Shown one piece after another: positions 1 to 34,570 of a stretch of 34,570 nt of DNA (the first letter of the stretch is position 1; the number at the start of each line of letters is the position of its first letter). The position numbers were made by a program, and so were the translations under genes. The DNA is taken from the IMG/VR virus record IMGVR_UViG_3300048033_000376, positions 1-34,570 of that record. The stretch is one strand, 5' to 3'. The DNA comes from a virus. A model generated the notes under the pieces. It saw only the letters and a list, made by a program, of their open reading frames with translations. It did not search any database and was not told the origin of the DNA.

Positions 1-613
1 CAAAAGCGTAAACATTTCTGGCGCTACTGTAGACACTTGGAACAGCACAAATGGATCGGGCATCAATCTCCTTTTCTCTCTTGGGCAGGGAACAACTTAC
101 GCCACAAGCACTGTAGGATCATGGACGTCTGGGAACTTTCATAGCTTAACTACAGAAACAGACTTAATAGCAACTGCATCTGCCACATGGCAAATCACAG
201 GCGTCCAACTCGAAGTAGGCGACACCGCCACCCCCTTCGAACATAGGTCGTATGGGGACGAGCTTGCTAGGTGCCAGAGGTATTATGAAGTGCTTGCAGA
301 AGGCGTCAACGCCTCTAGTGGTTCAGGACACCTTTTAGGCAACATCACACAATACAACAGCACTCTCGCTATCGGTATAGTTCCTTACAAGGTTACTAAA
401 CGGGCACTTCCAACAGGTATTGTTGCTGGCGGTAATGGTTTTCGTGTTTTTTCAGGCGGAAGTTACCAAACATCCTCTAGCGTTGTTGTTGATGGCGACA
501 CAAGCATAACAAAAGCAAGAATAGATATCACAGTAACTGGAACAGCGGGTTTTGCTACATGGGTTCGAGGCCAAGCTAGTACTTGCCTTATAGCTGTAGA
601 TGCGGAGTTATAA
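1..613 (+). CDS. Tail fibre, C-terminal part (5' end outside window)
   Basis: The gene is open from the first base; the first whole codon is at position 2 and the stop is TAA at 611-613. The visible 203 residues are the end of a receptor-binding fibre: a carbohydrate-binding-like beta domain, the junction ITGVQLEVG...TPFEHRSYGDELARCQRYY common in marine phage fibres, then a variable tip of about 110 residues ending DAEL. It is a paralogue or allele of the fibre at 32737-33885. Bases 1-127 equal 33270-33396, similarity falls across the next 170 bases, and the tips are then unrelated apart from the final DAEL. The phase agrees with joining 32737-33269 directly to base 1, giving 381 residues. 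Role inferred from family style: host-surface recognition. The short ATG-started frame at 290 lies inside this gene. Confidence 0.8.
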   Translation, partial: KSVNISGATVDTWNSTNGSGINLLFSLGQGTTYATSTVGSWTSGNFHSLTTETDLIATASATWQITGVQLEVGDTATPFEHRSYGDELARCQRYYEVLAEGVNASSGSGHLLGNITQYNSTLAIGIVPYKVTKRALPTGIVAGGNGFRVFSGGSYQTSSSVVVDGDTSITKARIDITVTGTAGFATWVRGQASTCLIAVDAEL

Positions 614-615
614 TC

Positions 616-798
616 ATGGATAATATGAACATCATATCGGCACAGTACACTGTAGATTTTGACGGCAACAACTCTGGCATCCGTGCCACCATCGACGGTC
701 AGGAGTTGTCAGTCCCCCTCGACCCAGCTAATCGCCACTACGCAGAGATCATGCGGCAGGTCGAGGCTGGAACGCTAACCATCTTGGATGCTGACTAG
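616..798 (+). CDS. Small fibre-associated protein (short DPANRHY family member)
   Basis: This 60-residue protein starts at ATG 616, two bases after the fibre stop, with GGAG at 604-607 as a likely ribosome site. It begins MDNMNIISAQYTVDF and carries the motif VPLDPANRHYAEIM. Nearly the same motif (IPLDPANRHYQEVL) occurs near the start of the much longer protein at 33887-34417, also directly after a fibre gene. Both look like one family of fibre-linked proteins, perhaps assembly chaperones or cap proteins matched to the fibre tip; that role is inferred from position only. This copy lacks the long acidic C-terminal extension. It is the last gene before the terminator at 821-843. Confidence 0.7.
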   Translation: MDNMNIISAQYTVDFDGNNSGIRATIDGQELSVPLDPANRHYAEIMRQVEAGTLTILDAD

Positions 799-820
799 AT
801 CGAGCCACAAGTAAGCATTG

Positions 821-843
821 GGCCAGCCGCGTGCTGGCCTTTT
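821..843 (+). terminator. Rho-independent terminator after fibre module
   Basis: Perfect 7-bp stem GGCCAGC/GCTGGCC (821-827 with 833-839), 5-base loop, then TTTT. It sits 22 bases after the stop of the small cap protein and separates the fibre module from the structural operon that starts at 899. Confidence 0.85.
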
Positions 844-870
844 GCGTATTAAAGTCAATGGTGCTATATT
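842..870 (+). promoter_or_regulatory. Possible extended -10 promoter for structural operon
   Basis: TTGCGT (842-847), a 17-base spacer and TATATT (865-870) preceded by TG at 862-863, in the 55 bases between the terminator and the ATG at 899. Similar TG-N-TATAWW sites lie before 5094 and 27979. The -35 match is weak, so this rests on position and on the shared -10 form. Confidence 0.4.
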
Positions 871-898
871 GCAGCTAACTTAGTATAATGAGGCGACG

Positions 899-3800
899 AT
901 GGCTCTGATTGATCTGAACATTCCGGCTGGCGTTTACCGAAACGGCACTGACCTGCAATCAAAGGGCCGCTGGAGAGACGCAAACCTCGTCCGCTGGCAT
1001 GATGGCGTTATGCGCCCTATAGGTGGATGGCGTACACGATCCTCAGACCAAGCCTCCGCACCACTACGCGGTATGCTGTCTTGGGTTGATAACGGCAACA
1101 ACGCCCACGTCGCATCTGGCAGCTTTGACCGCCTATACGCTTGGAGCGCCGCAGGGTTTATCCAAGACATTACGCCAAGCAACCTCACAGTTGGCCGCAT
1201 TGATGCGGATGCCTTTACAGGCTTCGGCGGCGGCTTCTTCGGCACATCCACATTCGGCACCGTCCGCCCCTTCACATCTCGCGTGCAGCCAGCAACAAGT
1301 TGGAACCTGCAACCGTGGGGCGAATACCTGATCGCCATGAACTCCGATGACGGCAAGATATACGAGTGGGACTTGGGCACTACGCTTGGCGACGAGCTTG
1401 TCCTGACGCCCGACTTTGCCTCAGACACAAACTGGACGAAGGGTAACGGCGGCGCAGGCGGCTCCAACTGGTCCATTGCTGGCGGGATCGCTAAATACGC
1501 TCACCTCATTGAGACCTTTGACGGCGGCGACGATGCTATCGCTGACCCCGCGACTGACACCATCACGATCACTGGCCACGGCCTAGCTGACGGCGATGAG
1601 GTTATCTACAGCGTCCCTGCCGCCCCTGCCACGGCCATCAGCGGCCTGACAGACGGCAACACATATTACATCATCTCGGCCACGGCCAACACGTTCCAGC
1701 TATCTGCCACCTCTGGCGGCGCGGCTGTAAACTTAACGCCAAGCAACTCGCTGACATTTGACGGCGATGACCCAGCGGTTGTGAATACTGCGGCGAATAA
1801 GATCGTCGAGGCCAACACGTTCAGCACTGGCGATTACGTTGAGTATGATAACGGCGGCGGCGTAGACATCGGCGGGCTGACCAACGGTGCAAACTACTAC
1901 ATCATTGCTGCAACTGCATCCGAGTTCCAACTGTCGCTGACATCGGGCGGTGCGGCTATCGACCTGACCCCTGACAACGCTGTCTTGTTTGACGGTGATG
2001 ACGTTGCAGTTGTGGACGTAGCCAGCGATAAAATTCTTGTAGCCAACACATTCGCAGACGGTGACGAGCTTACCTATGACAACGGCGGCGGCGTTGATAT
2101 TGGCGGCCTGACCACTGGCACGAACTACTTTGTTATTAACGCAACAGCCACAGAGTTTCAGCTATCGGCAACTTCTGGCGGTGCTGCGATCACTCTCACA
2201 GCAAACAACTCGGTCACATTTGATGGCGACGATGCGACTGTCGTTGACGTTGCGACTGACACAATCATCCAAGCGAACACGTTCACTTCCGGCGACCTTG
2301 TGACGTATAGCGCTGGCGGCGGTGTGGCTATCGGCGGCCTAACAGATGGTGCCAACTACTTCATTGTCAGCGCCACGGCGACCGACTTCCAACTGTCACT
2401 GACTTCTGGCGGCGCGGCAGTTACCCTCACTGCAAACAACTCTGTCACAGTAGACGCTACCGACGCGGCAGTGGTGGACGTTGCTACAGATGTTATAACA
2501 ATCGCCAACACGTTTGCTGACGGCGAGATCGTGACATACGACAACGGCGGCGGCACTGACATTGCTGGCTTGGTCAACGGCACGGATTACTACATCATCA
2601 ACGCCTCTGCGACTGACTTCCAAGTGTCTGCAACGTCTGGCGGCGCTGCTGTCGATCTTACTGCGCTGGGCACAGGTACAGCCCATGTGTTCCGCCAAGA
2701 CATCGGCTCATCGCATGAGGTTCGTGCAGACATTGGGTCGGCACACACGCTAGATCAGGACATCGGATCGGCTCACTTGTTCCGCGTAGACGCTGGCACT
2801 GGCCACGAGTTGTCACGCCAGAACTACGGCAACCTTGAGCAAGTTGTGGACGGCCTTAACAGCACGATCTACTTCGACGCCACTGACGCGACCGTGGTTG
2901 ACTTTGCCAATGACAAGTTTGTGATTACCTCTGATTTGGTTGAGGACGAGCAGGTAATCTACAACGTAGATGGCGGCACAGCCGTTGGTGGGCTGACAGA
3001 CGGCGCGACTTACTTTGTGGTGAACCGCACTGCAACGACATTCCAGTTGGCCCTCACTGCGGGCGGCACGCCCATCACGCTGACAGGCGTTGGTGTCGGC
3101 ACTACGCATGACTTCCGCAACACGCTGACAGATCGCGACACGCACGCCCTTCTGGTTACTCTGACCGACCCTGACGATGATAGCGACCCCGCAACGGTGC
3201 CGTCTGTTTCCGTACTGGTAACAACTACGGCCACGTCTACCGTGCTTGTGGATGAGGAGTTGGCCTTCGGTGAGAACCGCTTCCACTTCGACACGCTTGA
3301 GGATGAGGTTACGGTTGAGATCATCCCCGCAGCATTTGACACGCCCAACTTTGAGATTGATGACGTGAGCCTGCGGGTGACGCCTACCGCTGACCTTATT
3401 GAAGAAGCACCAATCGACAACCTTGGCATCGTTGTTACCGAGGAGCGCTTCCTGTTTGCTCTCGGCGCTGGCGGCAACCCTCGTAAGGTCCAGTGGTGTG
3501 ATCGCGAGGACAATACGCAGTGGACGCCCGCAACGACCAACGAGGCTGGCGATCTTGAGCTAAACACGTCTGGTCAGCTTATGGCTGGTTGCAATGTACG
3601 CGGCCAAACGCTGCTCCTGACCACCAGAGACGCCCATGTGGCGACATACGTCGGCCCGCCTTACGTTTACGGGATTGAGCGGGTAGGTACGTCCTGTGGG
3701 CTTGCTGCGCCGCAGGCTTACTCTGTTGTGGATGCTGGCTGCTTCTGGATGGGCGTCAACTCATTCTACTCTTACACGGGCAGCCAAGCACAAGAGTTGC

Positions 3801-4378
3801 AAAGCGAAATCTCTGACTACATTTTCAACGACATCAACCGCGCGCAGATCAGCAAGGTGTTTGCGGTGTCCAACAGTATGTTTGGCGAAATCTGGTGGTT
3901 CTACCCAAGTGCAGGATCGCTTGAGAATGACCGCTACGTCACGTTCAACTACATTGAGAACACTTGGAATATCGGTGAGCTTTCCCGCACCGCTGGCGTT
4001 GACCGTGGCGCGTTCCCACTGCCGCAAATGGCTGACCCATCTGACTTCAAGATTTACGAGCATGAAGTTGGGTTTAACTACGACAGCCTTATCCCGTTTG
4101 CTGAAACTGGCCCGCTCATGATCGGCGCTGGCGACACTGTTGCGTCCGTCGTGGAGATGATCCCTGACGAGAAAACGCAGGGCGACGTTGAGGCGACGTT
4201 TAAGACGCGCTTCTATCCCAATGGGACCGAGCGCAGCTATGGACCATATGACATGGCCAATCCGACCTCACTGCGCTTCACTGGCCGTCAGGTGCGTATG
4301 CGGGTCTCAGGCGTTGAGTTTGGCGATTGGCGTGTCGGGGTAAACCGCCTTGACGTTATAAGCGGTGGCCGTAGATGA
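899..4378 (+). CDS. Tail hub / nozzle protein (P22 gp10-like) with large tandem-repeat insertion
   Basis: This 1159-residue protein starts at ATG 899 behind GAGGCG. Its N-terminus (residues 1-160, with RWRDANLVRW, GGWRTRSSD, WGEYLIAMNSDDGKIYEW) and C-terminus (about 810-1159, with NPRKVQWCDRED, FWMGVNSFYSYTG, IWWFYPS, YVTFNYIENTWNIG) are the halves of a phage-stabilisation or nozzle-type beta-propeller, which forms the lower tail of short-tailed phages. P22 gp10 is about 470 residues, so this protein is more than twice that size. The extra length is an insertion between the halves: five adjacent repeats of 77-80 residues (208-598), four ten-residue repeats, then a sixth diverged long repeat (660-739). 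The inserted region probably projects outward as decoration or a host-contact arm; that is inference. It ends with an ATGA overlap with the next gene. Confidence 0.75.
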   Translation: MALIDLNIPAGVYRNGTDLQSKGRWRDANLVRWHDGVMRPIGGWRTRSSDQASAPLRGMLSWVDNGNNAHVASGSFDRLYAWSAAGFIQDITPSNLTVGRIDADAFTGFGGGFFGTSTFGTVRPFTSRVQPATSWNLQPWGEYLIAMNSDDGKIYEWDLGTTLGDELVLTPDFASDTNWTKGNGGAGGSNWSIAGGIAKYAHLIETFDGGDDAIADPATDTITITGHGLADGDEVIYSVPAAPATAISGLTDGNTYYIISATANTFQLSATSGGAAVNLTPSNSLTFDGDDPAVVNTAANKIVEANTFSTGDYVEYDNGGGVDIGGLTNGANYYIIAATASEFQLSLTSGGAAIDLTPDNAVLFDGDDVAVVDVASDKILVANTFADGDELTYDNGGGVDIGGLTTGTNYFVINATATEFQLSATSGGAAITLTANNSVTFDGDDATVVDVATDTIIQANTFTSGDLVTYSAGGGVAIGGLTDGANYFIVSATATDFQLSLTSGGAAVTLTANNSVTVDATDAAVVDVATDVITIANTFADGEIVTYDNGGGTDIAGLVNGTDYYIINASATDFQVSATSGGAAVDLTALGTGTAHVFRQDIGSSHEVRADIGSAHTLDQDIGSAHLFRVDAGTGHELSRQNYGNLEQVVDGLNSTIYFDATDATVVDFANDKFVITSDLVEDEQVIYNVDGGTAVGGLTDGATYFVVNRTATTFQLALTAGGTPITLTGVGVGTTHDFRNTLTDRDTHALLVTLTDPDDDSDPATVPSVSVLVTTTATSTVLVDEELAFGENRFHFDTLEDEVTVEIIPAAFDTPNFEIDDVSLRVTPTADLIEEAPIDNLGIVVTEERFLFALGAGGNPRKVQWCDREDNTQWTPATTNEAGDLELNTSGQLMAGCNVRGQTLLLTTRDAHVATYVGPPYVYGIERVGTSCGLAAPQAYSVVDAGCFWMGVNSFYSYTGSQAQELQSEISDYIFNDINRAQISKVFAVSNSMFGEIWWFYPSAGSLENDRYVTFNYIENTWNIGELSRTAGVDRGAFPLPQMADPSDFKIYEHEVGFNYDSLIPFAETGPLMIGAGDTVASVVEMIPDEKTQGDVEATFKTRFYPNGTERSYGPYDMANPTSLRFTGRQVRMRVSGVEFGDWRVGVNRLDVISGGRR
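1520..2692 (+). repeat. Five tandem 77-80-residue coding repeats in nozzle gene
   Basis: Units start at 1520 (80 codons), 1760, 1991 and 2222 (77 codons each) and 2453 (80 codons). Each runs from a DGDD/DATD start through an ANTF...GD region, GGG..IGGLT.G..Y, and ..ATA..FQLS.TSGGAA..LT. The three central units are exactly 231 bases apart with no indel. A sixth, diverged unit lies at 2876-3115. Confidence 0.9.
2693..2812 (+). repeat. Four tandem 10-residue repeats in nozzle gene
   Basis: Four consecutive 30-base units encode RQDIGSSHEV, RADIGSAHTL, DQDIGSAHLF and RVDAGTGHEL. They lie between the fifth and sixth long repeats, and the DIGS.H core keeps an exact 10-residue period. Confidence 0.85.
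2876..3115 (+). repeat. Sixth, diverged copy of the nozzle long repeat
   Basis: Eighty codons from DATDATVVDF to THDFR keep the GGLTDGATYFVVN and TFQLALTAGG cores of the upstream tandem units. The copy is separated from them by the ten-residue repeats and a linker of about 21 residues. Confidence 0.75.
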
Positions 4379-5037
4379 CACTGCAAAACAGGCCACCAGA
4401 ACCATTCGGTGAGGATTGGAAAACGTGGGCGCGGCGGATGATGCAGTATCTCTCGCAGGTACGCATCCCGCTGGTTCAGCAGACGGGCGACGAGAGCGCC
4501 GCTGACGATGGCCAGTTGATGTGGGATCGTGAAGGGCCGTACCCCGTTGTGAGTTTGGATGGTGAGTGGCGACAGCTTGTCATTGCAAACGGCTACGCAT
4601 TCTTTGGCCAAGACGCCGACATCACGGCGGCGGCAGCAAACACGGCGTACTCCATTACATTTGACGCTCCCGCAATGTCATCTGGCATTACGCAAGGCAC
4701 ACCGGCAAGTCGCATTACTTTTGAGGAGGGCGGCGTTTACCTGCTGGCGTTCTCAGCGCAGATCACGTCCACGTCATCCAGCACGGTTGCCTTCCGCTTC
4801 TGGCCTCGGATTAACGGTGTAGACGCTGATGGCAGTACCATTGTGGCGAACCTTCACCAGAACGATGCGACAACGGTTGTATCGCGGACTGCGGTATTCC
4901 AAGTAAGCGCTGGCGACTACCTTGAGGTTATGTGGGCTGTGGACAGCACTTCTGGCTATTTGCACGCCACGGCTGCAACGGCATATGCGCCGAGCGCACC
5001 GTCCGCGTCGCTGTCGGTAACACGGATTAGGGCATAG
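4375..5037 (+). CDS. Fibre/decoration protein with C1q/TNF-like jelly-roll
   Basis: This 220-residue protein overlaps the nozzle stop by ATGA, so translation is probably coupled. Residues 1-70 are a linker with PPEPFGEDWKTWARRM and WDREGPYPVVSLDGEW. The rest reads as a C1q/TNF-like jelly-roll: EGGVYLLAFSAQI, VAFRFWPRING, then VSAGDYLEVMWAVDS and a final SLSVTRIRA strand. Such domains are usual in trimeric phage fibres and head decorations that bind surface sugars or proteins. The position after the nozzle suggests it attaches to the tail. The fold is assigned from strand pattern only. Confidence 0.6.
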   Translation: MTLQNRPPEPFGEDWKTWARRMMQYLSQVRIPLVQQTGDESAADDGQLMWDREGPYPVVSLDGEWRQLVIANGYAFFGQDADITAAAANTAYSITFDAPAMSSGITQGTPASRITFEEGGVYLLAFSAQITSTSSSTVAFRFWPRINGVDADGSTIVANLHQNDATTVVSRTAVFQVSAGDYLEVMWAVDSTSGYLHATAATAYAPSAPSASLSVTRIRA

Positions 5038-5039
5038 GG

Positions 5040-5068
5040 GTGTCAAGGCACACGAAATATGCTATAAA
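5040..5068 (+). promoter_or_regulatory. Possible extended -10 promoter
   Basis: GTGTCA (5040-5045), a 17-base spacer and TATAAA (5063-5068) with TG at 5060-5061, in the 56-base gap before the ATG at 5094. It has the same form as the site at 842-870. Confidence 0.4.
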
Positions 5069-5093
5069 GCACTAAGAGTTTTGGAGAAAAACA

Positions 5094-6248
5094 ATGGGCG
5101 TTTTTGATTTCTTATTTGGTGAACCGGGTCAGTCAGGCCAGCTTGATCCGCAAACCCAAGCTGCACGCGACTTCTTGATGAACCAAATGTTGATGCAATA
5201 CAGCGCTGGGCCTGTAAATGTTCCGCGTTATCAGGCTGTTGCTCCATCTGGCACGTATAGCGGCACAAATTCGCTACTCGCATCTCTGGGTTTGGAGACT
5301 GTTGAGCCACCTTCTATGCCAACAACGAATGTCGGCGGCATGGAGGTTTACACGTCTGAGCCAATCCAAACTGACATCGAGGCTTCTTACGCTGAAAAAT
5401 ACCCCGGTCAGTATGATTATCTGCGGTCATTTTATATGGACCCAGCAACAGGGCAGTTTGGCTCCCGCTCTTACGGCTATGCAAATCCAATGATGAACGC
5501 CTTGGCAGCTTCGGCTGGCGGCGGCGGCGGTGGCGGCGGTGGTGGGTCGGCTCCTGTCGGCGGTGGAGGCTACAACACGTCCACCACATCTATTAACACA
5601 CCTCTAAGCTACTTGCCCGGCGGCGTTAATGATCCATTCCTGACAAGCGCTCCAAGCCAAGCTATCGCAAGCCTTTCTACGCCTAGCGGGATGAGCCGAA
5701 ATAACGACGGCTCTTATTCCCGCTCTGGTTCGGCAGCCCCGACCACTTCAATCCGGCCAGTTGCTAGACCTGCCCCCAAGGAAGACCTGCCCGGCAACGT
5801 AGTGACCCGCGCCCTAAACATCGGTGCAGGTAAGAAGGACACCAGCAGGGAAAGTGGCTATGCAGGCGATAAAGATGACGGCACAGTCATGTGTACTGCC
5901 TACTGCGAGATGGGCTACCTTCCTAAAGCTATCTGGGCGCTTGACCGTCGATACGGCGTTAAGATGTATCGTGAAGACCCAACATTGATTGAAGGCTACC
6001 ATATGTGGGGCGTCCCTGTTGCGAACTATCTACGCAAGCAGACATTCGGTGCCAAAGTTTTGCGCGCCGTTATGTGGCCAATCGTTAAAGCATGGGCCGA
6101 GGAAATGGCTCACAATATGAAACCAGATGACTACGCTCCAAACTACTTCGGCAAGCTGATTAAGTTTGTTGGTGAACCGTTTAGTCGTATGTGCGGCAAG
6201 TTTAAGAAAGTGTCGCTTAAATTCAAAAGCAGCGAGGCCAAGGCATGA
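5094..6248 (+). CDS. Virion/ejection-type protein with Gly-rich linker and conserved C-terminal domain
   Basis: This 384-residue protein starts at ATG 5094 with GGAG about 9 bases upstream (TTTTGGAGAAAAACA). Residues 1-60 (MGVFDFLFGEPG...) and 90-135 are followed by ten consecutive glycines (142-151) and a Ser/Pro/Gly-rich linker to about 250. The C-terminal block (about 264-345: VMCTAYCEMGYLPKAIWALD, GYHMWGVPVANYL, MWPIVKAWAEEMAHNM) is well ordered and resembles a domain common in marine podovirus internal or structural proteins. It is basic near its end. Function is not established. Its position at the start of the ejection-protein run suggests a minor virion protein. It overlaps the next gene by 4 bases. 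Confidence 0.6.
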   Translation: MGVFDFLFGEPGQSGQLDPQTQAARDFLMNQMLMQYSAGPVNVPRYQAVAPSGTYSGTNSLLASLGLETVEPPSMPTTNVGGMEVYTSEPIQTDIEASYAEKYPGQYDYLRSFYMDPATGQFGSRSYGYANPMMNALAASAGGGGGGGGGGSAPVGGGGYNTSTTSINTPLSYLPGGVNDPFLTSAPSQAIASLSTPSGMSRNNDGSYSRSGSAAPTTSIRPVARPAPKEDLPGNVVTRALNIGAGKKDTSRESGYAGDKDDGTVMCTAYCEMGYLPKAIWALDRRYGVKMYREDPTLIEGYHMWGVPVANYLRKQTFGAKVLRAVMWPIVKAWAEEMAHNMKPDDYAPNYFGKLIKFVGEPFSRMCGKFKKVSLKFKSSEAKA

Positions 6249-6853
6249 TTGGTTCAAACATTTTCCAGCAGGTGCAGCAATACCAGCAACAGGCTGGTGA
6301 CATCTACGGCAATATGGCTGCTGGCGGCGGTGCCATGACCCCGTATATGAACCCGTATACACAGCAGGTCATTGAGCGTAGCGAGCAAGACATTGCACGG
6401 CAGCGCGAGCAAGCGCTTAACCAGCTAGGCGCACAAGCAACTCGTTCGGGCGCGTTTGGCGGTTCACGTCATGGCATTGCAGAAGGCGAAACATACGGTC
6501 AATACGGTCGTATGGCTGGCGATATGGCTGCGCAACAGCGCCAACAAGCATACCAGCAGGGCTTGCAGACTGCTCAAAATGTTGCGTCTGGCTACTCAGG
6601 TCTAGGCAGTCAGATGTTTGGTCAGGGTATGCGTGGCGTTGGCGCTCAAATGGTTGCGTCTGAATTGGCGCAGGGTGAGCAGCAAGCGCTTTTAGATGCG
6701 GCTTACAATCAGACCCTAGCAAATCTGGGCTATCCGGGTCAGGCCTTGCAAACTGGCGTTGGCGTTCTTGGCGGCCTTCCAAGCCAAACTATGAACACGG
6801 CTGGCAGGCCCGGCCTCTTAGGTGTCTTAGGCGGCATCGGCGGAATTTTCTAG
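6245..6853 (+). CDS. Probable internal virion (ejection) protein, Gln/Gly-rich
   Basis: This 202-residue protein starts at the ATG overlapping the previous stop. It is rich in Gln, Ala and Gly and mostly helical. It carries the pattern MNPYTQQVIERSEQDIARQ followed by LNQLGAQATRSGAFGGSRHG, recurrent in internal or ejection proteins of marine short-tailed phages. The C-terminus is hydrophobic and glycine-rich (GLLGVLGGIGGIF), which could help membrane insertion during DNA ejection. The neighbours (SleB hydrolase, second ejection protein, portal) fit this role. Assignment is by motif and synteny. Confidence 0.55.
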   Translation: MIGSNIFQQVQQYQQQAGDIYGNMAAGGGAMTPYMNPYTQQVIERSEQDIARQREQALNQLGAQATRSGAFGGSRHGIAEGETYGQYGRMAGDMAAQQRQQAYQQGLQTAQNVASGYSGLGSQMFGQGMRGVGAQMVASELAQGEQQALLDAAYNQTLANLGYPGQALQTGVGVLGGLPSQTMNTAGRPGLLGVLGGIGGIF

Positions 6854-6864
6854 GTATATAGAAT

Positions 6865-8334
6865 ATGAACCTAAATGACCGAGAACTATTAGCGCGCACA
6901 CTGCAAGCCGAGGCTGGAAATCAGGGCTTAGGCGGCATGATTGCGGCTGGCTCGGTTATTATGAACCGCGTTGGTGGTGGTTATGGCTCTAATGTTCGTG
7001 ATGTTATTCTAGCGCCCGGTCAATTCTCTGCTTGGAACAGCCTCACTGGATACGCTGGCGGCGAGCAGGGTCAGAATATGGACTTCACGCCTAGTGCGGA
7101 GGCCTACAAAGCGGCTGACACGCTACTTTCTGGGCAGTACGAAGACATCACTGGTGGCGCAACGCACTACTACAATCCTGCCATTTCTCAGCCTTCTTGG
7201 GGTCAGGGCGGTAATTGGAAACGAATTGGCGATCACGTTTTCGGCAAGGCCGATGCGGGCAGACAAAAAGGAACGCAGGCAATGAACCGACAGCAGCCTT
7301 CGGCGCAGCAAATGCAGCAAATGCAGCAACAACCCCAGCAGGGCGGTTTGATGGGTTTCCTACGCAACCCGCGCACCCGTGAGGCTTTGCTTTCCATGGA
7401 TCAATCTGGGATGTTTGAAGGGCTTCGCCAGCGTGCTACTGCTGATGTTCAAGTGCAACAAGAGCAAGAGGCTCTGGCGGCAGAAGAAGCTAAGGCCCAG
7501 AAGCAACGCTCCGCTGCATTGCAGCAGCAGCAGCAAGTAACAAACCGCACTATGCAGGTTCTTGCGCAACGTGCTGAAGCTGGTGATGCGCTTGCAGGTC
7601 AAGTTCTTGCGGCCATTCAAAGTGGTGCGATGGACCCTGCCGCTGGCATGAAATTGTATCTTGAACAATCTACCAAAGCACCAAAAGAAACTTTCACTTC
7701 TGTTAGCGGTGCCCAGCTAAACGAGCAACGCGGAACAAATCTTGACCCTGAGAAAATGTATAATGTTTCGAGTAGCGGCAAGATCACCCAAGTCGGCGGT
7801 GGTGGAGTTACGATCGAGGGTGACCCGGGCGTTGATGAGTTTGCAAAGCAGGACGCCAAGACCCTATCAGAAACATTCTCAACGGGTGTTACGGCTTCAA
7901 GCAATTTGAACAAGATTAATCGCTTGGCGAGCTTGCTGGGAAATATTGAGACCGGCAGCGCGGCTAACTTAAAACTTATTGCTGGTAGGTTCGGCATTGA
8001 AACCGAAGGTCTCGATGAAATCCAAGCGGTTGATGCGTTGATTAGCCAGCTTGTTCCGGCTCAAAGGCCAGCGGGTTCTGGTCCAATGTCAGATGAAGAC
8101 TTAAAGTTATTTAAGCAGTCATTGCCTCAGATTATCAATCAGCCGGGCGGTAACAAAATTATCGTTGAGACGTTGCGTGGGATTGCCCAGTACGACGCCA
8201 TGGGCGCCCAAATCGTTCAAAGGTATAGAACAGGCGAAATAAGCGAGGCACAAGCGTTCCAGCAGTTAATGGATCGTCCAGACCCGTTTGGGGCGCAGAT
8301 TGATGCTTCTACCTATCTTCCAACGGGGCAATAG
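6865..8334 (+). CDS. Ejection protein with N-terminal SleB-type cell-wall hydrolase domain
   Basis: Of the 489 residues, 1-130 match the SleB/hydrolase_2 pattern: LLARTLQAEAGNQG with the likely catalytic Glu16, GMIAAGSVIMNRV, VILAPGQFSAW, then GATHYYNP (98-105) and IGDHVFG (121-127). This family cuts peptidoglycan. The rest is a Gln-rich, mostly helical region (about 135-260) and a C-terminal helical domain, so the enzyme is joined to a structural protein. I infer it is ejected at infection and locally opens the cell wall; the late endolysin is the separate amidase at 15626. The Shine-Dalgarno is poor (TAGGTATATAGAAT). The next gene begins 2 bases after the stop. Confidence 0.7.
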   Translation: MNLNDRELLARTLQAEAGNQGLGGMIAAGSVIMNRVGGGYGSNVRDVILAPGQFSAWNSLTGYAGGEQGQNMDFTPSAEAYKAADTLLSGQYEDITGGATHYYNPAISQPSWGQGGNWKRIGDHVFGKADAGRQKGTQAMNRQQPSAQQMQQMQQQPQQGGLMGFLRNPRTREALLSMDQSGMFEGLRQRATADVQVQQEQEALAAEEAKAQKQRSAALQQQQQVTNRTMQVLAQRAEAGDALAGQVLAAIQSGAMDPAAGMKLYLEQSTKAPKETFTSVSGAQLNEQRGTNLDPEKMYNVSSSGKITQVGGGGVTIEGDPGVDEFAKQDAKTLSETFSTGVTASSNLNKINRLASLLGNIETGSAANLKLIAGRFGIETEGLDEIQAVDALISQLVPAQRPAGSGPMSDEDLKLFKQSLPQIINQPGGNKIIVETLRGIAQYDAMGAQIVQRYRTGEISEAQAFQQLMDRPDPFGAQIDASTYLPTGQ

Positions 8335-8336
8335 TT

Positions 8337-9932
8337 ATGGATTTAACAAAATTCACAGATGAGCAGATTATGTCTGCGATAAGTGCCGCCACAGCAAACG
8401 AAGACTATGCAAACGCATTGATGTTCCAGCAGGAATTAGCGAGCCGAGCATCCCAAGCAAATGCCGCTGCAAATCAAACATCTGTTGGTGAGCAGGCTCT
8501 TACTGGCGCTTATGAGGGATTAGCACGCGGTGCAGGCGCACCAGTTGATATTGTCTCATCTGTCTTGAGGACAGCGGGCGTTCCTGTTGGTGATAGCCCT
8601 ATTGGTGGCGCACAATCCCTTCGTAGCCTTTTCCAAGCCTTGAGCGGTGGTGAAGCAATGACTGATGTAGAGCCGCAAACCACTGGTCAGCGCATTGTAA
8701 GGCGCGGCACAGAAGCCTTTGGTGAGGCGCTACCTGCGGCGGCTACTTTAGCTGTTGCTGGCCCAAAGGCTGCTATTTCTGCTGCACCGACAACATATCA
8801 AGCCGCAAAACAAGCCTTGGCTGGTGTTCGCACTGAGGCCGCAAAAGCGCCTGCGCGGTTCGCAGGAACAGAAGCGGCAACGAGCCTTACTGCGGGTCTA
8901 AGTGGCGCAACGGTTGCGGAAGTATTTCCAGAAAGCCCTACCGCTCAAATGGCTGCGGAAATTATCGGCGCTATTGGTGGCGGAAAATTTGCTGACGCTG
9001 CTCAACGTATTGCCCAAAAGACACCTAAAGGCCCAATGTCCGCTGCTGACCTTAAAAAAGAAGCTGGCAACCTTTATGAGCTTCAGAAAAAAGAGGGGCT
9101 TTCTGCGCAGCCGCAAGTTACTGAAAACATTTTTGATGATGTATTCGGGATGCTGGACCAGCAAGGCTATCTTAACCCAATTAAGGGAAGCGACAAAGTT
9201 CGTGTTGCTCCTGACTACGCAAAGCTACGTCCTGTTTACAGTATGCTTGAGGCTTATGCTGACAAGGGCATGACTGCGGCGAATATCCAAACGCTACGCA
9301 GATCAATTAGCGCCCGCATGAACGATGCAGTGGGCGAAGAAAAATCAGCGCTGCGTAATGTCTTGCGTATTTTTGATGAGAATACCGCAGAGCTTGCGCC
9401 AGAGATCAAAGTTGCAAACGCGATGTATGCCAGAGCAATGAAGGCCGACCAAATTGAAGAATTGCGTGAATTGGCGCAAACGAGAGCAACATCGGCAAAT
9501 ATGGATTTAGAAAACGCCTTACGCACCGAGTTTCGCCCGCTTCTTCGCAAAATTATCAAGGGGCAAGAGCGTGGGTGGACACAATCTGAAATAGATCAAA
9601 TCAAACAGATTGTTGAAGGCGGATCGACGGAAAACATGATGAGGTTTATTGGTAAATTTGCCCCAACAGGGCCAGTTTCAGCCATGGGCGGCGCTTCTGC
9701 GGCAGGTATTACTGGGATGCTTACCCGTGACCCGTACATTGCCGCTGGTGTCGGTTCTGCAATGTATGGTGCGGGCGCAGCAAGTAAAGCCATGGGTGGA
9801 AGGTTGCAGCAGGCAAACATTGACAAGCTGTATCAAGGCATAATCAAAGATCGCAACCTATCGCCAGAGGCCCAAGACAGGTTATACTCGTCTTTGACAG
9901 CATACCTGACAAGTCAGGCCGCAACACAATAG
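8337..9932 (+). CDS. Probable internal virion (ejection) protein
   Basis: This 531-residue, Ala-rich protein starts with MDLTKFTDEQIMSAIS. It contains Ala/Gly-rich hydrophobic stretches (ALPAAATLAVAGPKAAI near 138-154, and ASAAGITGMLTRDPYIAAGV near the C-terminus) inside long helical segments. No catalytic motif is seen. Between the SleB fusion and the portal, it fits a large ejection protein of a short-tailed phage, which may form part of a channel across the cell envelope. That role is from position and composition. It starts 2 bases after the previous stop. Confidence 0.5.
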   Translation: MDLTKFTDEQIMSAISAATANEDYANALMFQQELASRASQANAAANQTSVGEQALTGAYEGLARGAGAPVDIVSSVLRTAGVPVGDSPIGGAQSLRSLFQALSGGEAMTDVEPQTTGQRIVRRGTEAFGEALPAAATLAVAGPKAAISAAPTTYQAAKQALAGVRTEAAKAPARFAGTEAATSLTAGLSGATVAEVFPESPTAQMAAEIIGAIGGGKFADAAQRIAQKTPKGPMSAADLKKEAGNLYELQKKEGLSAQPQVTENIFDDVFGMLDQQGYLNPIKGSDKVRVAPDYAKLRPVYSMLEAYADKGMTAANIQTLRRSISARMNDAVGEEKSALRNVLRIFDENTAELAPEIKVANAMYARAMKADQIEELRELAQTRATSANMDLENALRTEFRPLLRKIIKGQERGWTQSEIDQIKQIVEGGSTENMMRFIGKFAPTGPVSAMGGASAAGITGMLTRDPYIAAGVGSAMYGAGAASKAMGGRLQQANIDKLYQGIIKDRNLSPEAQDRLYSSLTAYLTSQAATQ

Positions 9933-9942
9933 GAATTACGAA

Positions 9943-12081
9943 ATGCGTATTGAACCAATGGATAAAGACACGGTTGAGGGCATCGTCCAAAAGGCGGTGC
10001 AAGATGCTGTTGATTTCATCGAGGGCGAAATCTCCGAACCGCGCATTAAGGCCCAGCGCTACTTTGATGGCGAAGTCGATATTGGTTACGAAAGCGGTCG
10101 CTCTAAGGTTGTGGCTACAAAGTGCCGTGACGTTGTGCGTGGCATCAAGCCGTCAATCCAGCGCGTATTCCTAAGCACTGAAAATCCCGTTGAGTTTGTC
10201 CCGCGTATGCCAGAAGACGTGCAGATCGCGGAGCAGATGACCAAATATGCAAACTACAAGTTTCAGCAGAACAACGGCTACCGTATGCTTAACGACGTGT
10301 TTCAAGACGCGATGGTTAAGAAGTGCGGCGTTGCGAAGGTTATGTTTGAGGACAAGACCGACAGCGAAGTCTACACGGTCACGGACCTTTCTGAAGAAGA
10401 ATACCAATATCTAGTCGAGCCTGACGATATTGAGGTTCTGGAGATGAGCGTCACCCAAGAGATTGAAATTGACGAAATGGGTGTTGAGATTGAGCGCCCT
10501 GTCTATGACGCAAAGATCAGCCGCCAAATCCCTGACGGCGACGTGTTGATTACGTCTGTGCCGCCAGAGGAGTTCTTTGTAGACCGCAACGCGCGCTCTG
10601 TAGATGACTTCTTTGTGATCGGCCACCGCACCGACATGACCGTTGGCGACTTGTTGGCCATGGGCTACGAAGAAGAAGAGCTAAACAATATTTCTGGTTC
10701 ACTTTCTACCATCCAAAGCGAAGCTGAGTTTGAGCGCCGTGGTTACACTGTCGATGAGGATGAAGACGAAAGCGCCGACCCTACGTCTAAAAAGATTGCC
10801 GTAACTGAGGCCTATATGAAGGTTGACGTTGAGGGCGTCGGCGTTCCGCAGCTTTATCGTTTTGTTTTGGTTGGCGCTGGATACAAGATGCTTTCCTATG
10901 AGTTGGCTGATGATGTGCCGTTTGCCATTTTCGAGGTCGATCCAGAGCCACACGCCTTTTTCGGTCGCTCATTGGTTGACCTAGTTATGGATGACCAAGA
11001 CGCTGCAACAGCAATGCTTCGCGGTGTGCTTGATAACGTGGCGCTGACCAACAACCCCGGCCTTGAGATTGTAGATGGTCAGGTTTCAGTTGATGACCTG
11101 CTCAACAACGAGATCGGTCGCATTGTGCGGGTTAAGCAGGCTGGTTCTATCCGTGAGCAAGTTGTTCCGTTCACTGCCGGGTCTACGCTACCTGCGCTGC
11201 AATATTTCGATATGTTGGTGGACAACAAAACGGGCGTTTCTAAGGCGTCTCAGGGTCTTGACCCAGATGTAATGCAGTCTGCCACTGCAACGGCTGTAGC
11301 GGCCACTATGGAGGGCGCAGCGGGCCAAGCAGAGGTCATCGCACGCAACCTAGCGGAGGGCGGTATGCGCCGCCTGTTTAAGCTGATTGCTAGCTGCATC
11401 ATCAAGAACACCGACAAAGAGGAAGTAATCCGCCTCAACAACGAGTTTGTTGCTGTGGACCCGCGCGTCTGGAACGCAGACATGGACATGATGGTGAACG
11501 TCGGTCTAGGCACAGGCCGCGAAAACGAAAAGGCTGCTGTTCTGCGTGAAACGCTACAAACCCAAATGGGTATCTGGCAGCAATACGGACCACAAAACGG
11601 CTTGGTCACTATGACCAACGTGCGCAACACGCTTGCGGATATGCTGTCTGCGGTAGGTCTTAAAAACTCTGACCGTTATTACCTGCCAGTGACATTTGAA
11701 AGCGAAGAACAGTTGATTGCTCAAAAGCAGCAAGAGGCCGCTATGATGCAGCAACAGCAGCAAGGCGCTCCTGCAACTGACCCGAACCAAGCGTTTATGG
11801 CAGCCGAGCAGATGAAGGCGCAAAGCCGTATGCAGGTTGATATGGCCAAGTTGCAATTGGATGCTCAGAAGGCTGCGGCTGACCAGCAATACAAAATGCA
11901 TGAGCTTGGCATGAAAGACGATTTGAAGCGTGATGAGATGGTCCAAGACCTAGCCGTTGAAGTGGCTAAGATATTGGGACAGTATGGCGCTCAGGTCGAT
12001 ACGGCTGCGGTGAAGGCGGAGCAAGACGCTACGCGACCGCACAATGAACAGATGATGGGCGGATATGGATTACAAGGTTAG
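9943..12081 (+). CDS. Portal protein (SU10/P22-like)
   Basis: This 712-residue protein has AGGA 9 bases before ATG 9943; an in-frame ATG at 9958 is a less favoured start. The long acidic central region, DVLITSVPPEEFFVDRNARS, HAFFGRSLVDLVMDDQDAAT, the helix after it (MLRGVLDNVALTNNPG) and SQGLDPDVMQSATATAVAA are characteristic of portals of P22/SU10-type phages. The C-terminus is Gln-rich and coiled-coil-like (about 585-690), as in barrel-forming extensions. It forms the dodecameric channel at the capsid vertex through which the terminase packages DNA. It lies directly upstream of linker, scaffold and capsid genes, and its 3' end overlaps the next gene by 17 bases. Confidence 0.85.
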   Translation: MRIEPMDKDTVEGIVQKAVQDAVDFIEGEISEPRIKAQRYFDGEVDIGYESGRSKVVATKCRDVVRGIKPSIQRVFLSTENPVEFVPRMPEDVQIAEQMTKYANYKFQQNNGYRMLNDVFQDAMVKKCGVAKVMFEDKTDSEVYTVTDLSEEEYQYLVEPDDIEVLEMSVTQEIEIDEMGVEIERPVYDAKISRQIPDGDVLITSVPPEEFFVDRNARSVDDFFVIGHRTDMTVGDLLAMGYEEEELNNISGSLSTIQSEAEFERRGYTVDEDEDESADPTSKKIAVTEAYMKVDVEGVGVPQLYRFVLVGAGYKMLSYELADDVPFAIFEVDPEPHAFFGRSLVDLVMDDQDAATAMLRGVLDNVALTNNPGLEIVDGQVSVDDLLNNEIGRIVRVKQAGSIREQVVPFTAGSTLPALQYFDMLVDNKTGVSKASQGLDPDVMQSATATAVAATMEGAAGQAEVIARNLAEGGMRRLFKLIASCIIKNTDKEEVIRLNNEFVAVDPRVWNADMDMMVNVGLGTGRENEKAAVLRETLQTQMGIWQQYGPQNGLVTMTNVRNTLADMLSAVGLKNSDRYYLPVTFESEEQLIAQKQQEAAMMQQQQQGAPATDPNQAFMAAEQMKAQSRMQVDMAKLQLDAQKAAADQQYKMHELGMKDDLKRDEMVQDLAVEVAKILGQYGAQVDTAAVKAEQDATRPHNEQMMGGYGLQG

Positions 12082-12313
12082 AGCATCACGCGCTAAAGCG
12101 CTTACTCAAAACGAGCATTTCCAGACCATTATGCAGGATTTGCGAGATCGCCAATTGGAGATTTTCGCAGATAGTAGGGCCGACGAGATGGATAAACGTG
12201 AAGACGCTCACGCCATTTTGAGAGCATTAAATCAACTAGAGTATATTCTCCAAGCGGACATAAACGCGGAGAAACTCATAGACAGGAAAGGATCGGCACC
12301 GCATGGCGACTGA
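12065..12313 (+). CDS. Small conserved-position protein between portal and scaffold
   Basis: This 82-residue, charged, helical protein begins MDYKVRASRAKALTQ inside the end of the portal gene and overlaps the scaffold start by 11 bases. It has no membrane segment or recognised domain. The double overlap suggests translational coupling and a required ratio to portal and scaffold. A head-assembly role is inferred from position only. Confidence 0.6.
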   Translation: MDYKVRASRAKALTQNEHFQTIMQDLRDRQLEIFADSRADEMDKREDAHAILRALNQLEYILQADINAEKLIDRKGSAPHGD

Positions 12314-13313
12314 ACCGAATACTGGAAGCATTGCTTCTGTTACAGAAATGCTGATGGAGACCCCACAGCAAGATGAAAATCCAAGCGAAGCGATTGAAGC
12401 TGAAGCGGAGACAACTGAGGACGCTCAGATCGACGTTGAGGAATATATTGCCGAGAGCGAGGATGACACTGGCTACGATAGTGGTGACGCGGCTGATGAG
12501 GCCGATTACGAAAACGTAGATGAGGATGAATACACCGACGAGCCAGCCGTTCCTGTGGAACTTTCTGACGATGTGGAACTTGAAGTAAAGTCCGATGGTC
12601 AAACAAAGAAAGTGACCCTACAGGAGCTAAAGCGTGGCTACGCTGGGCAAGATTACGTCCAAAAAGGCATGGAGCAGAACGCACAGGCTCGAAAAGAGCT
12701 TGAGCAGATGACCCAAGCCATACAACAAGAGCGTGAGCAGCTATTGCAGCGCTTTGAACAACTCGAAACGGGTAACGTTCCACAAGCCCCACAGAAGCCA
12801 CCAAAGGAACTGCAAGACAGTGACCCCTTAGGCTACTTAGAGCGAATGGAGCAATATCGCGAACAGTCTGCGGAATTTGAGGCACTTCAACGCGAAGCGC
12901 AGCAAATGAAGCAACAACAAGAAGCGCAGAAAGCACAAGCTAAACAGGCTTATGTTGCGCAGCAAGCCGAAGTTCTGAAGCAAGAAATACCAGAGTTGCG
13001 TGATCCAGAGAAAAGCCAAAAACTTTTGTCTGACATTCATTCAACTGCCACTGGCTATTACGGTGTTCCAGAGGAAATCGTCGGCTCGTTGTCACATAGC
13101 TGGGAGTTTAAGATCATGCGCGACGCGGTGGCCTATCGCAAGCTGATGGCAAGCAAAGGGAAGGTTGAGGAGAAATCCAAATCAGCCCGCCCAATGGTTA
13201 AGCCGGGTGCGAAGCGAACAGAGGACGGCAAAGCGAAGAAAGCGCAGCAAGCGCGCTCTAGGATGAAGAAAAATGGTGACGTTAATAGCGTTACTAAATT
13301 CTTATTGTCATAG
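12303..13313 (+). CDS. Scaffolding protein
   Basis: This 336-residue protein starts at ATG 12303 behind AGGAAAGGATC. It has a strongly acidic N-terminus (about 25-95), a Gln/Glu-rich coiled-coil middle (about 125-225, with EQMTQAIQQEREQLLQRFEQ), and a basic C-terminus (about 288-325, Lys/Arg-rich). That three-part layout, and the place just before the capsid gene, are typical of phage scaffolds, whose basic end binds coat protein during procapsid assembly. No protease motif is present. I call it from composition and synteny. Confidence 0.75.
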   Translation: MATEPNTGSIASVTEMLMETPQQDENPSEAIEAEAETTEDAQIDVEEYIAESEDDTGYDSGDAADEADYENVDEDEYTDEPAVPVELSDDVELEVKSDGQTKKVTLQELKRGYAGQDYVQKGMEQNAQARKELEQMTQAIQQEREQLLQRFEQLETGNVPQAPQKPPKELQDSDPLGYLERMEQYREQSAEFEALQREAQQMKQQQEAQKAQAKQAYVAQQAEVLKQEIPELRDPEKSQKLLSDIHSTATGYYGVPEEIVGSLSHSWEFKIMRDAVAYRKLMASKGKVEEKSKSARPMVKPGAKRTEDGKAKKAQQARSRMKKNGDVNSVTKFLLS

Positions 13314-13328
13314 CGAAAGGAAAACACA

Positions 13329-14291
13329 ATGGGTGTTACAGCTAATACAAACGAGACCTATAATGTCTCTACTATCCGTGAGGACATTCAAGATGCTCTC
13401 ACATCTATCTCGCCAACTGAGACAATTCTTATGTCTACAATCGGCACGCGAAATGTGGAAAACACATATTTTGAGTGGTCTGAGGTTGATTTGGCGGCTG
13501 CTGATGACGCGAACCGCGTAATCGAAGGCGAAGCTGCTCCCGGTAACGATGCGGGAACAAACGCAGTACGTAAGGGGAACTACACACAAATCTCCGACAA
13601 AGTGGTCGAGGTTTCCTCAACTGCTAACCAAGTCAACGGTGTTGGCGATGCGCAAACAGTTGCAGAGCAAGTTGCATATAAGCTGAAAGAGCTGAAACGC
13701 GACATGGAGACAATGTTGCTCGACAACGTTGCTGGTTCTGCTGGTGCATCTGGTACGGCTCGCGCCACTGCTGGTCTGCCTGCGTTCCTTACAACGAACA
13801 CTGATCGTGGTGTTGGTGGTGCAGATGGTACAACATCTGGCGCAGGTTCCGCTGGTTTCCCAAATGCTGCGGCAACTGACGGCACAACACGTGCAATCAC
13901 CGAAACCCTTCTGAAAGGCGTAATTGCTGATTGTTGGGATGCTGGTGCAGAGCCTTCCGTTGTTATGTGTGGCTCAGGCGCAAAACAAACTATCTCAACC
14001 TTCACAGGTAACGCTACGCGCTACAAAGAAGCTGAAGATAGCAAGTTGAACGCTGCAATCGACGTGTACATTTCTGACTTCGGTGAGTTGCAGATCGTGC
14101 CATCACGCTTCCAGCGTACACGTGACGTGTTCGTACTTGACCCGAACTATGCTTCAGTTGCTTACCTGCAAACTGCCAAGCAAGAGCCACTCGCCAAAAC
14201 TGGCCACAGTGAGCGTCGCTTGATTTCAGTAGAGTATGGCCTTCAGGTCACTTCTGAAAAAGCACACGGCGTCATCGCAGACATCGCGTAA
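13329..14291 (+). CDS. Major capsid protein (SU10-like, DUF5309 type)
   Basis: This 320-residue protein starts at ATG 13329 behind AAAGGA. The N-terminus shows the SU10/DUF5309 capsid pattern: YNVSTIREDIQDAL, SPTETILMSTIG, YFEWSEVDL, followed by ANQVNGVG and the helix VAEQVAYKLKELKRDMETML. The C-terminal half has IDVYISDFGELQIVPSRF, VFVLDPNYASVAYL, LAKTGHSERRLISVEYGL, as in the axial part of an HK97-fold coat. It builds the icosahedral shell. It follows the scaffold and precedes a strong hairpin, which may set its expression apart from the genes downstream. Confidence 0.85.
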   Translation: MGVTANTNETYNVSTIREDIQDALTSISPTETILMSTIGTRNVENTYFEWSEVDLAAADDANRVIEGEAAPGNDAGTNAVRKGNYTQISDKVVEVSSTANQVNGVGDAQTVAEQVAYKLKELKRDMETMLLDNVAGSAGASGTARATAGLPAFLTTNTDRGVGGADGTTSGAGSAGFPNAAATDGTTRAITETLLKGVIADCWDAGAEPSVVMCGSGAKQTISTFTGNATRYKEAEDSKLNAAIDVYISDFGELQIVPSRFQRTRDVFVLDPNYASVAYLQTAKQEPLAKTGHSERRLISVEYGLQVTSEKAHGVIADIA

Positions 14292-14297
14292 CAAGTT

Positions 14298-14317
14298 GGG
14301 GGGCTTCGCGGCCCCCC
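14298..14317 (+). terminator. Strong hairpin after major capsid gene (partial terminator or mRNA stabiliser)
   Basis: A perfect 7-bp GC stem (GGGGGGC at 14298-14304 with GCCCCCC at 14311-14317) around a 6-base loop lies 7 bases after the capsid stop. Only two T residues follow, so full termination is doubtful. It may protect the capsid message or lower read-through into the genes after it. Confidence 0.6.
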
Positions 14318-14338
14318 TTCACAACTTTGGAGTAAGAC

Positions 14339-14494
14339 ATGAAAATTAAGATCACCACAGACCGCCGCCCGTTTACCCCAGATGGCCGTGCTGAAAAGGG
14401 CGCTGTTTTGGACCTATCGCCTAAAGACGCTCAGGTTTTGATTGATAACGGTTTTGCTGAAAAAGTGGAGCCTAAGAAGAAGGCCGCCAAATGA
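14339..14494 (+). CDS. Small head-region protein
   Basis: This 51-residue protein begins ATG 14339 with TTGGAG 7 bases upstream: MKIKITTDRRPFTPDGRAEK. It has a compact beta-rich look (GAVLDLSPKDAQVLIDNGFA) and a Lys-rich tail (EPKKKAAK). Small proteins of this style often follow the capsid gene in tailed phages and contribute to head completion or decoration; that is by analogy. It overlaps the next gene by ATGA. Confidence 0.65.
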   Translation: MKIKITTDRRPFTPDGRAEKGAVLDLSPKDAQVLIDNGFAEKVEPKKKAAK

Positions 14495-14772
14495 AATCGC
14501 ACCTAACTACCCGCATCAAAGAGGAAGACGATAAGGTCGTTATTTCTCGCTCGCAGGATGTGCAGGCTATTCTTGATTACAACAAGGAAAAGCAGATCGC
14601 TGGCACTGTTGCTGGCGGTGAGATGCGCCACGTCGGTCAGGTGCCTTTTGTTGTTGTCGAAAGGTGGCTGCGTGAGAGTGGTCTAAAATTGGGATCGAAA
14701 GAGTTCGCTGAATATGTTAAAAAGAAGTTATTGAGTGGCGAATTTTCTAAACTTTTAGTCCACGGATATTAA
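14491..14772 (+). CDS. Small conserved head-region protein
   Basis: This 93-residue soluble protein starts at the ATGA overlap. It contains DVQAILDYNKEKQ, RHVGQVPFVVVERWLRESG and GSKEFAEYVKKKLLSGEF. I recognise this only as a type of small protein seen beside capsid genes in marine phages. No catalytic residues or membrane segment are visible. A structural role is likely but unproven. Confidence 0.65.
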   Translation: MKSHLTTRIKEEDDKVVISRSQDVQAILDYNKEKQIAGTVAGGEMRHVGQVPFVVVERWLRESGLKLGSKEFAEYVKKKLLSGEFSKLLVHGY

Positions 14773-14784
14773 CGGAGCGACGTT

Positions 14785-15270
14785 ATGAAGCCACTTGGAC
14801 TACACGGAACCTACCAAGCCATAAGAACAGCAAACGGGCCTGCGCAGCACGTTGCGATCTCTTTGGTCGGCCTGACATATGCGGGAATGTTTATCGGCAT
14901 GGTGCCTGACATTCTTCTTGGTGCATGGGTCGGCGCTTCCGTTTTAGTTCTTATTGCGACAGTCTGGCTGACCCGCCAGTGGCTCAAATCTTTTCTGCTG
15001 ATTGACTTCGTTTTGTCGTGCATGGTTCTGACCTTTTACTTCATGCACGATCCCGCCCCTACTGGCCCAGTTTATCACGTCATGACTGCTGAAGGTATGC
15101 ACACTGCTGTTCGAGGCAATCATGGGATGAGCATTGCCGACAAGTTTTCTCATGCTGTCGCTTGTGTTATGATGGCAGGGTGGTCGCTCTATTTGTCAAA
15201 CTTGGTTCAGCGCCAGCAACTTGAGGCGGAGCGCTACGAAGTTATCTTTGAGGGAGAGACCCTAAAATGA
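14785..15270 (+). CDS. Polytopic membrane protein (candidate holin)
   Basis: The 161-residue protein has about four hydrophobic segments (about residues 22-40, 43-61, 69-87, 121-140) and a charged C-terminus. A GGAGCGACGTT leader precedes ATG 14785. It is the first gene of the block that continues with another membrane protein, the amidase and the spanins, so a holin or other inner-membrane lysis role is plausible. The length and number of segments are large for a simple holin, so this is uncertain. It overlaps the next gene by 4 bases. Confidence 0.55.
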   Translation: MKPLGLHGTYQAIRTANGPAQHVAISLVGLTYAGMFIGMVPDILLGAWVGASVLVLIATVWLTRQWLKSFLLIDFVLSCMVLTFYFMHDPAPTGPVYHVMTAEGMHTAVRGNHGMSIADKFSHAVACVMMAGWSLYLSNLVQRQQLEAERYEVIFEGETLK

Positions 15271-15560
15271 ATATGGATATGCTTACTCCCATTGTCATTG
15301 CTCTCATCGGCGCTGGCGGACTTTGGCAATTACTATCGCTCAAGGCGAAACACCATCACGAGGCCATGATGAAAGACCGCTCTGAGCGAAACGAATTTAA
15401 CGATACGCTCAAGCAGCAGGTTGATCGGCTTGCGTCGCAGGTAAATGAACTTGTGTCTGAGAAAGAAGCCCTCCTGCAATCCATCGGCGATCTCAAGGCT
15501 GACTTAGCCGCTGCGCAGGCAACTATAAAGTCGCTGCAAGATGCGATGATGCGCAAGTAG
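15267..15560 (+). CDS. Single-pass membrane protein with coiled coil (lysis region)
   Basis: Of the 97 residues, 7-24 form one transmembrane helix (TPIVIALIGAGGLWQLL). A heptad-patterned helix (about 30-95: KQQVDRLASQVNELVSEKEA) follows. The form resembles small holins or Rz-like i-spanins, but a better spanin pair lies at 16282/16448, so a holin, antiholin or holin partner is more likely. It overlaps the upstream membrane protein by ATGA. Confidence 0.5.
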   Translation: MNMDMLTPIVIALIGAGGLWQLLSLKAKHHHEAMMKDRSERNEFNDTLKQQVDRLASQVNELVSEKEALLQSIGDLKADLAAAQATIKSLQDAMMRK

Positions 15561-15565
15561 TACAC

Positions 15566-15600
15566 CTGTATATACAAAAACATTAACCTTATATAGTATG
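15566..15600 (+). promoter_or_regulatory. AT-rich leader before endolysin, possible promoter
   Basis: The 65-base gap 15561-15625 is AT-rich with TGTATA, a 17-base spacer and TATATA, then an AAGAAGGGTG ribosome site. Both boxes match consensus poorly. A separate late promoter for the lysis genes would make sense but is weakly supported. Confidence 0.25.
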
Positions 15601-15625
15601 CGCTTTACTAAAGAAGGGTGTAATC

Positions 15626-16282
15626 ATGCGTAAACTAGACAGTATCTTTATTCATTGCACGGCTACTCGACCTGAGTGGTGGGCTGATCGCCGTTCAAGC
15701 GAAAAGGCTGCTGAGTGTAAGCGCTGGCATTTGGACCGTAATTTCTCAGACGTGGGCTACCACTATTTTGTGGACCGGGATGGCACCGTGACTGAGGGTC
15801 GGGCTATTGAGAAAACAGGCGCACACGCTCGCGGCCACAATACTGGCTCTGTTGGCATTGCGCTGTGGGGCGGTCATGGCGGCGATCAGGACGATAAGTT
15901 CGAGGACCACTTTACTCCTGCGCAGGACCGTGCGCTGCGTAAGCTGATCGCCCAACTTCGCATGGAGTATCCATCAATCACAAAGGTGCGCGGTCACAAT
16001 GAGGTTTCGGCCAAAATGTGTCCCTGCTTCGAGGTGTCTCAATGGTTGAACGGGGTAGAGAAGATCAAGCGGCCAGAGCGCCAGAAGATTTCGCAGACCA
16101 AGACAATCCAAGCGTCGAGCGTTGCGAAGATGGCAAGTGTCGCCACTCCCCTTGTTGGTGTTGTCGGTGGTCTACCGTGGCAAAACCTAGCGATCATGGG
16201 CGTTCTAGCGGTGGTAGCGATGGTGGCACTGGGGGTGATTGACCTTGAGCGCCTTGGCAAATGGAACAAGGGCGACCGTTAA
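15626..16282 (+). CDS. N-acetylmuramoyl-L-alanine amidase (T7 lysozyme-like endolysin) with C-terminal membrane segment
   Basis: The 218-residue enzyme hydrolyses the bond between N-acetylmuramic acid and L-alanine in peptidoglycan. Residues 1-145 are an Amidase_2 domain: IFIHCTAT with zinc ligand His10, GYHYFVDRDG with the T7 Tyr46 equivalent near 45-47, GAHARGHN, and VRGHNEVSAKMCPCF giving His124, Lys130 and Cys132. The spacing equals T7 lysozyme His122, Lys128, Cys130. The unusual part is the tail: about 172-206 is a long hydrophobic stretch (PWQNLAIMGVLAVVAMVALG) followed by a charged end, so the enzyme may be membrane-tethered. T7 lysozyme also inhibits T7 RNA polymerase, but no such polymerase gene is present here. 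The spanin gene starts at its stop. Confidence 0.85.
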   Translation: MRKLDSIFIHCTATRPEWWADRRSSEKAAECKRWHLDRNFSDVGYHYFVDRDGTVTEGRAIEKTGAHARGHNTGSVGIALWGGHGGDQDDKFEDHFTPAQDRALRKLIAQLRMEYPSITKVRGHNEVSAKMCPCFEVSQWLNGVEKIKRPERQKISQTKTIQASSVAKMASVATPLVGVVGGLPWQNLAIMGVLAVVAMVALGVIDLERLGKWNKGDR

Positions 16283-16524
16283 TGTTCATTCTTGGTAAGT
16301 TCAAGCTATACGCTGCGCTAATTGGTGCTGCGCTTCTTGCTGTGGTTACAGTTTATTTTCGGGGCCGCGCTGATGGGCGCACCGATTTGGAATACGAGAT
16401 AAAAGATCAAAGGCTCGACAACTTACTTGTGGAGAAGGAAGTTAGAGATGAAATCAATATACTTGACGATGACGGTCTTAGGGACCGTGCTTCTGAGTGG
16501 GTGCGCAACAGTAATAGGCGGTAG
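16282..16524 (+). CDS. i-spanin (Rz-like)
   Basis: This 80-residue protein starts at ATG 16282, overlapping the amidase stop. An N-terminal membrane helix (about 8-26, YAALIGAALLAVVTVYF) is followed by a charged helical ectodomain (DLEYEIKDQRLDNLLVEKEV). This is the inner-membrane half of a two-component spanin that fuses inner and outer membranes at lysis. The call depends on the lipoprotein gene that starts inside it in another frame. A two-membrane spanin implies a Gram-negative host. Confidence 0.7.
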   Translation: MFILGKFKLYAALIGAALLAVVTVYFRGRADGRTDLEYEIKDQRLDNLLVEKEVRDEINILDDDGLRDRASEWVRNSNRR

Positions 16525-16663
16525 TTACTGCGATATTGCCCAGCCCCACTACTTTAGCTCTGAAAAGACAATCGACATCCTGCTAGAACACGACCGAGAC
16601 CTTCTGGTTTCTACGACCGTTCACAACGAAACTCATAAGCGGCTGTGCGGCGATGACACCTAA
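16448..16663 (+). CDS. o-spanin (Rz1-like outer-membrane lipoprotein)
   Basis: The 71-residue protein starts at ATG 16448 in a different frame inside the i-spanin gene, overlapping it by 77 bases, behind AAGGAAGTTAGAG. MKSIYLTMTVLGTVLLSGC is a signal peptide with lipobox LLSG-Cys19. The mature part is about 53 residues. This is the embedded or overlapping arrangement of Rz/Rz1. It overlaps the next gene by 11 bases. Confidence 0.75.
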   Translation: MKSIYLTMTVLGTVLLSGCATVIGGSYCDIAQPHYFSSEKTIDILLEHDRDLLVSTTVHNETHKRLCGDDT

Positions 16664-17762
16664 ACAGCGCGCTGCTTACGAGCTTAAACAGGCCGGTCAC
16701 TCGTTTCGCAACATTGCCAAGAAACTTGGGATCAGCAAATCAACCGCTTATATTAACTACACGCGCGCCATGCGCTATCTGGACACCGACCCCGGCGTTC
16801 AAGATGCAATGGGCAAAAGCGGGCTAAATGACATTTCTAAGGTCCATTCTGGCTGGATTAAGACCGACGAAGCCTCACTCTACTTCGTGAACCCCAAGGA
16901 AGAACCAGTAGAGGCGCTGGAAGGCACCATAGAGCGCATCAAGGAGCGTATGCAGGGGATCACACCGCTACCGCCCATAGAAGCGCCCACAGAGGCGGAT
17001 ATTGACCTACTTACGATCTACCCAATTGCTGACGCGCATATCGGTATGCGGGCGATTGAGGCGGAGGCTGGGCAGGAATACAACATCGACATCGCTGCGG
17101 AGCGTATTCGCCGCTCCATTGATGGTCTTGTGGATGCATCGCCAGCCTCGCAAAAAGCAATCATCTTGGACGTTGGCGACCTAACTCACGCCGATGATAC
17201 CAACTACGTTACGCCTAGAAGCAAGCACCCTCTTGATATGAGCGCTACCCAATACGAAAGCATTGACGTTGCTATTGAGGTTTTGTCCGCGTCTATCTTT
17301 GCCGCACTGCGGAAACATCAAGAGGTTTTTGTAAGAATATTGCGCGGCAATCACAACGAAAACAGTTATATTGCGGTAATGTTTGCTCTGCATGAGCGAT
17401 TTAGGGAAAACCCGCGCGTCACCATTGAGAAAACGCCAGCAGATTTCTTTGTTCACGATTTTGGCAAATGTATGTTTGCGGCGCACCACGGCGACAAAGC
17501 AAAGGCTGATCGGCTGGTAATGCATATGGCGCATGAATGGCCGGAGGTCTGGGGCCGCACTAAATGGCGTTATTACTTCACCGGCCACTTGCACCATACA
17601 AAAGTGCAGGACGTGGGCGGCGTGCAGGTTGAGCAATTACGGGCGGCAACGTCACGCGATAAATACGCTGCGACCCATGGATACGTTGGTAGCCCACAGC
17701 TACAAGCAATCACCTACCACAAGGACAATGGCGAGCGCTCACGGGTCAAGATTAACTTCTAA
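16653..17762 (+). CDS. HTH-metallophosphoesterase
   Basis: This 369-residue protein has an N-terminal helix-turn-helix (about 1-40: SFRNIAKKLGISKSTAYINY), a linker, and a calcineurin-like metallophosphoesterase domain from about 120. The metal motifs are complete: DAH (127-129), GDLTH (175-179), GNHNE (232-236), AHHGD (277-281) and GHLHH (311-315). Such enzymes hydrolyse phosphodiesters, and phage members are usually taken as nucleases or phosphatases of unknown target. The HTH suggests it acts at DNA, perhaps at particular sites. It is the last rightward gene before the leftward arm and overlaps the next leftward gene tail to tail by 24 bases. Confidence 0.75.
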   Translation: MTPKQRAAYELKQAGHSFRNIAKKLGISKSTAYINYTRAMRYLDTDPGVQDAMGKSGLNDISKVHSGWIKTDEASLYFVNPKEEPVEALEGTIERIKERMQGITPLPPIEAPTEADIDLLTIYPIADAHIGMRAIEAEAGQEYNIDIAAERIRRSIDGLVDASPASQKAIILDVGDLTHADDTNYVTPRSKHPLDMSATQYESIDVAIEVLSASIFAALRKHQEVFVRILRGNHNENSYIAVMFALHERFRENPRVTIEKTPADFFVHDFGKCMFAAHHGDKAKADRLVMHMAHEWPEVWGRTKWRYYFTGHLHHTKVQDVGGVQVEQLRAATSRDKYAATHGYVGSPQLQAITYHKDNGERSRVKINF

Positions 17763-17954
17763 GGGCCGCGTTTTGGGTCTAGGGCTGGTGCTGATCGAAT
17801 TTGTTTCGGTGCAAAACATATCGTAATCTTGCATCGCGGGGTCAGCGCCTAGAGTTTTCATGGCTTCACTGCACTCCCACAGGCTGCTGAAAACGTAATA
17901 TGCCTCAAGCATTTCATTGCCTAGGAATATTGTGAGGATTGTGTGAAATTCCAT
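17739..17954 (-). CDS. Small protein, last gene of leftward arm
   Basis: Starting at the internal Met (17952-17954) behind AAGAGATACAAT gives 71 residues, MEFHTILTIFLGNEM.... A Cys/Met-rich middle (WECSEAMKTLGADPAM) is followed by FCTETNSISTSPRPKTRPLE, a tail I associate with small hypothetical proteins of marine phages. The longer frame to 18011 lacks a ribosome site. Function unknown. Its 3' end overlaps the metallophosphoesterase convergently. Confidence 0.55.
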   Translation of the reverse strand: MEFHTILTIFLGNEMLEAYYVFSSLWECSEAMKTLGADPAMQDYDMFCTETNSISTSPRPKTRPLEVNLDP

Positions 17955-18077
17955 ATTGTATCTCTTTTCTTGTATGTCTAAAACAAGCGCGAGGCGGCAC
18001 AACAAAGGCATTTTAATGCGGATTGTTTGGTCAAATTTTCCTTCCCCAGACGGACATATTTAACCGCCGCCTCACGA
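17955..18077. other. Intergenic region, no convincing gene
   Basis: The largest non-coding gap inside the leftward arm (123 bases). Leftward micro-ORFs with GTG, ATG or TTG starts encode fewer than 20 residues and have no recognisable motif. No hairpin followed by a T-run was found. Confidence 0.5.
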
Positions 18078-18341
18078 TCACTCTACTGACAATTCACCGC
18101 CAATTGCACTGTATCCGCATATGTCGATCCAGTTGTCTGCGTGCGTTGGGTTGCTCTTGATGCGCCCCAGCTTCATTAAAATCATTAGTGCTGCGAAATC
18201 ATCTTCTGTGATCGGCACGTTCAAATAGCATGACCACAACTCCGCGATGACGTTAAAGTTGTTCTCCGCTTCACCGTGCGTGCTGGCGCGATCCTGCGTG
18301 ATGTATTGCTGGGCGGTCCTAAGTATGTCTGTGCGGTTCAT
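18078..18341 (-). CDS. DUF6378-like phage protein
   Basis: The 87-residue protein MNRTDILRTAQQYITQDRAS... matches the DUF6378 pattern: a Thr-His-Gly-Glu-Ala-Glu-Asn-Asn-Phe segment, ITEDDFAALMILMKLGRIK, then ADNWIDICGYSAIGGEL. The family is frequent in phage early regions. The helical, acidic pattern resembles all-alpha nucleotide-pyrophosphatase-like proteins, but its activity is unknown. Its start overlaps the upstream stop as TAATG, so it is translated with the HTH gene before it. Confidence 0.75.
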   Translation of the reverse strand: MNRTDILRTAQQYITQDRASTHGEAENNFNVIAELWSCYLNVPITEDDFAALMILMKLGRIKSNPTHADNWIDICGYSAIGGELSVE

Positions 18342-18688
18342 TAGCTTCCCTCAGTTTCGTCGTAATAGGCGTCTAAGAGCGCGCTCATCGCTAACTCTGC
18401 AACCGTGCTTCCTTGGTCTGTCTGCTTTATCAGCCACAGCTTAAATTCTTCGCTTTGGTCTTTTATGCAGTTTCCCATCGACCCAATCTTTATTTCGCTT
18501 GTGTGAACCTTTCTGCGTGGCTTTGGGCCAATGTGTCCGAGGTCGCGCGCTCTGCGGATTATGCCCCACACAGCCTTTTTGCTTATGCCGACTTTAGCGC
18601 CGATTTCCTCATGGGTCATGCCTGTGTCGATGTACGGCAGCATTTGCTTTATGCGTTCTTCGTATGGCAATTGAGCGGTCTTTTTCAT
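18341..18688 (-). CDS. HTH regulator-like protein, paralogue of neighbour
   Basis: The 115-residue protein has an N-terminal helix-turn-helix (about 20-50: MTHEEIGAKVGISKKAVWGI). The C-terminal block, SEEFKLWLIKQTDQGSTVAELAMSALLDAYYDE, resembles a small dimerisation or ribbon-helix type unit. The same order (HTH, basic linker, then a FWL...LAEYILELVRDAY block) is found in the next gene upstream, so the two look like diverged duplicates. Likely a DNA-binding regulator of early genes. Junctions are ATGA and TAATG overlaps. Confidence 0.65.
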   Translation of the reverse strand: MKKTAQLPYEERIKQMLPYIDTGMTHEEIGAKVGISKKAVWGIIRRARDLGHIGPKPRRKVHTSEIKIGSMGNCIKDQSEEFKLWLIKQTDQGSTVAELAMSALLDAYYDETEGS

Positions 18689-19035
18689 TCTAGGTTTTCC
18701 ACTTCGTAAGCATCTCTCACAAGTTCTAGGATGTATTCGGCCAAGCTGTCACATTCGTATTTGCGCGCTTCGTCTACAAGCCAGAAGTTTTGTCTCTCAC
18801 TCAGCCCTTCAATGACAGTGCTGATTGTCCCGCGCCTTATGTATGTTTGGCGGCGGTCGCATACGGGTTGCACTCTCTCAGGGATTGGTAGCTCGCCTTT
18901 AGCTCTGCCGCGCAAGATGGCGCGCCCAACGCGGTCAGGGGTAAACCCCATAATTTCTGCAATCTCATAGTTTTTGAGGCCTTCCAACTTTAGTTGCCAA
19001 ACTCTCTTTGTTTCCTCGGTCACTGGTGCAGTCAT
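18685..19035 (-). CDS. HTH regulator-like protein, paralogue of neighbour
   Basis: The 116-residue protein has an HTH in its first 45 residues (LKNYEIAEIMGFTPDRVGRA), a basic middle (RVQPVCDRRQTYIRRGTIST), and a C-terminal block QNFWLVDEARKYECDSLAEY similar in layout to the gene at 18341-18688. It overlaps its neighbours by 4 bases on both sides. A DNA-binding role is inferred from the HTH; the target is unknown. Confidence 0.65.
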   Translation of the reverse strand: MTAPVTEETKRVWQLKLEGLKNYEIAEIMGFTPDRVGRAILRGRAKGELPIPERVQPVCDRRQTYIRRGTISTVIEGLSERQNFWLVDEARKYECDSLAEYILELVRDAYEVENLE

Positions 19036-19214
19036 ATCTTAAATCCCTCATCCCTTCTGTTTGATACAAATTTTTTTAGGTCTTGCTGTGCGTAGTGGTA
19101 GCGCTGCTTTGCGCTGGGCGATGCGTCTTTTTTTGTCCAAGCCTCCATCCAGAAATCCACCTGTTGCTTTAGGAACTTGTATTCTGCTTCGAGCGCTGGC
19201 GTCAGCTTTGTCAT
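19032..19214 (-). CDS. Small helical protein
   Basis: This 60-residue, charged, helical protein (MTKLTPALEAEYKFLKQQVD..., with EAWTKKDASPSAKQRYHYAQ) shows no recognised motif. ATGA overlaps on both sides place it firmly in the leftward operon between HTH genes. Confidence 0.6.
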   Translation of the reverse strand: MTKLTPALEAEYKFLKQQVDFWMEAWTKKDASPSAKQRYHYAQQDLKKFVSNRRDEGFKI

Positions 19215-19447
19215 AAGCGCACCCCCTGCTTAATGATGCGCCATTCGATGCCGTTGCGCTTAATAAACATATTGAGGTTCTGGAGTGTTGTTCCCAGCAT
19301 CTTGGCGGCTTGTGTCTGCGTGTAATCCTTGGACAGTTTCTCAACCATTTCGTAGCGCTCGCGGCGGTGACGCACCGTCATTTCGTGCCAAGTTTCAATT
19401 GGATTTTTTTCAAGTTGTTCCATTAAAGTATCAATTTTATCTATCAT
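19211..19447 (-). CDS. Small HTH protein
   Basis: The 78-residue protein has a basic middle (HEMTVRHRRERYEMVEKLS) and a helix-turn-helix, YTQTQAAKMLGTTLQNLNMF, like the Fis/HTH-8 type, followed by IKRNGIEWRI. It is probably a small DNA-binding regulator. Its start overlaps the stop of the membrane microprotein as TAATG. Confidence 0.65.
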   Translation of the reverse strand: MIDKIDTLMEQLEKNPIETWHEMTVRHRRERYEMVEKLSKDYTQTQAAKMLGTTLQNLNMFIKRNGIEWRIIKQGVRL

Positions 19448-19536
19448 TACAGCACCATCATTTTGTCTATGTTGAGCGCGCCAATGAGGATCAGTGCGCC
19501 AGCGGCAGTTATTATAAAGAAATCTTCGCGTGTCAT
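19447..19536 (-). CDS. Membrane microprotein (29 residues)
   Basis: A short gene starting at 19536 with a strong ribosome site (GGAGGCTTAAA before ATG). Residues about 6-22 (FFIITAAGALILIGALN) form one membrane helix, flanked by MTRED and DKMMVL. Both neighbours are coupled (TAATG on one side, one base on the other). Function unknown; an early inner-membrane effector is possible. Confidence 0.6.
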   Translation of the reverse strand: MTREDFFIITAAGALILIGALNIDKMMVL

Positions 19537-19537
19537 T

Positions 19538-19801
19538 TTAAGCCTCCAGCTTATACATTTTAGAAAATTGTTCTTGCAGGTATGGGTGCAGCGTTGCGAC
19601 GTATTCGGCCAACTCCTGCTTTGTGCCATAAACGCTAATGTCATCGCAGCGGCCTTGGGCCGTATACACTTGTTGCTCTGACGGAATGTCGGGTTGGCAA
19701 TGGCAGCGCTCATGCACCGTAACTGGTTCGCTGTTATACGACGCTTGGCGCTCATATGAGACTGAGCCGCGATCTTTGCAGTGTGGGCAATTATAAGACA
19801 T
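19538..19801 (-). CDS. Small zinc-binding-like protein
   Basis: Starting at ATG 19799-19801 gives 87 residues. CPHCKDRG near the start and ERCHCQPD (about 31-38) place two cysteine pairs as in a zinc ribbon. The C-terminus is helical (KQELAEYVATLHPYLQEQFS). The frame stays open far upstream (to 20248), but that part would cover the divergent promoter and rusA and lacks a ribosome site. Function unknown. Confidence 0.65.
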   Translation of the reverse strand: MSYNCPHCKDRGSVSYERQASYNSEPVTVHERCHCQPDIPSEQQVYTAQGRCDDISVYGTKQELAEYVATLHPYLQEQFSKMYKLEA

Positions 19802-19983
19802 TACACGCCCTCCAACGAAATTGCGTCTTCTGCTGCTTGCTTGCACAATTCGACTTCTTCGTGGGTCATGTGCGCCGCAAGCATTTCCGCGATCATAACG
19901 TAATCTTTTGACTGCGTTTCTGTTGGCGCTTGCACGGCCAGCTTCAGCGCTGTCGTTAAGGCTCTTGCTTGGTCTTCGTTCAT
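19801..19983 (-). CDS. Small helical protein
   Basis: The 60-residue protein starts at 19983 with a strong AGAAGGAGAAA ribosome site. It is acidic and helical (LTTALKLAVQAP, YVMIAEMLAAHMTHEEVELC). No domain recognised. It is the first gene of a sub-operon with its own candidate promoter and couples to the next gene as TAATG. Confidence 0.6.
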   Translation of the reverse strand: MNEDQARALTTALKLAVQAPTETQSKDYVMIAEMLAAHMTHEEVELCKQAAEDAISLEGV

Positions 19984-20020
19984 ATCGTTTCTCCTTCTGA
20001 TGCTTACTTGTTAAAGTATG

Positions 20021-20049
20021 TTTATAAGTTAGGCAACAACTATTTACAA
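20021..20049 (-). promoter_or_regulatory. Candidate leftward promoter
   Basis: On the minus strand, TTGTAA (20049-20044), a 17-base spacer and TATAAA (20026-20021), about 40 bases before the start of the gene at 19983. It would allow the genes from 19983 to 17739 to be expressed separately from those upstream of rusA. Confidence 0.5.
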
Positions 20050-20069
20050 TTATTTGGCATTTATTTGGC
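20050..20069. repeat. Direct repeat in rusA divergent region (possible operator)
   Basis: TTATTTGGC occurs at 20050-20058 and again at 20061-20069, exactly 11 bases apart, about one helical turn, between the two divergent starts. This suits a dimeric regulator binding one face of the DNA. Confidence 0.4.
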
Positions 20070-20093
20070 GAAAGTTTGGTGTAATTTGTTGGT

Positions 20094-20513
20094 ATGGATA
20101 TTGTAATCAAAGTGGACGGCCAGCCCGTCGGTAAATCGCGCCCCCGGTTCACTAAGGGTGGCCGGGTATATACACCAAGCAAAACGCGCCAGTATGAGGA
20201 ACAGGTCGCAAAGGCTGCTATTGAGGCAATGGGCACCAGCAAATTCAACGATGCGCCCGTGCAGGTCTTTATGATCGCTTACATGGAAATCCCTAAGTCT
20301 TACTCACAAGCAAAGCGTAAGCGCTGCATGATGGGCCAGCACACCCCCACACGGCCAGATGTGGATAACATTCTCAAAGCTGTCTTGGATGGCTGCAACG
20401 GTATCATCTACAAGGATGACAGGTTTGTTTTCGATGTGCGCTGCATACGCCGCTACGATGACGGCCACGGCCCCCGCCTAGAGGCGCGCTTTACTTGGGA
20501 TAGCGAGACCTAA
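20094..20513 (+). CDS. rusA: RusA-type Holliday junction resolvase
   Basis: The 139-residue protein resolves four-way DNA junctions by paired cuts as a dimer. The family signature is complete: VGKSRPRFT near the start, TPTRPDVDNILKAVLDG (84-100) with Asp89, Asp91 and Lys95, then NGIIYKDDRFV with Asp108/Asp109. Length is usual for RusA (about 120-140). It is the only rightward gene inside the leftward arm. It diverges from 19983 and its end overlaps the Ref-like nuclease gene by 23 bases tail to tail. It fits with the SSB and annealing protein as a recombination set. Confidence 0.9.
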   Translation: MDIVIKVDGQPVGKSRPRFTKGGRVYTPSKTRQYEEQVAKAAIEAMGTSKFNDAPVQVFMIAYMEIPKSYSQAKRKRCMMGQHTPTRPDVDNILKAVLDGCNGIIYKDDRFVFDVRCIRRYDDGHGPRLEARFTWDSET

Positions 20514-20829
20514 CGACTTCAATGTAATCGTGGTCTGGGCCGTATTGTTCGCGCCACTTGGTCTTATCTTTGTGTAGCGCCAACTTGGTGGTATCCCACA
20601 AACCTTGGTGGTGGCCTTCGCATAGAGGGATGGCATCATCATCAACAGCTTTGTTTGTGCCGAAACGGTCGTGGATGCAGTGATGCGCCTGTGTCGGGCT
20701 GTTTTGGCTCTCACCGAAGCGCTGGCAGACCACACAAGACTGATCGTGTAGCCATGCCAGATACTTTGGGTTTTTCTTTTGGCGCTTCTGCTTGAGGCCT
20801 AGCGGAGCCTTTTTAGAGAGGTTTGTCAT
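20491..20829 (-). CDS. HNH-type nuclease, RecA-dependent nuclease (Ref)-like
   Basis: The 112-residue protein has a basic N-terminus, PKYLAWLHDQSCVVCQ with a CxxC pair, QAHHCIHDRF, then DDDAIPLCEGHHQG and LHKDKTKWREQYG. This Cys/His order and the closing K..W...YG match small HNH (beta-beta-alpha metal) nucleases of the P1 Ref type, which cut DNA at RecA-made displacement loops. NinG and DUF968 proteins are relatives that could be confused with it. Its 3' end overlaps rusA. Whether it needs host RecA cannot be told from sequence. Confidence 0.65.
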   Translation of the reverse strand: MTNLSKKAPLGLKQKRQKKNPKYLAWLHDQSCVVCQRFGESQNSPTQAHHCIHDRFGTNKAVDDDAIPLCEGHHQGLWDTTKLALHKDKTKWREQYGPDHDYIEVVRSRYPK

Positions 20830-21115
20830 ATTTTCCGCTTAATACTTCAGAAACGCGCCCTTGGTTCACATTAAACATTTGAGCAATGTGCGAGGTGCTT
20901 TCTGCTGGATTGACCGTGCAATAGTCTTTTATTGCGTCGCGCAATTCTACGGTCATTGGGTTAGATTTGACACCTGACTTTTGCTTCTTGTGCCTTTCCC
21001 TGTGCATAAGGCCCAGCGCTTCGTGAATTGCCTCGCGCACAGAGTTACTCATTTCGCCCTTCAGTGCTTCTGTCAGAATTTCACGCGCTTTAGGTATTTT
21101 GGGTGATTGGGTCAT
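20813..21115 (-). CDS. Small HTH protein
   Basis: I choose Met at 21113-21115 (100 residues) because GGAGG lies upstream of it (CGGAGGCTATCGGCT); the frame opens at 21154. The protein is basic in the middle (RERHKKQKSGVK) and ends with an HTH-like segment, STSHIAQMFNVNQGRVSEVL. It is probably a DNA-binding protein. It overlaps the gene upstream by 26 bases and the one downstream by 17. Confidence 0.6.
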   Translation of the reverse strand: MTQSPKIPKAREILTEALKGEMSNSVREAIHEALGLMHRERHKKQKSGVKSNPMTVELRDAIKDYCTVNPAESTSHIAQMFNVNQGRVSEVLSGKYDKPL

Positions 21116-21488
21116 AGCCGATAGCCTCCGATAGTTTTTCCATTGCTGCTTCAAAATATTGCATAAACTCCGCTTGGTTCATTTTCTCAAACGAGATGCT
21201 ATCTGTAGAGCGCACAATGCCGCCTGTGAGGGGCGAGATGGTTGTTTTGTAGTAACCACAAGCCAACTTTAACTCATGGTGCAGGTGGGCCTCTGTGGGC
21301 CACTTACCCGTTGCCTTGCATACATTGCGCAGCGCCGACCAATACAGGTTGTGATGTGGGTTCGAGCGTTTGCTTGCGACAGACAGGTTTACTAGCTGGC
21401 CGTCTTTCATGTCTTCAATGCGTTGGGCATCGTATTCTGTGACGGGCAAAAACTGCCCGCCCCTAAGTTCAGCTTGTATCTTAGTCAT
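21090..21488 (-). CDS. DUF1367-like protein (nin-region type)
   Basis: The 132-residue protein begins MTKIQAELRGGQFLPVTEYD. SKRSNPHHNLYWSALRNVC and SISFEKMNQAEFMQYFEAA resemble DUF1367 proteins, found in phage early recombination regions next to nin-type genes. The function of that family is unknown. The context here (SSB, annealing protein, Ref-like nuclease, RusA) agrees with a DNA-metabolism role. It overlaps its neighbours on both sides. Confidence 0.55.
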   Translation of the reverse strand: MTKIQAELRGGQFLPVTEYDAQRIEDMKDGQLVNLSVASKRSNPHHNLYWSALRNVCKATGKWPTEAHLHHELKLACGYYKTTISPLTGGIVRSTDSISFEKMNQAEFMQYFEAAMEKLSEAIGYDPITQNT

Positions 21489-21711
21489 TGTGTAAATTCA
21501 TGTCGCGCCAGCTTGAGTTTAGCGAATAGACGCCAATTACCCTGCCATCTCCAATAGAGCGCCGTTCACACTCAATAGGCCAGCCACTGTCGCGCAACTC
21601 ATAGACCCGCGCCGCTAGTCGGAAGCACCCATATTCGTTGAGTGCTTCCATTGGTGTAATCTCTTTGCCTCGCTTTAGGTGAGACAAGATTTGTGCGTTT
21701 TGTTTGTGCAT
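21481..21711 (-). CDS. HTH_39-type small regulator
   Basis: The 76-residue protein contains ILSHLKRGKEITPMEALNEY and GCFRLAARVYELRDSGWPIE, the full pattern of a small winged-HTH phage family in which the region is normally followed by a beta hairpin (here GDGRVIGVYSL). Probably a DNA-binding regulator of early genes. GGGGAA lies just before ATG 21711. Confidence 0.75.
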   Translation of the reverse strand: MHKQNAQILSHLKRGKEITPMEALNEYGCFRLAARVYELRDSGWPIECERRSIGDGRVIGVYSLNSSWRDMNLHND

Positions 21712-21730
21712 TTCCCCAGACCCTTTTGCA

Positions 21731-22078
21731 TCAAAATGGAATTTCGTCTTCTAGTTGTGTTGCTGGCGCTTGGTAATCGCGTTGCGGTTGTGCATCACGC
21801 TTGCCGCCAAGTAGCTTCACATCGTTAGGGCGCACCGAAAGGTATGTTTTGCCGTTGTATTCTCGGGTCTTGAGTTCGCCCGTAACAGCTACCTGTGTGC
21901 CCTTAGTGAGGTATTGCGCAATCTGAGTGCGGTTGTAGTTCACGTCGAAGAACAGCGTGCCTTTATCCGCTCCATATCCATCGTCAACCGCCACAGAAAA
22001 TCTGACAAATCCCCCGCGCTCGTTCTCTTGAACTTCACTGTCTTTGGTGAGACGCCCAATAATTGTAATTGCTTTCAT
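21731..22078 (-). CDS. ssb: Single-stranded DNA-binding protein
   Basis: The 115-residue protein has an OB-fold N-terminus: MKAITIIGRLTKDSEV, FVRFSVAVDDGYG, LFFDVNYNRTQIAQYLTKGT, VAVTGELKTREYNGKTYL. It ends in an acidic tip, EDEIPF, like the bacterial SSB tail that recruits partner enzymes. It coats single-stranded DNA in replication and recombination. The ATGA overlap with the annealing protein gene upstream suggests joint function. Confidence 0.9.
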   Translation of the reverse strand: MKAITIIGRLTKDSEVQENERGGFVRFSVAVDDGYGADKGTLFFDVNYNRTQIAQYLTKGTQVAVTGELKTREYNGKTYLSVRPNDVKLLGGKRDAQPQRDYQAPATQLEDEIPF

Positions 22079-22683
22079 ACCATGATCTCCACTTTGCGTT
22101 TATCGTGCGCTTCAACGACTTGGTTGTATTGTTCCTCAGTCAAAGCGCGGTTGTTGAGGACATTCTTGTATTTGCCTTCCGCCTTGGCAAAGGCTTCTGC
22201 GTCACAGTTTTCGTAGAATTGCAGCAGCGCGTCGATGCGTGCCTCTAGGTCAATCCCAATGTCAGGGGTTTTGGCTTGCGATTGGATCGCCTGCTCTTTG
22301 CGCTTAACGCCGTCAATTTCATTGGATGATGCGTATTGGCCACCGTGCAGACCCAAGGAAGCCAGGGCGCGCCCAATGGCGCTTGTTTCGCATACCTCGA
22401 CCGCAGAGGTCTTTGTGATGTTAGATGAGCCGCGTATTTCCTCTGCAAGCCCAGAGCCTACAATGAAGCCACTTTGATCGCGGATCGTTGCTTTGACAAT
22501 TACCGTTTTGCCGTCGTTGTGCAGCACCTCGGTATCAATGCCATATGTTCCGCCAAATGTGACACGGAAGGCCTCAACGCGCTTTGCAACTTCTGTATAT
22601 TGCTTGCCGCCCCGCTGGGTTACGCCGTGGCTCTTATTGAGTTCGGCAACTAACTCCATTGCGTCGTGAAATTTATTAGACAT
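22075..22683 (-). CDS. Probable single-strand annealing (ERF/Rad52-like) recombination protein
   Basis: The 202-residue protein has a beta-rich core (VTFGGTYGIDTEVLHNDGKT, VIVKATIRDQSGFIVGSGLA) and the signature KTSAVEVCETSAIGRALASL near residue 90-110. That signature recurs in phage single-strand annealing and DNA-binding recombination proteins of the ERF/Sak supergroup. The C-terminus is helical and charged. It lies in an operon with SSB and close to RusA. It would pair complementary strands during replication and concatemer repair. Family assignment is by motif. Confidence 0.6.
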   Translation of the reverse strand: MSNKFHDAMELVAELNKSHGVTQRGGKQYTEVAKRVEAFRVTFGGTYGIDTEVLHNDGKTVIVKATIRDQSGFIVGSGLAEEIRGSSNITKTSAVEVCETSAIGRALASLGLHGGQYASSNEIDGVKRKEQAIQSQAKTPDIGIDLEARIDALLQFYENCDAEAFAKAEGKYKNVLNNRALTEEQYNQVVEAHDKRKVEIMV

Positions 22684-22861
22684 TTTCCAACTCCATTGAT
22701 GCTTTGAGTGCTGCGTGCTGATCGTTTGCAGACTTGATTGCTACGTTAATCAGGTTGAATACATCAAGTGGCATTGGGTTGTCAGGGTTGTCGGTGTTGT
22801 ATTTTACGACTTCCATGTAGAGTGCGCCTTTAATGGTCGCTGGTGTTGGGTGTGTATGCAT
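22676..22861 (-). CDS. Small protein, first gene of leftward arm
   Basis: The 61-residue protein MHTHPTPATIKGALYMEVVK has a strong AAGGAG site 8 bases before its start. It is helical at the C-terminus (INVAIKSANDQHAALKASME) with no known domain. It is the first gene transcribed leftward from the central divergent region and overlaps the annealing protein start by 8 bases. Confidence 0.6.
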   Translation of the reverse strand: MHTHPTPATIKGALYMEVVKYNTDNPDNPMPLDVFNLINVAIKSANDQHAALKASMELENV

Positions 22862-22885
22862 TTTATTTCTCCTTCTGATAAACCC

Positions 22886-22916
22886 TATTTACAAAACTAA
22901 ACCGCCAATGTAAACA
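22886..22916. promoter_or_regulatory. Central divergent control region with inverted repeat
   Basis: The 82-base gap 22862-22943 separates the leftward and rightward early operons. TTTACA (22888-22893) and TGTAAA (22909-22914) form an inverted repeat, and each serves as a possible -35 box with a 17-base spacer to weak -10 boxes (TAAATA leftward, TAAACA rightward). By position it is the main early switch, perhaps bound by the HTH protein at 22944. Confidence 0.45.
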
Positions 22917-22943
22917 ACAAATATCACAAAATGAGGAAAACTT

Positions 22944-23120
22944 ATGAAACGGATTATTTCACTCGATGAGGTCAAGACAAAGATCAAGTCGCACCCAAAC
23001 ATTTCTAGGCTTGCTGAAGATTGCGGTCTGTCACGCCCGGTCATCTACAATATGCTAAACGGCACTGACCCTCGTTATACCACTTACAAGGCTCTTGCTG
23101 ATTACTTTGATGATCAATAA
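22944..23120 (+). CDS. Cro-size HTH DNA-binding protein
   Basis: A 58-residue protein starting at ATG 22944 with ATGAGGAAAACTT upstream: MKRIISLDEVKTKIKS, then an HTH (ISRLAEDCGLSRPVIYNMLN) and a short C-terminal helix (YKALADYFDD). Size, fold and place (first gene rightward of the divergent region) match Cro-like regulators. No CI-type repressor or integrase exists in the window, so it probably times early transcription rather than controlling lysogeny. Confidence 0.75.
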   Translation: MKRIISLDEVKTKIKSHPNISRLAEDCGLSRPVIYNMLNGTDPRYTTYKALADYFDDQ

Positions 23121-23124
23121 AAAA

Positions 23125-23152
23125 GGCCCGCAGCAGGGAGGTGCCACGGGCC
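23125..23152. other. Hairpin between HTH gene and replication genes
   Basis: GGCCCG (23125-23130) pairs with CGGGCC (23147-23152) around a 16-base loop that contains GGGAGGTG. On the minus strand it is followed by six T, so it could end leftward or antisense transcripts. On the plus strand no T-run follows, so attenuation or RNA stability is more likely. Confidence 0.4.
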
Positions 23153-23174
23153 AGTATCAGGAGGAGTTCATAAA

Positions 23175-23231
23175 ATGACAAATTTAGAACTGGGGCAAGC
23201 GTACATTACCCCGCCTAACTTGGAAAGGTAA
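23175..23231 (+). CDS. Possible leader peptide (18 residues)
   Basis: ATG 23175 follows a strong CAGGAGGAG site. The frame MTNLELGQAYITPPNLER ends 3 bases before the ATG of the initiator, and its last codons supply that gene's AAAGG ribosome site. It looks like a translated leader or coupling peptide for the initiator rather than a protein with its own function. Confidence 0.4.
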   Translation: MTNLELGQAYITPPNLER

Positions 23232-23234
23232 AAA

Positions 23235-23876
23235 ATGTCTCACTACATGACAGCACTGGCGATGAAGCAAAAAGGGCTGAAGCCAGCTACCAAAATCGTT
23301 TTGTATTGGATTGCAGATCATCACAACGGTGAAACGGGCAAATGCTTCCCCAGCATCGCTCGACTTTCGGCTTTGTGTGAAATTTCCCGTAGGGCTGTGG
23401 AAAACCACATAACCCTGCTCGAAGAAGCTGGTTTAGTAAAGAGGCACCCACAATATCGTGAAACTGGCGGCAAGACCGCAAACAGGTACTCACTGGAACT
23501 TATGGGAACTAATGAGAACGATAGCGATGCGCAAAATCTGCGCATGGTATGCGCAAAATCTGCGTATGGGGATGCGCAAAATCTGCGCATGAATAACCTT
23601 GGAAGTAATAACCTTGGAAATATAACTAATAAATCATCTAAAGATGATCGACTTGATTATGTCTTCAATGAGATTTGGGATTTGTATCCACGAAAGGTCG
23701 GGAAGGGCGCAGCACGCAACGCACTCAAGGCAGCTTTCAAAAAGCACGATGAGGCTGACATCAGGGTTGCTCTTTACGATTACGTTAAGACACTAGACGG
23801 CCAAGACCCGAAATATATTCCACACCTAGCAACATGGTTGAACCAAGAGCGCTGGGCAGATGAGGTAACACAATGA
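23235..23876 (+). CDS. Replication initiator-like HTH protein (lambda O type) containing the origin
   Basis: The 213-residue protein has a winged-HTH N-terminus (about 15-75: TKIVLYWIADHHN, FPSIARLSALCEISRRAVEN, HITLLEEAGLVKRH), as in phage replication proteins of the O/DnaD-like group. A low-complexity middle (about 95-130) contains DAQNLRM twice and NLGSNNLGN. The C-terminal helical domain (about 138-213: FNEIWDLYPRKVGKGAARNA, ...PHLATWLNQERWAD) is typical of primosomal phage proteins. The middle is unusual because it is made by DNA repeats (23527-23590, 23592-23619) best explained as initiator-binding sites. It overlaps the next gene by 4 bases, as O and P do in lambdoid phages. Confidence 0.75.
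   Translation: MSHYMTALAMKQKGLKPATKIVLYWIADHHNGETGKCFPSIARLSALCEISRRAVENHITLLEEAGLVKRHPQYRETGGKTANRYSLELMGTNENDSDAQNLRMVCAKSAYGDAQNLRMNNLGSNNLGNITNKSSKDDRLDYVFNEIWDLYPRKVGKGAARNALKAAFKKHDEADIRVALYDYVKTLDGQDPKYIPHLATWLNQERWADEVTQ
23527..23590. repeat. Three palindromic iterons (candidate replication origin)
   Basis: ATGCGCAAAATCTGCGCAT at 23527-23545 and 23572-23590, and a copy with one change (TGCGTAT end) at 23549-23567. Each is a 7-bp inverted repeat around AAATC. Starts are 22 and 23 bases apart, about two helical turns. The middle copy is read in a different frame from the outer two, so the DNA sequence rather than the peptide is kept. Confidence 0.8.
23592..23640. repeat. Direct repeats and AT-rich segment beside iterons (candidate unwinding element)
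   Basis: AATAACCTTGGAA is repeated at 23592-23604 and 23607-23619 (15-base period) and is followed by an AT-rich run to about 23640. Iterons flanked by an AT-rich segment inside the initiator gene is the layout of the lambda origin. Confidence 0.6.
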
Positions 23877-24358
23877 CATACGAAGAACGCATTACACAGA
23901 TCACACACATTCTCGCGCAGATACTTGGAACATATGAACCACCCAAGCACCTACGGGATAGCACAGAGGCGCAAAGGGCTGAAATCCACCTCATTGCAAA
24001 GATGGTAAACAAAACATTCCCTAACGATACAAACTCGGATCACATCGCTGGGATTATGGAAACCGCAGAGATAAGGTTAAAGCAGCGCCACAAGACACGT
24101 TCATGGCCTACTGGTGCAGCAATAGCAGACGCAGTGAAGGGCAGTTTCTCATCGCCTAAAGGGGGAGCCACTTCGGTAAGTCTTGACCCCTTTGTGATAA
24201 ACGCCAACCGCATAAAAAACAAAGAAGCGGTCGGGGATACTTGGATTGAGGGTGTTTGCGCAGATGAGTTGCTTGAGAAAGGTTTAGTAACGTCCCAAGA
24301 CCTTGCGCCATATCGCAAAAAAATAGCTTGGTTGCGAGAGAAAAACTTGATAGCCTGA
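23873..24358 (+). CDS. Possible helicase-loader-position protein
   Basis: This 161-residue protein overlaps the initiator stop by ATGA. It is helical and charged, with LRDSTEAQRAEIHLIAKMVN, HIAGIMETAEIRLKQRHKTR and SWPTGAAIADAVKGSFSSPK. No ATP-binding motif is visible. The place directly after an O-like initiator is where lambda P or DnaC-like loaders are found, so a helicase-recruiting role is a reasonable guess. Sequence alone does not show it. Confidence 0.55.
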   Translation: MTYEERITQITHILAQILGTYEPPKHLRDSTEAQRAEIHLIAKMVNKTFPNDTNSDHIAGIMETAEIRLKQRHKTRSWPTGAAIADAVKGSFSSPKGGATSVSLDPFVINANRIKNKEAVGDTWIEGVCADELLEKGLVTSQDLAPYRKKIAWLREKNLIA

Positions 24359-24383
24359 CATCACCTCATACTGCCTGACACTA

Positions 24384-24411
24384 GCCTCCCTTAACTGGGG
24401 GGCATTTTTTT
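24384..24411 (+). terminator. Rho-independent terminator after replication genes
   Basis: A 7-bp stem with one G-T pair (GCCTCCC 24384-24390 with GGGGGGC 24397-24403), 6-base loop, then ATTTTTTT. It lies 25 bases after the gene at 23873 and ends the replication operon. Confidence 0.85.
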
Positions 24412-24420
24412 AGAGGTAAC

Positions 24421-24594
24421 ATGGAAAAAACACACCTAGTGCTAGAAGAAAACGCGGACCTGTTTGAGATAGCAGCGACCGTGGCTTTAGTTTTCACTGC
24501 ATACGGTCTCGACGAAATCGATATTGAGGAAGTTTGCGCTATTGCATTTGACCTATCCGAAGACATGAGAAACGACATGGCAACCCTTCACTAG
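24421..24594 (+). CDS. Small acidic protein
   Basis: The 57-residue protein MEKTHLVLEENADLFEIAAT is strongly acidic and helical (GLDEIDIEEVCAIAFDLSED). AGAGGTAAC precedes ATG 24421, which is only 10 bases after the terminator, so it may need its own promoter or read-through. Function unknown; acidic early proteins of phages sometimes mimic DNA or inhibit host enzymes, but nothing here shows that. Confidence 0.6.
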   Translation: MEKTHLVLEENADLFEIAATVALVFTAYGLDEIDIEEVCAIAFDLSEDMRNDMATLH

Positions 24595-24648
24595 ACATAT
24601 CAAAGCCCCAATTGTATATTGCAGGAGCAAAACATAGAGGGCGCACCC

Positions 24649-25284
24649 ATGGAAAATGGACGGTCTTGGCCAGCAGATAAGGTCGAGCGTAGAAAAATTA
24701 GCAGTATTGTTCCTTACGCTCGGAACAGCAGAACCCACAGCGATGAGCAGGTTGCGCAGATCGCATCCAGCATCAAAGAATGGGGCTTCACTAACCCAAT
24801 CTTAGTAGACATTGACGGCGAGATCATTGCCGGGCATGGCCGCTTACTCGCAGCGCAAAAGCTGGGCCTTGATGAGGTTCCCTGCATTACCGCTGTTGGA
24901 TGGTCTGAAGCGCAAAAGAAAGCCTATGTCATTGCCGATAACAAGCTGGCTATAAACGCTGGCTGGGATGTTGAGTTGTTACGCATTGAGCTTGATGAGC
25001 TAACCGATCTAAATTTTGACGTAAATCTTACAGGCTTTAGCGATGATGAAATCCTAAACCTTTCATTCGACAATGACGCTGAAGCTGAAATGCCTGATCT
25101 GGCCGATGGTGATCGAGAGCCATTCCAGCAGATGACTTTTACAATGCATGACGATCAGGCCGAAGAAGTGCGCGCTGCGATAGAAAAGGCTAAAGCTATG
25201 GGGCCATTTGTTGAAACTGCGAATGAAAACGGCAACGGAAATGCGTTGGCCAGAATTTGTGAGACTTTCAATGGCCTCAGCTAA
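24649..25284 (+). CDS. ParB/Srx-like protein paired with Mom
   Basis: I choose ATG 24649 (211 residues, GAGGGC upstream) over the TTG at 24619. Residues 7-100 are a ParB-like domain: ISSIVPYARNSRTHS, IKEWGFTNPILVDIDGEIIA, GHGRLLAAQKLGL, then AYVIADNKLAINAGWD. Residues about 115-140 (DLNFDVNLTGFSDDEILNLS) match the linker that usually joins such a domain to a DNA methyltransferase, but no methyltransferase follows in this chain. The C-terminal part (QMTFTMHDDQAEEVRAAIEK, NENGNGNALARICE) is of a type I associate with phage ParB proteins next to mom genes. It probably assists DNA modification, perhaps by NTP-dependent DNA binding or nicking. It overlaps mom by 14 bases. Confidence 0.75.
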   Translation: MENGRSWPADKVERRKISSIVPYARNSRTHSDEQVAQIASSIKEWGFTNPILVDIDGEIIAGHGRLLAAQKLGLDEVPCITAVGWSEAQKKAYVIADNKLAINAGWDVELLRIELDELTDLNFDVNLTGFSDDEILNLSFDNDAEAEMPDLADGDREPFQQMTFTMHDDQAEEVRAAIEKAKAMGPFVETANENGNGNALARICETFNGLS

Positions 25285-25999
25285 AGACATAGTGGTTAAG
25301 CCGATCACGGCGCAGGCAGCGAAAAAGCTGGTGAAGGCAATTCATTACAGCGGGAAAGTTGCAGCAAATTCTCAGCTTCACTTTGGGGTTTTCCTTAACG
25401 GAAGGCTCGAGGGCGCAATGCAATTTGGTCCATCGCTCGACAAACGAAAGACCCAGGGGCTTGTCGAGGGGACTGGTTGGAACGGCTTTCTTGAACTGAA
25501 CCGCATGGCCTTTTCCGATGTTCTTCCTCGAAACAGCGAAAGCAGGGCGCTTGGCGTTGCGATGCGGTTAATCAAAAAGCACTATCCGCACATTGAGTGG
25601 GTGATTAGTTTTTCAGATGGGACGCAGTGCGGGGATGGCACAATCTATCGCGCAAGCGGGTTTGTTCTGACTGGCATCAAGAAGAATACCAGTATTTGGG
25701 AAGCGCCAGATGGATCAACCGCAACAGATTTAAGCCTTCGACTTGGATTGCAGAATAAAGCGCCAAAGGTGATCAGTAAAACGACTATGACAAAGGGCAA
25801 AGCCATAACCCAAACTGGCGCGTCTTCAATGAAGCCATTTAGAGAGGCTGGATATAAGCCAAAAGAAGGCTTCCAACTTCGATATGTTTACTTCCTTACC
25901 CCAAAGGCAAAAGAAAGGCTAACAGTTCCTATTTTACCGTTCAGCAAAATTGACGAGATGGGCGCTGGTATGTATAAAGGGGAAAAGCGTGACAAGTAG
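25271..25999 (+). CDS. mom: Mom-type adenine modification enzyme
   Basis: ATG 25271 gives 242 residues, close to the length of Mu Mom; the frame is open from 25208 but earlier starts lie inside the ParB gene. The GNAT-like Mom pattern includes AIHYSGKV with His25-Tyr26, LHFGVFLNGRLEGAMQFGPS, FLELNRMAFSD, LGVAMRLIKKHYPHIEWVIS, FSDGTQCGDGTIYRASGF. Mu Mom converts adenines in phage DNA to a carbamoylmethyl form and so blocks many restriction enzymes. It has no good ribosome site of its own (GAGACTTTCA), so it is probably translated by coupling to the ParB gene, keeping a toxic modifier low. Sequence specificity is unknown. Confidence 0.75.
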   Translation: MASAKDIVVKPITAQAAKKLVKAIHYSGKVAANSQLHFGVFLNGRLEGAMQFGPSLDKRKTQGLVEGTGWNGFLELNRMAFSDVLPRNSESRALGVAMRLIKKHYPHIEWVISFSDGTQCGDGTIYRASGFVLTGIKKNTSIWEAPDGSTATDLSLRLGLQNKAPKVISKTTMTKGKAITQTGASSMKPFREAGYKPKEGFQLRYVYFLTPKAKERLTVPILPFSKIDEMGAGMYKGEKRDK

Positions 26000-26002
26000 G
26001 CG

Positions 26003-26098
26003 ATGGCTTTCTTCCCGAAATCACAGCGGCGGTGCGACACCGACCGTCACGCTCCAATCAAATGTTGCAGATGTGCGCGTTGTGGCCAACTTCTGTAA
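26003..26098 (+). CDS. Com-like cysteine-rich micro-ORF (possible remnant)
   Basis: A 31-codon frame 3 bases after mom. Its end, APIKCCRCARCGQLL, has the tight CxxC spacing and the CGxLL element of Com, the Mu zinc protein that activates mom translation. Com is about 60 residues, so this is at most half. In Mu, com precedes mom; here it follows. The ribosome site is poor and the antisense gene at 26058-26261 covers its end. It may be a decayed com or chance. Confidence 0.25.
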   Translation: MAFFPKSQRRCDTDRHAPIKCCRCARCGQLL

Positions 26099-26261
26099 TT
26101 GCATAAAGCATGGTGCGCTTGTCGCCAAAGGTCGCTGCATAAGCCTTAGCATCCTCAATGCAAGTAAAGTCTTGGCGGGTACGCTTTGCTCCAATCCCGC
26201 GCACTGCGGTAAATCCAATAGCGTTGTTAAGGCAGTTTTGTTCGTGGCTGTTAAGTTGCAT
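26058..26261 (-). CDS. Isolated leftward small protein between mom and terminase
   Basis: Starting at the Met at 26259-26261 gives 67 residues with a strong AGGAGAG site 5 bases upstream. TCIEDAKAYAATFGDKRTML followed by YAITEVGHNAHI is an ordered, protein-like pattern that I recognise from small marine-phage proteins of unknown function. The longer frame to 26339 lacks a ribosome site and would overlap terS. It is transcribed against its neighbours, from a 55-base divergent gap with terS. Confidence 0.6.
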   Translation of the reverse strand: MQLNSHEQNCLNNAIGFTAVRGIGAKRTRQDFTCIEDAKAYAATFGDKRTMLYAITEVGHNAHICNI

Positions 26262-26316
26262 ATCAATCTCTCCTCTTATGTAAATAATAATATACGCAAT
26301 GACCGGGGCTTGCAAT

Positions 26317-26700
26317 ATGGAAAGTAAAGAAAAGAACAAAGGCGGTCGCCCTGCTATACAACTAACGCCAGAGCAAAAGGCCGAGGTCGAAACCCTAGCG
26401 GCTGTTTTAAGCAGTGAGCAAATAGCAGATTACTTTGGCATTGGGCGCACAACATGGTTCGCAATACTGGAGCGAGACCCAGAAGTTTCCGAACTGTATA
26501 AAAAGGGTCGGGCAAAAGCTGTTGGGTTTGTAGCGCAAAATTTAATCCAAAAAGCACGCGGCGGAGACCTTGGCGCGCAGATATTCTACCTAAAGACCCA
26601 AGCGGGCTGGAAAGAAACGCAAAAGGTTGAGGGTGGCGGCAACAGCGGCGAACACGTCGTAGCTTATAAGTGGTTAGACGATGACAACGAGGACGATTAA
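26317..26700 (+). CDS. terS: Terminase small subunit (HTH type)
   Basis: ATG 26317 has GGGGCT 7-8 bases upstream; ATG 26299 has no ribosome site. The 127-residue protein starts basic (MESKEKNKGGRPAIQLTPEQ), then has an HTH (about 27-60: LSSEQIADYFGIGRTTWFAI), a helix (YKKGRAKAVGFVAQNLIQKA) and the pattern AQIFYLKTQAGWKETQKVEG, which is standard for small terminases. It recognises the packaging site and loads the motor. It overlaps the large subunit gene by 20 bases. Confidence 0.85.
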   Translation: MESKEKNKGGRPAIQLTPEQKAEVETLAAVLSSEQIADYFGIGRTTWFAILERDPEVSELYKKGRAKAVGFVAQNLIQKARGGDLGAQIFYLKTQAGWKETQKVEGGGNSGEHVVAYKWLDDDNEDD

Positions 26701-27940
26701 CTACAAGCCTCGCAAGCTGGTTAGGCCATTTCACAAGCGCAAAGAGCGTTTCGCTGTTATTGTTGCTCATCGACGCTTTGGTAAAACCGTTGCTGCGATC
26801 AATGACCTAATTAAAGACGCGCTGACAATACAACGTAAAAACGTGCGGGTTGCCTATATTGCGCCCTACTACCGCCAAGCAAAGGCAATCGCTTGGGACT
26901 ACCTCAAGGAATACACGCAAGACATTGAAGGCGTGCAGATCAACGCCAGCGAATTGCGCATTGATTTCCCCAACGGCGCGCGCATCCGTTTGTTTGGTGC
27001 TGACAACTACGACGCTATGCGGGGTTTGTATTTTGACGCTGTTGTATTGGACGAGCCTGCCGACTTCCCGGCAAACGCTTGGCCGACCGTTATCCGCCCC
27101 AGCTTGGCCGACCGTAAGGGCCGCGCCACATTCATTGGCACACCCAAGGGCAAAAACGAGTTTTGGGAAATATACCACTACGCGCAATCTGACCCCAACT
27201 GGTTCTGCGCAATGTATAAGGCTGACGAAACCGGCATCCTAGATGACGATGAATTGTCAGAAGCCAAGCGCACCATGGGTGAGGATCGCTATGCGCAAGA
27301 GTTTCTATGCTCCTTCGAGGCTGCTATCCAAGGCGCTTACTACGCAATGGAAATGAAGACCGCCAAAGAAGAAGACCGTATAATCAACATTCCCTACGAC
27401 CCAGCGGTCAGCGTTGTTACTTCTTGGGATTTGGGTATCGGTGACAGCACGGCCATTTGGTTTGCGCAGTATGTTGGCAAGGAAGTGCGCCTGATCGACT
27501 ACTACGAAAGCAGCGGCGTTGGCTTGGACCATTATGCAAAGATGCTTTCTGAAAAGGGCTATCACTACGACCAGCACATCCTGCCGCACGATGTCAGGGT
27601 CAAAGAGCTTGGCACGGGCAAGAGCCGACTAGAGACGCTGGACAACTTAGGCGTCAAGAACATCACAATTGCACCGCAGCTTGGCGTTGAGGATGGCATC
27701 CAAGCGGCCCGCTCTATGCTTAACCGTTGCTGGTTTGATGCATCTAAGTGCGAGCGCGGCATTGAGGCGTTGTTGCAATACCGTCGTGAATTTGATGAGC
27801 GCATGAAGACTTGGCGTGGCCGACCGCTACATGATTGGACATCTCACGGGGCTGATAGCTTCCGTTACTTAGCTGTTGGGTATAAGCCAGAAAGCAACTG
27901 GGGCGCACCAATTAAGCGTAATTTGCGCGGTCTAGCCTAA
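26681..27940 (+). CDS. terL: Terminase large subunit
   Basis: The 419-residue DNA-packaging motor has a Walker A variant AHRRFGKT (29-36), Walker B VVLDEP (121-126, catalytic Glu125), coupling motif FIGTPKG (151-157), then an RNase H-like nuclease with SWDLG (Asp250), PHDV (Asp304) and HGADSFRYL (Asp392). All three expected metal-binding acids are present. The start overlaps terS. It is complete and of usual length. No cos or pac site can be read from the sequence. Confidence 0.95.
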   Translation: MTTRTINYKPRKLVRPFHKRKERFAVIVAHRRFGKTVAAINDLIKDALTIQRKNVRVAYIAPYYRQAKAIAWDYLKEYTQDIEGVQINASELRIDFPNGARIRLFGADNYDAMRGLYFDAVVLDEPADFPANAWPTVIRPSLADRKGRATFIGTPKGKNEFWEIYHYAQSDPNWFCAMYKADETGILDDDELSEAKRTMGEDRYAQEFLCSFEAAIQGAYYAMEMKTAKEEDRIINIPYDPAVSVVTSWDLGIGDSTAIWFAQYVGKEVRLIDYYESSGVGLDHYAKMLSEKGYHYDQHILPHDVRVKELGTGKSRLETLDNLGVKNITIAPQLGVEDGIQAARSMLNRCWFDASKCERGIEALLQYRREFDERMKTWRGRPLHDWTSHGADSFRYLAVGYKPESNWGAPIKRNLRGLA

Positions 27941-27952
27941 TTTCCCGCCCTA

Positions 27953-27961
27953 TGTTATATT
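27953..27961 (+). promoter_or_regulatory. Possible extended -10 element
   Basis: TG-T-TATATT in the 38-base gap after terL, like the sites before 899 and 5094. No good -35 box is visible, so this is weak. Confidence 0.3.
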
Positions 27962-27978
27962 CCGCTCAGAGGTGAAAT

Positions 27979-28110
27979 ATGGCGAAACTGACAGCAGCAC
28001 AGAAAGCACGGGCGAAGGCCATGTCTAATCGACGTGGCGTTAAATACCCTAATGCTTGGTCAAACCTTAAAGTCGCCAAATCCACAGCGAAGAAAAAGGC
28101 GAAGAAATGA
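27979..28110 (+). CDS. Lysine-rich small protein
   Basis: The 43-residue, strongly basic protein starts at ATG 27979 behind CAGAGGTGAAAT: MAKLTAAQKARAKAMSNRRG, then VKYPNAWSNLKVAKST and a Lys/Ala tail. It is perhaps a DNA-binding or virion microprotein. It overlaps the next small gene by ATGA. No family recognised with confidence. Confidence 0.6.
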   Translation: MAKLTAAQKARAKAMSNRRGVKYPNAWSNLKVAKSTAKKKAKK

Positions 28111-28211
28111 ACACTGGTAAATATTCAGCAGCGGCTAAATTCAAACCATGCAAGGGTTGCCCAACTCCGGGCAAATGCTCCATGGCGGGTAAGTGCTTGG
28201 CAAAGGGTTAA
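28107..28211 (+). CDS. Cysteine-rich microprotein
   Basis: This 34-residue protein overlaps the previous stop by ATGA. CKGCPTPGKCSMAGKC has four Cys as C-x2-C-x5-C-x5-C, suited to one metal ion. The sequence is Lys/Gly/Ala-rich around it. I recall similar tiny Cys proteins in marine phages but know no function. Confidence 0.55.
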   Translation: MNTGKYSAAAKFKPCKGCPTPGKCSMAGKCLAKG

Positions 28212-28214
28212 GTC

Positions 28215-28757
28215 ATGAACAATCAATATATCAACTTGCTGGACATGATTGACGGCGGCGGTGCTGGACGTGCTGGCAACACATTTCAAGGCGGTGGGCT
28301 TTTAAGCACGCTGGGCAACACGATGATGCGCCCTGCTGGTTATCAAAACCGTATGTTGGACAATAAGAACAGCACAGGCCGCGCGGTTATGAACGCAGTG
28401 CAAGGCATTACTGGCCGCACACCAGATGGCAGCGTTCGGCCACAGGCTCGCCCATATACTCCGCAAAACCTTCCAGTTGACCCCGGTATGCCAGCGCCAA
28501 TGCAGGATGCTAACCGTGAATTGGTGGGCATGGATGCTGACGCTATGAATTTTCAGCGCTTCCTTCAAGACCTACGCCTAAAAGAGCAGGTTTATGGCTT
28601 GGCTCCTATGCCATTGGCTGACGCAGAAATGATGTTTGAGGAAATCAGGCAACAGCGTATTGCGCAGGAGATGGGCGGCACTGGCGTTGGATATAGCACT
28701 ATGACTTCACCAACACTGCCTGCACAAGCACCAGCAATGCCAATGCCGGGCTACTAA
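28215..28757 (+). CDS. Uncharacterised structural-region protein
   Basis: The 180-residue protein has a Gly-rich N-terminus (IDGGGAGRAGNTFQGGG), a Pro-rich linker (RPQARPYTPQNLPVDPG), a helical middle (ADAMNFQRFLQDLRLKEQVY, ADAEMMFEEIRQQRIAQEMG) and a Pro/Met tail (LPAQAPAMPMPGY). No membrane segment or domain is recognised. It is probably a minor virion protein by position between terminase and adaptor. Confidence 0.55.
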   Translation: MNNQYINLLDMIDGGGAGRAGNTFQGGGLLSTLGNTMMRPAGYQNRMLDNKNSTGRAVMNAVQGITGRTPDGSVRPQARPYTPQNLPVDPGMPAPMQDANRELVGMDADAMNFQRFLQDLRLKEQVYGLAPMPLADAEMMFEEIRQQRIAQEMGGTGVGYSTMTSPTLPAQAPAMPMPGY

Positions 28758-28758
28758 C

Positions 28759-29034
28759 ATGGCTCGCACCAAAGCAGAAAAGATCGCAGCGGCCAAAAAG
28801 CGCCACGGCTTTACCGCAGTAAACAAGCCGCGTCGCGGTGGCCCAAAGAAGTTCGAGGTCTTGGCTGTTGAGGGCGATACGGTAAAGAAGATCAACTTTG
28901 GTGATCCAAATATGTCGATCAAGAAGGACCAGCCCAAGCGTAAGGCGTCATACTGCGCTCGCTCTGCTGGCATCAAAGGTAAAAACAGCAAATTGTCGGC
29001 TAATTACTGGTCGCGTAAAGCATGGGATTGTTAG
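28759..29034 (+). CDS. Small basic conserved protein (FGDPNM / YWSRKAW type)
   Basis: The 91-residue basic protein begins MARTKAEKIAAAKKRHGFTA. KKINFGDPNMSIKKDQPKRK, then SYCARSAGIKGKN and a final SANYWSRKAWDC, form a pattern common to small proteins of many marine phages, often near head or terminase genes. The function is unknown. It starts one base after the previous stop and abuts the adaptor gene. Confidence 0.65.
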   Translation: MARTKAEKIAAAKKRHGFTAVNKPRRGGPKKFEVLAVEGDTVKKINFGDPNMSIKKDQPKRKASYCARSAGIKGKNSKLSANYWSRKAWDC

Positions 29035-29655
29035 ATGGCAATTACTACATATGACGAGCTAAAGGCGGCTGTTGCTGACTTTCTAAACCGAGACGATCTA
29101 GCGACATCGGCGGCTACATTTATTTCACTAGCCGAAGCAGGTATGCAGCGCAGCTTGCGCCACTGGCGTATGGAAAAGCGCGCAAACGCTGTTATCGACA
29201 CGCAATACAGCGCTATCCCGGCTGACTTCTTGCAGGTTATTCGCTTCCACATCACTTCGGGCACCACACGCCCGCTGGAGCTTATTAGCCAATCAGAGTT
29301 GCTAGAGCGCAAGGCTAACACCTCAAACACTCTCGGCGGCCCTTCTTACTACGCAATGACCGCTGGTGAGATTGAAGTATTCCCGGTGCCTGACGGCGAC
29401 TATGATGCCGAGTTGCACTATTACAGCGAGGTGCCAGCATTGAGCGCCGCAAATCCTACAAACTGGGTGCTGGAGTATTTCCCGGACTTATATCTTTATG
29501 GTGCGCTTGTTCACAGTGCCCCCTATCTCAAAGAGGATGAACGCACGCAAGTTTGGGCGGCTTTGTATCGAAGCGCTATTGATGCTATAAACGAAGACAG
29601 CGAGCGCGGCAAATTTGGCGGCTCCGGTCGACGCTTAAAAATTAGGAGTTACTAA
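29035..29655 (+). CDS. Head-tail adaptor/connector protein
   Basis: The 206-residue protein reads MAITTYDELKAAVADFLNRD, then FISLAEAGMQRSLRHWRMEK, DTQYSAIPADFLQVIRFHI, and a C-terminal helical part (NWVLEYFPDLYLYGALVHSA, ...VWAALYRSAIDAI). This order (N-terminal helix, small beta part, YPD.YLYGAL-type helix) is typical of adaptors that bind under the portal ring in SU10- and P22-like phages. It begins the tail and fibre block. Confidence 0.7.
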   Translation: MAITTYDELKAAVADFLNRDDLATSAATFISLAEAGMQRSLRHWRMEKRANAVIDTQYSAIPADFLQVIRFHITSGTTRPLELISQSELLERKANTSNTLGGPSYYAMTAGEIEVFPVPDGDYDAELHYYSEVPALSAANPTNWVLEYFPDLYLYGALVHSAPYLKEDERTQVWAALYRSAIDAINEDSERGKFGGSGRRLKIRSY

Positions 29656-30042
29656 ATGAGCTTTTCAGACAACGCAGAAACACTGGTTCTCAACTGGGTG
29701 TTCACCAGCAGCAGCGCCACACGCCCTACGGCTTGGTATTTAGCGCTATTCACAACTGACCCGACAGATGCGGACACAGGCACAGAAGTGTCTACGGTTG
29801 GCACTGCCTACGCCCGCGAGAGCGTTACGTTCACTGTTTCTGGTGACACTGCGTCCAATACTGCGGCGGTTGAGTTTGCTACGGCGACTGCAAGCTACGG
29901 CACTGTTTCTCACGTCGGTGTTTACGACGCGGTTACTGGCGGCAACTTGATTGCGCACGCAGCTTTGTCCACAGCCAAGACAATCGACACAGGCGACGTT
30001 CTCCGCTTGCCCGCAGGCGAGCTTGACATCACGTTGGCCTAA
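29656..30042 (+). CDS. Small fibre/tail protein
   Basis: The 128-residue beta-rich protein has ETLVLNWVFT, ATRPTAWYLALFTTDPTD, YARESVTFTV, NTAAVEFATATASYGTVSHV, GVYDAVTGGNLIAHAALSTA and DVLRLPAGELDITLA. I recognise it as a small protein type frequent at the start of fibre clusters in marine and cyanobacterial phages. It has a compact beta-sandwich look. It may join fibres to the tail hub. Start abuts the adaptor stop. Confidence 0.6.
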   Translation: MSFSDNAETLVLNWVFTSSSATRPTAWYLALFTTDPTDADTGTEVSTVGTAYARESVTFTVSGDTASNTAAVEFATATASYGTVSHVGVYDAVTGGNLIAHAALSTAKTIDTGDVLRLPAGELDITLA

Positions 30043-30044
30043 TA

Positions 30045-30719
30045 ATGGCTGATGTAGTCTACAGATCAGGCTACGGCACCAAGGCTTACGGCGTTGCAGC
30101 TTACGGCCTTGACGGGACTATCAAGGAAGGCGCGAGCGCTGTCGTTACTGTCAGCACCACCGCGTCTGCCGTTGCCCGTACACGCGGCGTTGCGTCTGTA
30201 GTTGTCACATCATCCAGCACTGCGTCATCTGCTGAACTGATCCATCTGGGGTCTGCGTCTGCAAGCGCCGTATCAGCCACCACAGGCACCGTAGCGCGCG
30301 TTCAGTCCGTATCTGCGTCTGCCAGTGCGTCTGCGGCAACTTCGGCCTCTGTGGAGCGCATACAGCCTCTAGCGTCTAGCGTTGCGGCGTCTGCGTCTAC
30401 ATCTGCCAGCATTGCCCGCATTCAGCAGCCTGCCGCGTCTGTTGCGTCATCGCTATCGATCACGTCTAACTTTGTGTTCCTGTATGAGATGAACGGCGCG
30501 GCTAACTGCGTGCTGACTGTCTCGCCTGCGATCAACAGGGTGCGGCGTCTACGGTCTACGGTGCGCCCACGTTCTGCCACGACTTGCAGCATGATTGAGA
30601 AGTGGGAGCCGATTGCGGTTGCTGTTGAAACTTGGTCGGATATTGCGCCTGCGCCTAACGGTAGCTTCTGGCAGCCCACAGTTGCATCGTCGAATAATAT
30701 ATGGCAAGATGTGGCCTAA
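30045..30719 (+). CDS. Fibre-like protein with 20-residue Ala/Ser repeats
   Basis: The 224-residue protein starts with RSGYGTKAYGVAAYGLDG, then six 20-residue units (24-143) rich in Ala, Ser, Thr and Val, mostly marked by (A/E)R(V/I)Q at their starts. The last 60 residues are different: basic (INRVRRLRSTVRPRSATTC) and then Trp-rich (KWEPIAVAVETWSDIAP, SFWQPT, IWQDVA). Regular Ala/Ser repeats suggest a thin shaft, with the Trp-rich end as attachment or tip. The role is inferred from the neighbours. Confidence 0.6.
   Translation: MADVVYRSGYGTKAYGVAAYGLDGTIKEGASAVVTVSTTASAVARTRGVASVVVTSSSTASSAELIHLGSASASAVSATTGTVARVQSVSASASASAATSASVERIQPLASSVAASASTSASIARIQQPAASVASSLSITSNFVFLYEMNGAANCVLTVSPAINRVRRLRSTVRPRSATTCSMIEKWEPIAVAVETWSDIAPAPNGSFWQPTVASSNNIWQDVA
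30114..30473 (+). repeat. Six 60-base coding repeats
   Basis: Six consecutive 20-codon units; the last five start at 30174, 30234, 30294, 30354 and 30414. Units 84-103, 104-123 and 124-143 start ARVQ, ERIQ and ARIQ. The first unit is degenerate. No indel breaks the period. Confidence 0.75.
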
Positions 30720-30789
30720 GAGCCGAGCGCATCTTTCCCCCTAAAATTTGAAGGAATGAGCTAGGCTAGGCCGAGCTAGGAGCAGAATA

Positions 30790-31071
30790 ATGCCTACAAC
30801 TACAACGAATTATAGCTTCCAGAAGCCGACCATCGGCGCTGATGAAGATGATTGGGGTGGCTACCTCAACGCGAACTGGGATAGCATTGACACGATCTTG
30901 GCCAACTTTGGTGCTGGCGCGGTTGACGATATTTTCTATGAGAACAACCAAGAGGTCACAAGCAACTATACCTTGGTTGCTACGAAGAACGCTATGACAA
31001 CTGGCCCCGTTACAATCAACTCTGGGATTACGGTTACAATTTCAACAGGCGCACGCTGGGTGGTTTTATAA
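30790..31071 (+). CDS. Small tail-fibre protein
   Basis: The 93-residue protein has the fibre start YSFQKPTIGADEDDWGGYLN followed by ANWDSIDTIL, and ends with VTSNYTLVATKNAMTTGPVT...VTISTGARWVVL, a common marine-phage fibre terminus. It is short, so it may be a base or adaptor segment for the longer fibres downstream. GGAG lies about 8 bases before ATG 30790, and the stop overlaps the next start. Confidence 0.65.
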   Translation: MPTTTTNYSFQKPTIGADEDDWGGYLNANWDSIDTILANFGAGAVDDIFYENNQEVTSNYTLVATKNAMTTGPVTINSGITVTISTGARWVVL

Positions 31072-31556
31072 TGGCTATTACTTTAGACGGAACAAATGGG
31101 ATCACTACTCCTGACCTGACTTCAAGCGACATTACCGTCACTGACATCATTGATGCTTCGGGCATTTACCTTGGCGGCACTGGTTCGGCTAATAAGCTGG
31201 ATGACTATGAGGAGGGGACTTGGACGCCTTCTTTAAACGCTGGCACTTTCAGCAGTGTAGGAGCTACATACACAAAAATAGGCAGACTTGTAACGATAAC
31301 ATTAGATGGGACAGTGGGTACTGGTGGTGGTAGCCAAATAACCAATTTACCATTTACTACTGGGGTTACTACAGCAACTGCAATGTACACAAGTGGTCAA
31401 AACTTCAGCAGCGGAAGAACGGTGCCAATCGCAGTAGTAGGCGGTGGTTCAACTACACTGTATATTAGAGATATAGGGGATAATGTAGCTTTTGCAGGAA
31501 TGGCTCTTACAGCAGGTGCAGGAATTTCGTTTAATATAACTTACTATGTAAATTAA
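31071..31556 (+). CDS. Tail-fibre protein
   Basis: The 161-residue protein begins MAITLDGTNGITTPDLTSSD, a usual fibre N-terminus. Then comes LDDYEEGTWTPSLNAGTFSS with YTKIGRLVTITLDG, a recurrent fibre domain entry, and a variable beta-rich C-terminus. Likely part of the receptor-contact apparatus. It starts at the previous stop. Confidence 0.65.
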   Translation: MAITLDGTNGITTPDLTSSDITVTDIIDASGIYLGGTGSANKLDDYEEGTWTPSLNAGTFSSVGATYTKIGRLVTITLDGTVGTGGGSQITNLPFTTGVTTATAMYTSGQNFSSGRTVPIAVVGGGSTTLYIRDIGDNVAFAGMALTAGAGISFNITYYVN

Positions 31557-31610
31557 CCCCTGTTGGATTACAGGGTAGTCAGTCCAACCGCCATAAAGGA
31601 GATAAACACG

Positions 31611-31871
31611 ATGGCACTATCAGAACGCACAGTTGAAGACAAAATCGAGATTGTCGGAGACTACAAGCACGTCCAAGTACGCACGTCCACGATCATTGAG
31701 CGTGACGGTGTAGAGATCAGCCGCAACTATAGCCGCCATGTCGTTGCACCAGACGCCGACATCACGGGCGAAACGCCTGAGGTTCAAGCTATCTGCCATA
31801 CGGTTCACACACAGGCGGTCAAAGACGCCTACGCTGCACACCTTGCGGCACAAGCGGCGGAGATGGGCTAA
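31611..31871 (+). CDS. Small protein within fibre cluster
   Basis: ATG 31611 has a strong AAGGAGAT site; the longer frame from 31563 has none. The 86-residue protein begins MALSERTVEDKIEIVGDYKH, followed by VQVRTSTIIERDGVEISRNY and a helical C-terminus (TVHTQAVKDAYAAHLAAQAA). I know this type only as a small protein that accompanies fibre genes. A fibre-assembly role is possible. Confidence 0.6.
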   Translation: MALSERTVEDKIEIVGDYKHVQVRTSTIIERDGVEISRNYSRHVVAPDADITGETPEVQAICHTVHTQAVKDAYAAHLAAQAAEMG

Positions 31872-32737
31872 TGTCTAACATCACACTAAACCCCAACGCA
31901 TCTGGCACGGGCACGTTTTCAATAGCCTCTCCGAATAGCAACGCCGACCGCACGCTGACACTGCCCGACAGCGACGGCGAACTGGCTTCCTTTGACAGCA
32001 GCGGTAACTTGGGGATTGGGACGAGTTCGCCTAGTACTCAGCTTGAAGTAGTAAATAATAACAGCAACTTGGCTAGGGTGCGTGTGAGTACGACAAGCAC
32101 AACGGCTGGAAACTATCGGGGCTACGAGTTTGCCCAAGGCAGCACTTTCAAGGGTGGACTGCTGCAAGATCAATCCAATGATGCTATTAGTGTTTTCACG
32201 CCAATTGGCGGTCAGTCTGTAACCATCGACAACAGCGGGCGGTTTATGGTGGGAAGCACCACTACTCTTGGTGGGAATATAAACACAGTTACCAGTGCGT
32301 CCACTTGGGGCATCTCGATTAAAGATGTCGTAAACAACCAAGCACTTATGAGGTTTCAAAATGCAAGCGCCTCACAGGTAGGCTCTATCCAACATAACGG
32401 TACTTCCACCTCATACGTCACCACCTCTGACTACCGCCTAAAGACTGACGCACAGCCAATGACAGGCGCATCTGCCCGTGTCCAAGCACTGAACCCAGTG
32501 AACTTTGAGTGGATTGCAGACGGCACCCGTGTAGATGGTTTCCTTGCACATGAAGCACAGGCTGTAGTTCCAGAAGCTGTCACAGGCACGAAGGACGCAG
32601 TGGACGCAGATGGCAACCCAGACTACCAAGGCATCGACCAATCGAAGCTGGTGCCACTGCTGACGGCTGCACTGCAAGAAGCCTTAACTGAAATCACCGA
32701 CCTTAAGGCACGGGTCGCAGCATTGGAGGCAGTGTAA
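31871..32737 (+). CDS. Tail fibre with self-cleaving S74 intramolecular chaperone
   Basis: The 288-residue protein begins MSNITLNPNASGTGTFSIAS with the fibre motif DSSGNLGIGTSSPSTQLEV (42-60). Residues about 183-288 are a peptidase S74 chaperone domain: TTSDYRLKTD with Ser186 and Lys191, NPVNFEWIADG, DGFLAHEAQAVVPEAV, then a coiled-coil end (LVPLLTAALQEALTEITDLK). Ser and Lys five apart equal the endosialidase cleavage pair. The domain helps trimer folding and then cuts itself off before Ser186, leaving a fibre of about 185 residues. The start overlaps the previous stop. Confidence 0.85.
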   Translation: MSNITLNPNASGTGTFSIASPNSNADRTLTLPDSDGELASFDSSGNLGIGTSSPSTQLEVVNNNSNLARVRVSTTSTTAGNYRGYEFAQGSTFKGGLLQDQSNDAISVFTPIGGQSVTIDNSGRFMVGSTTTLGGNINTVTSASTWGISIKDVVNNQALMRFQNASASQVGSIQHNGTSTSYVTTSDYRLKTDAQPMTGASARVQALNPVNFEWIADGTRVDGFLAHEAQAVVPEAVTGTKDAVDADGNPDYQGIDQSKLVPLLTAALQEALTEITDLKARVAALEAV

Positions 32738-33885
32738 TGTCCACACTTAAAGTAGATAGCATCGTAGACGGCGGCGGCTCTGGCGCTCCAACGGCCCCGA
32801 ATGGCCTGACCGTCGGCACCACGGCAATTCCTACATCGGGTGCCTTGTCTAACCGCAACCTGATTATCAATGGTGGTATGGTCATAAGCCAACGCTATGG
32901 AGCTGCATCACAATCCCCTGCACCATCTGGTTATGGGATTGACAGATGGGCCACATATAAAAGTGGAGCAGGGACATTTAGCATCCAACAATCAACGGAT
33001 GGGCCTTCAGGGTTTTCTAATTCTGCTTTAATAACTGTGACATCAAATTCTACGCCTTCTGGCGGAGATTATTATATCTTTCAACACCCAATTGAAGGGT
33101 ACAATATGTCTCAACTTGATTGGGGAGCATCTGGCGCAAAAGATGTGACGCTTTCATTTTGGGTAAAGTCTTCTGTTACAGGTACTTTTGGCGGATCGCT
33201 CCGATCTTCAACGGGTAATTATAGTTACGTCTTTGATTACACTGTCAACTCTTCAAGCACATGGGAGTACAAAAGCGTAAACATTTCTGGCGCTACTGTA
33301 GACACTTGGAACAGCACAAATGGATCGGGCATCAATCTCCTTTTCTCTCTTGGGCAGGGAACAACTTACGCCACAAGCACTGTAGGATCATGGACGGCTG
33401 GGAACTTTCATAGCTCAACTACAGAAACAGACTTCATTGCGAATGCCTCCGCCACCTTCCAAATCACAGGTGTCCAACTAGAAGTAGGCAAAGTCGCCAC
33501 GCCTTTTGAACACCGATCCTATGGGGAAGAACTGGCGTTGTGCCAGCGGTATTATTGGAAACTTGGTGATCGCAATGGGACGAATATTCCTATTGGGATT
33601 GGTTCGTACACAACAGGAAGTTCTGGTGGCAATAGGATTGATGTAGTTATTACTTTACCTACAACAATGCGGACAACGCCATCTGCGATTGTTGCATATG
33701 GTACAAACTATTACGATTTTTACTCAACAAGTGACGACTTCTTTTCAGATATTGATATTGGAGATGCGACAAACACTTTTGTAAATTTACGACGAGGAGG
33801 TGACGTAAGTGGAACTCAGGGAGTTGCAGGTTATGTCTTAATGACAACAGATGGTGCATCCATTGCATTCGATGCGGAGTTATAA
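32737..33885 (+). CDS. Tail fibre with carbohydrate-binding-like domain, tip variant B
   Basis: The 382-residue protein has an N-terminal MSTLKVDSIVDGGGSGAPTA, the motif SNRNLIINGGMVISQRYGA (38-56), a beta-sandwich region (LSFWVKSSVTGTFGGSLRS to TFQITGVQLEVG) and a variable tip after EELALCQRYYWKL ending DAEL. The beta-sandwich resembles carbohydrate-binding modules. Bases 33270-33396 are identical to the start of the window, after which this copy and that one drift apart and then differ fully in the tip. It probably determines host range. The start overlaps the S74 fibre stop. Confidence 0.75.
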   Translation: MSTLKVDSIVDGGGSGAPTAPNGLTVGTTAIPTSGALSNRNLIINGGMVISQRYGAASQSPAPSGYGIDRWATYKSGAGTFSIQQSTDGPSGFSNSALITVTSNSTPSGGDYYIFQHPIEGYNMSQLDWGASGAKDVTLSFWVKSSVTGTFGGSLRSSTGNYSYVFDYTVNSSSTWEYKSVNISGATVDTWNSTNGSGINLLFSLGQGTTYATSTVGSWTAGNFHSSTTETDFIANASATFQITGVQLEVGKVATPFEHRSYGEELALCQRYYWKLGDRNGTNIPIGIGSYTTGSSGGNRIDVVITLPTTMRTTPSAIVAYGTNYYDFYSTSDDFFSDIDIGDATNTFVNLRRGGDVSGTQGVAGYVLMTTDGASIAFDAEL

Positions 33886-33886
33886 T

Positions 33887-34417
33887 ATGATGTATTCAAC
33901 TATTATATGGGATGAAAAGCTGTTTGGGATAAAAGCTGAAGGCGTAAAAATCCCCCTAGACCCTGCAAACCGCCACTATCAGGAAGTGCTAGACGCAATC
34001 ATTGAACAAGGCGCAGACTGCTTTGACGGTGATATTCCTGCTGACCTACAGGCAGCGGCAGACGAAAAGCAGTTCAACCAACAGCTTGCAGACTACCGTG
34101 TAGCAGTGGCCCGACTAGCGCAATACATCGTTGCAGATGGACGTGAAGAAGTCACTGAGATGCAGCCTACAGGTGAACAGGTGTTCAACGAAGAAACAAT
34201 GGAAATGGAAGATGTGATGCATGAGGTTATCACAGTCACAGCCATTGAACCTGTTGAGCCTACAGTCACACGCATGGTGTACTCTGAGGATGACCCAATG
34301 GCAGAGCCCACAGAGGAAACCATTGAAAACCCTGTAATCACAACAGACAACGAAGAACGTGCAGCGGCTCAGGCTGTTGTTGATGCTACACCACAGGCGG
34401 TCATTGAGGCTGCATAA
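33887..34417 (+). CDS. Fibre-associated protein, long DPANRHY family member
   Basis: The 176-residue protein starts at ATG 33887, just after the fibre stop (a second ATG at 33890 is equally possible). The N-terminus MMYSTIIWDEKLFGIK and the motif VKIPLDPANRHYQEVLDAII match the short protein at 616-798. It then has a long acidic extension (about 60-176), rich in Glu, Thr and Val, with helical QFNQQLADYRVAVARLAQYI. It may be a chaperone or cap for the fibre tip encoded before it. Confidence 0.65.
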   Translation: MMYSTIIWDEKLFGIKAEGVKIPLDPANRHYQEVLDAIIEQGADCFDGDIPADLQAAADEKQFNQQLADYRVAVARLAQYIVADGREEVTEMQPTGEQVFNEETMEMEDVMHEVITVTAIEPVEPTVTRMVYSEDDPMAEPTEETIENPVITTDNEERAAAQAVVDATPQAVIEAA

Positions 34418-34570
34418 TGTCAGACACAACGAGTACAAACGACAGTTGGCACCTGTCTAAGTCTGTGCCAATCACGCTAATCTTTGGTCTCCTCGTTCAA
34501 GCGGGGGCCATAGTATGGACCGTCAGTATGATGATGGCTGACATCGAGTCAAACATGCGCGACATCATGG
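34417..34570 (+). CDS. Membrane protein, 3' end outside window
   Basis: The reading frame starts in the overlap TAATG and runs off the window end. The 51 visible residues are MSDTTSTNDSWHLSKSVPIT, then one membrane helix (about 20-40, LIFGLLVQAGAIVWTVSMMM) and a polar DIESNMRDIM. I associate such small proteins with lysis (holin-like) or virion membrane roles. A lysis module already exists at 14785-16663, which leaves its role open. Confidence 0.6.
   Translation, partial: MSDTTSTNDSWHLSKSVPITLIFGLLVQAGAIVWTVSMMMADIESNMRDIM

Follow-up and report, generated by a model that had tools for sequence, protein, structure and literature searches.

Genes and repeated sequence at the ends of the window

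The window (the whole 34,570-nt stretch of viral DNA analysed here) encodes packaging, head, tail, lysis and replication genes, and its capsid protein matches Pfam SU10_MCP. Tail-fibre sequence lies near both ends, followed in each case by a chaperone-like gene (Table 1). Base-level comparison confirms the starting observation of an earlier note on this DNA, namely that bases 1–127 are identical to bases 33270–33396, with the first mismatch at base 128 (T, against G at 33397). Counted with its exact part, the match extends across 286 nt at 89% identity, the 158 nt after the exact part being ∼81% identical. Past these 158 nt, the fibre copies diverge and are alike again only at the start of the downstream chaperone-like genes. 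The second-longest exact repeat within the window measures 21 nt; thus, the 127-nt match is not a product of chance. Its second copy is interior, with a further 1,174 nt beyond it, so that the overlap does not occupy both ends of the contig.

Table 1. Features at the two ends of the window (all on the + strand)
Feature	Coordinates	Strand	Basis
K-mer overlap, copy 1; contig start inside the tail-fibre gene	1..127	+	Exact match to 33270–33396
Fibre C-terminal tip, left arm, leading into the phage's own tail gene	128..613	+	PHROG 4492, tail fibre
Short fibre-associated chaperone-like ORF	616..798	+	Directly after this fibre in dozens of contigs
Tail/head-stabilization-type protein, next core gene	899..4378	+	PHROG 3287; syntenic with DB virus 2 gp13
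Fibre N-terminal part, probably joined to base 1 when closed	32737..33269	+	Joined ORF of 381 aa without a stop
K-mer overlap, copy 2; branching site within the fibre gene	33270..33396	+	Exact match to 1–127
Alternative fibre C-terminal tip	33397..33885	+	∼81% identity with the left arm across 158 nt, unrelated beyond
Chaperone-like ORF of the right-arm fibre, 176 aa	33887..34417	+	Nucleotide identity; position behind a fibre in dozens of contigs
Small membrane-protein gene, first part only, truncated at the contig end	34417..34570	+	Nucleotide identity over ∼130 nt

On the left side, the fibre copy is truncated by the contig start, and its tip is 84% identical at the nucleotide level to locus L163 across 413 nt. 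In L428, the nearest relative, a stem of the type at 32737..33269 is found together with a tip, a short ORF resembling 616–798 and a distant homologue of the tail gene; the position of ORF 616..798 suggests its chaperone role. The tail protein itself carries an insertion of about six degenerate repeats of ∼75 aa (residues ∼195–750), and most relatives align to residues 1–159 and 838–1159 only.

The 127-nt overlap as an assembly mark

Among related contigs, exact overlaps between a contig end and the interior of another contig peak at 123, 126 and 127 nt (10, 12 and 13 ends, respectively), against mostly 1–4 ends for each other length in the range 100–150 nt. End overlaps equal to maxK (or maxK-1 for IDBA_UD) have been described as characteristic of contig breaks at repeats, shared regions or sites of local variation (COBRA, PMC10914622). 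Because the overlaps of related contigs peak at the very length seen here, and in view of this description, the 127 nt are the mark of an assembler branch, a k-mer signature, and not a biological unit. The proposal of the earlier note that such an overlap is left by a k=127 de Bruijn assembly at a branch is therefore supported. As in the breaks described for COBRA, the overlap in the window is exactly an assembler k (127) at a branch; it differs from them in that the contig end matches its own interior, in the manner of a lasso, rather than another end. Because of the interior position of that second copy, the lasso goes unnoticed in an end-to-end check; the note had expected terminal-repeat checks to miss it. 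A contig whose end equals its interior is a known kind of assembly effect and not new biology.

Gene order and closed relatives

Among the closest known counterparts is Octadecabacter Antarctic DB virus 2 (MW805364), an isolate record that is circular and measures 39,241 bp. Its order of terminase, tail tubular, fibre/spike, tail, hydrolase, portal, scaffold, capsid and lysis genes is common with the window, and the portal and tail gene are 48% and ∼57% identical, respectively, where aligned. It differs by being ∼6 kb larger, by its other fibres and by more distant terminase and replication genes. Homologous portal, capsid, tail gene and hydrolase in the same order place the window in a DB virus 2-like podovirus lineage. 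In relatives, gene order is continuous from terL through ORFs 28759, 29035, 29656, 30045 and 30790 to the fibres and the tail gene (899–4378), and from there through 4375, 5094 and 6245 to portal, scaffold and capsid. Read over the joint between 33269 and base 1, the order in the window (terL, 29035, 29656, 30790, fibres, tail gene, portal, capsid) matches that of relatives, as compared with G021 and DB virus 2 and, in part, with L085 and G022. Given this continuity in relatives and in DB virus 2, both ends of the window lie in a single gap, the one that separates fibre and tail gene.

Several relatives are themselves closed. G009 (portal 83% identical) has an exact end repeat of 99 nt and makes a circle of 32,686 bp; G024 (portal 81%) has one of 123 nt and makes a circle of 35,419 bp. 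G004 and G005 (L410–L413) have end repeats that are imperfect (215 and 249 nt, ≥99% identity); an end check based on exact matches would not see these repeats whole. Searching for circles in relatives, as the note had advised, gives closed sizes of 32,184–39,241 bp, which bracket 33,269. Further relatives are lassos: the end equals the interior over exactly 126 nt in G022 (portal 85%; overhang of 192 nt, 93% like the other arm) and in G002 (overhang of 19 nt), and over exactly 55 nt in G007 (overhang of 357 nt, 82% like the other arm). These three IMG/VR contigs of the wider lineage resemble the window in that a contig end equals an interior stretch; their overhangs differ in being short and homologous to the other arm, and a position in the fibre gene is no part of the likeness. 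Of 363 loci, most of them partial, a single one shows an end self-match that reaches 30 nt (it is 33 nt long). Thus, the signature of the window goes with full-length closed genomes, and the opening of relatives' contigs at different places indicates that their ends are not fixed physical ends.

An illustration of what can happen at the fibre locus is the sister-lineage contig G008 (L304–L306; IMGVR_UViG_3300032087_000961; 49,618 bp, portal 85%), which combines a siphovirus-type part with a podovirus genome. Its first ∼16 kb carry their own terminase, portal, capsid and siphovirus-type central tail fibre, and then lead via fibre genes into the podovirus genome, whose end matches the contig's own positions 16988–17224 at 95%, giving a circle of 32,394 bp. 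The sister contig G010 matches G008 at 100% identity across 31,282 bp and is without the siphovirus-type part. Because its head and packaging genes are doubled, and because G010 lacks the additional part, G008 is best taken as an assembly chimera formed at the fibre locus, and not as a real recombinant.

The right arm

The sequence after the second copy (33397–34570) has its nearest matches elsewhere. Its chaperone-like ORF, of a type found after a fibre in contigs of varied lineages, reaches 94% nucleotide identity to L243 across 452 nt and 91% to L246. The truncated gene at 34417–34570 is 94–96% identical at the nucleotide level across ∼130 nt to L506, L508, L511–L513 and L522, and its product is 70–74% identical in amino acids to those of the roseophages CRP-804, CRP-403 and CRP-118. 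It has no PHROGs or Pfam match and is holin-like by position only. Related genes occur in 79 of the loci fetched, and in none of these do core genes of the window's lineage appear at ≥45% identity. In CRP-804 and CRP-118 (Autographiviridae), as well as in the lineage of G035, which has a Phage_capsid_4 capsid, a DnaB-type helicase and an integrase, the gene lies downstream of a fibre gene and of chaperone or assembly genes. The Roseobacter phages CRP-804, CRP-118 and CRP-403 share with the window a membrane gene of the right-arm type after fibre/assembly genes; they differ from it in belonging to another phage family, and no close core-gene relation to the body of the window was found. In the window's own lineage, a distant homologue (33–36% amino acid identity) is located after the capsid gene, and no fetched locus of this lineage has a membrane gene of this type between the fibre and the tail gene. 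Since the last gene follows fibre and chaperone genes in other phage lineages and not in this one, the right arm looks foreign, i.e. it does not resemble this phage's usual sequence. Composition is not decisive, with a tetranucleotide distance at the 77th percentile of the body and a GC content of 0.47 against 0.51. A search for T7 RNA polymerase gave no match in contigs of the donor type, and the controls were likewise empty.

Within the fibre, a hinge of ∼100 nt (33458–33558 and 186–286; LEVG..ATPFEHRSYG.EL..CQRYY) is a likely crossover site for the exchange of tips. On the right arm, its DNA is 95–99% identical to that of several other phage contigs, which argues for exchange of fibre tips at the DNA level. 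This fits the variable host-recognition regions reported in marine phages (PMC3909814).

A probable closed genome and its alternatives

Collectively, these data point to a closed genome of ∼33,269 bp and to another genome or strain as the source of the right arm, a reading to which we give a probability of about 0.76. The window would be a lasso-shaped metagenome contig of a circularly assembled marine roseophage of podovirus type, with 33269 adjacent to base 1; the genome is probably circular or circularly permuted, and complete or near-complete. At k = 127, the assembler would have met a branch inside the tail-fibre gene, at a shared 127-mer from which one path leads, starting at base 128, to the fibre tip, chaperone and tail gene that belong to the phage itself, and the other to a different fibre tip, chaperone and membrane-protein gene (33397–34570). 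The contig would begin at the first branch, circle the genome once back to the shared 127-mer and exit by the second, which may come from a co-occurring phage or strain with the same fibre stem; a different genome as the origin of the right arm is what its matches suggest. The complete circle at 1–33269 envisaged in the earlier note therefore gains from the gene order, sizes and lassos of relatives, but the note missed the foreign look of the overhang. Its remark that the fibre reads in frame through the joint is correct as arithmetic (533 + 613 = 1146 nt, 381 aa uninterrupted by a stop codon, whereas the copy within the window has 382 aa). As evidence of closure it was rejected: both copies are homologous and in the same codon phase anyway, so the open frame carries no weight.

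Some observations speak against closure. An exact search of IMG/VR with the core of the 127-mer found no independent contig spanning 33269 to 128; the overhang of 1,174 nt is longer than in the exact-overlap lassos and is homologous to the other arm for 158 nt only; and from ORF 29035 to the tail gene the distance is mostly 6–8.5 kb in the nearest relatives, compared with 5.1 kb when base 1 directly follows 33269, which would make the absence of a cassette unsurprising. Some relatives also have more than one fibre gene. One genome might accordingly hold two tandem fibre cassettes that share at least 127 identical bases, the first ending in the chaperone and membrane-protein genes and the second leading into the tail gene, with the stretch from 34570 to base 1 left unassembled. 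Such an arrangement has models: G007 has two fibre/chaperone cassettes ahead of the tail gene, as do L172 and L214–L216; three or four paralogous genes of fibre type are present in G021 and L094; in L278/G015, a fibre and then the same chaperone type precede the tail gene; and the spacing of the fibre region in close relatives would allow it. Fibre-region size was nevertheless dropped as a discriminator, being unable to choose between closure and tandem fibres. Against tandem cassettes, ∼3.7 Mb of related loci contain no exact repeat of at least 45 nt with copies >300 nt apart, and pairs of fibre copies on the same contig match exactly over 44 nt at most (L167), although this survey is partly biased in that repeats of at least 127 nt would break contigs. 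Moreover, a distinct second stem should, from what would be expected of the assembler, have let the contig extend left of base 1, and the position of the membrane gene ahead of the tail gene would be without parallel in the fetched loci of this lineage. Overall, tandem cassettes are an unlikely account of the window. Still less probable is their extended form, a single phage with two receptor-binding cassettes, one of them a fibre–chaperone–membrane-protein block imported from another phage family, in which the shared stem of at least 127 nt permits tip switching.

The closed circle is compatible with either of two origins of the right arm. Both arms may be alleles of one species, the right one coming from a strain whose version is longer and includes an additional membrane gene upstream of the tail gene; this divides the closure reading internally and does not compete with it, as the 33,269-bp circle holds either way. 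The overhangs of G022, G007 and G002 do look like strain variants. The close matches of the last ∼130 nt to contigs of other lineages, and the low protein identity and different site of the own-lineage homologues, make this origin improbable. It is hardly credible that the genome is linear and that the repeat is a true biological end structure, such as a terminal repeat or packaging site, which happens to measure 127 nt and is followed by unique sequence. The repeat does touch one contig end, but its other copy is interior, inside coding sequence, and its length is exactly an assembler k; end repeats of relatives (99, 123, 126 and 55 nt) lie at different genome positions, and DB virus 2, an isolate, has a circular record. 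These grounds led to the rejection of a genuine terminal repeat, overlap lengths being equal to assembler k values and positions differing between relatives.

Consequences for annotation

If the genome is closed as proposed, the record is a complete or near-complete roseophage genome not recognized as closed, and annotation should leave the last 1.2 kb out of that genome. A contig end that equals the interior over one assembler k is a cheap sign of closure, unused by end-to-end repeat checks; it is present in at least three other relatives, two more having imperfect end repeats. The fibre locus is, on the example of G008, a place where contigs of unrelated phages can fuse, which bears on host prediction and on claims of fibre exchange. 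If instead one phage had two cassettes, internal recombination at the identical stem could let it switch fibre tips.

Other features of the window

Two further features lie in the body of the window. The ORF at 25208–25999 (+) encodes a DNA-modification protein of the Mom family (Pfam PF25680, E 1.6e-54); it overlaps an ORF with a ParB_N domain (24619–25284), and the true start of Mom may be further downstream. Three tandem, near-palindromic repeats of 23 bp are found at 23526–23591 within an HTH_36 (helix-turn-helix) ORF (23235–23876) that resembles a replication initiator, an arrangement reminiscent of the lambda origin inside gene O.

Follow-up and report, generated by a model that had tools for sequence, protein, structure and literature searches.

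An HTH_36 phage initiator gene with a predicted internal replication origin and iterons that covary with its recognition helix

Intragenic origins in lambda and other systems

A replication origin inside the gene of its own initiator is already known from phage lambda, where gene P, which follows O, loads the helicase and a leftward oop RNA lies ahead of O. RepA of staphylococcal pSK41 also binds iterons within its own gene. In lambda and the Stx phages, iterons to which O binds, followed by an AT tract, occupy the middle of the O gene, and O is a dimer (PMC7466680, PMC3349717).

Here we describe a lambda-O-like arrangement in IMG/VR record IMGVR_UViG_3300048033_000376, a metagenome virus represented by an unfinished contig of 34,570 bases, all of which was analyzed (hereafter the window). 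For this locus we computed the sites, their constant geometry, the constraint acting at the DNA level, the minimum of duplex stability, the predicted protein fold and the covariation between helix and iterons; from these we infer binding, melting, helicase loading and the start of replication, and the locus is very likely a replication origin carried inside its initiator gene. An earlier note on this DNA had proposed a lambda-O-like layout with unrelated iterons, a proposal supported by the iterons, the unwinding element, the initiator fold, the coding of a predicted disordered linker and the lambda-P-like fold predicted for the protein encoded downstream.

What this locus shares with lambda ori (NC_001416, 39034–39160) is its central placement within the initiator gene and the succession of iterons and AT-rich tract; the components differ. 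The phage initiator is an HTH_36 protein that, judged by the profiles tested, is unrelated to O in sequence, with no lambda-O-type Pfam model among its matches up to E 0.1. Lambda has four iterons and the Stx phages have six, compared with three here, whose arms are unrelated in sequence. Annotated lambda iterons are spaced by 20, 24, and 23, whereas the spacing here is a constant 22/23, and AACCTTGGAA repeats stand in place of the lambda AT tract. Lambda P and the 161-aa product of the next gene are alike in predicted fold only.

Other described initiators share single components with this locus. The HTH_36 genes annotated as "replication initiation O-like" in SfV, ST64B, AsXd-1, Klebsiella RAH1, and Vibrio D65 (phrog_270/391) belong to the same domain family and, as here, carry repeated sites after the winged helix and then AACC repeats, but their spacing is mostly 21/24 and their arms and AACC repeats differ from those of this phage. 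RepA-type initiators (4pt7 and 4pql, with PDB titles "Structure of initiator" and "N-Terminal domain of DNA binding protein") have the winged-helix fold in common (Z 9.2–9.4) but belong to Gram-positive plasmids, unlike this phage, and the RepA_N profile is absent from the initiator's Pfam matches up to E 0.1. The BK5-T record contains an annotated repeat region in replication gene ORF49 (34602–34683; L364/L370 in our set), possibly another intragenic origin. The literature searched, which left most subscription journals outside its scope, held no description of a helix–iteron code or of HTH_36 intragenic origins, SfV-type genes included; by this literature, the three-iteron HTH_36 version, its rigid 22/23 geometry, its codon-locked AACC repeats, and the readable code look new.

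Iterons and unwinding repeats in the initiator gene

Profile matches place the protein in replication-initiator families. HTH_36 (PF13730) matches its N-terminus with E 7.7e-15 (54.9 bits vs. a cut-off of 25), and phrog_270, a replication initiation family, matches residues 1–211 with E 2.8e-43; phrog_391 is the other initiator family matched. A sequence search of the PDB returned no significant relative. The nearest solved folds to the initiator model include the DnaD N-terminus (2v79), the initiators 4pql and 4pt7, and 5kbj, and fold likeness alone proves no function because winged helices are common. Features of the locus are collected in Table 1.

Table 1. Features of the predicted origin and of adjoining genes, in window coordinates
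Feature	Position	Strand	Basis
Cro/C1-type HTH gene, first of rightward operon	22944..23120	+	profile matches
Leftward intrinsic terminator before initiator gene, in a position like that of tO/oop in lambda	23125..23152	-	terminator prediction
HTH_36/phrog_270 replication initiator gene, 213 aa	23235..23876	+	profile matches
Winged-helix DNA-binding domain, codons 1–90	23235..23504	+	AF2 model
Recognition helix, residues 52–64	23388..23426	+	AF2 model, covariation
Arg53 codon	23391–23393	+	
Glu56 codon	23400–23402	+	
Predicted disordered linker, codons 95–135; its DNA is the predicted origin	23517..23639	+	pLDDT <50 at 95–107 and 113–135
Iteron 1, ATGCGCAAAATCTGCGCAT	23527..23545	+	repeat analysis
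Iteron 2, ATGCGCAAAATCTGCGTAT, one base different from outer copies, shifted reading frame	23549..23567	+	
Iteron 3, ATGCGCAAAATCTGCGCAT	23572..23590	+	repeat analysis
Predicted DNA unwinding element	23592..23671	.	duplex stability minimum
Unwinding-element repeat 1, AACCTTGGAA	23595..23604	+	repeat and codon analysis
Unwinding-element repeat 2, AACCTTGGAA	23610..23619	+	repeat and codon analysis
Helical C-terminal domain, codons 136–203, replaced in some relatives	23640..23843	+	AF2 model
161-aa gene overlapping initiator stop, candidate helicase loader	23873..24358	+	predicted fold, conservation

Three 19-bp near-palindromes (ATGCGCAAAATCTGCGYAT) lie within the HTH_36 gene, spaced from start to start by 22 and then 23, which confirms what the earlier note had read from this DNA. 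Their symmetrical unit is GCA-RAWTY-TGC with arms of at most 9 bases, and the center AAATC in this phage is a mix of two half forms found in relatives. The outer iterons have a common codon phase and both encode DAQNLRM, whereas the middle iteron is shifted by one base, again as claimed, and reads VCAKSAYG. Elsewhere in the 34,570 bases, the iteron has no match with fewer than 5 mismatches. The iteron array is the sole strong tandem array of the window: Tandem Repeats Finder reported this array (score 111), a 9-bp array that just reached the minimum score of 50, and nothing else.

Relatives were collected from IMG/VR (five scans) and from sequenced genomes (one scan), which together yielded 112 distinct genes. 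The patterns of the first scan included the DAQNLRM peptide and so were biased toward the same iteron, while later scans used the N-terminal domain only, up to residue 91. Iterons were sought blind in these genes, as three similar palindromes 19–27 bases apart. Spacing is 22/23 in 99 of the 112 genes, 23/23 in 8, 21/23 in 4, and 22/24 in 1. The first AACC repeat lies 14 nt from iteron 3 in 93 genes and 11 nt from it, one codon less, in 14. Because 22 + 23 = 45 nt, or 15 codons, the outer iterons share a frame and the middle one never does. The arms themselves are wholly different between clades and include GCGCARAWTYTGCGC, TGGCAGAATCTGCCA, GTCGCAAAATGCGAC, GTTGCAAAACGCAAC, GGAAAATATTTCC, GGACAAATTGTCC, and GTCAAAAATTTTGAC, among others. 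Many clades, including those of L021, L096, L107, and L130, separate their iterons by homopolymer spacers of C or G (CCCCCCC, GGGGGGG).

Two in-frame copies of DAQNLRM could also suggest that the repeats are a feature of the protein, a repeated linker peptide of which the DNA similarity is a consequence. We consider this exceedingly improbable: the middle copy gives a different peptide, the linker is predicted to be disordered, and when the protein was held fixed and its codons redrawn from phage usage, 0/5000 synonymous randomizations produced three exact copies of at least 14 bases (16 observed). The peptides of relatives are also quite different at the same DNA spacing. The earlier note had argued for selection on the DNA and had named relatives that keep the peptide and lose the palindromes as evidence against it; the opposite is found, with relatives that lack DAQNLRM (WQNLP, VANCDP, KIFPIP, and others in its place) retaining three sites at 22/23 spacing and a middle copy out of frame. 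Selection for the sites as DNA is thus supported both by the randomizations and by relatives that keep the sites and not the peptide.

Two 13-mers (AATAACCTTGGAA) follow the iterons at 23592–23604 and 23607–23619; these direct repeats, noticed before, are real, and the AT-rich run reported with them forms part of the least stable DNA of the window. Among all 34,491 80-mers in the 34.6 kb, the one starting at 23592 has the lowest duplex stability, such that an easily melted AT-rich tract adjoins the iterons within the initiator gene. We counted codons in the relatives' genes wherever the protein in the repeat region reads Asn-Leu-Gly or a variant. There the codons are AAC in 218/219, CTT in 184/199, and GGA in 151/151 cases, compared with 47%, 19%, and 27% of their respective amino acids elsewhere in the same genes. 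This nearly uniform usage relative to the rest of the genes shows that the AACCTTGGAA sequence itself is kept and that the unwinding repeats are codon-locked, that is, under constraint at the DNA level. Coding and origin functions would conflict less here because iterons and repeats both sit in codons of the disordered linker.

Winged-helix proteins often repress via palindromes, and these sites lie in a transcribed gene, which raises the alternative of an operator through which the HTH protein blocks transcription of its own gene, with replication starting elsewhere. However, the sites are ~290 nt inside the gene and not at its promoter, they keep a fixed distance to the codon-locked AACC repeats and to the least stable DNA of the window, and the protein falls in replication-initiator families. 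We regard an operator in place of an origin as very unlikely; autoregulation could coexist with an origin.

Covariation of recognition helix and iteron arms

We registered half-sites by geometry, counting from the AACC repeats, and compared distances across 68 representatives. Iteron-arm distance is associated with the distance between helix residues 51–58 (Mantel r 0.67), with a partial r of 0.63 given the rest of the domain that was reached in 0/2000 permutations; for the rest of the domain, r is 0.44. Residue 56 ranks first among 61 variable columns (R2 0.79) and is the top column for base 6.

The pairing of residues with bases is regular. Allowing one vote per distinct helix, Arg53 occurs with C5 in 21/21 helices and Glu at residue 56 with G6 in 9/9. 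A6 accompanies Ile (12/12), Val (9/9), and His (3/3) at residue 56, and C6 accompanies Arg (6/7), Lys (2/2), and Gln (4/5). We also examined distant HTH_36 initiators from Rhodobacterales genomes and from enterobacterial, Vibrio, Klebsiella, and Aeromonas phages. Among these genes, which are partly close kin so that counts are not independent, residue 56 pairs with A6 as Asn (13/13), Met (4/4), and Phe (2/2); Arg53 pairs with C5 in 5/6, again with close kin among the genes. Doubtful automatic iteron picks (L332, L333, L354, L356) and a pick inside the AACC repeats (L361) were all counted as they fell.

Usual protein–DNA contacts include Arg-G, Glu-C, Asn-A, and aliphatic-T. The pairings of residues 53 and 56 match these side-chain preferences, with Arg facing G, Glu facing C, and aliphatic side chains facing T when the opposite strand is read, as would be expected if the two residues contact the bases. 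Not all of the covariation counts are independent of one another. A tree built from the remainder of the domain shows 7 changes of the Ile/Val state and 8 of the A6-C7 state, and well-supported branches provide only 3 independent pairs, all agreeing in most draws and too few for significance alone.

Comparisons between close relatives suggest how specificity changes. Between L127 and L171, identity is 83% in the initial 135 nt and 92% in the unwinding repeats, but only 29% in recognition-helix codons and 19% in iteron arms. Similarly, L096 and L228 share 87% of the preceding sequence, 97% of the repeats, and 93% of what follows, compared with 46% in the helix and 55% in the arms. Among background-matched pairs, mean iteron distance is 0.10 for the 166 that agree at residue 56 and 0.58 for the 128 that differ there. 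Relatives with near-identical flanks have thus swapped helix and iterons jointly. In L046, L043, and L050, the N-terminal domain and origin layout are the same and an unrelated C-terminal domain begins right after the AACC repeats, a pattern that points to domain exchange at the origin.

Such exchange bears on a further possibility, in which the sites are an origin but helix and iterons covary through joint recombination, without contact between residue and base. Helix and iterons lie within ~250 nt, and phages do exchange segments. Yet residues 67–90, nearer to the iterons in the DNA, covary less than the helix does (Mantel r 0.42 vs. 0.67; partial 0.31 vs. 0.63), the column ranked highest for base 6 falls in the recognition helix, at residue 56, the residue–base pairs fit textbook contacts, and regular pairing appears again in distant relatives. 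We judge linkage by itself to be an unlikely explanation.

We favor, as probable, a reading in which HTH_36 initiators, together with the iterons inside their genes, make up a readable code that is complete in itself. Residue 53 would specify base 5 and residue 56 base 6 by ordinary side-chain chemistry at fixed 22/23 bp, with specificity changed by joint exchange of helix and iterons while the flanks and the codon-locked AACCTTGGAA repeats are kept. Since the binding site is part of the gene itself, every genome supplies a DNA-reading helix matched with its target, and if the code is true, every sequenced member adds one protein–target pair without experiment. Initiator specificity, and the way in which origins take on a new identity while still functioning, could be tested from sequence and then by single substitutions. 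A rule for finding origins in the many phages with an O-like protein of HTH_36 type follows: a linker with three palindromes, outer centers ~45 bp apart, and then AACC repeats. Co-infecting phages and prophages may be expected to fall into separate incompatibility groups according to helix class.

Neighboring genes and a proposed route to initiation

The initiator stands between the Cro-like gene and the 161-aa gene. The latter is conserved beside initiators of several helix classes and has no Pfam or PHROGs match. Its predicted fold aligns most closely with the lambda P chain in a complex with DnaB (Z 9.7, rmsd 2.7, 87 residues, without sequence similarity), a middling match given Z of at most 8.5 for the next rows, which are unrelated proteins, and a weak Foldseek E of 1.3. 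The 161-aa protein is a candidate helicase loader. In regions upstream of the initiator gene from 64 relatives, a leftward terminator is predicted in 37/64 and a rightward one in 0/64. A search for a leftward promoter of an oop-like RNA gave no convincing match, with as many hits as in shuffles. By analogy with oop/tO of lambda, the leftward terminator makes an oop-like antisense RNA possible.

We propose that a dimer of the winged-helix N-terminus occupies each of the three palindromic iterons and that, in every half-site, base 5 is read by Arg53 and base 6 by residue 56. The complex on three sites 22–23 bp apart would strain the adjacent AT-rich AACCTTGGAA repeats and cause melting, and the C-terminal domain together with the downstream candidate loader, lambda-P-like in predicted fold, would bring in the host DnaB helicase. 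Recruitment of host DnaB is proposed because neither a helicase nor a polymerase is seen in the phage: in agreement with the earlier note, which had described a phage without a polymerase, the ~30 ORFs scanned yielded neither, an absence that weighs little because the record may be incomplete. The SU10-type capsid claimed there is borne out by profile matches to capsid and portal genes.

When the winged-helix profile was run once against sequenced genomes, it found two close relatives only, in Donghicola and Thalassobacter, which suggests hosts among the Rhodobacterales. Cumulative skew, taken for GC as the earlier note had advised and also for AT and purines, is uninformative here because the AT and purine minima at 22.9–23.1 kb coincide with divergent gene orientation. 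DnaA boxes were likewise set aside: 41 matches with at most one mismatch occur vs. 65 expected, and those near the origin are mainly the iteron halves themselves. An Rfam search of 22.5–24.5 kb gave no match.

Elsewhere in the window, a ParB-like gene (24619–25284) is followed by a Mom-like DNA modification gene (25208–25999; phrog_1384, E 7.9e-52). A 1159-aa virion protein (899–4378) contains several copies of a ~60-residue repeat in its middle, of which family matches show up to 5 stretches.

What the first reader, a model, noticed from the sequence alone, without database searches (positions are those of the whole stretch)
33397..34570. Alternative fibre tip swaps together with its own cap protein
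After the shared 127 bases, tip A (128-613) is followed by a 60-residue DPANRHY protein and a terminator. Tip B (33397-33885) is followed by a 176-residue DPANRHY protein and a membrane gene. Similarity fades gradually before the tips diverge. This looks like a module, tip plus matched partner, exchanged between strains, or two states of one locus. It would be a simple host-range switch.
Basis: partly seen in the sequence, partly recalled or inferred. Interest (0 to 1): 0.7.

Follow-up and report, generated by a model that had tools for sequence, protein, structure and literature searches.

The report
Exchangeable phage tail-fibre tips
Two variants of a virus of aquatic bacteria share a tail fibre but carry different tips and different small helper proteins; in relatives the tip is usually exchanged on its own, while the helper protein goes with the conserved joint just in front of the tip.

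Summary
Window 1-127 equals 33270-33396 exactly; two continuations follow. A: tip 284-610, 60-aa cap, virion gene. B: tip 33553-33882, 176-aa cap, membrane ORF. The fork looks like an assembly branch between two coexisting variants (127 is, from recall, a standard assembler k-mer), not a proven switch. (1) Tip and cap length do not always go together: the same tip (83-85% identity) sits on both cap classes in two cases, with a third pair at 56%; in 16 of 16 same-stalk pairs the tip is unrelated while the cap class is unchanged. (2) What goes with cap length is the short joint before the tip: KV-joint 44 long, 1 short; DT-joint 75 short, 1 truncated long. Window A is DT/short, B is KV/long. (3) Tips end in a DNA-conserved GCGGAGTTATAA that encodes the fibre's last residues and probably the cap's ribosome-binding site; some caps are chimeras joined at DPANRHY. 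So the module is a tip cassette between conserved joints, often swapped alone, sometimes with the cap's N-terminus; the window's larger A/B swap is unusual. Fibre-tip and chaperone exchange is a known kind; the long-cap family and the joint rule look undescribed.

The parts
1..127 (+). end of the fibre stalk, exact copy of 33270-33396; fork point of the two continuations
   Evidence: exact 127-base repeat
33270..33396 (+). second copy of the 127-base stalk end, inside the full-length fibre gene
206..283 (+). joint 1 (hinge) of version A, type DT: QLEVGDTATPFEHRSYGDELARCQRY
284..613 (+). tip A, 109 aa, ends DAEL; only one relative found in the viral contigs (82%, L237/L298, different stalk, short cap)
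599..618 (+). joint 2 of version A: GATGCGGAGTTATAATCATG, last fibre codons + probable Shine-Dalgarno + stop + cap start
616..798 (+). cap A, 60 aa, short class; relatives annotated 'tail assembly chaperone' in phage Melnitz
715..741 (+). joint 3 of version A: PLDPANRHY in cap A
820..840 (+). terminator-like hairpin after cap A, weak T-run
899..4378 (+). virion structural gene that follows cap A; same spacing after a short cap in L231 and L247
31871..32737 (+). upstream fibre gene with Peptidase_S74 (endosialidase-type) chaperone domain
32737..33885 (+). tail fibre gene, version B complete: CBM4-like jelly roll, hinge, tip B
33475..33552 (+). joint 1 (hinge) of version B, type KV: QLEVGKVATPFEHRSYGEELALCQRY
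33553..33885 (+). tip B, 110 aa, ends DAEL; no relative found in the viral contigs
33871..33889 (+). joint 2 of version B: GATGCGGAGTTATAATATG
33887..34417 (+). cap B, 176 aa, long class; no Pfam family, no match in 50,697 phage records
33953..33979 (+). joint 3 of version B: PLDPANRHY in cap B
34417..34570 (+). start of a small membrane ORF (membrane nature read from the sequence), cut by the record's end; similar ORFs follow both cap classes

Best explanation
The record is essentially one circular (or circularly permuted) phage genome of about 33.3 kb, version A. The assembly path was carried past a fork into 1.17 kb of a coexisting variant, version B, that has the same fibre stalk. The fibre is a CBM4-like stalk domain followed by a short conserved joint (a strand and a helix) and a ~110-residue tip, the likely receptor-binding part. 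The downstream cap is most likely a fibre chaperone or cap. Tips are cassettes exchanged between phages by recombination at conserved joints: joint 1 before the tip, joint 2 at the fibre stop / cap ribosome-binding site, joint 3 at DPANRHY inside the cap. The common event replaces the tip alone or the tip plus the cap's N-terminus. The joint-1 type and the cap body stay together, either because they co-fold or because they mark a lineage. The window pair is a rarer, larger exchange that changed joint 1, tip and whole cap. Shown: the fork, the joints, the linkage of joint and cap, tips shared across classes. Inferred: the chaperone function, receptor binding, the recombination route, and that A and B sit in otherwise similar genomes.
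For: Fork and exact 127 bases. Fibre-short cap-virion gene order in L231 and L247 at 283 and 290 nt against 288 in the window. Joint/cap linkage: KV 44 long, 1 short; DT 75 short, 1 truncated long, Fisher p 1e-30; in newly found material only, KV 14 of 15 scorable long and DT 51 of 52 scorable short. Same tip on both classes. 16 same-stalk pairs with unrelated tips and unchanged class; two of them (L273/L289, L238/L350) keep stalk, cap body and downstream DNA at 88-98% around a tip with no alignable identity. Joint 2: GGAG within the last codons in 39 of 41 KV and 69 of 81 DT loci; the isolates HMO-2011 and Melnitz both end in GCGGAGTTATAA. Chimeric caps L168 and L309. Fibre model with the jelly-roll/tip boundary at the joint, and CBM4 matches. 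NinB/Orf recombination mediator, SSB, RusA and exonuclease genes in the window.
Against: No reads were available, so neither junction is checked, and one contig cannot show which branch belongs to the upstream genome. A same-stalk change of class like the window's was not seen elsewhere: 0 of 2,464 KV-DT pairs share a stalk at 75% or more, best 71% (L171/L236). Tip sharing across classes is below free assortment among pairs of 50% or more (3 of 24 against 8.3 expected, p 0.034), so some coupling exists. The hinge is no more DNA-conserved than the cap extension (4-fold identity 0.76 against 0.73), so a special recombination role of the hinge is not shown. Cap B has no significant fold match and no homology to the known A5 chaperone.
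Confidence: 0.6

Rival explanations
1. The genome has two fibre genes (one with tip A and short cap, one with tip B and long cap) that share a 127-base repeat; the contig broke there, and nothing is alternative.
For: 11 of 293 hinge-bearing loci hold two such fibres; L115 carries two fibre-cap pairs in tandem.
Against: 0 of 293 loci hold both a KV and a DT joint. The A order fibre-short cap-virion gene with the window's spacing occurs in L231 and L247. Loci are stretches of 4-20 kb, so a distant second fibre could be missed.
Confidence: 0.17
2. Assembly chimera: the B branch belongs to an unrelated phage that only shares the 127-mer, and no genome with this backbone carries tip B.
For: The fork length fits a k-mer (recalled assembler default). 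Long caps lie mostly in other backbones. A class change on one stalk was not seen in relatives.
Against: The B molecule still has this otherwise rare stalk: 127 exact bases, then ~95% for about 35 more, while the best fibre relatives elsewhere have 50% identity. Long caps do occur beside the same virion gene (L197). Any such molecule is itself a tip/cap recombinant on the same stalk end.
Confidence: 0.15
3. One reading: tip and matched cap are one obligate module, swapped together between strains or as two states of one locus (host-range switch).
For: The A/B pair changes both. Weak tip to cap-N-terminus correlation (Mantel p 0.02 and 0.04). One tip family (L177, L185, L299) has similar cap N-termini, 0.58-0.74 against 0.29 background.
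Against: Same tip with both classes in three pairs. Tips swapped with the cap retained in most DT pairs. No silent copy or flanking inverted repeats.
Confidence: 0.08

Closest known systems
Alteromonas phage A5 / V22 tail fibre and chaperone-cap module (PMC10579305; abstract, found passages and sections 7 and 11 read)
   Same: Fibre gene followed by a chaperone gene, shared between unrelated marine phages. There the chaperone's strands pair with the fibre head in models, with a helical body and a beta-hairpin. The cap B model also has N-terminal strands, helices, a long hairpin and C-terminal helices.
   Different: No sequence homology of cap B to A5 gp9. The DUF4376 profile hits A5 gp9 (3.4e-11) but none of 34 long caps at E <= 1. 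Here tips move without the cap in several cases.
Metaviromic islands in marine phages (PMC3909814; passages read)
   Same: [quoted passage not shown] tail fibre assembly proteins are also listed.
   Different: Island-level read recruitment; no joints, no cap classes, no linkage rule in the passages seen.
Carotovoricin tail fibre loci of Pectobacterium (PMC13195805; passages read)
   Same: Exchange of tail fibre loci by recombination in flanking conserved blocks.
   Different: Bacterial tailocins with an added DNA inversion; none seen here.
T-even gp37/gp38 and Mu S/U fibre-chaperone modules (recalled, no call)
   Same: Fibre tip and assembly protein encoded side by side, with tip exchange.
   Different: Mu uses an invertible segment; no flanking inverted repeat found here.
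Isolates HMO-2011 and Melnitz: fibre + small downstream protein
   Same: Same fibre family, short cap directly after it, same GCGGAGTTATAA end.
   Different: Other joint-1 types (EQ, EI); no long cap.

Membership tests
tail fibre + downstream chaperone/cap module | cap gene directly downstream of the fibre, translationally close | tested here: met
   caps start 1-2 nt after the fibre stop in the window; first ATG at offset 1-2 in 35 of 41 KV and 61 of 81 DT loci
tail fibre + downstream chaperone/cap module | module or tip shared between otherwise unrelated phages | tested here: met
   tips 82-85% identical on unrelated stalks
tail fibre + downstream chaperone/cap module | cap needed for fibre folding or binding to the tip | not testable with these tools
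   needs co-expression; only the annotation 'tail assembly chaperone' in Melnitz
DUF4376 fibre chaperones (A5 gp9, V22 gp27) | DUF4376 profile | tested here: not met
   0 of 34 long caps at E <= 1; positive control A5 gp9 3.4e-11; hhalign to A5 gp9 none
DUF4376 fibre chaperones (A5 gp9, V22 gp27) | fold: strands, helical body, beta-hairpin | tested here: inconclusive
   similar order of elements in the cap B model; no significant fold match, an intramolecular chaperone only at E 0.66
phage tail fibre with CBM4-like stalk (PHROG 4492) | profile match and jelly-roll fold | tested here: met
   PHROG 4492 E 1.6e-55; CBM4-2 match E 4.8e-5, TMt 0.69
invertible tail fibre switch (Gin type) | silent alternative copy and inverted repeats at the fibre | tested here: not met
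   no inverted repeat at the fibre and no further copy
invertible tail fibre switch (Gin type) | DNA invertase gene | tested here: inconclusive
   none named among the window proteins scanned; not every ORF was scanned
diversity-generating retroelement | template repeat matching the tip | tested here: not met
   no repeat of 30 nt or more involving the tips besides the fork

The most novel reading that the evidence does not exclude
A shared pool of fibre tips circulates among unrelated aquatic phages through common joint sequences: a hinge whose type is tied to the cap body, and a 3' joint in which the fibre's last codons double as the cap's ribosome-binding site. Any tip could then plug into any fibre without breaking cap expression. 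The long caps would be a new chaperone family with a swappable N-terminal docking part and a fixed body.
Probability: 0.3. Interest if true: 0.65.

Novelty: new variant of a known kind. Interest (0 to 1): 0.48.

Why it matters
Fibre tips are the most variable part of these viruses and probably set which bacterial strains they infect. Fixed joints that bound the exchangeable part would let tips be cut out of metagenomes automatically, and would make the question 'which part must match the chaperone?' directly testable. Here the data point to the joint and the cap body as the linked pair, and at most to the cap's N-terminus as tip-specific.

Tried and rejected
Tip A and tip B as queries gave one and zero relatives, so tip type could not be followed directly; I turned to cap-, fibre- and joint-driven sampling. 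The idea that the hinge is a specially conserved DNA recombination site: KV hinges do share more synonymous sites than codon usage predicts (0.68-0.76 against 0.32), but the cap extension is just as conserved (0.73), so the idea is not supported. The cap B fold search gave nothing significant. Cap B has no match in the annotated phages (a relative), none confirmed in genome contigs, none in solved structures. A search of the other loci for end repeats of an assembler length found none, so the k = 127 reading rests on recall. TerL relatives (80 kept of 161) mostly carry other fibre genes, with a different small gene before the virion gene.

Limits of the samples. Capped: fibre 80 of 178, TerL 80 of 161, cap A 80 of 554 or more; the DT-joint scan found 103 stretches of which 80 were listed, and the others were also held and used. 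Rows dropped before counts: identical tip+cap copies; loci with the tip cut by the contig end (7); loci without the joint motif (6 long and 31 short). In one search identical tips were removed first and pairs were formed within one joint type only; pairs across joint types were checked. So same-stalk strains with the same tip are not among the 16 pairs (one such pair with another joint type, L268/L269, is seen).

Full report
Observation. The record's first 127 bases recur exactly at 33270-33396; identity then falls in steps (about 95%, then 75%, then none) over the next 160 bases. This is the only long direct repeat in the record, which is a whole IMG/VR entry of 34,570 bases. A hairpin follows cap A but is not a strict terminator match.

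What the fork is. An exact repeat of 127 bases at the start of a contig is what an assembler using k = 127 leaves at a branch point (recalled, not tested; no other held locus showed such a repeat). Read as a circle, version A gives a genome of about 33.3 kb in which the fibre is followed by the short cap and then the virion gene 899-4378. The same order and spacing occurs in L231 and L247 (283 and 290 nt from the tip stop to the virion gene, 288 in the window). Version B is a second continuation of the same stalk. The stalk is rare: the nearest fibres elsewhere have at most 50% identity. Two fibre genes in one genome is less likely, because 0 of 293 hinge-bearing loci hold both joint types, but it is not excluded.

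Anatomy. The fibre matches PHROG 4492. A model (mean pLDDT 84.6) shows a disordered start, a jelly roll that matches CBM4 modules, a strand and helix with the motif QLEVG..ATPFEHRSYG.EL..CQRY (here called joint 1 or hinge, with types KV and DT; my labels), and a beta-rich tip from about residue 273. Tips end in (D)AEL. The DNA there, GATGCGGAGTTATAAT.ATG, is conserved in both classes: GGAG lies inside the last codons in 39 of 41 KV and 69 of 81 DT loci, and in the isolates HMO-2011 and Melnitz. It fits a Shine-Dalgarno sequence for the cap (inference). The caps share only about their first 47 residues. The long cap adds a body of about 130 residues; its model (pLDDT 91.4) has N-terminal strands, helices, a long hairpin and terminal helices.

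Test 1, tip against cap length. In 215 tip-cap combinations, 24 tip pairs have 50% identity or more over most of their length, and 3 of these join a long-cap and a short-cap fibre (L309/L221 84.9%, L179/L222 83.5%, L175/L227 55.6%); 8.3 would be expected if labels were random (fraction of shuffles at or below 3: 0.034). Among 364 pairs of 30-50% identity, 123 cross, against 125.5 expected. DNA profiles show the shared tip running from the hinge to the stop, with unrelated stalk before the hinge and little or no similarity in the cap after it. Tip A's one relative (L237, 82%) has an unrelated stalk.

Test 2, hinge type against cap length. In the first sample all 29 long-cap fibres with the motif read GKVAT, and 0 of 87 short-cap fibres did. 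I then scanned for the KV and DT hinges regardless of cap. Over all held loci, unique tip+cap, KV gives 44 long (3 of them cut), 1 short, 1 without a cap hit and 1 with the tip cut; DT gives 75 short (2 cut), 1 truncated long and 6 with the tip cut. In loci new to that scan: KV 14 long (1 cut), 1 short, 1 tip cut; DT 51 short (1 cut), 1 truncated long, 6 tip cut. Fisher p for 44:1 against 1:75 is 1e-30, ignoring relatedness. The window follows the rule in both versions.

Test 3, same stalk, different tip. Of 32 KV and 77 DT fibres (identical tips removed), 5 and 11 pairs within a type share the stalk at 75% or more; all 16 have unrelated tips (at most 0.33) and the same cap class. Across types, 0 of 2,464 pairs share a stalk at that level; the best is 71% (L171 long, L236 short), so the window's change of class on one stalk is unusual. 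At DNA level the DT pairs keep the cap N-terminus at 0.69 or more in 9 of 11 and the rest of the cap at 0.75 or more in 10 of 11. The KV pairs keep the cap body (0.78 or more) in 4 of 5 but lose the cap N-terminus (0.13 or less) in 4 of 5. L273/L289 and L238/L350 keep stalk, hinge, cap and downstream DNA (93-98% downstream) around a tip with no alignable identity. In KV phages the exchanged unit may therefore run from hinge to DPANRHY. This fits the A5/V22 models, in which strands of the chaperone pair with the fibre head (PMC10579305, section 11), and the chimeric caps L168 and L309 with a short-type start and long body. A Mantel test finds only a weak tip to cap-N-terminus link (r 0.136, p 0.024 in KV; r 0.072, p 0.043 in DT).

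Mechanism. I take recombination between co-infecting phages at the conserved joints as most likely. The phage encodes a NinB/Orf mediator, an SSB, RusA and an exonuclease, but no call tests their use. The linkage of hinge and cap body may be functional (the cap body holding the hinge) or may only mark lineages: their synonymous identity is about equal (0.76 and 0.73, against 0.32 from codon usage), so both were inherited over similar times, while the tip between them turned over faster.

Known and new. Exchange of fibre ends with assembly proteins is well known (PMC10579305; PMC3909814; PMC13195805, all seen as stated under Closest known systems; PMC7289586 seen in the search listing only; PMC9004378, the Melnitz paper, passages only). 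The long-cap family has no Pfam family, no match in 50,697 phage records and none confirmed in genome contigs. My literature searches showed no description of the hinge/cap rule; only the open part of the literature was searched.

Noticed in passing
window 899-4378: The virion gene is 1159 aa, against 492-620 aa in several relatives (one, L142, has 1022); the extra part holds a run of repeats of about 65 residues (PHROG 4711, six stretches).
   Followed up: no
L174:813-1280: A 155-aa ORF resembling a homing-endonuclease-type insertion lies between a KV tip and its long cap (resemblance recalled).
   Followed up: no
   Followed up: partly
window 24619-25999: A ParB-N-domain ORF next to a Mom-like DNA modification gene.
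   Followed up: no
   Followed up: partly
TerL relatives L084, L085, L094, L140, L145: Close TerL relatives carry quite different fibre genes, with another small gene directly before the virion gene; the site before the virion gene seems to be a standing slot for small fibre-associated genes.
   Followed up: no
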